Positions 1 to 64,000 of a DNA stretch of 64,000 nucleotides are shown piece by piece. Under the pieces are notes generated by a model. That model did not search any database. It was not told the DNA's origin and was given only the letters and a program-made list of their open reading frames with translations. A program made the position numbers and the translations under genes. Position 1 is the first letter of the stretch. Each line of letters opens with the position of its first letter. The DNA is from Aldrovandia affinis (lineage: Eukaryota; Chordata; Actinopteri; Notacanthiformes; Halosauridae). The stretch lies in NCBI GenBank assembly GCA_029706075.1, contig JAINUG010000011.1, positions 3,594,501 through 3,658,500 of the forward strand, in the 5' to 3' direction.

Positions 1-225
1 GAGACCTGGGTCTCAGATGGAGAGAAGGAGAGAGATATACTGCAAAAGCAGAGATAGAATATACAAAATAGATTATACAAAGAATATTTATAAAGACAAT
101 TTGTGATAGATTTAATAGGATGAAAGGTAGAAAGGTTTGACAATCCTCATGAGCAGAATGTGACCCTTCTCTCCTTCAATATGGAACATGAGACCAGTAC
201 TGGGCAGTACCAGTACAGTACAGTA
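1..225. other. No recognised feature
   Basis: I see no gene or recognisable element here. The first 14 bases form a short palindrome (GAGACCTGGGTCTC). The stretch just before the SINE at 226 is rich in CAGTAC repeats. Confidence 0.4.
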
Positions 226-460
226 GGGCGGCATGTAGTATAATGGTTAGGGAACTGGACTTGTAACTCAGAGGTTGCAGGTTCAATCCCCAGGTGGGAC
301 ACATCTGCCGTTGTACCCTTGAGCAAGGTACTTAACCTGAATTGCTTCAGTAAAAAAATATCCAGCTGTATAAATGGATTGTATGTTAAGATATGTAAAC
401 TGTGTAAGTCGCTCTGGATAAGAGCGTCTGCTAAATGCCTAAAATGTAAATGTAAATGTA
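226..460 (+). mobile_element. tRNA-derived SINE with UnaL2-type LINE tail
   Basis: The head has Pol III promoter boxes: an A-box-like stretch around TAGTATAATGGTTAGGG and a B box GGTTCAATCCC near 280. The 3' part has the stem-loop CGCTCT-GGATA-AGAGCG (410-426) followed by TGTAAA repeats. That stem-loop with a GGATA loop is the known 3' recognition signal of eel UnaL2 (L2-clade) LINEs, so this SINE was probably moved by such a LINE. It is not a working tRNA gene. The copy looks full length. Confidence 0.85.
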
Positions 461-1112
461 CTGCATGGAAGGCAGGCAGTGTTAGGCTGACCTTATATAG
501 ACTTCAGTACCGAATCCCACCACTGAGCTGCAGTAAAGCACTTATTTTAATGATCCACATTGACTTGGCCTTTATTTCCAACAGAAGAAAAGAATGGCAT
601 TTGAATTGTACATTCTTATGTTCTTATGTTCCTTTAATTATCTCATATACTTCTTCCTGTTTATGAGAACATTGCTCTCACATAGGTATGATTGGAGAAA
701 TTTGATCCTGACCCTTCGTCCTCACGCTGTAAATATAGCTGTGGTTATGAATAATTATATTTGGTTCTGGCCCCCCTAAGAAAGGCCTGTCCTTACCCTT
801 AATTACTTCTGAACTTATAATATCTGTGGGAGGTTGGGCTATTGAACGTCTGTTTGTGGGAATGATGCATCACATCACAAAATGCAAGTAAATAAATAAA
901 CAAACAAAACAAATGCAGCGCACGTGACTCTGAACTGCCCTGTACATTTTCGAGGCTGGGTGGGGGAGAAAACAATCAGATGGGCAAAGCGGTGGGTGGA
1001 CTGGTGCGGCAGGAGGTGGCATCTGCCTCCAGTGGGAGTTCCGCATCCGTCACTGAGGCTCACTCACGTGTCTGAGCCAGCTGAGCCAGGCCCGTTAAAC
1101 GTCCCAGCCGCC
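461..1112. other. Unassigned; short LINE-tail-like piece
   Basis: There is no gene. Positions 608-632 contain TTCTTATGTTCTTATGTT, the same tail as the CR1-type LINE ends at 4246 and 41290, so a very short 3' LINE remnant may lie here. The rest is unassigned. Confidence 0.35.
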
Positions 1113-1344
1113 ATTACATTTTACATTTACGTTTTAGGCATTTAGCAGATGCTCTTATCCAGAATTACTTACACAGTTGACATTTCTTTACATGCAATCC
1201 ATTTATACAGCTGGATATTTTTACTGAAGCAATTCAGGTTAAGTACCTTGCTCAAGGGTGCAACGGCAGTGTTCCACCTGGGAATTGAACCAGTAACCTT
1301 TGAGTTACAAGTCCAGCTCACTAACCATTACACTACACTGCCAG
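1113..1344 (-). mobile_element. tRNA-derived SINE with UnaL2-type tail, reverse copy
   Basis: This is the reverse complement of the SINE family at 226-460. It has the CATTTACATTTT tail end at left, the stem-loop region CAGATGCTCTTATCCAGA, and at right the complement of the B box (GGGAATTGAACC) and head. The stem carries substitutions (GCTCTTATCCAGAATTAC), so it is older than the 226 copy. Confidence 0.85.
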
Positions 1345-3517
1345 CACGATAGCGAAGTCACACCAGGGTGACAGGAAACTGTCTGTTAAACCTTTCAGCT
1401 CTTGTCCTGTATGTTTTCCTCAGTGCTCTGCTGCATGCAGAGTTTAAAGTTATTGTTTAGAGTTATTGCAAGCACTGTATAGTTAATCACAATCCTTTCT
1501 TTATTGTGTCATGTAAGGCACAACTGCTGAGAAGCACTTCTATGATCGTAGTTATTTATTTATTTATTTATTTGTCAGGGGCATAGCAAAAAAGCATTAT
1601 TACAATGTTTAAAAATAAGCATTGCATTATCAGATGCATTAAGCGCGTATATATTCAAGTTTTTGAAAATGTTCTGGCATTTTACAGAAAACTTAAATTC
1701 ATCCTTAAGTTCCACTTAAACATTATGTGCAATGCAATCATTTGAAACTACTCATTTTTATTTGTAGCTTTTAACCCACCCTAATATGCAACACAAATCA
1801 GGCCCAGCTCCGGAGGGGGGGACTGGGGGGCCCCAAATGTACAGTATATCCAATACCATGCGCATATGGTATTATGGTATATGGTATTATGGTATATGGT
1901 ATAATATGTATGCACATACGGTTGGCTAACTTCACACCTTACGGTTGGCTAACTTCACATGGCATGCCCACAGAGCCTTTCTGAACAGTACAGGCAGACT
2001 GATACCATAAAGCTAACCAAAACTTGCTGGAACCAATGTCAGTGTAGGAAACCAATCTCACAAACTGTCGTTCCTCTTTACGAATGTTCAAGAAGAGAGA
2101 GAGAGGGAAATAGAGATGTCAAAGTTAAGGACATGAGTTGACTGAATTCATGTCTACAGCAAGTATTTATTTCTCAACCACCAGCTTCCACAGGAAGCCC
2201 CCAAAGCCCCCCACCCACCCAGCAGCAGCGGCTGGCTCATGTCACTGGCATCCCTTCTCTCAGCACTGACATATTTAGACTTCCCATTCCTTGAAAATAT
2301 TTGAGATGGAGATCAACAGTATTTGTGTGCAATAAACGTCTTGTTTCATTTCAGCTAGAAATGTTTGTCTAATGGGATGCCAGATGCAAACCCACCCCAA
2401 CAACATCTCCAACCCAAGACATGCTATATTTAGGAAGAAGATCTTGAAAATGGTTCCCTTGCTCAGACACTGTTTCATATCATGGAGAGGTTGGTAGTTA
2501 TCTTAACCTCCACTTAATCACTGTCCATTCCAGAGTGTTTCCAGTCTGTTGGGCCTTGAACCCAGGGATGTGATGGTTTTTGCCTCACTGCACTTTCTAA
2601 CAGCAGAATTTTAAGGCCTGAAGAGAGAGTCATCTGAGCTGATGCAGCGATATATTTTCCTGTCAACATTGTCCAGGTGAATAGCATTTTCACAGTGGAA
2701 TGACGAGAGACGGAATGGCTCCGTTGGTTTTCATTAGACCTGAGCCAAGAGCATTGACTGAAATGAGTCAGCAAGCCTGATTCAGAAAGAGTGAAGCACC
2801 GCTAAAAGCAAATCTTCAGACTCTCTGTGATTTTGTGGATCTTTTTTATACATTGTTTAAAATTAACAAATGAATTGTATTTGTTTTAAAAGTGGTGATA
2901 AGAGGAATCTGATCCATTCCATCCATCATATCCATTTACATCTTTCAAACTTGTTTTTTTTCAGTTCTGGCCAAGCGATTTATAATGCATTGCCCTTGAA
3001 ATCTGAATTAGTTAAATTACTAACAAATCCGTACACAAAGCACTCAGAAAGCTGTGATCTGATTGGCTCATAGTGATCATGCCGTTTGAAACAGTTGAAC
3101 ATAAAGTAGACCTCAATGTAGACCTTGCTGCTTTCTAAGACAAAACTGTATTTGGCTGGTGTGAATTTTGGTAGTGAAGACTGCAGTGGCACACAAAGAA
3201 CAACACATGTCAAGCTAGCATATTTAGAATACTTTCCAAGTAAATTTAATTACTGCCCATGCCCATGATGACAACTGCCTTTGAGGTTTTATTACCATTT
3301 GATTAATGGTTAACTTTCAGTGCTTCAAATGACTTAATTACATCAAGCCTACGATCAGTCAATCTCCATTGATATAAAACTGCAAGGCAAATTGTCTTTT
3401 ATTAAGAGGATGATTTGATTGTATGTCGCAATTGCTGGGAACCTGATTCTGATTTAAAACATCAATATAAATATAAAATAACATTCATCCAAGAATATTT
3501 TGCTTTTTCCCATGTTG
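1345..3517. other. Non-coding, no recognised gene
   Basis: No coding exon or known element was recognised. Local repeats are a (TTTA)n run at about 1551-1573, a TATGGTAT repeat at 1857-1905, and a direct duplication of ACGGTTGGCTAACTTCAC at about 1918-1959. Open frames such as those at 2514-2774 and 2980-3213 show no family I know. Confidence 0.4.
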
Positions 3518-3521
3518 ACAC

Positions 3522-4169
3522 TGTGGTGGAATGTCAATTAATCAAGGACACTCTGAAAAGAAATCAACATCTTTGAAAGAATCAAACAAAGAGTGATGAG
3601 ACTGAGTTTAAGAGATTATTATTCACATAGAAGTATTTTATTTGAATGCTTGCAAGCAGGGAGTTAGTTGACACACGTCTAAGAGGTCAAGCCATCTCCA
3701 AGGAGGTGCAGGCCCCCCTTAGACCTTTATACATTCCTAATATGCTTCGCCAGCATCCCTGGCCGTACATCATAATCTTCCTTTTATCATAGCAACAGTA
3801 TCATTTCTTAGTGGAAAAACACCAAGGTCTTTGAGTTGAAACTGAGGTCACACTGGGTGTCTTTTCCCCCCTCTCTCAATGTACAGACAACACCACTTCT
3901 GAATACTCAGATAGGTGTACGGTTACACCTGAACAGTCAACGGTTAAGAGGTGGCTAACGATCTTTGCCAGACTTCGAAGGGAGGGGCCTAGGCCCAGAA
4001 TTCTTCTTTCCAACAAGACAGAGTGATATTCAGCATTTTCCAAGAAATGAAACTGTCTCAAAGGGTTGTGTTTACACACATATTATATAGAGGTGTATTA
4101 ATCCAACATATATTCCTTAATTGAATAAAACATAATAAAACAATATAACATGTTAAAATTTCCCTCACA
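3522..4169 (-). mobile_element. Solo LTR, retrovirus-like (fossil)
   Basis: This is a 648-bp stretch with TG...CA ends (TGTGGTGG... and ...CCCTCACA) flanked by the 4-bp direct repeat ACAC at 3518-3521 and 4170-4173. Read on the minus strand it has the order expected of a retroviral LTR: a TATA-like GTATAAAGG, then AATAAA, then a short tail. No internal genes are next to it, so it is a solo LTR left by LTR-LTR recombination. A 4-bp target duplication fits vertebrate retroviruses. The exact family is not identified. Confidence 0.7.
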
Positions 4170-4245
4170 ACACTTATTTAATAGCTACAGTACATTAGCA
4201 TCGCTTGAGTTGTTTTCAAGGGAAAAAACTGAAAGAAAATAGAAT

Positions 4246-4296
4246 GTTAAACGGCCCATTCTTGTCATTATGTATTATTATGTTCTTATGTTCACA
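4246..4296 (+). mobile_element. CR1-type LINE 3' tail remnant
   Basis: The stretch ACGGCCCATTCTTGTCATTA followed by TATTATGTTCTTATGTTC matches the end of the longer LINE copy at 40775-41340. Only the last 50 bp are present, as is usual for strongly 5'-truncated LINE insertions. Confidence 0.65.
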
Positions 4297-4775
4297 TGAA
4301 AGACAAATCATGGAAACCAGTCAAGAGCTAGTATGAAATATTGGCTGAAGAACCCATAAGGTCACAGGTCCAAGTTCTAGAACAGACAATGTCATTTCAC
4401 GCTTCAGGCTTTTATCCTGACTTGCTATCCGATTGTAGAAATGGATAATATGTATTTCCTTTGCCCGAAGTTATTTAAGTTATCCTCTGGACAAATTAAT
4501 TATTCAGCAGTGCTGGATACTCCCTAATCTGTAGGTAAATGATATACCTAGACAGGCTGATTAATTTAAAGAATTGATCAAAGATATTTATTAAATTTAG
4601 TATCAATAGGTATTTTCAAATTTAGTTGGATAACATACTGATTGATACTATTATGTAAAGCAGTTATGTAAAGTAGTATTTTCGTTTGCCGTTTAAACAG
4701 GGCTGTTTGCCTTATATTCAATCATTTTTAATAACACACTGAATCACCTGGGGTCACGAGTGATATATTTTCATA
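4297..4775. other. Unassigned AT-rich sequence
   Basis: No gene or known repeat was recognised between the CR1 tail and the L1 fragment. Confidence 0.4.
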
Positions 4776-5408
4776 TTTTTTTTTTTTTAATAATTCTTTT
4801 TTTAATTGATTTTTCTTTTCACATTTAACACAAAACATGCAATGTATTCGATCATACTTGCCAACTGCGCAAATCACCAAAGTAAAAAATTGTAATAAAA
4901 AATTAATAAAAAACATGGAACATTTAAGTACATAGTCAAATACACTCAAACTCCCAGTCAGCCAACACTCGTAAGTTACTCCCGCACCCAGCACGCCTGT
5001 ATCTGTCCGTATACACTCCATAGTTTGTTGATTATTTTATTCCACACACTATCAAATTGATTACATTTATTTTTGTCCATTTGCTAACGATTTTTCCATA
5101 TTTAAGTAAAATGCCATTGAGATACTTCACTGTTCCATCGTTGGCGATGTTGGGTCTTTCCATTTCTTTAAGATTAGTTTCTTTATAATCAATGATGACA
5201 ATAGTATGGCCCAGCCATTTGGATATCTTAAGTTGTCTGTATTTTGGAATATACATATGTTAGGTGTAAAAGTAATGGAAACGTTAAGTGTTTCAGATAG
5301 CCATTTCTCAACCTGCCTCCAAAGTTGTTGGACTACTTCACATTCCCAAAAATTCCTCATTTGTTTCTCATATTTCTTCTTTAATTTTCTTATTGAGTTT
5401 TTGTAATG
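4776..5408 (-). mobile_element. L1-clade LINE 3' end, 5'-truncated
   Basis: On the minus strand two overlapping frames read like the C-terminal end of an L1/Tx1-type ORF2. The first has the FWECEVVQQLWRQVEKWLSE stretch, close to the L1 zinc-knuckle-flanking motif H-x-FWEC-x-V-x-x-FW, then IKKLILKKWKDPTSPT. The second frame continues towards the end of the protein, so at least one frameshift is present. A T-run at 4776-4788 is the poly(A) tail on the other strand. The rest of the element, including the reverse transcriptase and endonuclease, is missing. Confidence 0.7.
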
Positions 5409-7030
5409 GTTTACTGGTTTACTGCTGCCTAGGGGCAGTGTGAATCACTGTGAAGTATACGGAATCAGTGAATCTGAAACCGTAAATTACTACTATGATT
5501 ACCCAAGCGTGTCTAGACTGCATTGTACCGTACAGCATATTTTCCCACAATCAAAGGAGGCAAAGTTCACTTTCCCCCCAGAGTGAAGTGTTGAGAGCAG
5601 GTCTTTTAAGACCTTCAGAAACAGAATAAGAGAGACTAACTGCCTTGAATGAAGGTAATGTGATATTTGTTATCTGTCCAAGATAAAACTACTGCATATA
5701 TGGAGGGTATTTATGATCATGCATAATGAGGGTTTGCATTAGCAATCACTCGAATGTAGTCTGTCTAAAATCAATATTACAATTGATTCAGTAGTGTCTT
5801 GCATTTATGCAAAAATAAAACAAATAGTATTTTCCAAATAATACATTATTGAAAGTTACATAATAAAAAAATAAAAATAAAAAATTTAAAATTGGCAAGA
5901 GAAATACAGTCACTCGAGTTGAATGTATGTGTTAAGGGTAAAACACTTGAAAGACCTGCAATGCTCTGATTGTTCATAATGCCTGTGCCAATTCAAATAA
6001 ATAAATTAATAACCCTTTCGAAGGATTCCAACATTCTATAACAACTTGAGTGTGCGTGTGTGTTTGCATGTGTGGGAGGAGGGGGTAATTGTTGCGATGG
6101 CTGTCAGCTGGTCTCTTCCCAGGTTAAAATGTTTATCATGGCATTCAACAGAAATCTAATCAAGCTCAGCAACAAAACAGTAGGCAGAAAGTCATGTGGA
6201 CAGTGGGGATATGGCATGTGAAGGTTTTACCGAACTGGAATGCAAAAACAAACCCTTTGTGCTGAGGTAATTTAGCACAACTGCTCTCATCCAAAGATAT
6301 ATTTTCCTTAAAGGTCTCAAATGTACAGTAGAACCTCGATATGAGATATGAACACATCAGGAATGGAGCAGCATACATAGGCCTACATTTTAAGAATTTG
6401 AATCTTTTATTGATTGCAATCGTCACTTTCATTACCATAGCCATTTTTTAAACAGGTGATTCATTTAATAATTATAATAAATTATTATTATAAATAATAA
6501 TTAGCATGAATCCTCAGGAAAGTAATGCAGGCTGGTTTAAGTTTGGCACCCAAAAAACAGATTTTATGGGCATTTTAGCTGTAAATTGTATAGCTGCCTC
6601 TGCTAGCTAAACAAATTACCTGTATCTGTGTCACTCACTGGGTTAGGCAGGACAGGGACACCCCTTGGATCAGGAACCTTGAGCACAAGACACATGTTCC
6701 CAATGTTCATGTTTTGCTACTCCACTCCCCTTCACTCATTCCGTTCCCACACCCATCATTTGAGCCAAAAGCGATGACATCACTGCACGTGACTCTCACC
6801 AGTGCTTCTTTTTGACAATTCCTTGTATTCTCAAAAGAACTATTATATAAACTATTTTATATATTTTAGGACCCAAATCATCTGATTAAGCATCAGTGAG
6901 TGTCACATGATTGATATTTGCAGGACTTTGTTCACATTTCGGCTGGAGTAGGTCTTTAATTAAATGTATCTGATGCTTGTTTTTAAGATTGTAACCACGC
7001 TTTTACTATGTCCCTGACAAATAAATAAAA
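5409..7030. other. Non-coding AT-rich sequence
   Basis: No gene was recognised. There is a short TG-rich run at 6051-6070 and AT-rich homopolymer stretches at 5860-5890 and 6465-6500. The minus-strand open frame at 6166-6444 has no family resemblance that I can name. Confidence 0.4.
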
Positions 7031-7116
7031 TAAATAAATAAAATGACTCTTGTGGATGCACTTAAATTATTTTTGCGTTGTAAGTTGCTCTGGATAAGAG
7101 CATCTGCTATATTGCT
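7031..7116 (+). mobile_element. UnaL2-type SINE/LINE tail remnant
   Basis: The stretch GTAAGTTGCTCTGGATAAGA then GCATCTGCTA (about 7080-7110) is the conserved GGATA-loop stem-loop seen at 410-426, with point changes. Upstream sequence is too eroded to say whether this was a SINE or a LINE end. Confidence 0.6.
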
Positions 7117-7670
7117 GTAATATAATGAAGCCTGGAGCACAAGAAGGCAGGTGAGTACTGGTAAACCGCAGGGTTTTTGGCTTCCATCCCACCTCCATAA
7201 GAGTTTAATCAATGTCATTTTACGGGTAATTAACCAAATGACTGTCTTGTCAAGGCTGAATTCCACTGCTGATTTAACGAGTGCCATTTTTCTATTCTGT
7301 GCTGTGCCGCAGCCAGGGCCCCTGGTTAGGTCAAGACAAAGGCCTCTTTTCAGCGTCCTCACCACCTGCCTTGTGTTTGACTTTCTTTTTTTAAATGTAC
7401 TATACATTTACTTTCTACTTCAATGGCTGCTGAGGCCACAATGTTGTTAAAAACGGTACAAATACATAGTTAAATATTTAAAATAATGAACTTTGTGGCT
7501 AAGTTGAATTAGAGGCTGTGTGGCATTGTACAGTACCTGCTAACCAATAGCAAGCAGGATAGCAATATTTGACTGTAAGGCCTTTCCCTGGGAGCAAAGT
7601 GGTAGAATCTGATGGGTGTGAATATTGTGTCCCAGGTCCAATTTGTCAGCTGTAAAAGAAGAAAGCAATG
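7117..7670. other. Unassigned sequence
   Basis: No gene recognised. The opposing open frames at 7006-7407 (-) and 7151-7450 (+) overlap each other and show no domain. Confidence 0.35.
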
Positions 7671-7671
7671 T

Positions 7672-7742
<71 letters not shown>
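7671..7742 (+). repeat. (TG)n microsatellite
   Basis: This is an almost uninterrupted TG dinucleotide run of about 70 bp, likely to be length-polymorphic. Confidence 0.95.
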
Positions 7743-7745
<3 letters not shown>

Positions 7746-8079
7746 ATTGATCAGCCCGTGTTTATAGTGAACGTTCCTCAGTAGCGTTAGAAAGCTAACA
7801 GTTGTTAATTAGTGGCTATTGTTGTCAGGAGGATTTAAGCGTGCACAGCCAGAACTCTGGCAGTGTGCATTCGTATCTCGGCTTGAACGGTCTCGTGGCG
7901 CGCTAGTAAATGTTATCATCCGGCGTTAGATTTTGTTGCTTTAGTCTCTGCGTTCGTACCCTGTTTCATTGGCTAGAACTGGCACTTAATGCTTCTTTGA
8001 TTACTGTAACTAGCTGGCTATTGTGTCGCCGATCTCCAGCAGTTATTAGATTATATTGCCGCGTTGTATCTTTATTTCA

Positions 8080-8426
8080 AAGCTGACTCGGCGGACAAAG
8101 CGGTCCGCAAGAGACTCAAAACCCACCTCTTCAGACTCCACTACCACTGAACACTGTCCATCTAGTCAATCTGTCGTCACCACTGTTTACTTGTTCAAAA
8201 AAAAAAAAAAAAAAAAAAAAAAACAAAAACAAAAAAAAAAAACCCCACTAACCTTTTCTTTCCCAATGTTACAGGTATGATACGCAGACGCCTGCAATGA
8301 TGTCTTTTGCCGTTTTACTGCACTGATCTTGTACGCTAACTTTGATTGTTCTCACCTTGTATTAATGCACATCTTGTAAGTCGCTCTGGATAAGAGCGTC
8401 TGCTAAATGCTCAAATGTAAATGTGT
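8080..8426 (+). mobile_element. L2-clade (UnaL2-like) LINE 3' end
   Basis: One frame reads ADKAVRKRLKTHLFRLHYH followed by a stop near 8147, the typical C-terminus of L2-clade LINE reverse transcriptase proteins in fish. It is followed by a 3' UTR and the tail GTAAGTCGCTCTGGATAAGA then GCGTCTGCTAAATG (8369-8410), the same stem-loop that ends the SINEs at 226 and 1113. This copy therefore links the SINE tails to their probable LINE partner. An A-rich tract of about 45 bp (8197-8241) sits inside the 3' UTR. The copy is heavily 5'-truncated. Confidence 0.75.
8197..8241 (+). repeat. A-rich tract
   Basis: A run of A residues with two C interruptions, inside the 3' UTR of the L2-clade fragment. 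Confidence 0.9.
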
Positions 8427-8865
8427 GTGTGTGTAAACAACAAAGGGAAACACAGTTAAAACCACCCACATACTTGTCAGATCAGAATAACATGATTCTT
8501 GTTTAATGGCTCTGCTGGGACTATAAGAAGCTGCCTGGAGAAAGAACAGACTCAGGCTTCTAAGCCTTTGAAATAATTGGCACCCATGCCTTTAATCATT
8601 TATTTTTATAATTTTTTGTTGTTGTTAGCTCTATGTTAATTGTTTCCTGTTGCATATGTCTTCTTGTATTTAAAAAGAAAAAAGTATTACCCCACAGTCA
8701 TATTAGCCCTGGGTTTTGACATTCTGCTCCTGGCAATGATCACTTTGATTATGCAATTTACAAAGTAGGAGGACATTGCAACATTTTTCCATGTATTGTA
8801 AAAAAAAAATCCACATGACATTCAAGAGGAAATATTTTCATGTCAATTCCATAAATAGTCTTATA

Positions 8866-8950
8866 CAGGTAACTGACAAAATAACACCAGCATGAAGTAC
8901 CTTAACAGGGTGTTGGGCCACCACAGACCAATAGAACAACTTTGTGCAAT
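8866..8950 (+). mobile_element. Tc1-like element end remnant
   Basis: The stretch ACAGGTAACTGACAAAATAA followed by the GTGTTGGGCCACCAC context is the terminal region of a widespread fish Tc1-like family. A longer derivative lies at 45438-45895. Only one end is left. Confidence 0.6.
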
Positions 8951-9478
8951 TTGCACAAATTTTCATTTTGTTGATAAAACTTAGATTACTCAGATTACAG
9001 GACCCAAATATGTTTCCATTTCAAAGTGTTTCAAACTAAAAAGCTGCTGCAGTTAACTAAGCAGAAGGGTAACTTGTTGCTGATAATGAAATGGTTTCTC
9101 TTCTCTGCCAGAATCGTTTTCAAACCAGGCTGCCTGTTTTAATAAATCGTTTTTGACATTACCAAGAAAGATAATGATCTGCCATTTTGTTAAGGGGCTC
9201 TTTGGCATCATCTTAACTGCACTGACAAAATGTGAGCGCAAAGTAGAGACCTCTGCCAAGGAGACATGACACATGGTAAAAGGCTGTGTACAGAAGTTCT
9301 GTGCAAAGTTATGGCATAGTAAATAGCTAGTTTTCAACATAGTTTCTTGCAACAAGCAAACCAGAATAAAGGTTTTTGTTTAAAAAAAATACACTGTTGG
9401 AAATAGCCAGGCAGAAATATGATTGCAATGAATTGTCAGATGACAAAACAAAGCACCAGCTTGGTTTGAACAATTTTA
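8951..9478. other. Unassigned sequence
   Basis: No gene or known element was recognised. A 100-codon open frame at 9053-9355 (-) has no recognisable domain. Confidence 0.35.
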
Positions 9479-9784
9479 ATCTCAAGTATGTTTTTGGCAT
9501 GCAACACTTCCCCTTTTGAAAACCCCTTTTGTGTTTTTACAAGAAGAGAGCTGTCTGTCTGCCAGATCTACACCCAGACCCAGAAGCCCCACCTTCCTTA
9601 TCTATTTTATTTTATTTTATAGTTTACTGACTTTGTTTTGTTTGTTTCCCCTGTCCACCACTGGAGGGCAGGGATATGTACATACTACCATGGTGTATAT
9701 CTGGCAGACAGACAGCTCTCTTTTCGTAAAAACACAAAAGGGGGTTTCTTTAAGTGTTGCATGCCAAAAAAACATACTTGAGAT
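9479..9784. mobile_element. Foldback element (long inverted repeat)
   Basis: Arms of about 95 bp face each other. The left arm (9479-9574) begins ATCTCAAGTATG, and the right arm (9692-9784) ends with its complement CATACTTGAGAT. The arms share GGCATGCAACACTT, the TTTTGTGTTTTTAC stretch and CTGTCTGTCTGCCAGAT. The spacer of about 117 bp holds TTTTA repeats and the sequence CCACTGGAGGGCAGGG. The layout is that of a non-autonomous foldback DNA transposon; the superfamily is unknown. Confidence 0.75.
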
Positions 9785-10079
9785 GATTATCTTCATGCTT
9801 GATGGATCAATGAATGCATGAGAGATGGTAGCTGGATGGCATTGCTGAGATATTCCCATGGCATCCACAATACACTGGCATAGAAAACATCCATGTCCAT
9901 TTAGAACGCCCTCACTGAAAAGGCATAAACTGTGTAATAGTCATCCAACATGTATGCATTGCATTCCTGCACTCATAATCAAAATGATTCCCTAATTATA
10001 TGTTTTTACAGTAGTATAAATGATAAAGATGAGTGAATACTTGTCAGGATGTGTGTGGAAGTGAATACCATGCTTGTAA
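9785..10079. other. Unassigned sequence
   Basis: No feature recognised between the foldback element and the Penelope-like fragment. Confidence 0.35.
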
Positions 10080-10470
10080 TGGGAAACACTGGCATGGGAA
10101 CCATGGTGGCACCTAACTACGCAATCTTTAAGTTTGATTATTTGAAATCAATCATATTTTGGACAACATGCAGAACCCTTACTTACTGTATATCAAATTC
10201 TGGAAACGGTATATTGACGACATTTTGTTTTTTGGGTTCAGGGTCACTCAAACAACTCCTAGAATTCCTTAAATGGTTGAACAGTAAGAGTGAATTTCTG
10301 ACTTTTAAACTTGAACCTGGCAATTGGAGGGTCAACTTCTTAGATGTATGTATTATAAAAGATAAAAACAAATTGATCACAAACCTTAATAGAAAACCTA
10401 TGGATAGGAACAACCTTTTACGCATGGACAGTTATCACCCGCAGTACATAAAACACTATTCTGATTCCGA
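10080..10470 (+). mobile_element. Penelope-like element reverse transcriptase fragment
   Basis: The open frame at 10049-10495 contains NTGMGTMVAPNYA, matching the G-T-x-MG-T-x-x-APSYAN motif of Penelope-like reverse transcriptases. It later has FLDVCIIKDKNKLIT and NRKPMDRNNLL, matching the FLD...T-x-x-x-KPTDR block. Between these blocks another frame reads WKRYIDDILFF (about 10200-10232), the catalytic YIDD motif, so at least two frameshifts separate the parts. The GIY-YIG endonuclease end is not seen. The copy is old and inactive. Confidence 0.8.
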
Positions 10471-10497
10471 TTGTGATGACAAACCCGCATGGTGAAA

Positions 10498-11859
10498 GAA
10501 AAAAAGAAAAGAAAAAATCCTCTGATGTGTGTGTTCTCAAGTTTATTTGGTACAAAGAAAAAAAAAGAAAAAGAAAAAATCAAACAGTCTGATTTGCACT
10601 CCTGTGTGTTCTCAAGTTTATGTAAACAAAAATCCAAACATTGGTTAATTGAATATTTAGTTGTCCAGTTACCTAGTCATGCTGTTTTCTTAATCATGAT
10701 ATGATGTGCTTATAAATTACAATGTGCTTGTGATTTAATGATATGTTATTGCCATTTTTCTCTCTCATTGTGTATAGGATCATTCTATGATGTAAATTGA
10801 AATCCCTCTACCAATAGGAACGTGGAATACCTGACCTTCATTGAAATGTCATTGGTTGTTAACATACACAATATACAGTCATATACAATCATTTCTGAGT
10901 AGTGTGCATATTGATTTTCTCTTGAGGAACACGCTGGCAACCCATAAAATGCCATAGAAGCTGACAGGAAATGTCTGGCACTGCTCTTTCCATGCAAAAC
11001 AAATATTCACCTTCCCTGTCCCACAGAAACAGAGGTGCGTACCCAATAAGTGGACCAAATTCTCAAACCCCCTCCCCCTTTGGTTGAGTGTGGGTAGGAC
11101 TCCAGGCCTCGCTTGCTGCATTTGTTTGAAATGCTGCAGATTGACTGGGTTTTGGCATGTAAACAATTGTCTCTTCCTTTCCAAGCATTCCCTCCCCTAG
11201 AGGAGCAGCTGCCAAATACCCATGGGAAACCACACTGCAGTCTCGCTGTCTGGGGTGGGACAGTACTGGGGGGTCACCTGCCCTAGATCCCAACAGCGAT
11301 CTGGCAGAGATTTCTGCACTGCGGGGAATTACAGGTGTCAAAATGTCTTCCAGTACCCCAGAGTCGTCATAAACACTAAATAAGTGCACAAAAGCAAAGT
11401 TAAATATTTAACAAAACACAATTGTTCTGGAGTGCAAGTGGTGACATCTGAGAACCGGGGAACAATTTGAGCTCACACCTCATCCATGTTCACATGTTTG
11501 TACCTGCTCTAGAAACTCTCGACAGCACCCCTTTTATTAAAACAAGAGAGGAAACAGGCACTGTTCAATGCAAACCCAGTCATGTGATGTTAGGACGTGG
11601 TATGCACTTCAGAACACACTGAGTAGAAGCCTGGCTTCTAAAGTAAGCCTTTTCCTTAAAGCAGTGAAGGTCCCTTTTTACTTTCTCCCATCACAACTTG
11701 CTGCATCAAAGCACTGAGATCCTTTGTTCAAGACAATGCAATTTGTGTGAGAACAAGCGAAATGTGCTTATAGTTTTGCACAAAGTGATACATAGGTTTT
11801 AGGTTTTGATAATTGTGTCCATGGTACCAGTTTTTGTATGTAAACAATCAAGAGAAACT
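10498..11859. other. Non-coding, no recognised gene
   Basis: The phrase GTGTGTTCTCAAGTTTAT occurs twice (10529 and 10605), flanking an A-rich stretch. No host exon or known element was recognised in the rest. Confidence 0.35.
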
Positions 11860-12429
11860 CAGGGCTGGACTGGCTGGAACACGAGGGACTGCACTATTTA
11901 CACTGGGCATACTGGTCGCAGTGGTTCCATACACCAACTCACCATGACCAGCTAGCTAACACAACAACAGGGTTATTTAACACATACGTAAAACACTTTT
12001 ATAATTAACCTGAGGGAGACGCACAAAGGAACAATAGCGTTCCCCCACAATGCCCCGTGCACACATTTCAGGGGAGCGACCCTCTCAGGATCGCTGGACT
12101 GGCAGATTCCCAGTAGGCCGGTCTAGTTTTGGGCCGGTAGGGCCGGTAGGGCCGGTAGAATTATTTTATATATATATATTTAATTTAAAAAAATAAAAAT
12201 ATATATTATACCACGGACCGGGTGTTCCGAGGGGCGCAATTATTTCGCGTAGCACCCCCGGTTTGAAATAAACGAACTGGTCTCATCTTTTTGCGTAGCA
12301 CCCCCGTCGACAGAAAATGGGGCGCCGTTTACGTGGCTCGCACCGGGTGCTGGCAACCCACGCTACGCCACTGGATGGGCCGGTCTGAGCCAAATGGCAG
12401 GGCCTATTTTTTGTCCCAGTCCAGCCCTG
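11860..12429. mobile_element. hAT-type non-autonomous element
   Basis: The left end CAGGGCTGGACTGGC and right end CCAGTCCAGCCCTG are inverted repeats. They are bordered by the 8-bp direct repeats GAGAAACT (11852-11859) and GAGAAAGT (12430-12437), seven of eight identical. CAGGG ends plus an 8-bp target duplication are the hallmarks of hAT transposons. The inside is GC-rich with GGGCCGGTA repeats and has no transposase. A Gypsy solo LTR sits 15 bp inside the left end. Confidence 0.85.
11875..12098 (-). mobile_element. Ty3/Gypsy solo LTR nested in hAT element
   Basis: This is a 224-bp minus-strand copy of the same LTR that closes the Gypsy element at 14490-14710, sharing AGCGATCCTGAGAGGGTCGC and the CCTCGTGTTCCA end. 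The 5-bp direct repeat CTGGC borders it at 11870-11874 and 12099-12103, as expected for Gypsy integration. It interrupts the hAT inverted repeat, so the hAT insertion came first. Confidence 0.85.
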
Positions 12430-12437
12430 GAGAAAGT

Positions 12438-12762
12438 GTAATCCAGCCCCTCGGCTTAGCTGCCTTAAATGGGTTCAAGGGTCTCTTTAGTCTCTTTTGA
12501 ACTTTAACATGTTTTTTTTTATTATTGGGAATTGTTGTGCTTTGAGTCTCAGACTCTGAAGTTAATGTCTTCTCTCAGGGTTTACTCATGTAAGCAGCTC
12601 CAAATGGAAATGTAATCAGGGTTTTTTTGTTGCAACTTTTAGATTGAAAAAATGTTTTTCTTGATGAGCCTGTTGAAGAAACAGAGACTACTGCAATGTA
12701 AAGAATTGTTGAACATTCCCTGGTGAGACCAATACACAACCAGACCCCTTTTATGAGTTCAT
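12438..12762. other. Unassigned sequence
   Basis: No feature was recognised between the hAT element and the 36-bp repeat that precedes the Gypsy copy. Confidence 0.35.
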
Positions 12763-12798
12763 TCAAGTGTGAAGTGGACTGTTACTTCCTGATTGTTA
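12763..12798 (+). repeat. 36-bp direct repeat flanking the Gypsy copy (left)
   Basis: The sequence starting TCAAGTGTGAAGTGGACTGT is repeated at 14731-14766. The two copies flank the Gypsy remnant, which is far longer than a normal 5-bp target duplication. Confidence 0.85.
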
Positions 12799-14710
12799 CG
12801 ACCTCCCCTCATCACGGTGCTGGCGTACCCTGACGCAAACCGGCCATTCATCCTCGACACGGATGCCAGCAATGTGGGCGTCGGAGCAGTCCTATCCCAG
12901 CAAAGCGACAACGGAGAACAGGTGATTGCATATTACAGCCGCGCTTTGAATAAAGCGGAGCGGAATTACTGCATCACACGCCGGGAGCTCCTTGCCGTCA
13001 TTGTGGCTCTGTGGCACTTCCGGGCCTACCTGCACAGCGTCCGGTTCCTGGTGCGGACCGACCATGCTTCCCTCACATGGCTGCTGAACTTTAAAAACCT
13101 TGAGAGGCAGGTGGCGCGCTGGCTGGAAACGCTACAGGGGTATGATTTGAACTGCGGCACCGCCCGGGAGGCATGGGCAACGCGGATGCCCTGTCAGCAG
13201 GCCACCCTGCGCAGTGGGAGGCTGTGAGCACTGCCCCGGCTCCAGCCCAGGGCCCAGTTGGCCCCGACAGTGGCCACCCTGTGAGCCGTTGACGGGGAGG
13301 CCGGTTGCCTTCTCCTCTTTCCACTGAAACAAGCGCGTACCACTCTCAGTGGGGTGGCCTCGAGGCGCGGGATGGCGTTTTATATCGGCGGTGGCGGGCC
13401 CCTGGCCGAGGGGCCGACCTGTTGCAGCTGCTAGTGCCCCTCTAGTGTGGGAACAATAAGCTTCCAGGAACAATAAGACCCTTTGCCGCCTCAGGGGGCG
13501 GTTCTACTGGCCTGGATGCCGGCAGGACGTGGACTTGTACATCCACTGCTGCAACTCTTACACGGCCCAGAAGGGGCCCACCCGACGGTCGCACGCCCCT
13601 CTACAGCAATACTTGGTAGGGGCTCCGATGGAGCGAATCGGTGTTGACATCCTCGGCCCATTCCCCGTCACTGATTCCGGCAACAAGTACGTGGACATGG
13701 ACCATGGACCATGGCCAGAGGCGTACGCGGTGCCGGATCAGAGCGCCAGCACAACGGCGGGGAGACTGGTCGAGGAGATGTTCTGCCGGTTCGGAACCCC
13801 GCCGAGTTGCACAGTGACCAGGGGTGAAACTTCAAGTCCCGAGGCGAAGCGCCTGGAGGTGCCAAGACAGCCTGGTCGAACATTTTAATAGAGCATTGGC
13901 CACACAGCTCGCCATCTTGACCAGCCAGCACCAGCGGGACTGGGACCGCCATCTGCCCCTGGTCCTGTGGGCGTACCGCACCGCCATGCAGGAGTCGAGC
14001 CAATGCACGCCAGCCAGCCTCCTGTTCGGGCGAGAACTCAGGACGCCGGTGGACCTGGTGTTCGCCCCCCCCGAGCCTGAGGTGGAGGGCAGGTGGGGGT
14101 AAGACAGAAGCAGACCAAGTGTTACCTGGTGCCGGGCACCCGGTGACCGGGTGTGGATCTTCAGCCCTCTCGAACAAAAGGGGTGTCCCCCAAGCTGCAG
14201 AGCCATTGGCGCAGGCCTGATGAGGTCCTGCAGCGGCTCAGTGAAGTGGTGTATCGGGCGCGCATGCCCGGCCGGGGGCGGGAAGTGGTCCAAGATCGGC
14301 TGGCCCCATACCGACCCCTTGCACAGCCCGCTGCCAAAGCGGCAGGTGAGTCACCCAGACCCCTTTCCCCCAGAGACTGGGGGAGGCCAGAGGTGAACCC
14401 TGCGGCGGCGGCGCGCGCCACCACAATTAAGGGACTATGTATTGGACGTTGGGGTCGCCAGAGACGGCTGCCCCCTTGCAAGGGGGCTATGTAGCGATCC
14501 TGAGAGGGTCGCTCCCCTGAAATGTGTGCATGGGGCATTGTGGGGGAACACTATTGTTCCTTTGTGCGTCTCCCCAGGTTAATTATAAAAGTGTTCTGCT
14601 AATGTTTTACGTGTGTGATAAATAACCCTGTTGTTGTGTTAGCTAGCTGGTCATGGTGAGTTGGTGCGACCAGTATGCCCAGTGTAAATAGTGCAGTCCC
14701 TCGTGTTCCA
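12799..14710 (+). mobile_element. Ty3/Gypsy LTR retrotransposon, 5'-truncated and broken (fossil)
   Basis: The copy starts inside the pol gene. RNase H is at about 12800-13150, with FILDTDASNVGVGAVLSQ and a later ELLAVIVALWHF block. Integrase is at about 13490-14100, with ERIGVDILGPFP and the YRTAMQESSQCTPASLLFGR block. The integrase tail and a purine tract lie just before the 3' LTR (14490-14710). gag, protease and reverse transcriptase are absent and there is no 5' LTR directly before the copy. The remaining coding part is broken by several lesions, so the copy cannot be active. Codon use is GC-rich, unlike the surrounding AT-rich DNA. Confidence 0.9.
14490..14710 (+). repeat. 3' LTR of the Gypsy copy
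   Basis: This is a 221-bp LTR starting TGTAGCG after the purine run AAGGGGG and ending GTTCCA. It matches the solo LTR at 11875-12098 over almost its whole length, with a short gap near the middle. Confidence 0.85.
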
Positions 14711-14730
14711 GGGCAACTGTGTTTATTCAA

Positions 14731-14766
14731 TCAAGTGTGAAGTGGACTGTTACTTCCTGATTGTTA
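14731..14766 (+). repeat. 36-bp direct repeat flanking the Gypsy copy (right)
   Basis: Second copy of the 36-bp repeat at 12763-12798, lying 20 bp beyond the 3' LTR. Confidence 0.85.
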
Positions 14767-15004
14767 TGATAGGCGTTTAAATGGTCAAACGTGCCCTTCT
14801 AAGGACGGGTTTGTTCCAGCAAGGGTTTTTGGGCATCATCCGTCATTGTGCGGTGTATGGAACACAGATGTTTGCCACCAATATTATCCATAGCTGTGCA
14901 GTGTTTGGAGCATGGATAATTATAGTTTATTTTAATAAAGTGGCTGCTCGCGTGGTCATTTTTGCATTACTACTGGACTCTGTCTCTTTCTTGATACAAT
15001 ATAT

Positions 15005-15376
15005 TGTAACGAGAACAGGGGTGTGGGATTTCCACTCAACCGAGTAGATAATTAAACAACACACAAAGACAGTCAATGAAAGTATAACTAGGTTTATTGG
15101 GGGGTAAACACACAAAAAAGGGGAAGGGGAAAAAGTCCAAATCTGTAATCCATTTCCGTAGTCGTTGTTTGTTTCCAAGTTCTTTATCCAGTCGTCATTC
15201 TCAGGTAATCCAGTCGATAACAATTCCGTAAATCAAACAATTCCAGGTCATACACAAATCCAATAATCACAAATCTCTCTCACTCGCCAATCCACCCTCC
15301 TCACTTTTCCCAACGGTTCTTAGCAACCGGTTAGGGGCAATTAGCATCTTGCTAATGCGATTTCTTAAATAACACA
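15005..15376 (-). mobile_element. Possible solo LTR (fossil)
   Basis: On the minus strand this stretch has CCAATAAACC as a polyadenylation signal, a following tail, and an end CTCGTTACA. The outer ends would read TG...CA. No clear target duplication was found and no internal genes are present, so the call rests on the AATAAA position and the ends only. Confidence 0.35.
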
Positions 15377-16361
15377 AAATGATATCCTCTGGTAAATATA
15401 TACTACATGGAATCAGGTCTTATTTTGTACAATAAATCTGCCCTTTTTATTTGTAATTAATAGCTTGAAAACCAACAGAAGTACAGTATTTTACCTAATG
15501 TGTATATATTTTTATTAATTAATGTGCTCCGTATGATATATTTCTTTAAATTACCATCTTTATTCCATTTATTTATTCTCCAGATTTTGTTGTTGACATT
15601 TATTTATTTTAGTTTTTCTTCCTGTCTCTTCTCTGCTGTCTGTCTCCGTATGCTTCTTTGATCTTATTCCACCATTGTGCCATCACTGTGAGCTTATTTA
15701 AAGACAGATGTGATTCTTCAAGCTTCAGGTTTCAATGAAGGCTTATACTTATAAACAGTGATTCTATTTATGTATTATTTATTTTATTATTGTATTATTA
15801 TTCTCTTTTCAAATATGTACATTGGAAGTATATGTAGACTCCTCGATTCCATCAATATTGCTCCATAGCTTTGATTTTTAAATATATGCAAGTGGTTTGA
15901 ACACACCTTGCTTTCATTCATTTTTGTGGTTGTGTAATTCACCAAACTGTGTCTTTCATTCATTTGCATTTAATTGTGAGTCAAAATTTGAGAAAAGAAG
16001 AAAGAATAATTATGGGAGTGTACAGGTTGTTGGTACTTGCTTTCACTCCACTGTGTTTGAGCTCTTACTAATAGTTAATAACCAAAAATGAATTAGACAA
16101 TAAAATGCAGTGCAGCTGCTATAAAACATCAAAATAATGTACACAAATACAATACTACAGGAATATCTCGTTAATCACATGAATTCATGTTAATTAATTA
16201 ATTATTTCATTAAGGTGCTGTATAGATTAAGATACAGCCATTTCTTATGAAGAGATTTGCATGCAAGGAGTTATTTATTATTCATCTGAGGAAAATAAAT
16301 CATGGTATCTCTTCTTTTTGAGGCAGTAGTGAATGCTTTTTTGTTCAAAGCTTACAGATGA
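15377..16361. other. AT-rich non-coding sequence
   Basis: Very AT-rich sequence with TTTATT runs. No gene or known element recognised. Confidence 0.4.
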
Positions 16362-16690
16362 GACGACATTAATGCACTGCAGCATTAATGAAACACCAGT
16401 CATTTCAGACAAGACGACATTAATGCACTGCAGCATTAATGAAACACCAGTCATTTCAGACAAGATGACATTAATGCACTGCAGCATTAATGAAACACCA
16501 GTCATTTCAGACAAGACAACATTAATGCATTGCAGCATTAATGAAACACCAGTAATTTCAGACAAGACGACATTAATGCACTGCAACATTTATGAAACAC
16601 CAGTCATTTTGGCATTAATGTACTGCAGCATTAATGAAACACCAGTCATTTTGACAGGAATGCACTGCTGCATTAATGAAACACCAGTCT
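16362..16690. repeat. 51-bp minisatellite
   Basis: Five units repeat with an exact 51-bp period (starts at 16362, 16413, 16464, 16515 and 16566), followed by two or three shorter, diverged units to about 16690. Each unit holds CATTAATG twice, 8 nt apart, and ACACCAGTCATTTC. Because 51 is a multiple of three, the repeat stays open in frames on both strands and gives artificial 17-residue protein repeats. Confidence 0.9.
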
Positions 16691-17170
16691 TTTGTCCAGT
16701 CCTCTACACCCCTTGGATTATAAAAGTATCTAACAACAATGTTCAGATCTATTCATCAGTCACCAATTGTCTTGTCCAAAATCATTATTTTGCTAGATGA
16801 GCTTAGTTAGCTGATATAATTTCCCAGACTGGTAATTGTAAGAACTGAAAAGAGAGACAGACAGACAGACAGATAGAGAGGGAGAGAGACCATGAGAGAT
16901 GAGAGATAAGCAATAGGGGTGTTAAGGTTAAGGTGTTCAAAATAAATGTTCCTGGATTGGGTGATAACCAGCAGCTTTGTGACACATAAGGAAAGTGAAA
17001 GTTCAGGTGTGTGTGTGTATATAGCTGTGCAACATTACCTTGGCCCAGAAGACCTTCAGGCCTGGCCAACACACACACACACACACCTACACAGCAGATG
17101 TCTGAAGCAGAGTAGGAGAGTAGCATGCCATTCCAAAAATCATGTATTTTTATGTTGGCTTCCGTCTTCT
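16691..17170. other. Unassigned, simple repeats
   Basis: Contains (AGAC)n at 16857-16873, (GT)n at 17008-17020 and (AC)n at 17070-17088. No gene recognised. Confidence 0.4.
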
Positions 17171-17212
17171 GCAGTGGATTCCCATCCAGGGATTGTCACA
17201 TGGCGTGTGACA
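17171..17212 (+). repeat. LTR-end-like repeat shared with 26994
   Basis: CAGGGATTGTCACATGGCGT followed by GTGACA occurs here, and its near-identical complement begins at 26994. Both look like the outer end of one LTR-type or other dispersed element. Nothing more of the element is recognisable here. Confidence 0.4.
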
Positions 17213-17780
17213 TGCAGCTACACAGCAGATGAGACCAATAGAAAGAAAGAGAATATTTATGTATATAATTGTTTCAAATATGCATAAAACAATAAATGAA
17301 ATGTTGTGGTGCCAGTAGTGAATACAGAAAGGCTACCATTGTAATTAAATGGAATTGCTTTTGTGCATGGAGGCTTCATACATTTCCAAACTCTAGGGGT
17401 ACGAGTGTAGTGGGCTATTTACATTTTGAATATTTATATAGCATAGTGAGAGCTGTTCAGAAAATAAGTACAGACCTACCCCACTGCCACTGCAGTGGTT
17501 CAATGAACAACATTTATTCTCACAATAACTTCTCTCCAGAGAAAGACAGGCATTATCATGGGGGCCTATGTAGCTATCATGCTAGAGGACAAGCTTTTCA
17601 AAGATGAATGAAGCAGGTCATCAGGGTGCTACATAGAGAGCCCCTTTCAGCAGGAGCCACAGTACATGTGTTCCCAAACTAATGGGTCATGAGAGTGATT
17701 GAAGTGGGTCTCAAGTCAATATCCATGACTCGCAACCCAATGTCAATATCCATTGTCAAAATCCCCTTGTTTTTTCAACA
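17213..17780. other. Unassigned sequence
   Basis: No gene or known element recognised. Confidence 0.35.
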
Positions 17781-18245
17781 TTCTAACTGTTTCCAACAGG
17801 AACAAACTCACACAATGCCTCCAAAATGATTGGCCTCCCCACCGCCAACCTCTCAGACCTCAACAGCAGAGCCATTACACACAGAGCACGTACCATTGCA
17901 CATGACCCCAGCCACCCCCTCAACCCATTCTTCACACTACTTCCATCAGGTCGCAGATACAGAACCCTTGCCTGGAAATGGGCACGCTTTGGCAGGAGTT
18001 TTGTCCCCTCTGCCATAACATCATTAAACAAAATACCTTGATAAAAATCATGTATAGATGAGTATGACTGTGTATGTTGGTAAAAAATGTGGATGTACCC
18101 ATGTGGGCGCATATTTAATGTATGTATGTAATAGTGGTGTGTATATTTGTATTTATGTAATTTATGTAATTTATGTGAGGCTTTCTCTGTACAGACTGTG
18201 GCAACAAATTTCCTGAAAAGGACAATAAACAATCTATCTGGTATT
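17781..18245 (+). mobile_element. Non-LTR retrotransposon 3' end (Jockey-superfamily type)
   Basis: The frame reads RARTIAHDPSHPLNPFFTLL then PSGRRYR and SFVPSAITSLNK. This matches the C-terminal tail motif (HDPSHPL...LLPSGRRYR...SF-x-PSAI-x-LN) found after the reverse transcriptase in several fish LINE groups. A 3' UTR with AATAAA (about 18223) and a short tail follow. Upstream domains are missing. Confidence 0.7.
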
Positions 18246-19710
18246 AACACCAGACTAATGAAACACGGCACTAGTTAAATGTATCGCACACGCAGTTGCT
18301 TTTCAACACGGGTTGAAAACATTTTTATTACATATCTGAGCATGTGCTAATATACACTTTAAATAAGGGATGGGTCACAGACAATGCATTTGCCTTATTA
18401 AGTTAAGAGCATAGGATGAATCTACATAAAAGCCCCTGGAGAACACAGGGTTCTGGGAAACCAGGAGTTCAGTCAGTTATCAGCAGTTTTTCAGCTAGTT
18501 AGTCAGCTCTGAGATCAAGTCTGCAGATGTGTCATATCATGCAGTCCTGACTCTGGTGTGTGGGCCTAGCTCTTATTTTTCTCAGAATGCAGTCTCAGAA
18601 GATCTTTTGCCTGCAGGGGTCAATGTGTCAAAGGGGAATGTCATTGCTTCCACTCTTGGCTATAAGTGAACTCTGGAAAATCCCAATCTCTCTCACAGCT
18701 GCTTTCCTGTTATGATGGTTCACACGTTCCCATAAACGCAAGCTTATACTATGAACGGGAATTACAGTCCCACATACACAATTTTTTTTGGTTTCTGTGC
18801 ATAGAGCTAGCTGGTTAGCATTCATTGATTATGCTTACAGCTGCAGCCTGCCAGTCACAATATGACATTTTCACACAGGTAAAAAGGTGCTTTTTGAATA
18901 GGATGGCTTACGCTCCAAATAAACACATAAACCATTGGGCCTGTTCAAGACCAGGCTTAACACAGTGCTGTATTTTTGACCATGGAGACATATTTACACA
19001 TACGCTTATGCACACAATGCTAACTGTCACCTATACAGTACAGTCTCTAAGCCTATAATTCTGTTTATATACTTTGTCATTCACAGTCATCCATAGTGTT
19101 TAACCCTATAACCCAGAATGTAACCCTTACCATTACACATGCAGTGCAGTATACAGTTGTGTAACTCATTAACCAAGTAAATCAATCCTACAGCATGTGG
19201 CAGTTCCAGGCATTATAGCGTGTGTGTGTTTATACGTTAACATTTTAAATATCCATCAGTAATGTATGTGCTTGGATACAGGTGTAAGACACACGCTTTT
19301 AATTGCTGTAATCTTATCAGAAAAGAAGAAGTAAATTCATTTCTCCAAAACAGATGCAGTTTTTCTTCCCTAGAATGCCATACTTCAATTAGCACTGCAA
19401 TACGATTTACTATGATGTATGAATCGTGCTCAAATAAATATATTTTTGAACATTTCTTATGATATAAAGTGTGATTTCAAGCCTTTGCTTGCCCTCATGT
19501 TTTTGTGTTTCCTTCCAAATAAAAAATATTTTTAATAAATACTTGTCTCTTTAATTATTGTACAAGGCAATAAATCAGACTGGATTGGATAGATAATCAA
19601 CTGGAAGGGGAGATAATTAAGTGGTCATTATTTATATGGACCAAAAAAATGGTAATCCAAACTTCTTTGAAAATGTATACAACAATATTTCAAACCAACA
19701 AGACACACTG
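18246..19710. other. Non-coding, no recognised gene
   Basis: AT-rich sequence; no recognisable gene or element. Confidence 0.4.
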
Positions 19711-20612
19711 GGCCCTATTTTTGTGCTGGCGCTAAGCGGCATTATGCCCTAGCACAGGCTAATTGCTAGTTTCGACTGTCGCAAATGGAATATTTCCCGT
19801 CTCTGCCGAGTTTGGCAATTTTGTGGTGCGCAATGAAGGCGTTTGCACGGCTATGGGCTGGTCAGCGCTATGCAAGTTTGTCAAATAATGAGTTTGCCTT
19901 AACATCCAACTAGACCACCTCTTAGCACAAACTCTGGCGCTCTGTGCAATTTGGTGACTTTATTGATGCGCATATATGAACATAAGGTTATCTGAAATCA
20001 CATGAGAATGTTTTGTGAATATTGTGAATTTCCCCCCACGTTGAGGCAAATCGTCCAATTCATGGGTAACTTGCAAGCGTAATCAATTAAGCTAAAAACG
20101 ATTTCACCACAGCTTGTGGAATGAACGGACATGAAAGACTGAAGCCAGCAGGCCATCCATCGCTACCGTTCAGTAAGATTCACCTGTATATATATATAAA
20201 TAAATATATGTTTGTATGCACATAGTTTTTCTTATGTGAAAGGGTTTTATTCTTTCCATTTGCACTACAGAAAATGGAGTACATAATTGGACGCCAAAGG
20301 CGATACCGTGAGTGATACCCTGGGTTTTGTAGCCGGTGTTTGCCAGACGGCTATCAGTTCGGCTGTACATGCAGTTTCTTCCAGTCTTGTCCAACATGCA
20401 AATTAGTTTATTACTTTTCCTACACCCGACAGCCAGCAGAGAACTAAACAGGATTTTTATACGCAATGTGGATTCCCTGGGGTCTTGGGTGCCATTGACT
20501 GCACGCAGTTGCACGCACCATCTGATCATGGTATCATTTATGTGAATCAGAAGGGGTTCCACTCCATTAACATCCAGGTGGTTTGTGATGCACACTATTG
20601 GAGGCAAAATAT
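19711..20612 (+). mobile_element. PIF/Harbinger transposon fragment
   Basis: The left end begins GGGCCCTATTTTTGTGCTGG, typical of fish Harbinger ends. From about 20310 the frames carry pieces of a Harbinger (HARBI1-like) DDE transposase: GVLGAIDCTQLHAPS holds the first catalytic aspartate, followed by IIYVNQKGFHSINIQVVCDA with the second. The pieces lie in different frames, so the gene is broken. The rest of the transposase and the right end are missing; the sequence runs into L1-like DNA at about 20640. Confidence 0.75.
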
Positions 20613-20639
20613 TTTGAAAAAAGTTTCACATTTCAGTCT

Positions 20640-21560
20640 CCTCCAATCCCACTTAGTGACGAATACTGCAATGACTTATTTCCTAAAGATCATGTTAAAT
20701 TGTCGTATACACAAACTAAACCATGTGAAGGGTTAATTACTGATAATTAATTGCTTTTAGCAATTAAGTGCTTTAAAATTGGAAAAACCCCAGGCCTTGA
20801 TGGAATTCCAATAGAGGCATATCAAACTCTTTAAGATTTAAATGTCAAATATTTTAATTTATTTGGAATGGTAAGCAGGACTAAATTAAATGGGCATATC
20901 TGTACAATGAATATACAATAAAATAATTGGCCATTATACCACACAAGATTCAAGATAATTGGGAACAAATTTTCGATGTACCTATCCCTTGGCATCTTGT
21001 TTATGAATTGATATATTAAACAACAGTTTACTCATCAATATGCTCTTTATTGTTCAATCTATACTATTGTACAGTTATACAGAATTCTTGCCACAAAGAA
21101 GATGTTAAGTATACGGGGCATTTAACAATCTCTCCTGTGTAGATTGTGTTGCGATGGGACAGAATCAATAGCACATCTCTTTTGGTACTATCGATTAGTT
21201 GTTCGCTTTTGGTAGTCCAGGATTGACTTAGAAATCATGGTATCAGTTCTCAGATAGACATGCAAATTATACTATTGAGTGACTTAATAAGTCTGAACTA
21301 AATTGTTGTAAATATGATTATTCTTTAATATTAATATTAATATGATTATTTATATTTATATTCAAGTCAAAATCAATAGAAGATTTACAAATTAAAAGGT
21401 TGAAAAACCAAGTCAAACATCATAGCAAGATAGAGAGAATCATTGCACAAGCTAATACAAATCCAAAAATATACATGGAGAGATGGGATGAAATTAGAAT
21501 AGCGGAAGGATGGAATTCAATTAAGATAATTAATTATAATAATTAATAATTAGATCATTA
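20640..21560 (+). mobile_element. Degenerate L1-clade LINE fragment
   Basis: Short pieces match L1 ORF2. KIGKTPGLDGIPIEAYQT (about 20779-20832) corresponds to the GKSPGPDG block of the reverse transcriptase. Further on, CCDGTESIAHLFWYC (about 21150-21195) corresponds to the HMFWEC block near the C-terminus. Many stops and frameshifts and internal losses separate them. The family resembles the minus-strand fragment at 4776-5408. Confidence 0.65.
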
Positions 21561-22688
21561 AGAAATAAGAAGAAAATAGGGAGGAAGAAGAAAGAAAATA
21601 AAGGGAAATGGGTTAAAAAGAAAAAGAATAAATAAATACATTTAATAAGATTTCAATGAAAGAGTTAGGTATTACTGGTGAAGTATTAATTGCGGGCAAT
21701 CTTGAGTAGCAACGTGCACACAAACACATACACACCCACAAAAACAAGCTGTTACCTGAGATAAAAGTCACTGTCCTTGGATTTGTGGTGGGGGGTTAAA
21801 CAATAAAACAGTTTTAATTGGGTAGGGTAGAGTATAAAAAAAATACTATGATGAAAGATCTACCAGAACAAGTCATGTATTCTTCAGCAAAAAGCATAAA
21901 TGTCTGTCTTCTGAGTAAAAAAAAAAAAATGTAATACTGTCTATTTGGAAAGGCCCCCTGCGAGTTGGCAGAAATAGCACATAAACATAATTTTACAGAA
22001 AGCCCCTCACTTGCATTCTTTCAGTTTTCTTATGACTTCCCAAACATGAAGGGGCTTTACAAATAACCATGAGGGTAAGAGGAAGGAATGCAGGGGAACA
22101 CATCAAGCTTCTCGTAAAAAAATATTGGAAATCCTGCAGACACCTCCTCGTTACTGTTGTCTACAGGTGTAGCTTGTTATTATTTCAAAAATATCAGATC
22201 AAGTAATTGATCGGATTAATTAAATAATTAATTAACTATTAATCATTCGGTTGCTTCATTTAGAAACACTCCAAAATAAATATATATCCGAAATAAAATG
22301 AATGGTGATCGTTATTTCGAAATCAAATTACATCCACTTTCTTATATTCTGGACTGTAAGCGTTTACAGTACGTTTCCAAAACATCCTCGTTCTATGCTT
22401 TATTATGGTCACTAAATGTGAAACAAAATGGCTTCCATTTGCATTTGTCCCTCACCGCATCATCTGTTTCCCCACAGGAACCAAGCAGTAGGACCAGTCA
22501 GAGATCTGTCTGCTCACCATGGCCTTGTGAAGGTATGAATCCCAGAGAAAAGGTTATTTTTATATAGGGCCCGGACAGCTTGCTACTGCCCTAAACCAAG
22601 GAACATTTAATAAGCTCTCCTCTCAAGTCATTGAAGAATCACACTCCACCAAGAATCCATTGCTGATTTCTATTTAAAATCTGCTTAT
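21561..22688. other. Non-coding, no recognised gene
   Basis: Purine-rich at 21560-21640 (an A/G tract that may be the L1 tail region), otherwise unassigned. Confidence 0.35.
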
Positions 22689-22946
22689 GGGGCGGCGGAT
22701 AGTGTAGCGGTCTAACGCACCGTATCTTGGCTGGTCTGATACAAGTGTGGCTGCCTATCAGGGACATGGTTCGAAACCCATTTCTGCCAGACCGGCCCTG
22801 GTCGTTAGCCCCAATCGGGGTCGGCATTTGGGTGTCCGCCCCAGGGGGAGGGGGGAGGGTGAGCCAGCCTGAGGTTGTCGAGGAGCAGGTAAGGTGCCCG
22901 TGGTCGGGTTCCATCTCGGAGGAGAGCAAATTTGGTAGTCAATTCT
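22689..22946 (+). mobile_element. tRNA-derived SINE, GGCGGCGGAT type
   Basis: The head GGCGGCGGATAGTGTAGCGG (A box region) and GGTTCGAAACC (B box) mark a tRNA-derived promoter. The body with CCGGCCCTGGTCGTTAGCCC matches the SINE inserted at 29393-29757. The 3' tail is shortened. Confidence 0.8.
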
Positions 22947-22998
22947 TAGTTCAATCCCTTTACTGTTGTTCTGTCTGTATCCCAGCTCATTGACTATC

Positions 22999-23290
22999 AG
23001 AAGCCACACCACCCTGTACCCTTTTCGTGTCAAACTGCTGAAGCTAAGCAGCAACATCACCCTGGATCCTTCTCATGCCAAACTGCTGAAGCCAAGCAGG
23101 CTTGGTTAATATATGAATGGGAGACTCCTGGGAAACTAAGTTGCTGCTGGAAGAAATGTTGGTGGGCCAGTAAAGGGCTCTACCATCTGGACCACATATA
23201 AATCTACTGCCCTAACAGAGTGATGGGGACACTGTGCTGTAGAAACTGCCATCAATCTAATTATGAAAGTCTAGGGGAGTTAATCCCAGG
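22999..23290 (+). mobile_element. 5S rRNA-derived SINE
   Basis: GCCACACCACCCTG, GCTGAAGCTAAGCAG, GGCTTGGTTAATATATGAAT and GGGAGACTCCTGGGAAA follow the order of the 5S rRNA gene internal promoter (A box, C box) and 3' half. The front part (about 23000-23050) is partly duplicated. The body after it, CAGTAAAGGGCTC...GTGATGGGGACACTGTGC, is a known fish SINE body that goes with 5S-type heads. This is a retroposed SINE, not a 5S gene. Confidence 0.75.
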
Positions 23291-23412
23291 ATTTCACACT
23301 CGAATTCCCACAAAACATTGGCTAACCCCCCCTTATAAATTTATGGAAGTCATGGTTCACGACCATGCTGTGTTTGAATGGCTTTGCTTTGTTTCAATTA
23401 TGAATTATTGAA

Positions 23413-23444
23413 ATATTACATTTACATTTGAAGCATTTAGCAGT
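23413..23444 (-). mobile_element. UnaL2-type SINE tail remnant
   Basis: TTACATTTACATTTGAAGCA then TTTAGCAG is the reverse complement of the ...TGCTAAATG...AAATGTAAATG tail seen at 426-460. It ends only about 60 bp upstream of the chemokine promoter elements. Confidence 0.6.
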
Positions 23445-23501
23445 GTTTCAAAATATCTGGACAGAAAGAGACATAGACGATGGAGGAGGGGCAACGGGGG
23501 C

Positions 23502-23513
23502 GAAAGTGAAACT
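23502..23513 (+). promoter_or_regulatory. Interferon-stimulated response element (ISRE)
   Basis: GAAAGTGAAACT is an exact match to the ISRE core GAAANNGAAACT, bound by IRF proteins and ISGF3. It lies 16 bp upstream of a TATA box and 116 bp upstream of the chemokine start codon, which is a normal proximal-promoter position. Confidence 0.75.
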
Positions 23514-23529
23514 TAAGAGTGTGCCATAA

Positions 23530-23537
23530 TATAAAAC
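23530..23537 (+). promoter_or_regulatory. TATA box of the chemokine gene
   Basis: TATAAAAC lies about 93 bp before the ATG. Transcription would be expected to start near 23555-23562, giving a 5' UTR of about 70 nt. Inferred from spacing only. Confidence 0.65.
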
Positions 23538-23629
23538 ACTGCAGCACCACTGAATCCAGAGCAGGGCTGCAGAGAGCAACAGAGAGCATTATCTCATCGT
23601 GTGCGGGAGAAACTGACTCCAGAACAGCT

Positions 23630-23690
23630 ATGGCCTCACGCATCTCTATCTTCTGCCTCTGGCTGTTTTGCCTTTACTGCTGGTCTAGCC
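23630..23690 (+). CDS. ccl19: ccl19-like exon 1 (signal peptide)
   Basis: ATG follows GAACAGCT. Twenty codons (MASRISIFCLWLFCLYCWSS) plus one base precede the donor GTAAGT. No upstream ATG was seen between the expected transcription start and this one. Confidence 0.88.
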
Positions 23691-23712
23691 GTAAGTCATC
23701 TCTTTAACTGTG

Positions 23713-23750
<38 letters not shown>

Positions 23751-23784
23751 CATCCTTATGCATGCGTGTGTGTATGCATGTGTG

Positions 23785-23815
<31 letters not shown>

Positions 23816-26800
23816 AAGCATGCGTATGTGTTTCTTTGTGCATGTTCAAATTTGACAAACTTCAGAATTTAAGTTTTGATGGCTCTTTTCTCGTTGTATG
23901 TTTGATTCAATTTGATTGATTCAGAGCAAGTGTGCCTTTTTAGAAGATTTGAAATCATGTGCTTCTGACCTGACTGGAGTTTACCACAAACACCAGCTCA
24001 GGCTCACTACCTTCGTAAATCTGGCCCTGTGTGCAGATCCTTTATGATTATACTTAATCTGTAATAAAGTGCAATGCATTTTTATTTAAAATATATCACA
24101 TATTGCAAACACACTTACTGCAAAGGTCAAGATAAGATTGTGAGTAAACAAATGAGTGAGTGGTGGAGTGAGTGAGTCAGTGAGTGAGTGAGAGAGTGGG
24201 TGAGTAGGTGAATATGAGAGAGTGAATGAGTGAGTCAGTGAGTGAGTGAGTGAGTCAATGAGTGAGTGTGTGAGTGAGTGATTGGTGAGTATGAATGAGT
24301 GCGTATGAGCCAGTGAGTGAGTGAGTGAGTAGGTGAGTATAAGTGAGTGTGTGTGAATCAGTGAGTGAGAGTGAGTGAATGTGTGTGAGTCAGTGAGTGA
24401 GAGAGTGAATGAGAGCTTATTGCTGTTTGTCTGTGTGCGTGTACGTGCATGTTTTCTCAAGATAAGCGGGATTGTAAAACAAATTCCCAGCTAAGGGGGG
24501 TTTTTCCAGGAGGGTAGAGCTGTATAGCAACCCATATCAAATGCTACAAATGAGGGAAATGGGGCAAAACAGCAAAGTATTGCGGTGAAAATGTCTCAGA
24601 GCAAGGGTCTTTTACAAACACCAGCTCAGGTGTAACTCCACAGATGTGTAGAGAGGCAATGGCCCTACATAAACTACCATAACTGCATTTTACATAATAT
24701 TAATGTGACCTTGAAATTTGAGATCAGAGTAAAAACAAATCTCGCTGTAAAAACAAAATGTTTTAGATGCTTTCACTCTCTTCTTTGTTATTCAGCTGTG
24801 ATTCCATGACAAAGCCAGCAACCGGACTTACCAGAAACAAACAAAAATCAATTCAATCTGACCAGAATTCAATATATTGTATTTCTAGTGTTAAAATATA
24901 TTACACTTCAATAGAAGCTAAGATAAAATAAAATTACCACATGGTGTGTGAAGGTATTTGTTTGTATCAGAATGCCAAAATTTGAAACACACACAGACAC
25001 ATTGTGGGGATTAAATATGTACTTGATTTATTAACTTGATTTATTAACTTACTGACTGAATGACTGATTGATTGGTTATTTGCCTGATTGATGGATTGAT
25101 GAATTGCTTGCTTGCTTGCTTCATTGCTTGTTTGATTGGTTAGCTTGATTCGTTGATTGATTGGCTGACAATCCCTATTACTTAACCCTGTGTCTCCTCT
25201 CAGCGTCTCAGGGAGAGCTGGCTATAGACTGCTGTCTGAAGGTCAGCCGAACTCCGATACCCCAGAGAATCGTCAAAGGCTATGAGGTCCAGACCAGGGG
25301 CCAGGGCTGTGACATCGAGGCTGTCGTGTGAGTACCTTATTGGTCAGGATTTCTCATGCAGTGCATGGATGGCATCCTGATTGGGGTATCCCACTCTGGT
25401 GATGTGCCCTACAGTCCGCATCAAATCCTGCCAGTGCCAGCTGTGGTCGGGTAGTCATCGGGTTGGAGCACAATCATACAATTTGTGTAACTAATCATAC
25501 CGAATGTACGTAAATGATTAAAAGGTTAGCCACAGGAAAGGAGGAAAGGCAATATGGAGGGATGTTTAAAAAAACAAAACTAAGATGAAGGGAACACACA
25601 CAAATCACCATAAAAAAATAAGAGATTGGAGGCCCCTCCAAGTGGCACAACCTGTAAAGACACTTGTCTACATGCAGGTTGCCCAGACCACATTGGGCTC
25701 GAGCCAACAGTCCCATTTGGGGGTGGCGATTGGGGGATGGAAGCCGGCATGAGTTAATCGCATGCAAGCATTCTCTGGATGTCGGAGTTATTGTGGACAG
25801 CTTGAACTCGGGTTCCGTCTCAGAGGCGACGGCTCAATTCGCCTTTGTCACTGCCACTTCTAGAGTTGCAGCGGCAAATGCATTGCATGAGGGAAAAGGA
25901 TAGTTGGCATTGACCAGGGTATAATTGTTCATCAAATTGGGAGAAAAATGGGAAATGCATGAATAAATAAAAAATCCCAACTGTGTCAGTGCCAGCTGTA
26001 TCCGGGAGTCATCAGTTTGAAGCGACTCCACCATGCTATCGAGGGCCTAGCATCTGCCTGCACCCGCTGCATCAACTCTGCCCCATTGACTGCACAGTTA
26101 AAAGAAGCAGCAGCTGTCTTAATGCGTTTCGAGGGACACACAGGCTAAAATCCACCCTCCCGAATCAACGGAGGATGTTGTAGCGGTGGGCCAACAATTA
26201 TGACAGAGAATATCAGATTGAGGGAGTAAAGAAAAATGGAGAATAAAAAGTTGATGGAGAAGCTATATCATGAGGATTGTGACACAGCTGCCAGTCACAG
26301 GGTGGGTGTTTGGGAGCTGTGACAGTTTACCAGTGTAGACATCTCCCTGCAAGGTCAGACGAGAGATTTGTGTGAATAGCCATATGTAAAATGTGTATAT
26401 CTGCATCTCAGGTGTACTGCAGAGGATGTGGAAGGGGTTGTGCCAAAATAAATAATAAATGATAATCAAATGTGTTATGCTTACATTCCAGTTTCACCAC
26501 CAAGCAAAACTTAAAACTGTGTGCTCCAACTGATCCTGGCTGGGTCAAGGAGCTGATGGCCAGTGTGAACGCCAAGCTCAGATGGTGCAAGAAGAGAAAC
26601 TTCCAGGTAGAGTAATCCTGCCATTATTTTAATTGGCTTTAACCGCTATGTAAATGCACTCCTGCTGGTAGGTCAAGGCCCGCTGGAGTGGATTCGAGTC
26701 ATGTGTTTTGATTCCTGTGTGCCTTAATCTCTAAATACTACGCCCACAAACTGCACACAGTTTGAGGTATTTAACAGTCAAACCCGCATGGCGGTTAACC

Positions 26801-27404
26801 ACTAATTACAGGAACAGAGAGGAGAGACATCTGATTTAACATTGATCTTTGAGCATTCCCTTAATTAGCAGATAGTCAGAAAAAGTTTCACCTGGTATGT
26901 ACCACCCCAAAGCAGAGTGAAACTAACGTAAGAACTATTAATACTGTAAACAATATGGAATTGATATTCTGAAGAGGGGAGAGATTAAGACTGTGTCACA
27001 CGCCATGCGACAATCCCTGAACGGGAACAGAGCAGTCTAGACACGGGGTGGAGTTTGCCGGTCTACGGACCGGATTTTTCAATTTATTCACAGAGTTCTC
27101 TTTCCCCGCACGGGCAGAGAACGAGCACCGGGAGGGTAAAATAAAACAAACACAAACATAAACACTTTACCCTCGTTGCCGCGAAGCTTTCGGGTAAACT
27201 AAAACTGAAAATAACAAAACCAAATTAAACAATATAGAACCAGAACTTTTCAGTTGGTTCGATATTTTAACTTTCGTTTTTCTTTCGTTTCCTTCCTTCC
27301 TTCGGGAGGGAGGGGGGGGGGGGTTTCTGTGTCTTTATGAGTGTTTGATGGCAAATATCTCTTTGTCTTCACAGCCTAAGCGGTGCAATGGACTGAAAGT
27401 GTAA
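23630..27404 (+). CDS. ccl19: CC chemokine, CCL19-like (four exons)
   Basis: A secreted chemotactic cytokine; mammalian CCL19 guides CCR7-bearing T cells and dendritic cells. The coding exons 23630-23690, 25204-25327, 26492-26606 and 27375-27404 join in phase to 109 residues, with GT/AG borders throughout. Residues 1 to about 22 form a hydrophobic signal peptide. The CC motif is at residues 30-31, the partner cysteines at 56 and 72, and the extra cysteines 94 and 104 could form a third disulfide. The segments DCCLKVSRTPIPQRIV and AVVFTTKQNLKLCAPTD resemble human CCL19 (DCCL...IP...IV and AVVFTT...LCAP). The four-exon layout and the intron after AVV also fit CCL19, while the long basic CCL21 tail is absent. 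Signs of an interferon-type promoter lie upstream. rusc2 downstream matches human 9p13.3. Some other teleost CCL19/21/25-group name is possible. Confidence 0.88.
23691..25203 (+). other. ccl19-like intron 1 with simple repeats
   Basis: Contains TG-rich microsatellites (23708-23815), a GTGA-type tetranucleotide minisatellite (24148-24420) and degenerate GATT/TTGC repeats (25060-25170). No other gene is seen. Confidence 0.8.
24148..24420 (+). repeat. (GAGT)n imperfect minisatellite
   Basis: About 270 bp of GAGTGAGT units with scattered CAGT and GTGT variants. It stays open on the minus strand as a serine/threonine/histidine/leucine repeat, which is an artefact of the repeat. Confidence 0.9.
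25204..25327 (+). CDS. ccl19: ccl19-like exon 2 (CC motif)
   Basis: Acceptor TCTCAG, donor GTGAGT. It encodes the mature N-terminus, the CC pair and GQGC, and ends two bases into the codon of Val62. Confidence 0.9.
25340..25490 (+). mobile_element. SINE-like repeat fragment, intron 2
   Basis: GCCAGTGCCAGCTGTGGTCG followed by GGTAGTCATCGGGTTGGAGC resembles GTGCCAGCTGTATCCGGGAG at 25990-26030, so two copies of one dispersed repeat flank the SINE at 25625. The family is not identified. Confidence 0.45.
25625..25977 (+). mobile_element. tRNA-derived SINE, GGCCCCT type, intron 2
   Basis: The head GGCCCCTCCAAGTGGCACAA and GGGCTCGAGCC (B-box-like) are followed by GGGGGTGGCGATTG, the body, and the tail CAAATTGGGAGAAAAATGGG. 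The head and GGCGATTG block recur at 55908. The tail is shared with the GGCGGCGGAT-type SINE, which suggests one LINE partner. Confidence 0.7.
25978..26250 (+). mobile_element. Dispersed repeat fragment, intron 2
   Basis: Begins with the GCCAGCTGTATCCGGGAGTC block shared with 25431 and ends near GAGGGAGTAAAGAAAAATGG. It looks retroposed, with an A-rich 3' end. Family unknown. Confidence 0.4.
26492..26606 (+). CDS. ccl19: ccl19-like exon 3 (core beta sheet and helix)
   Basis: Acceptor ATTCCAG, donor GTAGAG (weak but usable). It encodes FTTKQNLKLCAP, the WVKELMASVNAKL C-terminal helix and cysteine 94. Confidence 0.9.
26994..27320 (-). mobile_element. LTR-like fragment in intron 3 (fossil)
   Basis: On the minus strand it contains GTGAATAAATTG (polyadenylation signal) and ends GTGTGACA. 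The end sequence is shared with 17171-17212. No internal genes are present. The other end is unclear near the G-rich run at 27309-27322. Confidence 0.4.
27375..27404 (+). CDS. ccl19: ccl19-like exon 4 (C-terminus)
   Basis: Acceptor CTTCACAG. It encodes PKRCNGLKV and the TAA stop, adding the sixth cysteine. The frame matches the end of exon 3 exactly. Confidence 0.82.
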   Translation, partial: PKRCNGLKV

Positions 27405-28441
27405 CTGAGCAGATCCACTGTGACTCTACAGGGACCACAGACATGCAGTGAAAGAAGCTGTCCTCTACAGGCTGCTGTGGCCCAATATAGAAAATAGATC
27501 AAACTAATGTGATTTTTAATTAAAAAATATATTTTATAAAACACACTTCTCTATTCTTCACAAGGCTGCCTCAATATGAATAATAACCAAGAATAATAAT
27601 AATTGTTGTTGTTGTTGTTTTTGTTGTTATTATTATTGTTGTTATTATTGTGTTATGCTTGAGGGCTGGTTGGATTTTTGTATAAAGATAATTGCAATTA
27701 ATTTCCTGATTATAAACATAAAGTAAATGTACTTATAGCACTACAAAAGTCCCAACTATTAAATCTCACCTCTTACCACATTCATTCTCAGGTTATATAA
27801 CTGATTCCAGGCAATATCACATAAATAATTATGTAGGTTACATCTAATTTGGATTTACAGTGTCAGTGGCTCTGTGTCTGATGAGGATTCACGTTAAGAG
27901 GGGAGATAACACATGCTGTCAATCAGTGAGGCATTTGAACCATTGTGGGGTTTATGAAACCTCTTTCTCCTATTAGAAACATTTCCTCCATTGTGAGGTC
28001 ATCTGATACAGCAGCCAATCACGCTTCACATGTTAACATAATTGTTTTCATCTACACCTGTCAGTTGACAGCCAGCTCTCCAAGTACTGTGGTGGGAAAA
28101 TCCACAACAACTGTGAAAGCATCAGATTACAATATTATAATACTGTGTGCAGCTATCCAGTCTCTTTTCCTCTTTGTAGTCTTTACTTGTTTATTTTACT
28201 TATTCTACTTCCAGGTAAAACAGAGAGTGAAAGGCAAGGTTTACTTTTGGTCTAATTAACCTAATTTTAAAATCTCATATTATTTGCCAGTGCTCAAATC
28301 GGAAAGTCGCGATTCTAAGGTTTCTGTCAATGTTTTTGCCACGTGTGTATGATAAAATCTTGCGACGTTAGAAATAGTAATATATTTTTATTGATGCTCA
28401 GATCGTTGGCAATCCAGTCGACCTCAGGGGGTTAACGACAA
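27405..28441. other. Chemokine 3' UTR and non-coding sequence
   Basis: The 3' UTR probably ends after the ATTAAA at about 27519-27524, since no AATAAA was found close by. A TTG/TTA triplet repeat lies at 27602-27655. The open frame at 27945-28259 has no known domain. Confidence 0.45.
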
Positions 28442-28482
28442 GGTGTACAGGTGTACCTAATAAAGTGGCCACTGAGTGTATG
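28442..28482 (+). mobile_element. Tc1-like inverted repeat remnant
   Basis: AGGTGTACCTAATAAAGTGG then CCACTGAGTGTA is the terminal inverted repeat of a common fish Tc1-like family. No transposase belonging to it is seen nearby. Confidence 0.65.
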
Positions 28483-28942
28483 TATATATATATACTGTAT
28501 ACTGTACACATGTAAGGAATAAGCCACGACAAGGGTTAGGGTTGGAGTGGTTTATTCCGCTTATACCAGGGCTATTTTACAAAAACATTTAAAATATCAA
28601 AAGTATTAAAAATGCATTAAACAAGGTAAGAACAATCAAAGTTGTAAGATCAGTGCCCCAAAATATCATTCCTCATTTGCAAGGGTTCTGGAAGAGGTAA
28701 CCTGTTCAGGTCTACTTGCCAAAAAACATTAAAATGCAAAAGTATTAAAAATGCTAAGAAATCAAAATTAGTTTATTTAGGTTCAGGAAGAGATGAAAGT
28801 GTTCATTACTTGCACAGAGGATGGCAGCAAAAAAAATGGTCAGAAATTAAAATTGTTATTTAGTTTGTATAATAATACAGTATATATTTACACACATGCA
28901 CACACACAAATACATATAAATATATGTATATATATATATATA
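28483..28942. other. Unassigned AT-rich sequence
   Basis: Holds TA repeats (28485-28500 and 28920-28942) and two similar AACATTTAAAATATC / AACATTAAAATGCAA patches. No gene recognised. Confidence 0.35.
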
Positions 28943-30515
28943 CACCGATCACTGCCACAACATTAAAACCACTGACAGGTGAAGTGAATAACATTGATCA
29001 TCTCATTACAATGGCACCTGTCAAGGGGTGGTATATATTAGGCAGCAAGTGAACAGTCAGTTCTTGAAGTTGATGTGTTGGAAGCAGGAAAAATGGGCAA
29101 GCGTAAGGATCTGAGCGACTTTGACAAGGGCCAAATTGTGATGGCTAGACGACTGGGTCAGAGCATCTCCAAAACGGCAGGTCTTGTGGGGTGTTACTGG
29201 TATGCAGTGCCTACCAAAAGTGGTCCAAGGAAGGACAACCGGTGAACCGGCAACAGGGCCATGGGTGCCCAAGGCTCATTGATGCACGTGGGGAGCGAAG
29301 GCTAGCCCGTCTGGTCCAATCCCACAGAAGAGCTACTGTAGCACAAATTGCTGAAAAAGTTCATGCTGGCTATGAGAGAAAGGTGTCAGAACGGGGGCGG
29401 CGGATGGCGTAGCGGTCTAACGTGCCACCCTTTTGTGTGGCGTGCGCTGCCTGTTAGGGTCGTGGTTCCAAACCCGCGTCTCTACCAGACCGGCCCTGGT
29501 CGTCAGCCCCGATCGGAGGCGGCATTTGGCATTCCAGGGCTGGGGGAGGTGAGGGCACAAGGGTGAGGAGAAGGTTAAAGGCTTCCGTGGAAGAATTTCT
29601 GTCTCGGAAGAGGCGGGAACAATCGGCCAGGAATGTGTGTCTCGCTCCCGGAGGACGGGCGGCGGAACTCGTGGGGGTGGGGAATTGAAATAAATAGAGG
29701 GTATAATTGGCAACCAAATTGGGAGGACAAACGGGAATTTTTTTTTTTTATTAAAAAAGAAAGGTGTCAGAACACACAGTGCATCGCAGCTTGCTCCATA
29801 TGGGGTTGCGTAGCCGCAGACCGGTCAGAGTGCCCATGCTGACCCCTGTCCACTGCCGAAAGCACCTACAATGGGCACGTGAGTGTCAGAACTGGACCAT
29901 GGAGCAATGGAAGAAGGTGGGCTGGTCTGATGAATCACGTTTTCTTTTACATCATATGGATGGCCGGGTGTGTGTGCGTCGTTTACCTGGGGAAGAGATG
30001 GCACCAGGATGCACTATGGGAAGAAGGCAAGCCGGCGGAGGCAGTGTGATGCTCTGGGCAATGTTCTGCTGGAAAACCTTGGGTCCTGGCATTCATGTGG
30101 ATGTTACTTTGACACGTACCACCTACCTAAACATTGTTGCAGACCAAGTACACCCCTTCATGGCAACGGTATTCCCTGATGGTAGCAGGATAATGTGCCC
30201 TGCCACACTGCAAAAATTGTTCAGGAATGGTGGCAGGGCAATAGAATGACAAAGAGTTCAAGGTGTTGACTTGGCCTCCAAATTACCCAGATCTCAATCC
30301 AATCGAGCATCTGTGGGATGCGCTGGACCAACAAGTCCGGTCCATGGAGGCATCACCTCGCAACTTACAGGACTTAAAGGATCTGCTGCTACCATCTTGG
30401 TGCCAGATACCACAGGAAACCTTCAGAGGTCTTGTGGAGTCCATGCCTCGAAGGGGCAGAGCTGTTTTGGTGGCACGAGGGGGACCTACACAATAATAGG
30501 CAGGTGGTTTTAATG
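28943..30515 (+). mobile_element. Tc1-like transposon, split by a SINE, right end lost
   Basis: The left end CACCGATCACTGCCACAACA is the inverted repeat of a well-known fish Tc1-like family. The transposase starts at about 29091 ([20 protein letters not shown], helix-turn-helix) and continues after the SINE with VRVPMLTPVHCRKHLQWARE and the first catalytic aspartate in WSDESRFLLHH. Near the end come the [18 protein letters not shown] block with the third catalytic site and ESMPRRGRAVLVARGGPTQ. The segment that should carry the second aspartate (about 30180-30260) is scrambled and the frame changes around it and around 29200. The right inverted repeat stops at TTTTAATGT and joins piggyBac sequence directly. 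Confidence 0.88.
29393..29757 (+). mobile_element. tRNA-derived SINE inserted in the Tc1-like element
   Basis: A 365-bp insert is flanked by the 16-bp direct repeat AGAAAGGTGTCAGAAC (29377-29392 and 29758-29773). The head GGCGGCGGATGGCGTAGCGG and GGTTCCAAACC carry the Pol III boxes, and the 3' end CAAATTGGGAGGACAAACGG leads into a T/A-rich tail. It is the most complete copy of the family also seen at 22689. The long perfect target duplication means it moved after the Tc1-like copy was in place. Confidence 0.9.
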
Positions 30516-32040
30516 TGACCTACACACGACTGGCTGAAACTGGCTTGGGTCAAGGACCGAGTGTTGTTCTTGGCTTGGCTGAGAGAGCTAATGTCCCACC
30601 TGGATGCAAATTTTATCATGATAATCTCTTTACAAGTTTGTCATTGACTGATGAGATGTGCAAGAGGGGCTATGGAAGCTGTGGTACACTCTGTGAAAAC
30701 CGTCTCTTTGGTGTTCCGCTGACACCAGCTCTGAGATTCAAGAGAAGGGAGAGAGGGGAATCTGAATTCCTTGTTGAAAAAGGAACATTTCTTGTGAGAT
30801 GGAATGACAACAGTGTGGTTACTGTTGCGACAAACATGGAAACAGTGTCAAACTCAACGGTCAATGTTCAAAGATGGAACAAAAAGAAACATGCAATGGC
30901 AATCCTACCCCAGCCAACATGCATTAGCCAGTATAACATGCATATGGGAGGTGTTGATTTACATGACCAATGTGTGGCATGTTACAGGATCAGTATCAGA
31001 TCCAAAAAGTGGTGGTGGCCAATCTACAGCTGGGCACTGAACAGTGCAATGGTCAACAGTTGGTACTATTATCGGTCAGTCTTGAAGGGAGAAGAAGACC
31101 CGCTGTGCTTTCAGAGACGAGTTGCCCAGAGTCTTCTGCAACGCCATGGGGAAAAGTCACGTGGGCATGGAAGGAGGTCAAGTTTTGCACTGCAGATAAT
31201 TGATGCTGGGAGATTCGACAACATCAAGCACTGACCAACAAAAACAGGGAGAAAGTACCAGAGGTGCCGAAAGTGTGGTGGGTGCACTATTGCATGCAAG
31301 CAATGTGATGTTCCATTACACGTTGAATGTTTCAAGGATTTCCACACTCCAATCTGAAACTGGGAAAGTCTAAAGACTGCACAATACATGTTCAAATAGA
31401 TGGATCTAATGACCCAGTTGTTGACTTGTTGTAACAGTTTATGAATTTCTGAGTTTCTTTTATCACAGTACACAGTACATGAAAAACATGATCCGTTTAA
31501 TTCAAATGGTAATGTTCTGTCTGTTTTCAGGACAAAATTGTTTAATATATTTGAATTATTTTTACCTGAAAGAAGATGAATTCATAGGTGTTTTATATTT
31601 TTTAAATGGTTTTCTAATGTTTAAGAATATTTTTCTTTAATTTTGAACAGGATTACCCCTGATATGGGTTGTGTTTCATAAAATTATACGTTTTATGACT
31701 GGTATTCAGTTTATCCATGTGATTTGCAATATTTTCTCGAGAACAGCTCTTAAATGACTTCATATCATGTATTTGATAAAGTTTTCATTGATAAAAGATG
31801 ACACAATGTGCCTAAGACTCTCATTTTCACTCTCATTTTTCAACAAAATACACTATAACATTGCATAGGGGTTCTTACAAGGTATGTGCCCACCGGCCAC
31901 TAAAGTGGCCGTACATTCGAATCATCATTGCTTGGGAAAAAATAATAATAATTGTGAAAAAAACTGCACAACATGTTTATATGGAAGGTTCAAATTATCA
32001 TATATTAGAAATCTCCAGGAAAAATTGGGGCATTAATGGG
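30516..32040 (+). mobile_element. piggyBac transposon, 3' half
   Basis: The frame from 30516 encodes the C-terminal half of a piggyBac transposase. YHDNLFTSLSLTDEM holds the second catalytic aspartate and MGGVDLHDQCVACYRI the third, followed by RSKKWWWPIYSW. An in-frame TGA at 31232-31234 precedes the cysteine-rich C-terminal finger (RCRKCGGCTIACKQCD...LHVECF), which ends at about 31359 in the same frame. The 3' end reads GGCATTAATGGG followed by TTAA (32041-32044), the usual piggyBac target. The GGCCACTAAAGTGGCC hairpin at 31896-31911 fits a subterminal repeat. The N-terminal half and left end are absent. Confidence 0.88.
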
Positions 32041-32318
32041 TTAATACTGTTTTAACTATTACATTTATTACTTTCACATCCTTGTTGTCAACAACACAGA
32101 CAGACTTATAGCATATATGTATGTTTGAAAGAAGGAAGTTGTGTTCCTCTTCAACCACCTGGAACAGTTACAACGGGTATGACAGGGACAGGACGAGACA
32201 CAGACGGTACAAAGCAGAACTGTGCCTGAAATAAGATTCCTGCCCAGAATAGGATGCCCAGAAAATTCCCTTTCTTCAGGTCATGGTGAAACTCAGATTA
32301 GAAGATAACTGCTACCAT

Positions 32319-32321
<3 letters not shown>

Positions 32322-32400
<79 letters not shown>
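32322..32400 (+). repeat. (TG)n microsatellite
   Basis: About 78 bp of TG repeats, followed by (TTTG)n at 32416-32446. Confidence 0.95.
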
Positions 32401-32406
<6 letters not shown>

Positions 32407-32657
32407 TGAGTGCGTTTGCTTGTTTGTTTGTTTGCTTGTTTGTTTGTTCTGTGAAGCTGTTCCACATTTCAATAGACAAAATGCTAAGTTAAAATAACCA
32501 CGCAGTAGCCTACAGTTTTTAATAAATCGAATTGCACGTGAAAAGTCACATCCATGTCATTATAATGAAAGAAACAGCGCCTCAGGGGTCCGACAACAAA
32601 CCTTTTCAGCTGCAGGTACAATACTTAAGCAGGCTGCAATTACCCTGTAGTGGGGCA

Positions 32658-33100
32658 GATAACCACAACGATTGTGCATTTTGTGATAAAAGCATCAAAT
32701 TTGGTACACATGTAGCCAAAGACATTCCAAAAAGATTTGGATGTGGAGCCATCATGAATTTTCAATGTGTCGCCCATGGCAACCATTATTTCAAAATGGC
32801 CACCAGATGACCACAACGATTGTGTTTTTTCTGATAAAAGCATCAAATTTGGTACACATGTAGCCAAAGACATTCCAAAAAGATTTGGATATTGAGTCAT
32901 CATGAATTTTCAATATGTCGCCCATGGCAACCATTTTTCCAAAATGGCCGCCAGTTAACCACAACGATTGTGCATTTTCCGATAAACGCACCAAATTTGG
33001 TACACATGTAGCCAAAGACATTCCAAAAAGATTTGGTTGTTGAGTCTTCATGAATTTTCAATATGTCACCCATGCAACCATTTTTTCAAAATGGCCGCCA
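32658..33100 (+). repeat. Three tandem 148-bp units
   Basis: Units begin at 32658, 32806 and 32954, each with ACCACAACGATTGTG, the AAATTTGGTACACATGTAGC block and AAAATGGCC near its end. A fourth unit lies inverted at about 35229-35372. Confidence 0.9.
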
Positions 33101-33414
33101 GTGGGCACCAGTGACAACTGTTTTCTTATCAATTTTCTTCTTCTGTCGTAGACGTCTTTTAGACCTGCTGTTCGTTTGAGGTGAGCCAGGCTACTGTGTC
33201 ATTGTCCAGGTCCGGCAATCTGTTTGATAACATTGACCTTAGCAGCGTGAAGGCCTTCAATGTTGAGCTGCAGTAGCGCTAAACCAGCTTGGCTTTTTGC
33301 GGTCTGCAGATGTGTTAAAGACATTAGTTTCACTTTTGGGCCTTTAAGCTACTCGTAGGGGAGGCCACGTAGAGGCTGTCTTTGTCTCCCCAGATTCTTT
33401 TTTTGTTATATAGA

Positions 33415-33560
33415 ACTTGAAAAGGGAAGGACACCCACAAAGCGTCTAAACTTGCTGAGTGCTGAACTTTAATACAAATTACACATGCTGAGAACAACGT
33501 TTTGGTCCTTGACCATCATCAGGATTTATGATTCAGAACTTGAATTTGGAAATTCAGAAT
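33415..33560 (-). mobile_element. Penelope-like tail motif, possible insertion
   Basis: On the minus strand it reads GATGATGGTCAAGGACCAAA then ACGTTGTTCTCAGCATG. The pattern of a short hairpin then AAACGTTGTT is common in the 3' region of Penelope-like elements. Too short for a firm call. Confidence 0.35.
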
Positions 33561-33680
33561 TGCTCAGAAGCTACAATTTAAGACTCAAAATAAGTGATAA
33601 CAATGACCCGCCAAATATAGGGTCTATCACATCAAAGTCTATTTAGCACTCCCCTTCACAGCAACAGAGGGCTGTGCAGT

Positions 33681-34727
33681 CTAATGCAGCTTTTTGCACT
33701 TGCACTGCTTAACACAACCCTTCTTACATTTGCAAGAGACAAGTTCATAGCTGGAATGGCCTGCATCTGGTAGGCATGTCCAGAAGGGTTTGTACCCCTC
33801 AGATGTCTTTGACCATCCCCATCTACACGGTGAAGGTAGTTTTGGTGTGGACACTAGCATCTGACCCCACACATGGCCTCCTTGATACACTGCTCTCTTC
33901 ACATGCTCCTCTAAGGCAGCCTTTGTTGGAGGGATTGACAGCACATTGTGCCTCTTCGCAAACATCTTCCTCCGTGCCTTGTCTATTTCTTTGCATGTGC
34001 TGGTTCGGTCATAAAGAAGGATAATAAACCTCTCGATTGTGGCCATTACCTCTTGTGGTATGTCGTCCAGGGCAGAATATAGTTTCAGCAGGGCATGTGT
34101 CAGCTCAGGAAAGACAGCCCAAACAGCCCACCCTGTCTTCTTCCCGTGGCCAGCAAAGCTTGATACAGTATCACAGCCCGTCAATGCATGGAACATGGGA
34201 AGAGCACGTGCCTTTTCAGGCCCTAGCCCTGCTGCAATTTCATGGGCTGCGAGGTATCGGAAATTCTTTCCAGTTCCAAATGCCAACCAAAGCTCATTTT
34301 CTGGGTGTAGACCCTGAGCCACTGCCACAGCCATCACCACAACATCAGTATCAACAGTTTGAATCATGATTTTCTGATGGCCATTTCTTGCTGCATGGGC
34401 CACATGTAATAACATGCGACTATCAGCTTCCTCGTGTGTACATGGAGCAACTGAAGACGGATCTGGAAGTTGTGGCTTGCTGAAGACTTCCACATCATGT
34501 GTGACAACAAGCTGTTTGTCTTCCTGCACAAACCATCTAAGCAGAGCATCTGAGAGTAAGGTGAACAACTCAGTCTTATTGCTGTCAACTCTGAGAAAGT
34601 CTTGCCAGTTCCTGGGAATAGCTGCAGTACCTACCACACGTCTCTGCACCCCTTTCCCACACTTTGCTCTTGTAGCAGCTTTCAAAGATTCAGACAAGTA
34701 GCGGTCCCACACTGACACTGAACCCCA
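33681..34727 (-). CDS. PIN/XPG-like nuclease domain protein of a mobile element, partial
   Basis: An open frame of about 345 codons with no clear ATG; it reads on upstream as AWGSVSVWDRYLSESLK, so the N-terminus is probably missing. Acidic motifs are spaced as in PIN/FEN1-XPG nucleases: HEEAD (about residues 95-99), VDTDVVV (122-128) and TGCDTVSSFAGHGKKTGW (180-197). The last resembles the GCDY...GIG...A block of FEN1. The C-terminus SCKCKKGCVKQCKCKK is a cysteine cluster that probably binds metal. Similar proteins are, from memory, abundant and uncharacterised in fish and cnidarian genomes, as expected of mobile-element genes. It has no host-gene intron and lies between inverted repeats. Function is inferred from motifs only. 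Confidence 0.7.
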   Translation of the reverse strand, partial: WGSVSVWDRYLSESLKAATRAKCGKGVQRRVVGTAAIPRNWQDFLRVDSNKTELFTLLSDALLRWFVQEDKQLVVTHDVEVFSKPQLPDPSSVAPCTHEEADSRMLLHVAHAARNGHQKIMIQTVDTDVVVMAVAVAQGLHPENELWLAFGTGKNFRYLAAHEIAAGLGPEKARALPMFHALTGCDTVSSFAGHGKKTGWAVWAVFPELTHALLKLYSALDDIPQEVMATIERFIILLYDRTSTCKEIDKARRKMFAKRHNVLSIPPTKAALEEHVKRAVYQGGHVWGQMLVSTPKLPSPCRWGWSKTSEGYKPFWTCLPDAGHSSYELVSCKCKKGCVKQCKCKKLH

Positions 34728-36544
34728 TGCTGAGTTTCACAGCAGTGGTGTCACCAGTGTGCCCTGGCTGTGCTTTGACATCCACTCTATTACTGTACTA
34801 TTTTCTGTAAAACATAGCCACATGTACAGTAATTATTCTTCATTTTGCAGACTTGTGAGTTTATTGGACTTTCGTGTTATTTTATTGGAATTACAATTTC
34901 TATGTTGGCCACCACATAAAAAAGATCTTCTTGAATTATATGATAAAATGCAGCTTCTCTGTAATTCTATAGTTGCAAATTTGAAGTCTGAATCATAAAA
35001 TTGTAGGCCTATGTATAATTTGACCCGAGATCATCCATATCAAAATAATCTATGCAACTTTATTGCAATTACAATTGTCATACCAGTCATGGCCGCCATC
35101 TTGAAAATTGTATTATCCAAATGTCAATTCATAAGAACTATGTATACTAGATAAATTGAGCTTATGTCCTCAATATCATTACATTTCCATCCCTGATAAG
35201 AACATTTATCAGAAAAAATTATCAATAGTGACCAATGGCGGCCATTTTGGTTGCCATAGGCGACATATTGAAAATTCATGATGGCTCCACATCTAAATCT
35301 TTTGGAATGCCTTTAACTATATGTGTACCAAATTTCATGCTTTTATCACAAAATGCACAATCCTTATGGAATTTCTAGCTAAGCTGCACCACTACTGGGA
35401 AACAAATTTGAAGTAGGGGAGAGCGGGGTATGTTGTCACACTTTTCACTCTGTCTTACCTGTACTGGGCGCAATACATTGCAATGGTATAAATGTCATAC
35501 CAAATGAAAGGTGGAAGTCTTGGGCACATATTTTGTATTCCTTACATATTCATATCTTATTTCAGTATGGAGTTGTAGACAGTTAAATAGAGGGTGTGCA
35601 CTTGTGACAACTTACCCCATCAGGGGGTAAGTTGTCACACTATTTCATAGTATGTGGGGTAAGTTGTCACATTGGATTATCAACAAATAAGAATGCAACT
35701 AAATCATTGTGAATATAATCTTTTTACTTTCAAATTCAGAACCAAGTACATTTCATTACAGAACTAATTCATTAAAGAACAAAATGCTTAGTCTTAACAA
35801 AACAGACGTGGTGTAATGCACAACGAAACACTTCTAATCAGGCTCATCTTCAGAGTCACAGTTCTGGCACAAATAAATTGCCTGGCCTGGGGTGCAAGCA
35901 TCATGGGCCCACTTCTTGCATCTCACACACTGCACCCAAGTCTCTTTTGGGCGGCTGTTAGAAAATGGCTCCATGCAGACTAGGCAGAAGCACTCCTCTT
36001 CATCTGATGATGACTCGTCTATTTTTCTTTTTACTGTTGCCTTTTTGTTCTCGACAGATCCAGATTTTGCACTTTGCTTCCCTTCCTCCAGAAACAGCCT
36101 GTTTTTAGATTGTGATTTTTACATTTGTAGTGCTTGCTTCACGGGTGTGTCTGTTAGAATTGAGGTTTTGCACCGCTTTCTACCATTATTAGTTTGTTTT
36201 CAGTGACAGCTTTTGGAAATGGCCGGAGGTCCTCTGGAGTTGGTAGTCTGCTGCCAGCACTGGCATTGCTGGGTAAGGGTGAGCTGGCATGGGAACTGAA
36301 CGGGTCTGCGTCTGTGCTTGTGCCTGGCAGGGCAGGGTCGGTACTGGGGCCTGGCGGGGCAGGGCGATCCATAACATGGGAAGGCGCAAACTCAGTTTCC
36401 AAAAATACATCCCTGTTGTAAGGCTGTACCCCAGCTACCCTAAAGCCAGCCTGAATGTTCAAGGGGGTTGCAGCCACAGGATAAGCGATCCCAGGAATGT
36501 CATAAATTGACATTGTTTTCCCAGGATTGTTCCTCATCCATGCA

Positions 36545-37171
36545 TCACACACTGTGTTGATGTGCCTTTTTAGCAGCCCGTAGACAGACCTGTCTAAGGG
36601 TTGAAGCCGATGAGAGCAGTGGGGTGGGAATGACACCATAATTATGCGGTTTTTCTTTGGCATAATTGAGTCCATCAATGGACATATGAGTTTCGTGGTT
36701 GTCCAAAAGGAGTAAACATGGTTTCTCCTTTGAGCATTTTGTATGCTCAATGAAATGTTTCAGGAAGTCAAAAAAGTGCACATCTTTCATCCACCCCGAG
36801 GGATTTGCCGCTCCCTTGCTGCCAGGTGGTCCGTTGTTTAAAAAATGTTCGCGGAAGTTGACACAGGGAAATATGAAATATGGAGGTATACTATTTCCTG
36901 TGGCTGAGAAAGCACAGGCCAGTGTGACAAGCGTCCCCCTTTCAGCAGAGGTCAGTGACCCTACTTGTTTGAATCCGCGTCTGGCCACTACTTTGTCAGG
37001 TTTATGGACCGTGGTCACCCCAGTTTCGTCGACATTCCATATGTCCCCTGGTCCAAATTGATGTCTGTCTAGCACATTTGCTAAATTGTCGAAGAAGGCA
37101 TTAACATTTTCTCGGTTGAAGCTACTAGCTCTGGCAAGGCTAGTTGCCTCAGGCTTTCTTAGCGTCAGCAT
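36545..37171 (-). pseudogene. pogo-like transposase, DDE core
   Basis: The longest open piece of the pogo-like transposase. It carries the first aspartate in [15 protein letters not shown] and the second in [12 protein letters not shown]. The third (QPLDRSVYG) lies in the overlapping frame downstream, so a frameshift falls between them. Confidence 0.85.
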
Positions 37172-37198
37172 TGGGTGCCGTTTTAAGAAGGCTGTAAA

Positions 37199-37657
37199 CT
37201 ACTCCAAGCTGGCCTTTTCTGTTTCTGCCCACATTGGTGTGAACTTCAACTTGTGTGCCACAGCAAACTGGTAGGCAAGTCTTTTGATCTCACTTGGCGA
37301 CAGACCAAAATAAATGTCAGCTGACCTAGCGATATAATGAACAAGTTGCATCTCCAAATCAGGTGGAAATACCTGCCGTGGCTTTCTATAGCCAACCACT
37401 GTTGTTGGCACGGCTGCCTGACTGACAATTCCTTCGCTGGTAACCTTTTCACAATACCGAGTCAGAGTACGGTAATTTATATTAAAATAGTTTGCTGTGC
37501 TTCTGATTGATTTGTTATCCAGCTTCACCTGCCTGACTGCCTTCAACATTATGTCAGGAGGTGTGTTGCCATTCTCTGTCTTTCTTTTATAATTTCTCAC
37601 CAGCATCTCACTTTCTTTGGTTCCTTCGTTCATTCCTTCCTTTCTTCCTTCCCTCAA
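37199..37657 (-). pseudogene. pogo-like transposase, N-terminal helix-turn-helix part
   Basis: Begins [20 protein letters not shown] and includes a psq/CENP-B-like helix-turn-helix and the start of the CENP-B-type DNA-binding region. It ends at an in-frame TAG, after which the DDE part continues in the same frame. Confidence 0.8.
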
Positions 37658-38001
37658 TGCTTCTTTCCTTCAAAAACACATTTCAATTAGCCTCATGTGA
37701 CAACTTGCCTCAAAGCCATTGAGACAACTTGCCCCAAACGGGCATGTGGGCTAATGTTTGCTAAATCTCACATTTATACCTAACACAGTTTTATTACATA
37801 AAATGTAAGGTGCCATTGACTTACTTTTGAAGGAGACAAACACGAAACTTGTGCTCACATGTAATTAAAGCGATCTTTAATTTGAATTTGACCCTAGTTG
37901 CCACAAAGTAGCTATTTGATTTTTGAGATAGTGCCCCTGTGGTTGGAGGTATGAACAGTGTGACAACTTACCCGTGTGACAACTTACCCCGCTCTCCCCT
38001 A

Positions 38002-38650
38002 CTGTACAAGTGCAGCCAGGTAGCATCACCGGCCAAAATTTCAGAAGATGAGAATATCCAACCCCACTTGGTGGATGAAGCGCTTCTTAAAAATCGCCAG
38101 GAAGCGTGTAAAGTGCGCTGGAAATGCGTGTGTGGGAGCTGTGTATAACGCTACTTCGGAAAGAATCAAACCTTAGTATATACAAACCAGTTAACCTGAC
38201 AGAAGAGAGTAGTACAGATTTTCCATTTACCTTGAAGAAGTTTGAAAAAAACAAAAACCATAAAGACATTCATATGGATTGGAATATGTGTTCACCGAAA
38301 ATGAACCCATCCATGTTGAGATGTTGAATACACACCCATTAGGTTAAAAAAACTAGTTAATTCACTTATATATTTCAACGGGGGTATTCAAACAGCTGCT
38401 GAGGGTTTTCAGGGTGTATGCCTCGAAATACTAATGAATATAGTAAGAGAAAACAAAAAACGATACATGGTATTTGTTTCTAAGCGTTCTCCTGAAAAGA
38501 CTCGTTAAATCCAAGACAAAAAACGTTTTTTCCCGACATATAGCGCCCTCTAGTGCTAGAGGAAGAAAGATATGTGCAGCCTACATCTACGTACAGACTA
38601 AACCGCAGGTTTGCTCCTCTCTACTATGACACTACTGCTGCTACGACGAC
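38002..38650. other. Unassigned sequence
   Basis: No gene recognised. TAGCGCCCTCTAGTGCTAGA at 38541-38560 is a palindrome-like GC block of the kind often seen in CTCF sites and MITEs. Confidence 0.35.
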
Positions 38651-38658
38651 AACAACAA

Positions 38659-38660
38659 CT

Positions 38661-38700
<40 letters not shown>

Positions 38701-38702
38701 GA
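38659..38702. repeat. (TAA)n(TTA)n palindrome
   Basis: A TAA run passes directly into a TTA run, forming a perfect AT palindrome of about 42 bp that could extrude a cruciform. Confidence 0.85.
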
Positions 38703-39059
38703 CACGTTGTAAATTATCATTTATTTTGAACAGAAAAATAAGAGTGATAAAAGAGTGTAAATGTTGCACATACAGATAGTGCTATTTCATGTACTGAATA
38801 TAATATGGCCATAGCTTTGAAAACCTTGCCCAGAAAACCATGGCTCTCAGAAGAAGTACAGTAGTGACTCAAAGGATATCAAACAAAAAATAATGGTATT
38901 TGTTGAATGTTTGGCAACAAGGCTGATTGTAAATACTGAAACAGAAACTGCATTGTTGGTAGTAACTAAGGGAGAAACATATTTTGAAGTTCCTGTCATT
39001 GCATTTTCAAAACAACCCAAGCCTCATCACCACACCAAAACACTAACTCTATACTTAAA

Positions 39060-39165
39060 CCCAGTAGCAAATCTCTCTTGAGAATGAGACCCCGTGTCTC
39101 AATGAGATTACCTGTATAAATAAAGGTTAAATAAATAAAGGTTAAATAAAAAACATTTAAAAAAT
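39060..39165 (+). mobile_element. LINE/SINE tail-like repeat
   Basis: TCTCTTGAGAATGAGACCCC then TACCTGTATAAATAAAGGTT and (AAATAAAGGTT)n is a frequent 3' tail of fish retroposons. The element it belongs to is not recognisable. Confidence 0.45.
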
Positions 39166-40774
39166 AACCTTCTACATCAGTTACACTGCACTAGTGCCAC
39201 TGCTGTGTATATCCAATTTACTGCAGGGCAAGGATGGATAATTCTGCTAAATGGCGTATATTGTTGGTCCTGGAGAGCCAGTGTGTTTGCAGGTTTTTGT
39301 TTCCAACAATGAACCTGGCTCAATTAGGGAATTAGCTGTATACACCAATGTCAGTTGACTCACTGATTAGCCCACAGTAAATGGCTTCATATAGGGACAC
39401 AAGAACAGTGTTCAGCTGGCACTCACAAGCTCATCAATAAACAAAGCTGAAATGCCTTTTTCACAAATTATTGGGCAAATTAAATAATTAAGAGCAGAGA
39501 TCCCTCCTTGCCCACACTGATTTAGGACCTGCTCCAATGAAATTAAATATTTTGGAAGAGATGACACACTAAAACTCACAGTGGTTATATAAGTTCAAAT
39601 AGCAGTGTTAGGGGTTTCAAATTCCCATGCTGGTCCTCTAATATGTGACCTCTTATTATCCCCAATTTAAATGGCAAAGCCTTCCTTCCCTTAGCTGGAG
39701 TGTGGTGTGAGTTTTGGTTTCAGCCATAATTTGTCATAATTGTAATAATTAGTGAACTACAAAACACAGTCATTTGAAAAGGCAACAGGGCCATGGAGCA
39801 GCAAACACCTTAACTGTAAAAAGTGAAGATAAATGAAATGAAGAGAAGGGAAGACAAAAAAGAGCTCTTTCACTTCTGTTCCATTGAGTTTAGTGTGTGA
39901 CGCCAACTGAATCGCTTGGTCACAAGGAAAATTGCTTCAGAGCGACAGGAAAACAGTGAACCAAGTTATCCAGTAGGGGGAGTAATTTACACTTTATCAG
40001 AGATTCTATTAGACTATATTGAACACACACAAGCTAAGCGATTTAGTTAAATGTTTTGCACATAGTTTCATGCATAGGACTGCATTCAAATTCACACACT
40101 TACAGAACATAGGCCATAGTATCTGCACACTGCTTTTGAAGCCAACCACAATGGCAAATGATTATGTGTACACTTTTGAAATTCGATTGGTTTGTAGCAG
40201 CCATATTTTTTCACCTAAAAACCTGAACTTGTAGGGGGGCTCTCGCTGCTAAAGCAGCTGTTCACAGTGTATTTATTTGCTTCACAGTCCAGAATCAAAT
40301 TCTTACTGTACGTGTGTTGACTAGGTGTGTAATGATTCATCAACTCCATTGATGCAACAATTTACAAAGATACAACTGCATCGGTATGCAAACAGCTATT
40401 TTTCATGTATTTGTCTTAAATCGATTTACAATGCAAAGAATTGATCATATCAATAAGAACAAATCACATGTTGTATTTGGTACAACAAATATGCAGTGCA
40501 ATGCATTTATATGTGCATTTTTCTTGTTAAGCTTACACAGCATCAACATTCTGACAACTTGTGTTCGTTCTCATGTGATGTTCATTGTATGATGCATGCA
40601 GCAGTCTCAGAGAAAATTTGTGGGGTTTTTTTAGTAGACAAGTTTTGACTGTCCGTGTATGGTCAAATAAAATGACAAAACAAAAGTGTTTGTCATTGTG
40701 TTTACTTATTTGCATGTGCATTAAGTCCATACTTTATAGTTGATCAAAGTTTATCTGCATCAAAGCAGTGTGCT
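39166..40774. other. Non-coding, possible MITE piece
   Basis: GGTCCTGGAGAGCCAGTGTG then GTTTTTGTTTCCAAC (39266-39305) resembles a dispersed fish repeat of unclear class. The rest is unassigned and AT-rich. Confidence 0.35.
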
Positions 40775-41340
40775 GCAGCAGTGAAAAAGGCCAACGGGAT
40801 GTTGGGATACATAGCAAAAAGTATTGAGTATAAATCAAAGGAGGTTATATTAATGTTATCTAATGCCTTTGACAGACTTCACTTAGAATACTGTGTGCAG
40901 TTCTGGGCACCACAGTACAAGAAAGACATAGAAAAGTTCAAAGAAGGGCAACTAAATTGATACCTGGTATGAAAGGTAAAAGTTGTGAGGATAGACTTAA
41001 GGCACTCAATCTATTTAAGCTTAGCAAACAGAGACTTAGGGGGGATTTGACTGAGGTTTTTAAATTCCTAAAAGGGATTAACAAAGTGAACTGCAAAATA
41101 TTTTTTAAGATAAGTGGGGTCAGCAGAACAAGAGGGCACAGGTGGAAATTAGTTAAAGGCAAATTCTGCAAGGATATTAGGAAGTTTTTCCTTTACACAG
41201 ACAGTTGTCAATGCCTGGAACAGCTTGCCAGGTCAGGTAGTAGATGTAGTACTAGATACTCTTTAGATTAGGACATGACGAGCCTAGATGGGCTGAATGG
41301 CCCGTTCTCGTCATTATGTATTCTTATGTTCTTATGTTAA
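40775..41340 (+). mobile_element. CR1-type LINE 3' end
   Basis: The frames encode the end of the reverse transcriptase and the C-terminal domain: MLGYIAKSIEYKSKEVI, RLHLEYCVQFWAPQYKKDI, RLKALNLFKLSKQRLRGDL, then KVNCKIFFKISGVSRTRGH. It ends with GGCCCGTTCTCGTCATTATG and a TTCTTATGTT repeat tail. At least three frame changes are present. The same family gives the pieces at 4246 and 57450. Confidence 0.85.
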
Positions 41341-44045
41341 TCAAAATATATAGGGTCATGACTAGTTTAAAAGGTTTTCCCAAACTGCCCAATAAAACAA
41401 GACATATTACACAACGGTCACATGAGCATCTTTTTATTAATATTCATATTATATCAATGTCATACATAAGATATCGCCTGGACAAAAAATAGGAAATAAA
41501 TGCCACTTGAAGTATGTAGAAGCGGATAGAGCAGTATAGATCTTGGAGACTGTGAGAGAACATTAGGAAGAATGAATAATGCCTGGCCCTCCCTTGGACA
41601 CGAACACATTTTTTCCTAAAAAGCAAACATCGAGCGGTTAGAAGCAGGCCAGGATGAGACAGTGCTCTTCACAACAACCCAGGGGCGCTCGCATTTCAAA
41701 TAAAGACACCGATGCGCTCGCTCTTTCCTTTGAAGCACACACACGGTTCTCTTCAGACTCTTCACTAACAACAAAAGGACGTTGCATGTTTTCTGTCGTA
41801 TCTGGGCAAATGAGAATTAAATTCTTCCTTGCAGACGAACAGAAATATGCCGTTACAACACTTCCACTCGCGTGAATCTGTAAATGTCCCCACTCTAGTC
41901 TCAGCTCATCTCCTCCCTGGTAACCATTGTAGAATCGCACGAGTGGACCTCGTCTGGTACACTAGCGCAGACAACCCACCTCGCGTTCTTTGTTAATAAC
42001 TATCCACAATTAGCATATCTCCTCCTCAACAATGTGCTATTAAATTAACTTAATGTATTTACAACTCTGAACTAATAAAATATTTTTTTTTTACAAAAAG
42101 CAATATCAAAAATAATGTCATTGTACAACAACCTAATGGAATGAAGCAGCAGTGTTCATTAACACAAAAAAGAACAAAAAAGAAATCGCTATTAGACATC
42201 AACCAATCAGATGAATACATTTTGAGTATGTTAAATGTGTCCCTTTTCACAAACCACATTTAAACATCATCACTTTGTGAAAGTCTGTATTTTTCAAGGG
42301 GCTACAGGAAACCAATGGGAACACATGGTGCATGCTCTCCAGTGGCAGCCTTTTAAAAATAGCTTAATTCTACAAAACTAACCCATCATTGCTATAGTAC
42401 CATACCAGTTTCACCTCACTGATACAGCTTAGTTAACTCAATATTAAGGCCACATTCCAGTCTCGGGAGCATAACATATACATGTAAGTAATTCTGAGTA
42501 AACCACCGTAAAGATGGCGGTATCAGCTGGCATCATATTGGCGCCTTCAAATATGCACTGTGTCCCTTTTTCTTTATGTATTTTCCTATTTCTACAGATG
42601 GCTGACCTTTGACCCTTGACCCTGCAGAGGATGGGCTGTGCGATATTTGAGCCTCTTCCCCCACAGTGCCATTTAATTCCCGCTTTCGTTTGACGCCCTC
42701 TCACTGCCCGCATCGTTACACAGCTGGAACGCACGCACTGCCTCCAGGAGTAACCAACTGCGTTAGTCATGTAAATAAAATCAATGCAGCACATACATAA
42801 TTCATATACATCTCCTCAGTTTGCTTACATTTCCACACAATCTCTGCAGGCTATTGGATTAATAAAATGAAGGAGTGGGGTCGTGGGGGCAGGGCGGGTG
42901 GGAAGTGCAGAGATTGGAGTATAATGTCTGCCGGGTTGGGGGGCAGGGAGTGGGCACATGCAGAAAATCCCACTCCCCCTTAAGATAGTCCTCTCTTGTT
43001 TCGAGCAGGGGGGTGGAAGAGGAACAGGGTTTTGGTTGTTGGGATTACTGTTACTATGTAACAGGAAGGCCGAGAGTTCCGTTCTGTAATTACGTCCAGG
43101 AGGTAAATCTGTAAATGTTCCTCACAGCAGAATCTCACAACCATGGGCTGTCCCTAAGTGCTTGATAATGAGAGATGCTTGATAATGACATGTGTTATTC
43201 ACAGCACAAGGAGATGGGAGAGCAGGCTGGCTGAGTTTGATACATTATCACTGAGTGGATGTACAATCAGTAAGTGTTAGAGGGGGTCCCAGGGGGCAAG
43301 TCTTAATGCTGGGCATAAGCAGGGTTAACCCAGAGATCGGTTCAACTGAGCAATGAGCCCTGTGACCTGTCTGTGACCTGTGGCCTCTCTGTGACCTCTG
43401 ACTTGTCTATGTCCTTTGACCTTTCGGCTCTCCTCTGGTTCATAAAAGTGAAATGGGCAAAAAACTATTCCAGGGTAACATGCTCCATCTCTCAAGGCTC
43501 ACTTAATGTTTTTTTTTTTTTATAACTTTTTAACTGTGCATTAAACATGGTTTATGGATGTTTAGGACAGGTACTGTACTATACCTTATAATAATTAAAA
43601 ACCTGTAAACCCTCAAAATGCCACTATGAGTAAGAGAGATATCTTCATCCATGTAAATTGTGGTTTATCCTTGCATGCGGTGCACTAGCAAGACTAAGAA
43701 AAATGTTAAAGGTTAATGTAGCTTTTGAATTTTTTTAGACAAGAAGAATACATTTGTTATAGTGTTTAATGTTAATTAAAGTACTGGCAAAAACATTGGA
43801 TGACTGTATTTTCAAAGCATAAATATTTCATAATCATTTTATTACAACAGATTAGTGTTAAATTAACTGATTTCAGAATACATCTGCTCTGTTAACTCAT
43901 AAACAAAGCAGAAATATCTTGCTTGTATTTGTATTTTTAAAACATTTTTGTTGCAGATATTTTCAGTAGGTCTAAAAGTCCAGTGCAGTGACCTCCCTGG
44001 CTCCTCCATAAGACCGACAAAGTATGGTAAAGCATGGCAAACTAG

Positions 44046-44190
44046 GCCCCTCCCTCCAATCAAAGCTTGGTAATATTAGGCCCCCCATCCAATCAAAGTA
44101 TGATAATATTAGTTCCCTCATCCAATCAGGCATGGTACAGCATGATAGTACTAATCCCCTCCTCCAATCAAAGCATGCTAAGGCAAGGTA
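44046..44190 (+). repeat. Short minisatellite, about 45-bp units
   Basis: CCAATCAAAG followed by CATGGTAATATTAGGCCCC-like text recurs about four times (44057, 44089, 44121 and 44164) with changes. Confidence 0.65.
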
Positions 44191-44354
44191 CAACAGTCCT
44201 TTTCCCTGATGTTTGCCCCTTTCTCTTTGCTCCAACACACATATGGCCATGGACAGGCAGACAGACAGACATAGGGAAGCTTTACTGACCAACTGAAGCC
44301 AGAGTCTTTACTGGAGGCTCCCCTCAGCTAAATGTGTGTGTAGGTGTGCATGTT

Positions 44355-44356
<2 letters not shown>

Positions 44357-44391
<35 letters not shown>
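44357..44391 (+). repeat. (TG)n microsatellite
   Basis: About 34 bp of TG repeats in the presumed rusc2 3' UTR. Confidence 0.9.
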
Positions 44392-44395
<4 letters not shown>

Positions 44396-44422
44396 ATGTG
44401 TGAGCAGCAGTGTGCAAATATG

Positions 44423-44675
44423 TCACAGGGATAAAGTCTGGTCTCCGGGGCGTTCCAGAGCCTCACGGCCTGCATGCAGAGGCGGTAGTCCGTGGCTCCT
44501 CGGGGGCTCCTCGGGAAGCGTGACGTAGACGATGGGCACCAGGCCCGTGCTGTCCCCCAGGGCGCAAAGCAGCCAGTCGGGCTGGGCGCGGCTCAGCACC
44601 CGCAGGACGTCCCCCTTGGCGAAGCTGAGCTGCCCTGGTTCGGAGGTGACGTTATGGCATAGGGCCCGCACTTCC
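44423..44675 (-). CDS. rusc2: rusc2 last coding exon (SH3 domain)
   Basis: Acceptor TTTAG. It encodes [40 protein letters not shown] and [14 protein letters not shown], a compact SH3 domain, and ends with TGA at 44423-44425. Confidence 0.92.
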
Positions 44676-44688
44676 CTAAATCACACAA

Positions 44689-44719
<31 letters not shown>

Positions 44720-47545
44720 GAGCACCGGAAACAAACAGACTGTCAGTGCTGCACACTCCCTTACACCCCCTTACACCGAACACAGGAGTGATCACGTACA
44801 CTATTATTGTTATTGTTATTATTGTGATTATTATTATTATTATTATCAATTGCATTTCATTACCTTGGCTTCTGAAACGACTACTCATGTACCCTCTGCC
44901 TGACCTGAGTGTCACTGTGTTCGTTTGCTGAAATTCTATAGTTTCTTCGTGTTAATTTTAGTTTTTTATTTGCCTTTTGAGCATCAGTGTTTTTCCAACC
45001 GCTTGTCATTTTCTCTTGTCCTTCTGCCAGAAGGACAACATGAGAGGACTAAAGAACTAGTTTAAATAACAACACTATCAACTATGTTCCATTACCGTGG
45101 CGGGTGTTTCTTGGCAGCCGGTGCTTCCGGTTGCTCCATCCGGGGCGGGGCCTGGCTCTTAGAAGGTGGGGAAAGGGGGTCTGGCCTTTTCCCCGCCCCC
45201 ACCGTCTGAGCCATGAGGTCCAGCATTGATCTATCCAGACTCAGCCACCCTGATGGAAGCCTAGCAGGGACAAAACAGAGCAGTGAGTTATTTTCACCAT
45301 CTTTCACTTTTTTTACATATATGATACGTTATTTCTTCAAAATATTTAAGTTCATAAGGTTTTATTTATTTATTTACATTTTATTATTAAGATTACAAGG
45401 AAGAACACAATATTTTCTGGAGAGCAAGCATTAATATACAGGTAACTGCCAAAATAAAGGAAATTCGACATAAAGTGTCTTTATAGGGCTGAAATCTGAC
45501 TATAATATCCCTCTCTGTGAAGTTCTCGACAGACTGTTCTTAATGAAACTGCCTGCTCATGCCGTAGATTAATATTCAGTTGCTTGTCTGTTTGCCTTGC
45601 ACCTCAAACCAATGCATGGACATCATGGTTAAGGAGTATGTGCTTTCGAACACAGTTCCTCATGAAACATCAGCAAGTCCAGCAATCTTTGTCACTGAAG
45701 TCCCTGCCAAACGTGCCCCAACAATCACCCCTCTTTCAAAGTCAGAGATCTCTTCTTCTAGCCATGGTAGCCAAAATAATGGGCAATTGGGCCTGGCCAG
45801 CATTTGACCCTAAGCATATTGAGATGTTAATTTCTTAATTAACTCAGCACCTTCTTTCAATATACTTTGTATCCCTCATTTACTCAAGTGTTATCAATCA
45901 GGGCCCGTATTCACAAAGCATTTTAAGGGTAAAAGTTGGTCGTAACTCCGCAATTTAGGAGCAACTCCGAAAAATAATGGGCGTGTCACTCATAAATGTA
46001 GGATTCCTCAATTTTTGGGATAAGAGTATTTCACAAAGGGTTTGAGAGCTAAAAACAGCTCCTAAGTCCAGGAGAAGTTAGAAGCAGCCAAGAGGACTTC
46101 TAAGTCGCTAAAGACCTACTCACGGCGATCCGAAAATCTGCTGCTGGCGGCAATCGTTATTCGCAATCGTGTCAACACTGGAGATATTGAATGATACAGA
46201 GCTCATAAAAAGGTACCGCCTCAATCGCGGGGTATTATATATATAATATTATATATATTATATATAGATACCCGCTGATTGTTTACGAGATGCAGACATG
46301 TAACCAATTGACTAGTCAGTATTCTTGGTTTCATGTTAAATCAGTGACACGTAGCCTACATTTGAATTTTAGAATCTTTATTAGAATATAATAGGGTGCA
46401 TCGGATCATTTTTCGGATCAGCAAAAAAATAATAACGGGACCAAAGGCGCGTTTCCACCAAAAATTACCAGGAAATATTCTCAAGGAATTGAATGAATGA
46501 TAATTTCAGTTTTTCAATTTAAGTTATTTCACAAAATCTTTATTCTAAAATTTCACAAAATACATGTTTAGATTCAGCATGCCTTAGGCGATTTAACTAG
46601 GGTGGTCTTATGCCTGAATTAATTTAATAAAAAATTAAAAGATCGCTAATGTTTAAATTTTATTTAATTCGGTCGCGTTTCTAAAAACCTGCCTCCCAGA
46701 AAGGCATTTAGTATGAAAAACAAAGCAAACCAAAACATACATGGTTGTCTATCTCTTCGCTGTAACTCTGCATCGAGATTTAGGGAATTGTTACTTTAAA
46801 ACTGTATTTCTCTATGATGGTTCAATTTAGCTATTAATCCGTCCCATCCCCTATATCAGCCAATCGCTGTGGGCATTCTGAGTAAGCTCGTTCATGAGAA
46901 ACAACGTCATCCCTAGCAACGACGTCAACCCCGCCCTCACTCTTAGCTTGAAAATTCTAGGAATTCCTTAGTATGAGTTTGTCTTTGCAGCTTTGTGAAT
47001 AGGTTTTAAGGTGGGACTCCTAACTAAAACAAGACAACGATCCCAAGCATACGTCCAAAGCAACTAAGAAATGGTTGACAGAGCACAAGATCAATGTCCT
47101 GACATGGTCATCTCAGTCTGCAGACCTGAATCCAATTGAACATTTGTGGTTTTAACTCAAAAAAGCTGTCCACAAACATCAACCCAAGAATCTGAAGGAA
47201 CTAGAACAATTCGGCAAGGAGGAATGGTTGAGAATCCCCCCCAAGAAGTTCCATAACCTTGTACGACACTACAGAAGGCAACTACTTGCTGTTATAATGG
47301 CCAAGGGAAGTGCTGATAACAGGGGTGTGAATATTTGTGATTCTTGATTTTTCTGGGGGGAAAAAAATCAAATTTGTGAACCTTTCCGATTGTGGTTCGT
47401 GCCAATGCATTATTATTAAAGAATATCATTTTCTGCATTTTGTGAGCATAAAATAAAGCTCATTACTTATATAGTTTATTGTATACAATCTATTTTGTTC
47501 CTCTTTATCAAGGGTGTGAATAAAAACTACTGTACTGATTCTACT

Positions 47546-47586
<41 letters not shown>

Positions 47587-50500
47587 TAAAGTAAGTCAGA
47601 AAAAAGAAATAAAAAATGACAATAAATAAAGACACATTAGAAATAGAGATTTCACCTCTAACAGCTCTGTGAAACAATGGTGGTAAATTACCTGCTCTTT
47701 TGAGACAGCTCCGCCTTCTCTGGCCTGACGGGAGCGCCAATGTTGGCTCCGAACAGTCTGCTCCAGCGCAGGCCGAGTGAGGGTCCCTCCTCCTGGGCCC
47801 CTGGTGTGGGCCCCTGGGCCCCCGAGCCCGGCTCCTCCTTGCTTTTCTTCAGCTCACTCAAGACCGACTCTGGGGGGCTGCCCATCCAGCTCCGCCTCCC
47901 TCTGCCCACACTGCTGGAGTCACTTCTTCCACCCTCTCTCTTTAACCCTGCCTTCTCCGGGCCAGACTCCGCTCCCTCCACAACGCCCTCCCGGGAGGGG
48001 CGGGCTTAGCCTGCGGCCCCCCATCCCCTCGCCCGCGGGCTTCTTTCTCTTCTCCCACTTGACGAACTTTGACCCCTCGGCAGAGTTGTCGATGTAGATC
48101 TGGGAGCTCTGCATCAGCTGGTACCACCAGCCCGCCTGCCTGTCCCTGGTCCTGGCGCCCTCCCCCTGCTGGGGCTCCCGCCCCCTCTCCGCATCCGTCT
48201 CGCCCGCGTCCCGCCCCCGCCCAGACTCCCCTCCCACCCCCTTAACCCTCAGTGCTACCCTCCCCACTCCACCTCCACCCAGCTCTCTCCTGAGATCCGC
48301 CCCAATTTCTGTCACATTCCGCTCCCCCTCCCTAGACAATCCTCTGACCCCAAGCCCCTCCACCTTCTCCTCTCTCCCCAGTCCCTCAGCCCTCACCCCA
48401 AACGTCTCCCTCTTCATTTCCCCCCCGTCTCTCTTAGCCCTCGAGACTTCCTGTCTCAGCTCCACCCTGTCTCTCCTCTGCCCCGCCACTTCCCTCTTAG
48501 GCTCCAGGCCCAGAGAGCTCCACCCCCTCATCAGCTGGAAGGTGGAGCGGGCGGACTGCTCCAGGCCGTGGCCAGCAGAGCGGAGCAGCTCTTTGCGGCG
48601 CAGGTGCTCTTGGCCCCTCTGGAGCAGCCCCGGTTCAAACAGCAGGTCCAGGTGGAAGGGCAGCAGGGACAAGGGCTGCAGGAGCAGGAGCAGCTCCTCG
48701 AACAGTGGCTGGCACGCCCCCTGCGATAGGGGCAGGACACCCCACGGATGGTAGTGTGCCGCTATGATGTCTGGAGGATGAGGAGAGAGAAGAGATTAAT
48801 ACAGGGAGGGGGATTCATATGCAGACACTGCAAAGGAAATAAATACTGTCATTGAAAACAGTACGAATGCTGCCACTGGTATCAGAAATAAAGCAAACAG
48901 TGTAATTCACCAGATATACTTACCAATATCTGGGTATACAATATACCGTGGGTTGAATTGATTTAAAATGGATTTAATTAGGATTTCTTGCTACTGGTCA
49001 AAATACTAAATAATAATAAATACTTGAACGCTTTTTCTAAATTAGTTACAAAACAGACAATAACTGATTCCATAAATATTCAACCCTTTTTGCTAATACA
49101 CACCTAAATAAACTCTGGTACAATCAAATATCTTCAGAGGTCACATAATTATTTAATGGGGTTCACTTGTGTACAATTAAGGTGTTTAAAATTATTTCAA
49201 ATTAAATGCACCTGTCTGTGAGAGGTGTCACAGTTGCTTAGTGCATTTACAAACAAAGCGTCACCATGAAGACATTCAAAGCAAATCTGAGAAAAGGTTC
49301 TTTAAAAGCACCAATCAAGGGAAGGATATAAGAAGACTTTGAATATCATCCAAAGTCCTGTTAAGTCCATCATAAAGAAATGGAGAGAATATGGCACAAC
49401 TTTGAATTTGCCTAGAACAGGCCATCCTCCAAAACTAAGCATCCGTGTGAGAAGGACACTTGTTAAGCAGGCCGCCAAGAGGCCTATGGCAGCTCTGATG
49501 GAGTTACAGTCTTCCATGGCAGAGATGGGAGAAACTGTCCATGGGACAACAATAGCCCAGACGCTTCACAAATCTGGGTTTTATGAGAGGGTCGCAAAAA
49601 CTATGTTTAGCACAAGCCTAACACTGCGCATCATCCCAAGAACACTATCCCTACCATGAAACATGGTACCAGGAGCCTAATGCTATGGGAATGCTTCTCT
49701 AATTCAGGGACTGGAAAACTTAATAGAGAGCAAAATGGGTGGAGTAAGATGTAGAAAATCTGCTGCAGTCTGCAAGAGACCTGGGACTGGGAGAAAATGT
49801 ATTTTCAGGCAGGACAATGACCCAAAGCATACAGCAAAAGCCACATTGGAGTGGAAGAAATCTATGTCCTGGAATGGCCCAGTCAAAGCTCAGACCTCAA
49901 TCTGAGGATCTGTGGGAAGATTTGAAAATTGCTGTTGACCAACGGTCTCCATCCAACCTGATGGAGCTCCAGCAATTTTGTCAAAAAGAATGGATGAAAA
50001 TTGCAGATGTCTGAGACTTACCCAAATAGACTCATAGCTGTAATTGCAACCTAAAGCTATCAAGTATTAAGCTGATGGGGGTGAATACTTATAGAATCAA
50101 TTATTGTGTTTTTTATTTGTAATTAATTAACAAAAAGCTTTAGAGTTGTTTTTTTATTTGACATTATAGAGTATTCTTTGTTGACCAGTGGCAAGAAATC
50201 CCAATTAGATCAATTTTGAGTCTATGAAGTAAGAAAATATAATGTGAAAAATGGCAACGGGGGTGAATATGTTTTATACCCACTGTATCACGCTACACAT
50301 GCCACGATTCATCACAATTGCTTGAACCGCAATAAAAACAGAATCATGATTCAATACCTCAAGTAATACAGTATGACTATAATATACTTCAAATGACAAA
50401 ACTGATTAAAAAACCCATTAATACTGCAATTTCTCCACCTATGGTTCAACAGATTAAGTAAACATACAGATGGAACAACATAAAGTGTTAACCCCTGTAA

Positions 50501-53500
50501 CGTTATTGTAGTTCACATATTGCAGGCATATAAACGACACTTGGGGCCAGAGTATTGATACAACAGTGAAAAATAGCGATTTTCCCATGAATCAATATAT
50601 CATCACAGCCCTGGTGATATATCGACACAGACCTAGAGATCACCCATTTGCTTTTAGAAAATATATCCTTACCTTCATGCGTATAGAGGTGGTGGAACCA
50701 GAATTCCAAAGATTGCAAGCTGAAAGGCAGGGAGAAAGATTTGAAACATTCAATTCTACAAAGAAAATGCTCTATGTTACAGAATTCCAGCTAGGCCCTA
50801 AAAATCCAGTTCCTGGAAACAGCCTTTATTCCACCTAGAAAATAAAGACCATTATCATTTTGTAGAATACTGTACTAAATCACTAATTGTACTTTGGATA
50901 CGTGATATTCATCTTAGTCATCTTGTGCCTTAGCAATACAAATACAAAACAAAAAGCAGAATCCCAGGCCAGGCTTTGTCTTTTGCTACCCTGTTTACAG
51001 TGTCCGTAACCTGAGATGGCATTTATACTGGCAGGGGCATGGATAACGACGGCATTTATCTGGTCAAGCGGGCGCAGTGCTGATATAAAATATGAACAAC
51101 AGGCCAGGCTAGGAGCATTAAAACCCTCCACGTCTGCTCAAGCTGAACCCTGCTCTTGTTTTCTTGTTTCGTTCAGTAAACGAGGAAAGCTCCACGACTA
51201 TTAGGCAGGGCACGTGTCTTACCAGAGCGGCTCACGTATCTGAACCTATCTGCTCTGTAAGAGCCCTGGAAAACCACAGGCCTTCACATAGAGTTCAGTG
51301 CACACACAGCATGGACGTGTCCACACACAGTACAGACAGACTGTCTCCTTACTGGATGCTGGTTTATGCAAATAGACAAGATGGTGATTTGTCCAATTGA
51401 TGTCAGGTGTGTTATAATTACATGTAAAATGAACAAAGGGCCATTCACACCCTTCGGCGAGAGCTGAAACATCAGGTGACAGCCATACTGAAATAAATAC
51501 GAATTTAAAAAGGGCTATAAATCTGCATGCAGTGTATTTTGGAGAATTCAAGTCCCAGACCAATTAACACACAGATGGGACATAACCCACTCCCATACTC
51601 CTCCAGAAGACTTCTTCTGTCTTATAGACACCAGGAAAAAAGCACATGGCACTTAACCTCCAACTCAGCTGTGGGCTCTAATGAAGTGGCGTGGGGGTAC
51701 TGTTGAGCCCTGGTGGGGTGCAGACAAGGCCTGTAGGGGTGAGGATAGGCCTAGAGGGGCGGGAACAAGCCTGGGGGGGGGGCAGGGACAGACCTGGAGG
51801 GATGGGGACAGGCCTGGGGGGGCGGAAACAGACCTGGAGGGGCGGAGACACACCTGCTTCAAAGGGGTGGGGACAGACACAGCACAGTGCAGAGGGGAGC
51901 TCATTAGCATGTGCATATTAAAGCACTCATCTCAGGACCGGAGAGGATCAAGGCCTGGCCTATGCACTGTGAGATCTGCTGCAATATTTCTGAACCCAGC
52001 TCAAGATCCTGTCAAAAGATCAAGCCCTAAACGTCTGAATGCAGGTTGTGGATGGTGACTAACTTACAGAACCATGCCCCAAAATAATCCAAAATAATGC
52101 AAACTGTGTTTATGGTGCCAGCAGGGAGCCAGCAGGTGGAATGAGTAAACAGTGGTATTGCCCCAAATGCCTTGGAGCCCCCACACTCATAAATGCAGTC
52201 CTGCTGACTGACAAAACAGGACAAGGAATAGGCTGTTCTCAGGACTGTTGGCCAAATCACTGAATTTTCTATATATATACTATTAATAATTTACACATAC
52301 AGTATAATCATGTTTGGTGTTGTGAGAGGCGGAATGGTTTGGTGTCATTGATGCTGTGGTACATTGGGCGCTTAATAAAGATCTGAGAACACGTTCAAAA
52401 GTGAACGGTGAGGAATTCAAATGATCTACACATCAGCGGCCATCTGTACAACTAATAATGAATGTAGTGTGATACGCTTACAGAAATAATGATTGTGTCC
52501 TTATTTGGTGTTTTGATGTGTGGGGATATAGGGAGAAAAGTGGTATCTTTTGAGATTCGCTCATACGACCTCCTGCGCATCATTCATATGAAATGGCAAG
52601 TTACACAAGACAAAGAGGAAGGGGCCCACACCCCACTACATCTGTGTTCCAGCTGAGAGTAAGATCTCTTTTTGCCAGCTCTGCACTAACTATTTAATAA
52701 GATCTCGTCACATCACCAATCAACATAACACAGGCCTAACTGCAAACTTTGTGACAATTTAATTTGAATTTTTAAAATTGCATGGTTGTGCAAATTGGGC
52801 ATTTGGGGAAATAATTCCCATTCCCGTTGTACAGTAGCTCCTTCTTCTAGCAAAGGAGACTCAGCACTTGGGTCAAAAAAAGCCCTCCCTCTCCACCCCA
52901 CCTCACTCTGGCTTCATTGTAAAGTGCTTGATTTTAAAATGATCCCATGCTATATAAATGCAACTCATTATAGTTATTATTATTCATATTATTATTAATG
53001 AAAGAGCCCATTGACGACACCTTGGAGAAACACCCTGTGGATGAGCAGAGGGAGGGACTCACTTGAGGAGGCCGAAGATGAAGGCATTGAGCCTCATGCT
53101 GTGGCTGGTGAGTTCTGAGTACTGGCTGACCTTGGAATACAGGCCGTGGAGCACACGGGTGGATGGACCTGAGGGAGACAGGGGGATTACATCACTGGAC
53201 TACAACTCCCATGAGCCCATGCTTCAACCCAGGCAATGTTACAGTGGGTTTGTTAAGTAATTAAGCTGCTTAGAGCGTAGATTTCACTTAACGGTCTGCT
53301 CAGCTTCGCTTACCCAGAGCCGCTCAGAGCGTTGCTGAATGCATTTGAATGTTGGTCAGAGATAAGGAAGAATAAGGCAGTAGCTATACAACATTCTCTA
53401 CATCCGAATAGGCAGGTACAACATTTTCAACAAATTCCTCAATGCATGTTGCTCCATTTTCATTAAAGACTCCACACTCTCAGAAAAAAAAGTACCATGT

Positions 53501-55135
53501 TGTACATATTGTACCTAAGTACAAATAAAAATGTCCCTGTTTCAGCACTCCTCTTTCTCCCAATATGGTGGCCAATTGTACCCTCTATTGTTTCAATTGT
53601 CCCTCCCCATTGAGCCCACCATCTGCAACTATGGGACCAGCTGCGCTAATGTTAAGCATGCTCACAGTGAGCGGAGCGGAGCAGCTCAGTTATTAGCGCA
53701 CCTTTGACTTGATGGAATAAACTTATTACTGACAGACTGACTGATTGACTTATCACTGATAGACTGTTTGTGGATTGTGTTCCCAATTTGGATTTTGAGA
53801 GAGGATATTGTATTGCGCATCTTGTATTGTGTTCCTGGAAATGTCTTCCCTGATATAGTGCCCTGCCCTTAAGACCTCCCAAGCTAAGACAATCCATATA
53901 TTTTTTCAAAGTGCGGTGAGACTATTGAGACTATTATCCTGAACAACATCGGCATCAAAAGATATTTAATCATGGGCATCATCATTATTATCACACCCAC
54001 CATTGCCATATAACTATCGCCATTCATGCAAGGCCACTAAACCTGGAATTCATTGCAAGAGAACATCAAAGCAGCACAAACAATATTTACTTTTGAGTCT
54101 TTTAAAAACGTTAAAAAAACTTTTAAAACTGTCTTTTGATTCCATCCCTGTTCCTCTTAATTCTATGTAATTACCTGTATTTGCATCACACTAGCCTACT
54201 TTTACCCACTATTTGGCCAGCTTATTTTTACTGTTCTTAGTCTTGTCACATCATTTTCTTTAGTTTACTATTTTAGCCTATTTTTCTTTCTACACTTTTA
54301 CTGTGGTTTACTTTACTTTTTATTATTTTATTTAGAATTTGATTGAAACATTACATAAAGGTTTTTTAACATTATGGTCATCATCATCATCACCATCATC
54401 ATCATCACCATCTCCATCCTCACTCACCCAGCTGCGTGGAGGCCTCCACCACGCTCCAGGGAATGTTCCGGCGCTGTCCGATGATCAGGTCCAGGACGTA
54501 CCCCCGCAGGCCGTCCTGCAGAATGTCCCGGATGGCGGGACACAGGTACTTCAGAATCAGGTGTCCCACATTGGGGCTCACCGAGCTGTTTCCCAGTTTG
54601 GCCTGGGACAGGGAGGGAGAGAGAGAGACTGCCCTTTAAAAACGGCATTTAACAGCTGCTAAAAAGAGACCTTAACTGAATGGGGAAAATTGACAAAACA
54701 AAACAAACCAGAACAAACTTTTTTAGAATTCCCACTGGAAAGACCCTCATAATGTCAATGCAAACATCTCTTCCAAGTTGTTACTCAGTCAACAAAAAAC
54801 ATTCAATCTAGACACTATCATTGTCCTATACATCATATATCATGGTCTATATCTATAAAGTGATAGGCCTTTATAGATAGATTAATTTATGTGGTTTAAG
54901 TGTTGCCAGAGGGAGACAGAAACGTGACATTGAAACATGACTTTCATGAAACATGAAATGGAGAAGGAGAGAACACTTTTTTGTTGTCAGACATTTACAG
55001 CATTTTGTATTTTATTGCCCCGGGTTGGAACCTTCCGGAATGTGCAATGAATTAGGCCGCACCTTCACTCCGGGGTCTCTGCTGGTGCCAAAATGAGCCA
55101 CTATCAGATCCACCGCTGTGTTGATCGCTTTCACC

Positions 55136-55167
<32 letters not shown>

Positions 55168-57908
55168 TGCACAGTCACTCTTTCAGCCTCTTCTTGGACA
55201 GGCCTACAAACAGGGCCTGAGGACCTTAAGGGGTGAAACAAGACGAGTGCACTCCAAAAGCACTCGAATGCGAGAGCGCCACAGCGAGAGAGGCCTGGAG
55301 ACACCACAGCCTCCGTGCACCGAAACGCTTTGGAGTGCCTCTCAAACCCCTCACTCTCATCCAGCTCCCTCTTTCATCTTATGCTAATCACTCTTTATTT
55401 TCCCTCCTCTTTTTCACTTACCCCCCCAACAAGCAAATCTTCTGTACAGCACCACAAGGCACAATTCTGCTTAAAAAAATAACATTTAATATTTAATATT
55501 GTTTCACATTTGTATCATAATATCGTTTCTTATGTATATATTAGTATAGTTTGTATATATTAGTCATGAATAATTTTAACAACTTGATGGCTAATAGGCC
55601 CATGTATTAAGGCAATCATCTAGGAAATATGGCCATACATAGATAGCAAAGAGGGCCTTATAAGGGGATAGAATAAAGCAGTGTTCTTGCTCTAAAAAAT
55701 AGGAACTTTTTTTACTTTTCTAATGGTTCCAGTGCCACAGATTTGCATATACATACCCTGTTCAGTCTATGATTCCATTCCTTCATTAAGTTTGTCAATG
55801 GTTAGTTGCACATGTTTGTAAAATCAACGACCTCTTGGATTGGTAAATCTCATCCGATCCTGTATCTATGTAAACGGTAATCTGTAAGATCAATAATACA
55901 CTTTTTGGGGCCCCTGAGTGGCGCAACTGGCAAAGGCATTTCTAAGTGCAGGTCGCCCATTGCAGGGCTAGAACCCAGTCCGCACCAAGCTGGAGTTTCG
56001 TTCAGGGGTGGCGATTGCATGTCCAACCCCAAGGGGAGGTGGGGAGGGAAGCCGGCATGGGTTCCCCATGTGCAAGTGGCTCTGTGTTGCAGTTACAGTT
56101 CATTTTTTGACCTAATGACCTGAAGATGGAGGTCTCTCCTGGGCTGTCTGCTACCCTTCATCACAGGCCGGCAGAGCCACTCACTGACCCACAGCTCAGA
56201 CTGCAGCATGTGCTTTAGCATGTTTAGCATCCGCATCCGCATCTTTAGCATCCCATTTAGCATCTTTAGCACCTTTACATGCAGGTCTATGCAAGGGGTA
56301 TAATGGGGAAAACAGACTGAGGGAAATGGAACATTCTATTAAAAGAGTCTGGTTCAGTTCTAATATAAATACCATATCCGGACACAGTGGGGCCAGCAGA
56401 CAGGGTTGGGGGAAAATCATGTGCTTCCCAAGCCTTTTGATTCACAGTAAAAGTAGATCCACAATGCACAGCTATGGTGTGGCCCAGGCAGTCACATGGT
56501 GTACTCCACAGGCATTAAATTCCCTATACCAAACTACCATTTTAAAATATTTACAGGAATTTGGGCATAGATTTTGTTATTTTGAACAAAGACAGTATGT
56601 TGTTTCAATCTTTATATTGCAGTTCAATTATTTTAATTATGAATACTCACTGAATTGTCATAATACAACAATTCCGTGAGTATTCATAATTAAAACAATA
56701 TAATTGTGTTGAATTGTATATTAAATTGTCTGTGTTAATTATTAAATAATTGGAATAAAACTTTTAAAAAAATAGAACTGCCAGAACTACAATTTAATAT
56801 GTATACATACATACGGTTGTGTGACTCTCTCAACACCGTCACCATGGTGACTCACCCCTCTTTTGCAGCAGGTCGATGGACAGGGATTCAGAAGAAGCAT
56901 CAGGCGACAGACAGAACTCCTCAGGTGGTCTCTCGGTCAGTGAGAAGTAGTCTGGGTAGATGTCGCTGTAGTAGTTCTGTTGCTGTTTGGAGGATAGACC
57001 TGTAGGGGGCGCACAAACACACATCAGTGAGCACTTGGCTGGGAGGGGTTGAGGAGATTGCAGCACTGTGACAATGACAAGCCATTTTATGCTAAATCTT
57101 TTCACTGGTGAACTTTTTACAATATATTTTTGTTCCATTTGTTCCATCTCATCAATCTACCTGTCTACCAGTCGGTTCACTGAAAAGAAAAAATTGTGTT
57201 TGTATTATGCTTTTTGTCAATCTACATTTTATCGTTAGCATCAATGCACCGATTTTGTTGTAAATAAATCATATGTCCCCAGACACACTTTCAAGATATA
57301 ATCAAACTACCCATACAAAACACTCAACAATTGTGTAAAAATATATTAACAAGTGACACACATATACAGTATATATACACATATACACACACATGCACAC
57401 ACACACACACACACACAAGTACACACCCACACATGCACACACGCGCACACACACATAAGAACATACGAACATTCGGCCCATCTAGGCTCGTCATTTCCTA
57501 GTCTACAAAATATTCAGTACTGTATCAAGCCTGGACAGTGTTTCTGCCTCAACTACCTGACCTGACACGCTGTTCCAGGCATTGACTTTCTGTGTAAAAA
57601 ATAAACTTCCCGATATCCGTGCAGAATTTTCCTTTAGCTCATTTCCACCTTTTGCCCTCTTGTTCTGCTAACCCAAAAAATCTTTCGTAGTTAATTTTGT
57701 TGATCCCTTTTATGAATTTAAAAACCTCAATCAAATCCCCACTTGGTCTCCATTTGCTGAGCTTGAATAGATTAACCATCTTAATTCTTCCCTTTTGCCT
57801 CTCATTCCAGGTACCAGGTAATTAGTTGCCCTTCTTTGTACTTTTTTCAAGAGCTCCTATATCTTTCTTGTTCACATACAAACACACACATGCACACACA
57901 CGTAATAG

Positions 57909-57950
<42 letters not shown>

Positions 57951-59852
57951 CAACCCCCTCCTCCCCCCAATGTGAGCACCATTCTGCCGGCTGTGGGTGT
58001 GGCTGAAGGATGCTGGGAAGTCGAAGACATTTCGGCGGGTGAGCCTGCCCTCGCCTCTCCTGCCATCCATGCTGCTGGAGAGGGGGGCAGAGCTGCCCCC
58101 ACTGACCCTCTCCCCCCCGAGAGGGTTCTTAAGGCGGTACTCCCGCCATTTTAGGGCCTGTGGGGACAGGTGGTGTGCTGGGGGGGAGAGACAGACGAAC
58201 AGACAGATAGGCAGGGGAGGAAGAGGCAGGTGGACATTGAAGACAAGAGACAGACAGAGATGAGAAGATCGGCCCAAGAGAGGCAGGGCAGAGGAGGGAG
58301 GAGAGAACAGGGGAAAGGTAGGGTGAGAGGAATAGAGAGAATGACAGAGAGGACGAGAGAGAAGAATCATGTGGTAGATCGGTCAAAGGAGAACAGAGGA
58401 GAGGTGGAATGAGAAGAGGGGCAGGAAGATGGAATCAGTGGACACAAACAAAAGAAGACAAAAGTTAGTAGAAAAGATGCAGAGAGCAAGGGTATTCTTT
58501 CTGCTCACATAATATATCTTTAATCTGTATGTACTTATCATGAGTCATCCTGACAGAGGTTGAATGTGCTACTACCTAATAATAAATCATGGATCAACAA
58601 AGAGTAGTACTAATTTTTGCATCCTTTCAATTTCAACAACCTTTAACAATTTTACTTTCATTTAATGTGATCTATGAAGTCCTGACTGTTTCCTATTGGC
58701 AAATTTGACTAATGTCAAACAAAGAAACGTTCAGACATCATGAAACAACAACTTATCATGAAACAGCAATACTTTCACAACGGGATACTTTCACAACGGA
58801 CACCCAGGAGGAAGGTCCTCTTTCTTGGTAAACGCAGGCTTTCATGAGTAACACAAAGCCACTTATATGTATTATGAACAAAGAAAAATGTGACAAGATG
58901 AAGCAAAGAAAAAGGAAAAAACAGACACAAACACACACACACACACACACACACACAATGGGATAAGGGAATACTCCTCTGGACATGGTGGGCCTCTACG
59001 TGAGTCACCATTTTGGGACAGACAGATGAACAGCTAGTGTGACCATGCTGATGGTTCCAGCAGTAAAGTAGTACAAAATCTTGGCTTTGCTATGGCCAGC
59101 CATAGTGTTAAACCCCAAGCTTGTGTGCTCCGATGAGGTGATGAATGGATAAAGCCTGTGTACATGGTAAACTTAATTACGAGCGTAAAGATGGTCAGAC
59201 GCCTACCGTTGGGCGCCCGGGGTCCTGAACAGCAGTCTGCGGTGTCTAGATCTCCTTCACTCTCCTCGCAGTGCTGGCCCGGCTCCACGTGGCCCAGGGG
59301 GCTGAATTCGGTGGCGGGCACAAAGTCGTGATGGGGGCAGCGGGTGGGCCAGCGCAACGGTGGGTGGGTCCTTTCTCAGGGGGGGCGGAGGTGAAGTTGG
59401 GGAAGGTGGCACTTGCTTGGGCCTGGGCTCGGGGGCGGGGGCGGGGGTGGGGCCGGGGGAGTGGTGGACGGGGAGGAGGCCGGCCGTCAGGGGGCAGGAA
59501 ATGCTGCGGGGCGGGTGGGGGCTCTGGGTGCAGGTGGAGCATATTCCCGAGTTGGGGTCCCCCTGCTGGCGGACGGGGGAATAGCTGCCCAGCGGCGACG
59601 GTCGGACGGAGCCGGGGGCCGGGGGCTGTCTGTGCCGGTGCTCCTCCCGGGGGTGCTCATCGGCTCCCTCCTGCGCCGCCCGGCCCTGCATCTGGCTGAC
59701 GTACTCGCTCAGGAGCGGACGCAGCAGCTTGTTGTGCTGCTTGGCCAGCTGGTGGTGGAACGTAAAGGGCTGGATGGGCAGGGAGGTGGGCCTCTGGTCC
59801 TTCCTGTATCGCACCACCGAGGGACGGCCTTCCGAGGATGACGACAAGCCCC
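44423..59852 (-). CDS. rusc2: RUN and SH3 domain containing 2 (iporin), 3' ten coding exons
   Basis: RUSC2 is a cytoplasmic adaptor that binds Rab GTPases (Rab35, Rab1) and vesicle/motor partners. Coding exons in transcript order: 59852-59207, 58177-57980, 56999-56856, 55134-55063, 54602-54428, 53168-53063, 50719-50673, 48770-47692, 45260-45096, 44675-44423. Landmarks shared with human RUSC2 as remembered: [97 protein letters not shown] and [12 protein letters not shown]. The RUN domain spans exons 3 to 8 and the SH3 domain ([14 protein letters not shown]...DWLL...[10 protein letters not shown]) is in the last exon. The N-terminal exon lies off the right edge. Two exons contain a frame break and one junction (third to fourth listed) is out of phase; see findings. 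Confidence 0.9.
45096..45260 (-). CDS. rusc2: rusc2 exon i ([12 protein letters not shown])
   Basis: Acceptor CTGCTAG, donor GTAATG. It encodes [20 protein letters not shown] and a proline-rich linker to the SH3 domain. In phase with both neighbours. Confidence 0.92.
45438..45895 (-). mobile_element. Deleted Tc1-like element
   Basis: The left end CAGGTAACTGCCAAAATAAA is the inverted repeat of a known fish Tc1-like family. At the right, CTCATTTACTCAAGTGTTAT is the complement of the sequence following its other end. The middle keeps only small transposase-region remnants, so it is a non-autonomous or internally deleted copy. It is the same family as 8866-8950. Confidence 0.65.
45898..47030. 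mobile_element. Inverted-repeat MITE-like element
   Basis: The left end GGGCCCGTATTCACAAAGC and right-end text GCTTTGTGAATAGG are inverted relatives, a pattern of common fish MITEs. AGGAGCAACTCC and GGCGTGTCACTC are in the left arm. A further nested repeat starts near AGGCGCGTTTCCACC (46446). An AT palindrome lies at 46220-46275. Superfamily uncertain. Confidence 0.5.
47028..47540 (+). mobile_element. Tc1-like transposase C-terminal fragment
   Basis: The frame gives [37 protein letters not shown] and [15 protein letters not shown], the second and third catalytic blocks of Tc1-like transposases, with a stop just after HLWF. A 3' region with TCAAGGGTGTGAATAAAAAC (about 47508-47530) follows. 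The 5' half is missing. Confidence 0.8.
47549..47582. repeat. (TA)n microsatellite
   Basis: About 34 bp of TA repeats just after the Tc1-like fragment. Confidence 0.9.
47692..48770 (-). CDS. rusc2: rusc2 exon h (end of RUN domain and linker)
   Basis: Acceptor CTCCAG, donor GTAATT. It encodes [40 protein letters not shown], a long charged low-complexity linker, [20 protein letters not shown] and [20 protein letters not shown] frame change occurs between about 47990 and 48040: upstream text is in one frame, while [16 protein letters not shown] and everything after it is in another. Confidence 0.88.
48930..50286 (+). mobile_element. Tc1-like transposon, degenerate
   Basis: The right end GTTTTATACCCACTGTA and the left-end text GGATTTCTTGCTACTGGTCA (48982-49001), mirrored at about 50185-50205, show long inverted repeats of roughly 200 bp. 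Transposase pieces include the helix-turn-helix region [19 protein letters not shown] (49345 on), [10 protein letters not shown], and later [19 protein letters not shown]. Several frame changes and stops and an internal loss make it inactive. It lies in the rusc2 intron between exons h and g. Confidence 0.82.
50673..50719 (-). CDS. rusc2: rusc2 exon g (47-nt exon, RUN domain)
   Basis: Acceptor CTTTCAG, donor GTAAGG. It encodes [15 protein letters not shown] between the GLLN of exon f and the DIIAAHY of exon h, matching the human SLEFWFNHLYNHED segment. Confidence 0.9.
50720..53062. other. rusc2 intron, no recognised gene
   Basis: Contains the G-rich minisatellite at 51690-51855. Otherwise unassigned. 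Confidence 0.5.
51690..51855 (+). repeat. G-rich minisatellite
   Basis: Units of about 25 bp built on GGGACAGACCTGGAGGGGCG and variants. The plus strand is G-rich with several GGGG runs, so quadruplex formation is possible. Confidence 0.75.
53063..53168 (-). CDS. rusc2: rusc2 exon f (RUN domain)
   Basis: Acceptor CCTCAG, donor GTGAGT. It encodes [20 protein letters not shown] and NAFIFGLLN, continuing exon e in phase. Confidence 0.92.
53169..54427. other. rusc2 intron, no recognised gene
   Basis: Unassigned sequence with a CAT/TCA triplet repeat at 54377-54420. Confidence 0.5.
54428..54602 (-). CDS. rusc2: rusc2 exon e (RUN domain core)
   Basis: Acceptor GTCCCAG, donor GTGAGT. It encodes [20 protein letters not shown] then [20 protein letters not shown] and [14 protein letters not shown]. 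Confidence 0.92.
55063..55134 (-). CDS. rusc2: rusc2 exon d (start of RUN domain)
   Basis: It encodes [20 protein letters not shown] then PGVK, with donor GTGCGG. The acceptor TCTCAG lies at the end of a (CT)n tract. The exon reads in phase 0 from this acceptor, which does not match the phase-1 end of the preceding exon. Confidence 0.85.
55135..55163. repeat. (GA)n tract at rusc2 splice acceptor
   Basis: A GA run on the plus strand directly at the 3' splice site of rusc2 exon d, where it serves as the CT-rich polypyrimidine tract in the transcript. Confidence 0.85.
55908..56095 (+). mobile_element. tRNA-derived SINE, GGCCCCT type
   Basis: GGGGCCCCTGAGTGGCGCAA, a B-box-like GGGCTAGAACCC and GGGGTGGCGATTGCATGTCC match the SINE in the chemokine intron at 25625. 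The tail is missing. Confidence 0.65.
56634..56694. repeat. Short inverted repeat (hairpin)
   Basis: Arms TAATTATGAATACTCAC (left) and GTGAGTATTCATAATTA (right) enclose a second matching step (GAATTGT / ACAATTC) and a loop of about 8 bases. It lies in a rusc2 intron. Confidence 0.85.
56856..56999 (-). CDS. rusc2: rusc2 exon c ([16 protein letters not shown])
   Basis: Acceptor CTACAG, donor GTGAGT. It encodes [20 protein letters not shown] then [20 protein letters not shown], the segment just ahead of the RUN domain. It ends in phase 1. Confidence 0.88.
57360..57452 (+). repeat. (CA)n microsatellite, interrupted
   Basis: CA repeats with ATATAC and CACGCG interruptions. Confidence 0.85.
57453..57855 (-). 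mobile_element. CR1-type LINE 3' end, reverse copy
   Basis: The complement carries the same tail (...GGCCGAATGTTCGTATGTTC) and the C-terminal coding block seen at 40775-41340, ending GTACAAAGAAGGGCAACTAA. It lies in the rusc2 intron between exons c and b. Confidence 0.8.
57919..57949 (+). repeat. (CA)n microsatellite
   Basis: CA repeats ending about 30 bp from rusc2 exon b, at its donor side. Confidence 0.9.
57980..58177 (-). CDS. rusc2: rusc2 exon b ([12 protein letters not shown])
   Basis: Acceptor CCCCCAG before CACACCACC, donor GTGCTC (weak). It encodes [20 protein letters not shown] and the [13 protein letters not shown] segment. A CCACAG at its 5' side could serve as an alternative acceptor 20 bp downstream, but only the upstream one keeps phase with exon a. 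Confidence 0.85.
58178..59206. other. rusc2 intron, no recognised gene
   Basis: Purine-rich (GA/GACA) at 58180-58430 on the plus strand, with (CA)n at 58926-58957. Otherwise unassigned. Confidence 0.5.
59207..59852 (-). CDS. rusc2: rusc2 exon a (proline-rich, PTSLPIQPF)
   Basis: Acceptor ATTGCAG, donor GTAGGC. It encodes [16 protein letters not shown] then [19 protein letters not shown] and a proline-rich stretch. The 3' end must be read as SGPRAPN to join the next exon, but the 5' part is in another frame, so one frame change lies between about 59290 and 59560. A run of seven G (59379-59385) is the likeliest spot. Confidence 0.85.
59420..59480 (+). other. Potential G-quadruplex in rusc2 exon a
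   Basis: The plus strand (template strand for rusc2) has five runs of four or five G with one- or two-base loops (GGGGGCGGGGGCGGGGG...). The coding strand is correspondingly C-rich and encodes [13 protein letters not shown]. Confidence 0.6.
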
Positions 59853-61395
<1,543 letters not shown>

Positions 61396-61401
61396 CATAT
61401 A

Positions 61402-62544
61402 CACTATATGGCCAAAAGTCAGTGGACACCCCTACTAATTAGTTGTTTCAGCCACACCCATTGCCAACAGGTGCATAAAATCCAGCACATAGCCATGCAA
61501 TCTCCACAGACAAACATTTAGAATTCAGAATGGTTCGTAAAGAGCTCAGTGACTTTAAATGTGGCACTGTCATAGGATGCTACCTTTGCCACAAGTCAGT
61601 TCGTGAAATTTCTCTTGCTATTATTGTGAAGTGGAAGCCCCTAGGAGCAACAACAGCTCGGCCATGAAGTGGTAGACCACGCAAACTCACAGAGCGGGGC
61701 CAACGAGTGCTGAAGCGCATAGCGCGTAAAAATCGCCTATCATCTGCTGCATCACTCACTACAGAGTACCAAACTGCCTCTGGAAGCACCATCAGCACAA
61801 GAACTGTGCATCGGGAGCTTCATGGAATGGGTTTCCATGGCCGAGCAGCTGCACACAAGCCTCACATCAATGCCAAGCGTCAGCTGAAGTGGTGTAAAGC
61901 ACGCTGCAACTGGACTCTGGAGCAGTGGAAACATGTTCTTTGGAGTGATGAATCACGCTTCACTATCTGGCAGTCTGATGGACGAATCTGGGTTTGGTGG
62001 ATGCCAGGAAAACGCTACCTTCCGGAATGGATAGTGCCTACTGTAAAGTTTGGTGGAGGAGGGAGGAGGAGGTCTGGGGCTGTTTCTCAGGGTTTGGGAT
62101 AGGCCCCTTAGTTCCAGTGAAGGGTATTCTTAATGCTACAGGATACAAAGACATCTTAGCCAATTGGGCGCTTCCAAATTTGTGGCAACAGTTTGGGGAA
62201 GGCCCTTTGCTGTTCCAGCATGACTGTGCCCCTGTGCACAAAGCAAGGTCCATAAAGACATGGTTAGACGAGTTTGGTGTGGAATTAGAATGCCGATTGC
62301 GATGCAGGCCTTCTCGTCCAACATCAGTGCCTGGCCTCACAGATGCTCTTTTGGCTGAATGGGCACAAATTCCCACAGACACACTCCAAAATCTTGTGGA
62401 AAGCCTTCCCAGAAGAGTGGCAGCTGTCATAGCCGCAAAGAGGGGTCCAACTCCATATTAATGCCCATGGTTTTAGAATGGGATGTCCAACAAGCTCATA
62501 TAGGTGTGATGGTCAGGTGTCCACTGACTTTTGGCCATATAGTG
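61402..62544 (+). mobile_element. Tc1-like transposon with both ends
   Basis: The ends CACTATATGGCCAAAAGTCA and its complement TGACTTTTGGCCATATAGTG are bordered by TA on each side (61400-61401 and 62545-62546). The transposase starts at 61531 (MVRKELSDFKCGTVIG). The helix-turn-helix region contains an in-frame stop (near 61667), followed by [19 protein letters not shown]. The first catalytic aspartate is in [11 protein letters not shown] and the second in LFQHDCAPVHKAR. The usual SPDLNPIEH block with the third acidic residue is absent; sequence jumps from LDEFGVELEC to RPTSVPGLTDALLAEWAQ, so an internal part has been lost. A frame change lies near 62090. The inverted repeats are almost identical. 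Confidence 0.9.
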
Positions 62545-62790
62545 TATTTATATATGTGTGTGTGTGTATATACATATGTCGAGAGAGAGATATAACTATA
62601 TAGATATAGATAGATAAAGATAGGCTGATAAATGGATATATACATACAAAACAGTAGACACATATACACATATGCATAATAAACATTATAGCTATGTGCA
62701 TGGCCTGTCCACCGCAGTCTCAACAAAGCAAATCACAAATCGAATTATACTGTGACATTCGAGGGGGTAGAACATGGCCTGAGTAATCCA
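62545..62790. other. Simple repeats and unassigned sequence
   Basis: TG, GA and TAGA tracts at 62555-62640; no gene. Confidence 0.5.
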
Positions 62791-62794
62791 ATAA

Positions 62795-62795
<1 letters not shown>

Positions 62796-62854
<59 letters not shown>
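62796..62854 (+). repeat. (CA)n microsatellite
   Basis: About 58 bp of CA repeats. Confidence 0.95.
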
Positions 62855-62856
<2 letters not shown>

Positions 62857-63686
62857 TTAGTGACAAACAGAAGTCTGATGGCCAAGTTACTAGACTATGT
62901 AGACTACAATGTTCATCACAATTCATTTAACTTTGAATACCAATCGAGGCAGCAGTTGGTATTTGATTCGACTGGCCTGGATGACAAGTGCAGCTACAAT
63001 AGAAACAATAGTTAAAACCATTAAGGAGACATGGGGGCTTTTATTGTCATATTTACCAATTAAGCAGTACATAAATGCATTTTAAACCCACGGGGGAATG
63101 GCTAAAAGATCATTATTTAGAGACATTATTATTTAAATAAAAGTTTGACTGTTGTTGCCTTTAGAGGGGCTCGTGTCTCATTCAGGGGGGTTGAACCCCC
63201 CTGTAATTTGAACCCTGTACCAGATGCAACCAAAAGCATTTAGACTATGCAGTTTCCACAAGCCCTAGAGGAGGACTGGCTGGTGCATGCATGTATATCT
63301 GCCATCTAAAACACAGGGGGATGCTCCCTCGTTCCCAGATCAGTGGTCGGCAAACAAGCAATGGGTCTGGGTCAATGCTGGGCGGGGCATGGCCCTGCTG
63401 GCTGTAATGTTTGGAGCACTGGCAGGGTTGCCAGACACAGGGATTTTACCCCAAATGTAGGCAGGGAAGTCTTTATGTACAAACGCATGGGAGTCAATCA
63501 TAGATTCTATATTTTAAAAGAAGGTACGGGGAAAAGTCCAGAAAATGTATATTAACTGAAGATGGGGAATTTTGAGAAATGTTTTGGGGGAAATAAAATC
63601 CCAGGTATCTGGCAACACTGAACACTGGTATGTTTGCTCAGTATGAACCCCCTCTGAGACCAGGCAACCTGTTAAAAGCACAATCC
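62855..63686. other. Unassigned sequence
   Basis: No gene or known element recognised. The stretch at 63180-63210 holds a short direct repeat of TTGAACCCC. Confidence 0.35.
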
Positions 63687-63812
63687 CTCTGTTATATGCA
63701 ATGACAGCCCCTCTGTTATATGCAATCACAGTCCCTCTGTTATATGCAATCACAGCTCCTCTGTTATATACAATCACACCCCCTCTGTTATATGCAATCA
63801 TGGTCCCTAATA
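63687..63812 (+). repeat. 24-bp tandem repeat, five units
   Basis: Five units of CCCTCTGTTATATGCAATCA plus four variable bases. There is no spacer diversity, so it is a minisatellite and not a CRISPR-like array. Confidence 0.9.
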
Positions 63813-63835
63813 TCCAGGGTTATGTTACTGAAATA

Positions 63836-64000
63836 CGGTGGTGCAGTGGAATCACAGCAAGAAGGTCTCAGGTTCGAATCCAGGCCCGGGGCCTTTCTGT
63901 GCGGAGTTTATACTCCGGTTTCTTCCCAATCCAAAGACATGCTCGTTAGGCTAATTGGAGAGTCTAAATTCTGTTATGAATGCAATCATGCATCTGGGAT
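63836..64000 (+). mobile_element. SINE-like repeat, cut by window edge
   Basis: CGGTGGTGCAGTGGAATCAC, AAGGTCTCAGGTTCGAATCC (B box) and GGCCTTTCTGTGCGGAGTTT followed by AAAGACATGC...TTAGGCTAATTGGAGA match a very common fish tRNA-like SINE. Parts of the consensus are missing inside the copy and the 3' end lies beyond the window. Confidence 0.75.

Follow-up and report, generated by a model that had tools for sequence, protein, structure and literature searches.

The window analyzed here, a stretch of 64,000 nucleotides from Aldrovandia affinis (contig JAINUG010000011.1), contains an element of 2.76 kb at positions 32643-35399. The element is bounded by terminal inverted repeats, CCCTGTAGTGGGGCAG on the left (32643-32658, plus strand, with the start perhaps at 32640) and CCCAGTAGTGGTGCAG on the right (35384-35399, minus strand, with the end perhaps at 35402), each supported by blastn. 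The inverted orientation of the two repeats bears out the near-complementary ends claimed for this interval in a first-pass annotation, and such ends are among the features by which membership of Academ or AcademX is judged. Inside the ends lie inverted arms that pair over 70 nt at 90% and 56 nt at 95%, a similarity far above random expectation (blastn E 2.4e-43 within the window). The inverted 148-bp modules described earlier are present, but not as a symmetric set: three stand in tandem on the left (32656-33099, plus strand; 100, 93 and 84%), whereas the right side holds only one partial inverted copy (about 35236-35369, minus strand; repeat comparison and blastn). An inner pair of inverted arms, 33525-33580 (plus strand) and 34944-34999 (minus strand), which match at 77% over 56 nt (blastn E 2.4e-5), flanks the coding part.

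The trinucleotide CAA is found immediately left of the element (32637-32639) and as an exact match on the right (35403-35405), only when the ends are set at 32640 and 35402 (TTACCCTGTAGTGG and TTTCCCAGTAGTGG). These flanks are weakly compatible with a 3-bp target duplication, since they come from one copy and since 2 of 35 symmetric end offsets yield an exact 3-bp match where about 0.5 are expected by chance (35/64), the second match being CTG with ends at 32648 and 35394.

Some 15 bases past the right end lies a neighboring transposon (35416-37999) with inverted ends GGGGAGAGCGGGG, flanked by TA on both sides (35414-35415 and 38000-38001) and carrying minus-strand frames at 36154-36675 and 36545-37171, which resemble a broken transposase of the pogo/Tigger type. 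A frame at 30656-31234 encodes 192 amino acids with an MGGVDLHDQ motif and resembles a piggyBac-derived transposase over the C-terminal half of the latter. Two UnaL2 LINE 3' elements also score above the Rfam gathering threshold in the window (391-444 and 8364-8416); UnaL2 is an eel LINE, which is in keeping with a fish host.

The reading frame left in the element

As had been reported, the element contains a single long open frame of 345 codons. It runs on the minus strand (33681-34718), corresponds to residues 1117-1460 of the database protein P0219 (1,474 amino acids) and encodes the C-terminal part of a predicted FEN1/XPG-like nuclease domain together with most of a tail. The frame opens with GTG directly after a stop. 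Its first in-frame ATG comes at residue 102 (34415) and leaves only 244 amino acids, beginning right after the HEEAD motif. An acceptor-like CAG/TGTGG marks a candidate intron before the frame start, and 3 of 120 relatives start exactly there, with 1 more starting one residue earlier, although GTG taken as the start codon accounts for these starts as well as a conserved intron does. HEEAD, VDTDVVV and the other motifs named in the first-pass annotation are all present and are no mere chance occurrence, their acids being identical in 25/25 rows that have a residue at these positions in alignment A4, whose rows are 24 hand-chosen database proteins and the window frame itself.

A cysteine cluster is likewise found where the frame closes, but this closure is a frameshift and the cluster runs on in another frame. 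There, 33696-33646 matches residues 1457-1473 of P0219 (E 0.002) and residues 962-978 of P0145 (E 1.1e-4), and a stop follows at 33643-33645, so that the minus-strand stretch 33643-33696 represents the frameshifted end of a cysteine-rich (CXC-like) tail. The frame end recorded earlier is therefore not the usual end of the family.

A predicted nuclease fold and its acidic residues

The earlier proposal of a PIN/XPG-like nuclease came with structure prediction as its check, and this check came out in its favor. Predicted models of the frame protein resemble EXO1, FEN1, XPG and XRN, and the models of both the window frame and a relative match PIN-like structures, with Foldseek support that is modest when taken alone. 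Searches by sequence gave no such link. Pfam matched 0 families to the window frame protein and, among its relatives, ten families, each in one member, at chance level (best E 0.048; TCR/CXC E 2.9), which fits the claim that the protein family lacks a described function; PDB sequence searches provided no connection to FEN1/XPG (best E 0.44 and 0.13), nor did hhalign against five archaeal FEN1s. The sequence-only links having failed with what were shallow profiles, the FEN1/XPG assignment is carried by comparison of predicted folds.

Based on a reference list of seven acids from human XPG (excerpted text of PMC7515719), we identified seven putative metal-binding acids that are kept in the longer relatives in the order D, D, E-x-E/D, D-x-D, D. 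In alignment A3 (70 rows, window included), with equivalence judged by order and spacing, they occur in 52/54, 67/68, 68/70, 69/69, 68/69, 67/70 and 69/70 of the rows that have a residue at the respective position. The window frame encodes six of the seven. The first catalytic aspartate and its strand belong upstream of the frame and were not found in the element, leaving the window copy with an incomplete active site for a FEN1/XPG-type nuclease, and translation from the ATG at 34415 would remove the HEEAD acids too.

The family is like FEN1, EXO1, XPG and GEN1 in predicted fold and in the order of the seven acids, and the helix-turn-helix of these enzymes would sit where the family has GCDTVSxFxGxGKK. 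Unlike them, it is fused to a transposase-like region, bears a cysteine-rich tail and has no detectable sequence-profile similarity to them. Kinship with the 5'-3' exoribonucleases XRN1 and XRN2 is likely limited to the shared fold; RNA is the substrate of the XRNs, and we know of none in a transposon context.

Long relatives and the class of the element

The first search for relatives was limited to proteins of about 604 amino acids or less. With longer relatives as queries the upper length rose to 997 and then to 1,637 amino acids, and at least 1,400 residues are present in 57 of the 299 relatives listed. From its residue 1117 onward, P0219 shares 87% identity with the window frame (301/344 positions), and P0145 (978 amino acids) from the hake Merluccius polli is 81% identical (278/342). 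Each of the long relatives is a single protein, about 1,400-1,640 residues in length, in which a conserved acidic middle precedes a predicted FEN1/XPG/XRN-like fold near the C-terminus and the cysteine-rich tail. Some relatives have uninterrupted frames. Upstream of the nuclease, alignment A4 reveals conserved acids in three motifs: D450 and D453 of DNIDHNP (23/23 rows with a residue there), D623 of FDQPLY (23/24) and D839 and E843 of DQAHEQNN (24/24). We regard D450/D453, D623 and D839/E843 as candidates for a DDE triad. The Pfam family DUF6589 matches above cut-off over the candidate transposase region in three of the 16 proteins scanned (P0175, P0270 and P0261) and at E 0.1 or better in 4 of the 25 A4 members, and this family of unknown function may represent a portion of a DDE transposase; a profile of the upstream region found no match among solved transposases. 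In these proteins a single polypeptide holds all three parts: the conserved acidic region resembling a transposase, the FEN1/XPG-like fold with its complete set of seven acids, and the cysteine-rich tail.

The element offers no counterpart to residues 1-1116 of P0219; a tblastn search of it with 58 long proteins gave no match below E 0.04 outside the part already recognized. Compared with P0219, the window copy has lost 3.3 kb of coding sequence, namely 1,116 upstream codons with that of the first catalytic aspartate among them; it retains its inverted ends but, of the long reading frame, no more than roughly the final quarter. Together, the lost coding sequence and the 2.76 kb still present would make an element of about 6.1 kb, in agreement with the P0219 contig (6,216 bases) and with the average length of 5,565 bp given for Academ elements curated in bivalves (PMC10294476). 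Because of the deletion, the lost aspartate and the frameshift, neither an active nuclease nor a transposase should be expected from the window copy; lacking that aspartate and an early ATG, and being frameshifted, it probably does not cause movement on its own.

We conclude that 32643-35399 most likely derives from a cut-and-paste Academ-type transposon of the AcademX lineage, of which it is a non-autonomous copy with an internal deletion and a frameshift. The AcademX nuclease is reported to be of the XPG type, and the lineage was reportedly defined by Kojima in 2020. A deleted Academ-type element was the first option of the first-pass annotation, and the structure of the long relatives, the missing upstream codons and the published features of Academ argue for it. 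AcademX elements generate duplications of 3 or 4 bp, tied to their encoded nuclease, and AcademH, the sister lineage in the same superfamily, generates duplications of 9 or 10 bp, tied to its encoded helicase (PMC10045372, in part; the term XPG has 0 occurrences in that paper, which leaves the nuclease type unnamed). A target duplication of 3 bp has been given for Academ (PMC5199201, excerpt), and Academ copies were described from zebrafish, medaka and stickleback, with none from tetraodon (PMC4746887, excerpt). With AcademX the element has in common that it is a DNA transposon whose ends are inverted, that its long relatives carry a nuclease and that a 3-bp duplication is possible; it differs in that the window copy is deleted and frameshifted. 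As to the enzymes expected of AcademX, the nuclease is recognizable in the family by its fold matches and seven acids, with only part of it held by the window copy, and a DDE transposase may lie in the upstream region, which has conserved D/D/E candidates and partial DUF6589 matches, matches no solved transposase and is absent from the window copy. AcademH carries a helicase, and the long relatives scanned against Pfam gave no helicase model.

The AcademX name is a best fit and not proof, the family having been likened to AcademX by description and not by named Academ proteins. This circumstance, together with the status of DUF6589 as a family of unknown function, leaves some room for a superfamily of the same anatomy, with transposase and XPG-like nuclease, that is distinct from the named AcademX; we consider it unlikely in view of the nuclease and the 3-4 bp duplications reported for AcademX (PMC10045372, in part) and of the Academ copies reported in the three fishes (PMC4746887, excerpt).

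The first-pass annotation had seen a nuclease carried instead of a transposase, and had offered as its second option a less described transposon group in which the nuclease matters for movement. In favor of a separate group moved by the nuclease itself, with no DDE transposase, no transposase is visible in the window copy and its frame does encode six of the seven nuclease acids, but a nuclease 87% identical to that of the window is the tail of P0219, joined there to the conserved transposase-like region, and the copy in the window has lost its first aspartate, lacks an early ATG and is frameshifted. Since only the tail of a larger protein remains here, the nuclease is no stand-in for a transposase, and movement by the nuclease alone is very improbable. 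The claimed nuclease-only transposon is replaced by a concrete assignment, that of a probable deleted AcademX-type copy.

A possible mechanism and the spread of the family

In a full-length AcademX-type element of this family, the middle part of the protein would act as a DDE transposase, bringing the ends together, cutting them and joining them with a stagger of 3-4 bp. The DDE part would cut and join one strand per end, leaving the other strand or a 5' flap to be cut or removed by the fused nuclease; at the excision or insertion junction, this nuclease would cut or trim the 5' strand or a flap. The division of labor between TnsB and TnsA of Tn7 serves as the analogy for such a pairing of transposase and nuclease. 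The cysteine-rich tail may aid DNA binding, and the window copy, at best a passenger, would be mobile only if a full-length relative provided the enzyme in trans. By extension of the Tn7 analogy, the fused FEN1/XPG-like module might be a second-strand nuclease, equivalent to TnsA and TnsB in one polypeptide, and deleted copies that keep the ends and the nuclease and cysteine-rich tail might regulate full-length copies in trans, a combination that we regard as quite improbable.

We also considered whether CHR-like motifs in the subterminal modules might be bound by the tail. TTYGAA occurs twice in 0.69 kb, a density of 2.9 per kb where the window as a whole has 1.8, and TTTGAA/TTCAAA reaches 5.8 per kb compared with 3.3; these are too few sites for a claim, and the candidate was set aside.

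Relatives of the frame number at least 1,469 in one search. Those named include vertebrates and other chordates, namely fish (Merluccius polli, Epinephelus coioides), hagfish and lancelet, and invertebrates, namely molluscs (Nucella, Patella, Pinctada), arthropods (Nymphon, Homarus) and cnidarians (Oculina, Actinostola). The alternative that a miniature inverted-repeat element captured part of a host nuclease gene, which the long inverted arms enclosing the gene and little else might suggest, is barely credible given so many relatives across so many animal groups and a long form that is transposase-like and not a known host repair gene. Among named relatives the closest come from fish, namely P0053, with 85% identity across 65% of the frame, and P0145, as would fit a fish host. 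Scans of viral contigs and genome contigs for relatives found none; two pattern matches in genome contigs were judged by eye, from their ORF lists, to be bacterial genes with no family-like frame, and were discarded as chance.

These results indicate a very large animal protein family that combines a FEN1/XPG-like nuclease, the part unmatched in Pfam, with a transposase-like region. Its members appear in databases as 'uncharacterized', 'hypothetical' or 'Tesmin/TSO1-like CXC domain-containing'. One protein, P0156 from Nymphon striatum, is named 'Tryptophan 5-hydroxylase 2' and has a family match over 84% of the query beside PF00351; it is probably a fused gene model.
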